Below are positions 1 through 7,715 of a stretch of DNA of 7,715 nt, in pieces. Numbering within the stretch: the stretch's first letter is position 1; each line of letters begins with the position of its first letter. The position numbers and the translations under genes are program-made. The notes beneath the pieces were generated by a model, which saw nothing but the letters and a program-made list of their open reading frames with translations, ran no database searches and was not told the DNA's origin. This DNA is from Methanosarcinales archaeon (GTDB taxonomy: Archaea > Halobacteriota > Methanosarcinia > Methanosarcinales > Methanogasteraceae): assembly GCA_030609345.1 (NCBI GenBank), contig JAUWCK010000045.1, positions 1-7,715 of the forward strand, read 5' to 3'.

Positions 1-141
1 CGCTGTGAACCCGGGCGCACCCTTCTTCGCCGCCCCTGCCGTCGTGCCTTCCGCCGCCGGTGCAGTCGCCTTTGCCGCCGCGGGTCTCTTCGTTGGTACT
101 GGCGTCAGTGTCACGCGCTCGCCCGGCGGCGCAGCCGTTGC
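1..141 (-). repeat. Inverted terminal repeat, left copy (shared C-terminal stalk and PGF cassette)
   Basis: Bases 1-141 are the exact reverse complement of 7575-7715. Both copies code, in the same frame, for the end of a surface protein from ATAAPPGERVTL to APGFTA. Beyond 141 the match continues with six scattered differences to about base 207, and protein similarity continues to FGLVGS at 256-273. The repeat is protein-coding, not a transposon end. Confidence 0.95.
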
Positions 142-3100
142 ATTTGCCGGTGCTTTTGTCGCGGTCACGGTCGGCGTCGGGGTCCCGAACCATCCTGGCG
201 GGTATGTGCCGCCGCCACCGCTGCTGCTGCTGCTGCTGCTGCTGCCGGTCGCCTTTGAACCGACAAGTCCGAAGGTGCAGAGGTGATCCACGTCAGCATA
301 GACGCATGTTCCGGATCTGGTACTGGGCTGCTTCACCCACTCTGTGGCATTGTCGTACTTCCATATCGCAAGGGTGCTTGCATCGATACCCAGAGCAGCG
401 AGCGTTGTAGCGTTGTAGCATATCTCGATGCGGATCGTGCCGTTTCCTGCTGCCAATTCATCGAGGATGTCCTTGCTCACGTTGACGGTGACGCCGCTCA
501 CAACCTTGTCACCGGACCCCAGACCGTAGCGTGGCTTGGAGGAATTGACCTCAGATGAGTTTGTGGCGTTTCCAATAGCAGTTATATTGATCCATCCGGT
601 CACGTCATCACCGAAGTCACAGGTTACGTTCACATCGCCGGATGTGACAATAGCCGTCCCATTGGTCACAGTCACATTGGTTGGTTCGGCAGCGTTCACG
701 GTCACATGTACCTCGTTGCTCGTCTTACTGCCGTTACTCACGGTTATGCGGGTTATTCCCACATGCTCTGCCGTGAAGTTCGTGGCAGTATCGTTTATCT
801 CAGTAAGCGATCCGATATATGCATCGCTGATAGCCCATTCAAATAGGAAGTACTCAGATATCTCCGCACCGTCCTGAGCATAACCTCTGGCTATGAAGTC
901 CTGCGACCCATTGATGTCCAACGTCTTCGAGGTCGGCGTCACGTTGATATGGTGAAGTGGTGGCACCCCCATCGGCGCAAAGACGCTGAATGTCGTGATG
1001 TTCACACCAACGACATTGCCTGTTGTATCCAGATACCGTCCATTATCCCAGCCGTCTTTGACCCACCCTGTGCCGTTATGCTTCCACACCGTGAGACTCG
1101 ATTCAACCATGGTGCCAGTGAGATCAGAGTCGGAATAACTGAAGTTTAGATATAACCATGCTCCTGCACTCTGGTTCATGGCGTTGATGAACTTGCTGAT
1201 GTTGTGCCATCCGGATGAGTCAGCTGCCGGCGAACCCTCGCCCTTGAGCGATACGTCTCCGCCGTATGTGAAGGAGACTGTTGTGCCGTTTAAGGTGTTG
1301 TCTGTGAAGGTGTTGGATGGTGAGCCCACGATCCAGATGTCCCAGTCGCTGTTATCCGACGCGGTGTTGCCCGTGAGCGTGTTGTTGCTCGAAGAATGCA
1401 GGTAGGTGCCCCGGTGGTTGTTCGATGCGATGTTATCAGAGATGTTGCAGTGATCCACACTGTTGAGGTAAATCCCGGCAAAGTCATCATTTGTCGCCGC
1501 GGTCACATTGAACCCTGAGATGTTCACGTAATCTGCGGTCACATCAAAGACGTGATCCGAAGCCGAAGCCGCGGTCACAGTCACCACATCCGCGCCCTCG
1601 CCTGCAAGCGTGAGACGCTTGTTCACGAGCACGTTCTCGTCATAGGTACCGTTCCAAACAAACACGCTGTCACCCTCAATCGCATTATCCACTGCTGCCT
1701 GTATCGGCGCCGTGTTGTTTGCGTTGAACACGCTGCCGTCACGCCACCAGCCGGTCTCGTTGACACAGATGTCGCCGCAGGTGCAGGGGAATGTTGCTAC
1801 CATCCTGGCGCGGAGACAGACGTTTTCGCCTCCGTCCGGGCTCGCCATGTCCGTCCACGAACAGCTACTGTTGTGCCTGATAAAGCTTACATTGGCCTGT
1901 ATAGTCGGACTGACCGTACCTGAAATTTCCGTTTCGACAGGTATAGGGTAACCATAACCCGGCGTGGTCATATTGACGCCAATCGTGAATTGCTGACCCG
2001 CATCCATCGGAATCGGAGTGTTCAGTGGTATGGAGTAGTAACCATACTCTTGACAGGTATCGGTTTGATTGGCAAGTTCACTTCCAAAATAACCATCCCA
2101 GACATAGATCTCATACTCGGCATTGTTGCTTGTTGTCCAGAAATCGACATGGGTTAAGTTCCCGGACTGGTCTGCGGTAAAGTTGCTTGCCATCCATGCG
2201 CCGCTGTCGCCGTAGCCCACGCTACCTACAAAACCAGCCTCATCCCAGTAGAGCAGTTCTTCATCAGGCACGGGGTCTTTATACTTAAGATAGGCTATGC
2301 TCCGGACACAACTTGAGTTGTATGCAAGATAGAAGTAGCCGTCATTTCCCCAATCTGTGCCCCAGCTGTTCTTGACGATCCATGCTCCTTCTCCGCTACT
2401 TTCTGGGTCCGGATGCGGGACGGAATCGTTCCAGCCTATGATCGACACTAAGTGATTAGCTCCAGAGCATGAATAGTATTCATAGATGAATCCCCATATC
2501 TCCTCATTACGCAGCCCAACATCGTCGTAATAGAAAGACATTGTAACAGGTCCGTGATCGTATACCGCAGTCTTTATCGCGTCAAGATCTAACCCGTCAT
2601 TCGTTACAAGCCGGTATCCATCAACTCTTTTGACAGGTGCACAATCATCACATACACACGACCCATCACAGTTCAAAGCCGTGGTGTTGTAAGGATTGCA
2701 TGATTCCAGAACCGAACCTTTCTTGATGAAAGCCTCGGCGGCAAGCCAGCCCCATCCACCACCCCTACAGGGGTCGTCAGCGCCGTCATACAGATATATC
2801 CATGAACGGTCAACGCACAAGGCTATGCTCTGCTCGGAGAAATTGTACTCTGTACTCTCATTTATCAGAACTGCTGATTCCAGTACCGATGTGGTTCCGA
2901 AGGTCCAGCAGGTGCCGCAAGTACTCTGGTTTTTGATCGGGGTCACGTTGCCGGAATCTCTCCAGTCGAAACTGCTGGGAAGCTCACCTGGCGCCTGAAT
3001 CCTCTTAACCGGGATCTCGTCCAGATGGCTCAAGTCTATGGGTGGGGGAATGTAGCCGTAAGTGTAGCCGATGGACGTCCTGAGCGGATTCGCATGGTAA

Positions 3101-3255
3101 GTCACAAAATCCGGATTCAGTGGAGCCGATTGGAGTTCTTCAGCCACATTAAACTCAGAGATGTTTACGTAATCCGCGCTCGCAGTAGCGGTCGTCGCCA
3201 TCCCGACCGCCACAAGTACCATCGCGGTTATCAGTATGTGATTTATCCGTTTCAT
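1..3255 (-). CDS. Secreted multidomain C1A (papain-like) cysteine protease with lectin-like, beta-helix and Ig-like domains, partial at C-terminus
   Basis: One reading frame is open from ATG at 3255 to the left edge (1085 codons, no stop), so the C-terminus is missing. Residues 1-27 form a signal peptide (basic start, hydrophobic core, ASA end). Residues about 95-325 are a papain-fold peptidase with the full active site: Gln110 and Cys116 in QSTCGTCWTF, His268 in GANHLVSIIGW, Asn296 in WIVKNSWGTDWG. Residues about 330-490 resemble the lectin-like domain that commonly follows archaeal C1A peptidases (GFVGSVGYGDSGAW, YEIYVWDGYFG). Residues about 500-665 are a NosD/PbH1-type right-handed beta-helix (IQAAVDNAIEGDSVFVWNGT, NNTLTGNTASDN). 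Residues about 768-855 look Ig-like, and 856-1000 are another beta-rich module. Then come Ser8-Gly4, a Pro/Thr/Ala stalk and APGFTA, the start of a PGF-CTERM sorting signal. Many NxS/T sequons suggest a glycosylated, surface-anchored enzyme acting on external protein. The substrate is unknown. Domain names are from memory of families. Confidence 0.93.
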   Translation of the reverse strand, partial: MKRINHILITAMVLVAVGMATTATASADYVNISEFNVAEELQSAPLNPDFVTYHANPLRTSIGYTYGYIPPPIDLSHLDEIPVKRIQAPGELPSSFDWRDSGNVTPIKNQSTCGTCWTFGTTSVLESAVLINESTEYNFSEQSIALCVDRSWIYLYDGADDPCRGGGWGWLAAEAFIKKGSVLESCNPYNTTALNCDGSCVCDDCAPVKRVDGYRLVTNDGLDLDAIKTAVYDHGPVTMSFYYDDVGLRNEEIWGFIYEYYSCSGANHLVSIIGWNDSVPHPDPESSGEGAWIVKNSWGTDWGNDGYFYLAYNSSCVRSIAYLKYKDPVPDEELLYWDEAGFVGSVGYGDSGAWMASNFTADQSGNLTHVDFWTTSNNAEYEIYVWDGYFGSELANQTDTCQEYGYYSIPLNTPIPMDAGQQFTIGVNMTTPGYGYPIPVETEISGTVSPTIQANVSFIRHNSSCSWTDMASPDGGENVCLRARMVATFPCTCGDICVNETGWWRDGSVFNANNTAPIQAAVDNAIEGDSVFVWNGTYDENVLVNKRLTLAGEGADVVTVTAASASDHVFDVTADYVNISGFNVTAATNDDFAGIYLNSVDHCNISDNIASNNHRGTYLHSSSNNTLTGNTASDNSDWDIWIVGSPSNTFTDNTLNGTTVSFTYGGDVSLKGEGSPAADSSGWHNISKFINAMNQSAGAWLYLNFSYSDSDLTGTMVESSLTVWKHNGTGWVKDGWDNGRYLDTTGNVVGVNITTFSVFAPMGVPPLHHINVTPTSKTLDINGSQDFIARGYAQDGAEISEYFLFEWAISDAYIGSLTEINDTATNFTAEHVGITRITVSNGSKTSNEVHVTVNAAEPTNVTVTNGTAIVTSGDVNVTCDFGDDVTGWINITAIGNATNSSEVNSSKPRYGLGSGDKVVSGVTVNVSKDILDELAAGNGTIRIEICYNATTLAALGIDASTLAIWKYDNATEWVKQPSTRSGTCVYADVDHLCTFGLVGSKATGSSSSSSSSGGGGTYPPGWFGTPTPTVTATKAPANATAAPPGERVTLTPVPTKRPAAAKATAPAAEGTTAGAAKKGAPGFTA
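220..243 (-). repeat. Pure (AGC)8 trinucleotide tract encoding Ser8
   Basis: Eight identical AGC codons in the protease linker encode residues 1005-1012, followed by Gly4. The homologous linker in the right-hand protein (IPTGGDGTYPP) has no such tract, which accounts for most of the 27-base length difference between the two cassettes. A pure triplet run is prone to in-frame length change. Confidence 0.9.
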
Positions 3256-3264
3256 GTCTTATAA

Positions 3265-3270
3265 TCCTCT
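3265..3270 (-). promoter_or_regulatory. Shine-Dalgarno of the cysteine protease gene
   Basis: On the minus strand AGAGGA lies nine bases upstream of the ATG at 3255. This good spacing supports that start, as does the signal peptide that immediately follows it. Confidence 0.65.
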
Positions 3271-3275
3271 TTTAG

Positions 3276-3295
3276 TATATTATTAATTAAATATG
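3276..3295 (-). promoter_or_regulatory. AT-rich archaeal promoter candidate for the cysteine protease gene
   Basis: A 20-base stretch of almost pure A/T, reading ATATTTAATTAATAATATAC on the minus strand, lies just upstream of the Shine-Dalgarno and fits a TATA box. If the box is its distal half, transcription would begin close to the start codon and the Shine-Dalgarno might lie at or before the mRNA end. A second weaker TATA-like site (CATATATTC, near 3355-3363) would give a leader of roughly 75 bases instead. The sequence alone does not decide between them. Confidence 0.45.
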
Positions 3296-3771
3296 GTTAT
3301 CTATCAGTAATAGTGACTATACACTCCCATCCATCGTCCGCAAAGCAGCAGAAGAGAATATATGCCGGAAGTAAAGCCGTGACCGGTTGCAGATACAAGC
3401 AATCCCACGATCCTGTATGGCGATACCGAACAGTCTGACGTTCCGCGGCGTTGTATGTGCGATTGCCTGCGCCTTCGTGTACTGTTTTTGCTTCCACACC
3501 AGATCTCCATCGAGATGTTCTTACGCGTTCGCACCACAAGCGGTAGTTCGCGATAAAGTTGTTGCCGGGTTTTTAAACCCACACTCTTATGTTCGTCGGT
3601 CGATACGCTCCTGCCATGTTAGGAGCTGTCAATAGTATAATACCCCTTCTGCTGCCTTTTCCTGTTGCCTCCGTCTTCCTATCTTCTGGCGTCAAGACCC
3701 TCATGGTCGTGGACAGTATCACGTCGCACAACCCGTACCCACCAGTCGATTACATCGTTATTCGCGTATGA

Positions 3772-3780
3772 TTTATAATA
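3772..3780 (+). promoter_or_regulatory. Orphan TATA box candidate (TTTATAATA)
   Basis: TTTATAATA matches the archaeal TATA consensus well and sits in otherwise mixed sequence. Transcription would begin around 3800-3806, inside or next to the hairpin at 3794-3829 and about 170 bases before mptA. It could drive an alternative long mptA leader or a small RNA. It could also be chance. Confidence 0.35.
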
Positions 3781-3793
3781 AAGGTTGTGATGA

Positions 3794-3829
3794 GCGGTAG
3801 CAGTAACGGCTCTGCTCGGCTGCTGCCGC
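3794..3829 (+). repeat. Strong stem-loop (10-bp inverted repeat) upstream of mptA
   Basis: GCGGTAGCAG at 3794-3803 pairs with CTGCTGCCGC at 3820-3829 over ten base pairs, one of them G-U when read as plus-strand RNA, around a 16-base loop. An alternative shorter pairing of AGCAG with CTGCT inside the same segment is also possible. A purine run (GAAAAAAGAAAG) follows rather than a U-tract, so on the plus strand it does not look like a terminator. Confidence 0.5.
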
Positions 3830-3918
3830 CGAAAAAAGAAAGATAGTGAATGGACGAATGTCCGCAGGCATCCTTGATCCGGACACCACGCGGTGACAGC
3901 ACATAGTCGTCCGCAAGA

Positions 3919-3929
3919 GTTATATATTA
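3919..3929 (+). promoter_or_regulatory. TATA box of mptA
   Basis: GTTATATATTA lies about 46-56 bases before the mptA ATG. Initiation about 25 bases downstream would give a leader of roughly 20-25 bases that still includes the Shine-Dalgarno. The purine-containing CGCAAGA just upstream is in the place of a BRE, although it is not a strong match. Confidence 0.6.
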
Positions 3930-3961
3930 CCGAACACAGCACACAACCAGATTACTCAGTC

Positions 3962-3965
3962 GGAG
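3962..3965 (+). promoter_or_regulatory. Shine-Dalgarno of mptA
   Basis: GGAG nine bases before the ATG at 3975 supports this start, as does the N-terminal sequence, which begins at the position expected for the family. Confidence 0.65.
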
Positions 3966-3974
3966 AATAATATC

Positions 3975-4955
3975 ATGAAACTACCTGTGGTCGAACTGCC
4001 GGACATTCAGGCAACCCGTCCTGCAATCCCGATTAACCTGACGCGCGTCGGCGTGACCGATGTCAAGAAACTGATCGAGATTGCGCGTGAGGGTAAGCGC
4101 CCGATCGTGCTCATCGCACGGTTCAACATCTTCGTGGACCTGCCGCCTGACCGCAAGGGTGCGAACCTTTCAAGGAACTTTGAGACGATCGATGAGGTTC
4201 TGGAGGAGGCGGTCGAGGCGCCGGTGTACGAGATAGAGGAGCTCTGTGGAGTTGTCGCACGCCGCCTCCTGACCAAGCACGAGTACGCGTCCCGCGCCGA
4301 GGTGCAGATGAACAGCGAATATGTGGTCAAGCGGGTGACTCCTGTGACACAGATGCACTGCCAGGGCGTGGCTAACATCTTCGCAGAGGCGATCGCCACA
4401 CGATCCGGCAACGACGGCGATATCACGGTTCGGAAACTCGTTGGCACAGAGGTTCTCGGGATGACCGCATGTCCGTGTGCGCAGGAGATCATGCATGACC
4501 GCGCCAGACAGGAGTTGTGCGATCTCGGAGTTCCTGATGCCACGATTGCGCAGTTCTTGAGCAGGGTTCCGATGGCGACCCATAACCAGCGCGGACGCGG
4601 AACCATCTCCATCGAGGTGCATGACGGATATGATGTCTCGATTGAGAAACTGATCGACATCACCGAGAACTCAATGAGTTCTAAGATATTCGAACTGCTC
4701 AAGCGATCTGACGAGGCGTCAGTAGTCGATACCGCACACCGGAACCCGAAGTTTGTTGAGGACTGTGTCCGGACGATGGCTCATTCGATCGTGAAGGAGT
4801 TTCCGTATCTGCCAGACGACTCCATGATCTCGATCAAGCAGATCAATGAGGAGAGTATCCACCAGCACAATGCCTGCGCCGAGCGGTCTGCCACACTCGG
4901 GGAACTGCGGACCGAACTGGCTGGAGTGATGCCGCTCCTGGACCAGGGCGCCTGA
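3975..4955 (+). CDS. mptA: GTP cyclohydrolase MptA (FolE2-like, type IB)
   Basis: Complete 326-residue protein of the FolE2/MptA family, at its usual length. In archaea MptA is an Fe(II)-dependent cytosolic enzyme that opens GTP to 7,8-dihydroneopterin 2',3'-cyclic phosphate, the first committed step toward tetrahydromethanopterin. MptB usually acts next and is not in this window. Family hallmarks are visible: [16 protein letters not shown] at 54-69, the metal/active-site region [14 protein letters not shown] with Cys166 and Cys168, [10 protein letters not shown] with His203, and [13 protein letters not shown] near the C-terminus with His296 and His298. The gene has its own TATA box and Shine-Dalgarno and appears monocistronic, because the next gene (argC) converges on it after only 29 bases. 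The main alternative is a folate- or queuosine-type FolE2 in a non-methanogen. The archaeal surface-protein context makes methanopterin the better reading. Confidence 0.93.
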
Positions 4956-4984
4956 ATCTGAATATCAGCCGTTCTTGGGCCGGG

Positions 4985-5998
4985 TCACGGCGACAGTGGA
5001 GGCGTCAGGAGTCCCGCTGTCTCAGGAAGACCGAACATCAGGTTCATGTTCTGGATCGCCTGCCCTGACGCACCTTTCACGAGGTTGTCGATCGCGGAGA
5101 CCACGACAACGCGTCGCCCCCCGCAGGCAATCCCGATGTCGCAGAAGTTTGAGCCGCGCACATCCGAAAGATTAGGTATACTGTCCCGCACCCGCACAAA
5201 CGGTTTATCCCGGTAGAACTCATTATACAGTCCCAGTACCGCGTCATAATCCTGCTCTTTGTGCAGGATGAGATGTGCGGTTGTCAGAATCCCGCGAATG
5301 GTAGGAACGACATGCGGCGTGAAATAAATGTTATTAAGCGAGCGATCCAGCCGGCTCAACTCCTGAACGATCTCTGGCAGATGCCTGTGCGTGGTGATGT
5401 TGTAAGCACGGACGTTCTCTGCGAGATTTGGGTAATGCGAGATGGCTGATGGATCTGCGCCTGCCCCGGATACCCCCGATTTGGAATCGAAGATCGCATA
5501 CTCAATCGATCCTTCGCTTGCAAGCGGTGCTGCCGAAAGTATCGCACCTGTCGGGTAGCATCCCGGATTTGCGACGAGATCCGCTTCTGCGATTCCCCCG
5601 TGCAGTTCAGGAAGACCAAAGACCGCACCTCCATCTCTCGGATCGGTGTGCGGACGCTTGTACGTGTCTTCGAAGACCTGCTGCGGCAGCCTGTAATCCG
5701 CGCTCAGATCGATGACGCGCGTACCGCCTGCGAGGAGTTCCGGGACGATATCCATCGCAGCGCCGTGCGGTACTGCCGTGAACACGACTTCGCACGCAGA
5801 AGCGATCTCCGATGGCGCGGGTCTGGCGAAAGCCAGATCGGTTAGCCCTGCGAGGTGCCTGTGAACGTCTGTCGCAGGAGTGCCTGCGAGCCGCCTCGAT
5901 GTCACGGTTCTGATCCTTGCTTCCGGGTGCTGCAGGAGCAGCCTGATCAGTTCCCCGCCTGTGTATCCTGAGCCGCCGATGATTCCAATATCGATCAT
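4985..5998 (-). CDS. argC: N-acetyl-gamma-glutamyl-phosphate reductase ArgC
   Basis: Complete 337-residue protein at normal ArgC length. It catalyses the NADPH-dependent reduction of N-acetyl-glutamyl 5-phosphate to the semialdehyde in arginine/ornithine biosynthesis, in the cytosol. The Rossmann nucleotide-binding motif is at the N-terminus (IGIIGGSGYTGGELIRLL, residues 4-21). The catalytic Cys147 lies in ANPGCYPTGA, the conserved SGVSGAG follows at 174-180, and His206 is in THRHLPEI. The start is fixed by the usual position of GxSGYTG, a few residues after Met. There is no clear Shine-Dalgarno (AAAGTACCC precedes the ATG), so a leaderless or short-leader mRNA is possible. Other arg genes are absent from the window, so this looks like a scattered rather than operonic arginine gene. 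A LysY-type role (LysW-linked lysine pathway) is less likely but cannot be fully excluded without comparing substrate-pocket residues. Confidence 0.95.
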   Translation of the reverse strand: MIDIGIIGGSGYTGGELIRLLLQHPEARIRTVTSRRLAGTPATDVHRHLAGLTDLAFARPAPSEIASACEVVFTAVPHGAAMDIVPELLAGGTRVIDLSADYRLPQQVFEDTYKRPHTDPRDGGAVFGLPELHGGIAEADLVANPGCYPTGAILSAAPLASEGSIEYAIFDSKSGVSGAGADPSAISHYPNLAENVRAYNITTHRHLPEIVQELSRLDRSLNNIYFTPHVVPTIRGILTTAHLILHKEQDYDAVLGLYNEFYRDKPFVRVRDSIPNLSDVRGSNFCDIGIACGGRRVVVVSAIDNLVKGASGQAIQNMNLMFGLPETAGLLTPPLSP

Positions 5999-6074
5999 GG
6001 GTACTTTAGTGGCGGACAGATCAAAAAGATTTTTCGGTGGCGCGGGGGTTTTCAGGTTGTGGAAAGGCAGCCGG

Positions 6075-6084
6075 AATATTTATC
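6075..6084. promoter_or_regulatory. TATA candidate shared by divergent promoters
   Basis: AATATTTATC on the plus strand (GATAAATATT on the minus strand) resembles an archaeal TATA box in both directions. Used leftward it would start argC mRNA near 6050, leaving about 55 bases of leader. Used rightward it would start near 6105, about 230 bases before the chosen start of the surface gene. The argC use is the more plausible. Confidence 0.4.
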
Positions 6085-6114
6085 AACATTACGAACCAGA
6101 GTAGAGCCAAACTG

Positions 6115-6157
6115 GGTGGGCGTGACCAATCAAAAAAGGTGGGCGAAATCCTCCCAC
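6115..6157 (+). promoter_or_regulatory. Octamer direct repeat plus short hairpin, possible operator
   Basis: GGTGGGCG occurs at 6115-6122 and again at 6138-6145, 23 bases apart start to start (about two helical turns). The second copy also forms a 5-bp stem with CCCAC at 6153-6157 around a nine-base loop. Such spacing would suit a dimeric regulator binding one DNA face, but the elements are short and could be chance. Confidence 0.25.
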
Positions 6158-6335
6158 TCAGGAAAAACAGGCGGGTCAACTCATGGGATACAGGCACATC
6201 ACCGGACAGAATAAAACGATTGTAAATGCTACATCCGACACGCTTACTCGTGCACACACGCTTATGGCGCCCGTCTGCGCCGCGGCAGCAGCAGCAGCGG
6301 GCGTGGACACTCTGATCGGAAACGGCGGCGTGGGT

Positions 6336-7715
6336 ATGATGAAAGTTAGTAGAAGCATCCGGAAAGAGTGCGACAGGGTGATCTTAATCGCTTTTGCTGC
6401 TGCAATGCTTGCGGTTTGCATCTCGCCTGCTCTGGCATCGGCAACATACATCCCGCCAGACCCCGCAAACCTTGCGAACACCACGGGGCGCTACTGGGTG
6501 AACTATACATGGCAGGCAGGGTCGGAATGGCATCTCATAGCAGGTGAAGCGGGTGGCGGATTTTATGGTTACAACTGGACCGGTTCTGCGTGGCAGAATG
6601 ATAGCGTGATAGCAAGCGGTCTTCCCGGTGGCGGCAATTATTCAGCGCCAACTGTCTTTCGGAAAGACGGGGGTTGGTATCTCATAGCAGGTGGGATGGA
6701 TGGCGCATTTCATGGTTACAACTGGACAGATTCTGCGTGGCAGAGTGATGGTGCGATAGCAGGCGGTCTTCTCGATGTCGGGGATAAATCAACACCAACC
6801 GTCTTTCAGAAAGACAAAGCGTGGTATCTCATAGCAGGGGGGATGGATGGCGGCTTTCATGGTTACAAGTGGACAGATTCTGCGTGGCAGAATGATAGTG
6901 CGATAGCAAGTGGTCTTCCCGATGCCGATCTTCCTGATGCAGAGGATCATTCAACACCAACCGTCTTTCAGAAAGATGAAAAGTGGTATCTTATAGCAGG
7001 GGGCATGGATGGCAGATTTTATGGTTACAACTGGACAAGTTCTGCGTGGCAAACCGATAGTGCGATAGCAAGTGGTCTTCCCGGTGGCGGGAATTATTCA
7101 GCGCCGGCTGTCTTTCAGAAAGACGAAGCGTGGCATCTTATAGCAGGTGACAAGGATGGCGCCTTTCATGGTTACAACTGGACAGGTTTTGCATGGCAGA
7201 ATGATAGTGTGATAGTAAGTGGTCTTCCCGATGTCGGGGATAACTCAACACTGGCAGTCTTTGATATGGGCAACGTCACAGACTCATATAACATCAGCGT
7301 AAACGAGGACTGGCACAACGGCACCACAAACACGTCCATAAATGAGACCGTCGATTCAGGCGGATGGTTAAACATTACGGTATGGGCGTGGAATGCATCC
7401 GGCACCGGAACGCTCTCGGCAGGTTGCGTCAGCGATGACATGCAGGCGCCGGAAGAACTCGACAGTACCTTCGGGCTTGTCGGTTCAATACCAACTGGTG
7501 GTGACGGCACGTACCCGCCAGGATGGTTCGGGACCCCGACACCGACCGTGACCGCAACGAAAGCACCGGTAAACGCAACGGCTGCGCCGCCGGGCGAGCG
7601 CGTGACACTGACGCCAGTACCAACGAAGAGACCCGCGGCGGCAAAGGCGACTGCACCGGCGGCGGAAGGCACGACGGCAGGGGCGGCGAAGAAGGGTGCG
7701 CCCGGGTTCACAGCG
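6336..7715 (+). CDS. Secreted surface protein: five-repeat (propeller-like) domain nested in a beta-sandwich module, PGF-type anchor, partial
   Basis: Open from ATG at 6336 (a second ATG follows at 6339) to the right edge; 460 residues are seen and the C-terminus is missing. The start was chosen because residues 1-36 make a convincing signal peptide (SRSIRK, then a hydrophobic core, ending ALASA). Residues 41-63 (PDPANLANTTGRYWVNYTWQ..) and 312-361 (GNVTDSYNISVN.., WLNITVWAWNASGTGTLS) look like two halves of one fibronectin-like module common in methanogen surface proteins. Between them lie five repeats starting at Trp residues 65, 114, 163, 217 and 266. Each repeat has W-Y/H-LIAG, DG-x-F-x-GY-x-W, SAWQ, GLP and TPTVF elements. 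Residues 379-460 are FGLVGS, a Pro/Thr/Ala stalk and APGFTA, matching the left-hand protease. Sequons are frequent. The likely role is binding or adhesion at the cell surface; the ligand is unknown. An upstream in-frame ATG at 6183 is a less likely start. Confidence 0.85.
   Translation, partial: MMKVSRSIRKECDRVILIAFAAAMLAVCISPALASATYIPPDPANLANTTGRYWVNYTWQAGSEWHLIAGEAGGGFYGYNWTGSAWQNDSVIASGLPGGGNYSAPTVFRKDGGWYLIAGGMDGAFHGYNWTDSAWQSDGAIAGGLLDVGDKSTPTVFQKDKAWYLIAGGMDGGFHGYKWTDSAWQNDSAIASGLPDADLPDAEDHSTPTVFQKDEKWYLIAGGMDGRFYGYNWTSSAWQTDSAIASGLPGGGNYSAPAVFQKDEAWHLIAGDKDGAFHGYNWTGFAWQNDSVIVSGLPDVGDNSTLAVFDMGNVTDSYNISVNEDWHNGTTNTSINETVDSGGWLNITVWAWNASGTGTLSAGCVSDDMQAPEELDSTFGLVGSIPTGGDGTYPPGWFGTPTPTVTATKAPVNATAAPPGERVTLTPVPTKRPAAAKATAPAAEGTTAGAAKKGAPGFTA
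6528..7268 (+). repeat. Five tandem 147-base coding repeats (49 residues each; the third 162 bases)
   Basis: Units begin at TGG codons at 6528, 6675, 6822, 6984 and 7131, spaced 147, 147, 162 and 147 bases. Units 2 and 3 differ at only about 8 of the first 96 bases by eye, so the array is young or kept uniform by recombination. Unit 3 carries an extra five codons at 6915-6944. Each unit has four strand-like segments, as expected for beta-propeller blades; five units would make a five-bladed propeller. That fold is inference. Confidence 0.85.
7575..7715 (+). repeat. Inverted terminal repeat, right copy (shared C-terminal stalk and PGF cassette)
   Basis: Exact reverse complement of 1-141. The six differences in the adjoining 7509-7574 are all synonymous except one Ala/Val change (KAPAN versus KAPVN). 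The sequence stops at the PGF motif, just where a hydrophobic membrane segment and a short basic tail would be expected. Confidence 0.95.

Follow-up and report, generated by a model that had tools for sequence, protein, structure and literature searches.

Propeller lectins such as PLL, RSL, and AAL are built from repetitive blades, six or seven in number. In the integrin alpha-I arrangement a propeller is the host of the insertion, whereas in the protein described here a propeller is predicted to be the guest. New propellers are reported to be amplified from single blades (PMC9218822, PMC6805158). We have analyzed a 7715-nt stretch of archaeal DNA (the window) that ends within a surface-protein gene. 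Our favored reading, which we hold to be reasonably probable, is that this gene encodes an anchored surface protein with a closed five-bladed propeller on the B–C loop of a fibronectin-like (FN3-like) module, most likely serving as a non-catalytic binding head. ANME-2 cluster Methanosarcinales such as Candidatus Methanogaster are methane consumers. Going by the names of its relatives, the source organism is most likely this Candidatus genus or one near it, and hence probably a methane-consuming archaeon.

The gene and its insert

The layout of the gene is given in Table 1. A complete near-copy of the protein (P0002, 479 aa, 98% identical) matches the PGF-CTERM motif (TIGR04126; 27.6 bits, cut-off 24.5), before which the window ends. 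Between 5990 and 6500, no Rfam family, tRNA, or bacterial-type promoter signal was found.

Table 1. Positions of features of the surface-protein gene in the window
Feature	Position	Strand	Remarks
Surface-protein gene	6336..7715	+	ORF, 3' end open at window end; 460 of ~479 aa present
Signal peptide (MMKVSRSIRKEC...ALA)	6336..6437	+	By reading of the sequence; conserved in relatives
Host FN3-like module, first part, 29 residues	6438..6524	+	Predicted strands A, B (model residues 10-17, 20-26)
Inserted five-bladed beta-propeller, predicted	6525..7268	+	744 nt, 248 codons
Repeat 1, 49 aa	6528..6674	+	Unit profile
Repeat 2, 49 aa	6675..6821	+	Unit profile
Repeat 3, 54 aa, with 5-residue loop extension	6822..6983	+	Unit profile
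Repeat 4, 49 aa	6984..7130	+	Unit profile
Repeat 5, 46 aa	7131..7268	+	Unit profile, model
Host FN3-like module, second part	7269..~7445	+	Five predicted strands, listed in the next row
Strands C, C', E, F, G	Model residues 283-288, 291-296, 300-304, 310-319, 325-336		Predicted
Thr/Pro/Ala-rich stalk towards PGF-CTERM anchor	7446..7715	+	Anchor beyond window end

The first-pass annotation had described an array of 744 bases (248 codons) splitting the module exactly between AGS and GNVT, and these coordinates are confirmed: TWQAGS ends at 6524 and GNVTDSYN starts at 7269. Relatives show the split to be clean to about one residue (AGS/GW or AGS/EW at the start, FDM/GNVT or FDM/GSNVT at the end). 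The insert is predicted to consist of repeated four-stranded blades, as a beta-propeller does. Its five units are 59–78% identical to one another in protein, and TRF independently gives a 147-nt period with 4.8 copies at 6528–7251; the unit profile, made from those same copies, scores 101–108 bits on each of them. By comparison with the other units, both ends of the insert fall at the hairpin turn that links the VF and WYLIAG strands. In the predicted structure, the last strand of repeat 5 (STLAVF, model residues 271–276) is read as supplying the fourth strand to the blade with which the insert starts. A transposon origin of the insert was considered and dropped; target-site duplication is absent at the junctions, where the longest word shared by the two 40-nt flanking stretches is 6 nt.

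Synteny switches at 6062–6066 of the window. The sequence through 6062 corresponds to the argC-mptA locus in relatives of the same genus (90–95%), and that from 6066 onwards to the surface-protein locus, which lies on other contigs (94% to G005); this is either a rearrangement or a chimeric contig. The ends of the window (1–219 and 7497–7715) form an inverted repeat of 219 bp (96%), its two copies being the stalk regions of two distinct surface proteins, which is perhaps why the contig ends there. On the minus strand, 1–3255 encodes a papain-like C1 peptidase with a lectin-like domain, a NosD-type beta-helix, and the same stalk.

The host module

The sequences on either side of the array had been taken in the first-pass annotation as one continuous fibronectin-like module, a claim that neither a search with the joined flanks nor structure prediction refuted. 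Joined (89 residues), they do align unbroken in relatives. They are matched in 47 of 99 relative genomes (E <= 0.001, split matches counted in), and the nine top-ranking rows, with little or no break, are 65–83% identical (83% over 1–89 in G004:C56, 77% over 1–88 in G005:C170, 69% in G053, and 65% in G091); the genus itself has uninterrupted homologs at the corresponding locus. The 248-residue insert alone is matched in 8 of the same 99 genomes, and some of these matches are not nested. An alignment of 51 proteins, our selection from those returned, has between strands B and C the full insert, a short scar, or nothing.

Structure prediction gives the same picture, with both flanks as strands of one module. 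Block pLDDT values in the model of the window protein are 77–92, with 69 for the first ten residues, and the strand list, from which strand pairing and ring closure are also taken, has seven predicted strands in the FN3 order A, B, C, C', E, F, G. The many uninterrupted alignment rows that were needed for a confident sandwich may steer the model; in a first AF2 model with a shallower alignment, the flanks had pLDDT < 50. The rows of the structure search were filled by propellers and did not reach the sandwich part. The fibronectin-like label itself holds for a relative more plainly than for the window protein: the joined flanks have no fn3 (PF00041) match among Pfam hits up to E 1, and of 17 uninterrupted segments a single one has a weak fn3 match (E 0.0035), but an uninterrupted relative that is 57% identical to the joined flanks (L125:586-849) scores 30.0 bits against a cut-off of 25, over profile positions 2–82 of 84. 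We consider the domain-in-domain reading of the window protein supported, with nesting and fold as computational predictions.

Array states at the shared locus

Gene neighborhoods were read from relatives. Within the reach of the contigs, the gene has common neighbors in six of the eight nearest-genus genomes: upstream, four of them have a 487-aa gene, and downstream, five have an ATPase, an FAD protein, or the two together. Comparison of these sequences indicates that the locus holds five units in G006, scars in G001 and G003, nothing in G002 and G004, and two tandem empty modules in G005; G007 (no match) and G008 (another protein, without a signal sequence) are uninformative here. Scars, 21–27 residues long, are found in 11 of 38 tree rows as well as in the two genomes at the shared locus, and because they stay in frame and preserve the tail end of the final unit, they most simply represent loss of a former ring. 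The tree, of 38 module rows without the insert, comprises 17 filled, 11 scarred, and 10 empty rows and requires at least nine state changes; its branches are mostly weak, and it is compatible with a single origin of the insertion. A two-unit allele in G013 is spread over two frames of 193 and 141 aa (L037 4381–5381, minus strand), through a frameshift or an assembly error.

Registers and blade number

Three protein searches gave at least 240 proteins (the third listed 120 of 167), and 121 of these contain arrays of at least two units, 127 in all; the count leaves out the single-copy P0025 and P0045 and the scars, in which fewer than two units were detected. Two registers are apparent from comparing the arrays. 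All 23 arrays nested in this host, among the matches listed, start and end at a unit boundary (register II), nesting being assigned by rule for 22 and by hand for P0019. Among the complete arrays listed elsewhere, 54 of 89 begin and end mid-unit, as half a unit, four units, and half a unit (register I); the other 35 comprise six in register II and 29 in neither (29 of the 112 complete arrays listed). Register II is therefore not unique to the nested host. Two circular registers of one five-unit array are what a closed propeller predicts.

Five is the usual number outside this host. The 54 register I arrays among the matches listed round to five (46), four (6), three (1), and ten (1) units, and 12 of the other 35 listed round to five, so that 58 of the 89 complete arrays listed do so and 31 do not. 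Five units are likewise found in all six nested cases outside the window's family (P0162 has 4.5 by profile and five by reading). Within that family, 7 of the 17 nested arrays have five units, 6 have four, 3 have three, and 1 has two, and there are also single-copy and scarred proteins; the five-repeat array that had been described is thus correct for the window, but the number is not fixed in the family. Alleles with one to four blades would not form a closed five-blade ring within one chain. P0007 and P0008 differ by one residue and exactly one 49-residue unit and are otherwise identical, reflecting either strain-level gain or loss of a blade or assembly collapse.

Other hosts and virus contigs

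A single scan across 84,980 species produced 87 pattern matches, of which 10 loci were confirmed. Going by their record titles, these loci are all archaeal, from Methanosarcinales, Nanoarchaeota, Micrarchaeota, Aenigmarchaeota, Altiarchaeota, Nanohalarchaeota, and an uncultured archaeon. Three hits among the matches listed carry bacterial metagenome-bin labels, and we therefore do not claim restriction to archaea. As judged by comparison, the ring is nested in several hosts. In P0154 it interrupts Laminin_G_3, whose two stretches total 61.3 bits and, when joined, give 76.2 bits over 1–150 of 151. P0015, L079, and L086 carry it within an Ig-like module, and uninterrupted copies of the joined P0015 flanks occur in 4 of 10 genomes or records searched (G103 58%, G105 57%, G100 48%, and G102 44%). 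L080 has the ring inside another Ig-like module, with an uninterrupted copy (66%) in the same 5136-residue frame; for host C, uninterrupted relatives are weak (29–34%).

Other guests were seen at the same junctions in further copies of these Ig-like hosts, in one Altiarchaeota and one Nanoarchaeota genome (L106, L107). Residues 776–1065 of the L106 frame form a seven-repeat propeller-like array without a Pfam model, the insert after SSCILVWE in L107 is an NHL/Vgb-type propeller (81 bits), and another host copy in L107 holds DUF2341 plus a LamG block.

One scan of a collection of 2.9 million virus contigs found two that encode the ring (L086 and L087), and a second scan, with P0018 as query, added one further contig (L133) that matches some part of this protein. 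The gene adjoining the ring protein matches tail family phrog_1887 in L086 (E 1.9e-6), and in L087 has weak baseplate-hub matches (E 0.0015 and 0.0023, no stretch passing alone). A ring beside tail-like genes fits a role in recognition, on thin evidence.

The pattern is broader than the first-pass annotation claimed, and domain nesting itself is already known. Here the nesting involves a propeller family for which no fitting Pfam model was found; for 13 of its members, 25 families were listed.

Proposed role and alternatives

In this reading the ring is opened at the hairpin that joins its VF and WYLIAG strands. Its two ends would therefore be neighbors, leading directly into strands B and C of the host. 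The B–C loop of the FN3 fold is at the pole opposite the C-terminus; since the stalk and then the PGF-CTERM anchor follow the C-terminus of the module, the ring would point away from the cell. There it would most likely act as a non-catalytic ligand-binding head, the ligand probably being a glycan or glycoprotein, and rings of this kind are placed in the loops of several sandwich hosts.

Ligand binding is our best guess, and its main rival sees in the nested propeller a structural spacer, or a shield bearing glycans, by which the module is raised and cloaked with no ligand being bound; blade number would then be loosely constrained. The insert does have 10 N-glycosylation sequons, far above the 1.2 of letter shuffles, and one family ranges from five blades to a scar. 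The dN/dS of the insert, 0.42 as compared to 0.11 for ArgC, points the same way; it comes from one pair with small segments, in which the second flank gives 1.39 on a very low dS, and we do not argue it as selection. However, five is the commonest number elsewhere among the matches listed, particularly in register I, and the ring occurs beside tail-like genes in two virus contigs; a spacer or shield seems to us rather unlikely, if a serious competitor.

We also think it unlikely that blade-number variation is largely an assembly artifact in which 147-nt repeats collapse and the true state is always five. The sources are apparently metagenome assemblies, and the P0007–P0008 pair would suit such a collapse; yet the window units differ by 22–41% in protein, which hinders it, and the scars in the tree and at the shared locus speak against it.

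Very improbable, and already disfavored, is an enzymatic propeller, namely a GH43/GH32-type glycoside hydrolase. GH43 enzymes (e.g. 3qef and 3qee) are the best structural matches, with GH32, GH62, and GH117 among the rows; this fold evidence was taken from VIA, and Foldseek rmsd values of 6–18 Å were set aside. A PDB sequence search with the window protein gave no match, and PDB profile searches gave weak matches, the best being a GH32 enzyme (E 0.3). Against this stands the Asp before the strand-A Pro (DP motif), which we take, on the motif, to be the GH43 catalytic base position: it is absent from the window's five units and from all 101 motif-matched blades (the motif pattern covering part of the blades), and present in 3 of 408 aligned blades from 119 proteins. 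An enzyme is unlikely given this near absence, and the near-identical blades leave no distinct active site. The 25 Pfam families include no GH43 or GH32 model and have single weak hits, e.g. CBM26 and Glucodextran_B. Among rejected Pfam candidates on the ring, WYL in P0015 (33.2 bits, cut-off 21.8) is a repeated 12-residue match to a WYL-like strand of which no stretch passes alone, while WDR55, YtkA, CBM26, and others are below cut-off or confined to single members.

Hardly credible, finally, is that the repeats lie between two separate small domains with no single host sandwich, as the low pLDDT of the flanks in the first AF2 model might suggest, in view of the unbroken joined-flank relatives, the 51-protein alignment, the later model, the fn3 match of an uninterrupted relative, and the analogous rise in LamG score on joining.

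Comparison with known systems

Beyond the anchored propeller head proposed for the window, it is conceivable, though doubtful in its full extent, that archaea and their tailed viruses have a common socket-and-cartridge design of surface proteins that includes cut-point fit, blade change, and inter-chain rings. Sandwich loops (FN3-like, Big-type Ig-like, and LamG) would be the sockets and interchangeable propellers the cartridges, with one undescribed, mainly archaeal five-blade family cut at different ring points for each socket. Blade number would still be changing in Methanogasteraceae, where alleles of one to four blades may form rings between chains. The window protein gives a clear case of how a head may be added to an archaeal surface stalk without a tandem linker, through adjacent ring ends in a loop that would point outward. 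With the array filled, scarred, or empty at a single locus, gain and loss can be traced within a genus, and use of the ring beside virus tail-like genes makes a concrete question of adhesion testable.

The host module resembles fn3 in its seven predicted strands and in the uninterrupted relative that passes the cut-off, and differs from it in a B–C loop holding 248 residues and in joined flanks without an fn3 match. GH43-type propellers are 8–15% identical to the window ring in the ten best rows; the propeller family nearly lacks the Asp at strand A, and the window ring has near-identical blades and is nested in another domain. PLL, RSL, and AAL (the last named six-bladed in the structure-match listing) are like the ring in being propeller folds (Foldseek E about 3e-7 to 1e-5), with no sequence relation found in PDB and Pfam searches. 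The Tachylectin-2 type of five-bladed lectin is not among the 50 structure matches listed, an absence that is uninformative there.

In the literature, we found no such nesting at the level of titles and beginnings of abstracts, a coverage that mostly excludes subscription journals. The integrin alpha-I domain (PMC12422189) is likewise a domain inserted in a receptor, adding ligand binding. Amplified propellers (PMC9218822, PMC6805158) differ in that the text covered does not describe nested ones (“inserted” and “permut” occur 0 times in that of PMC9218822), and they share with the window's family high internal symmetry and a changing number of blades.
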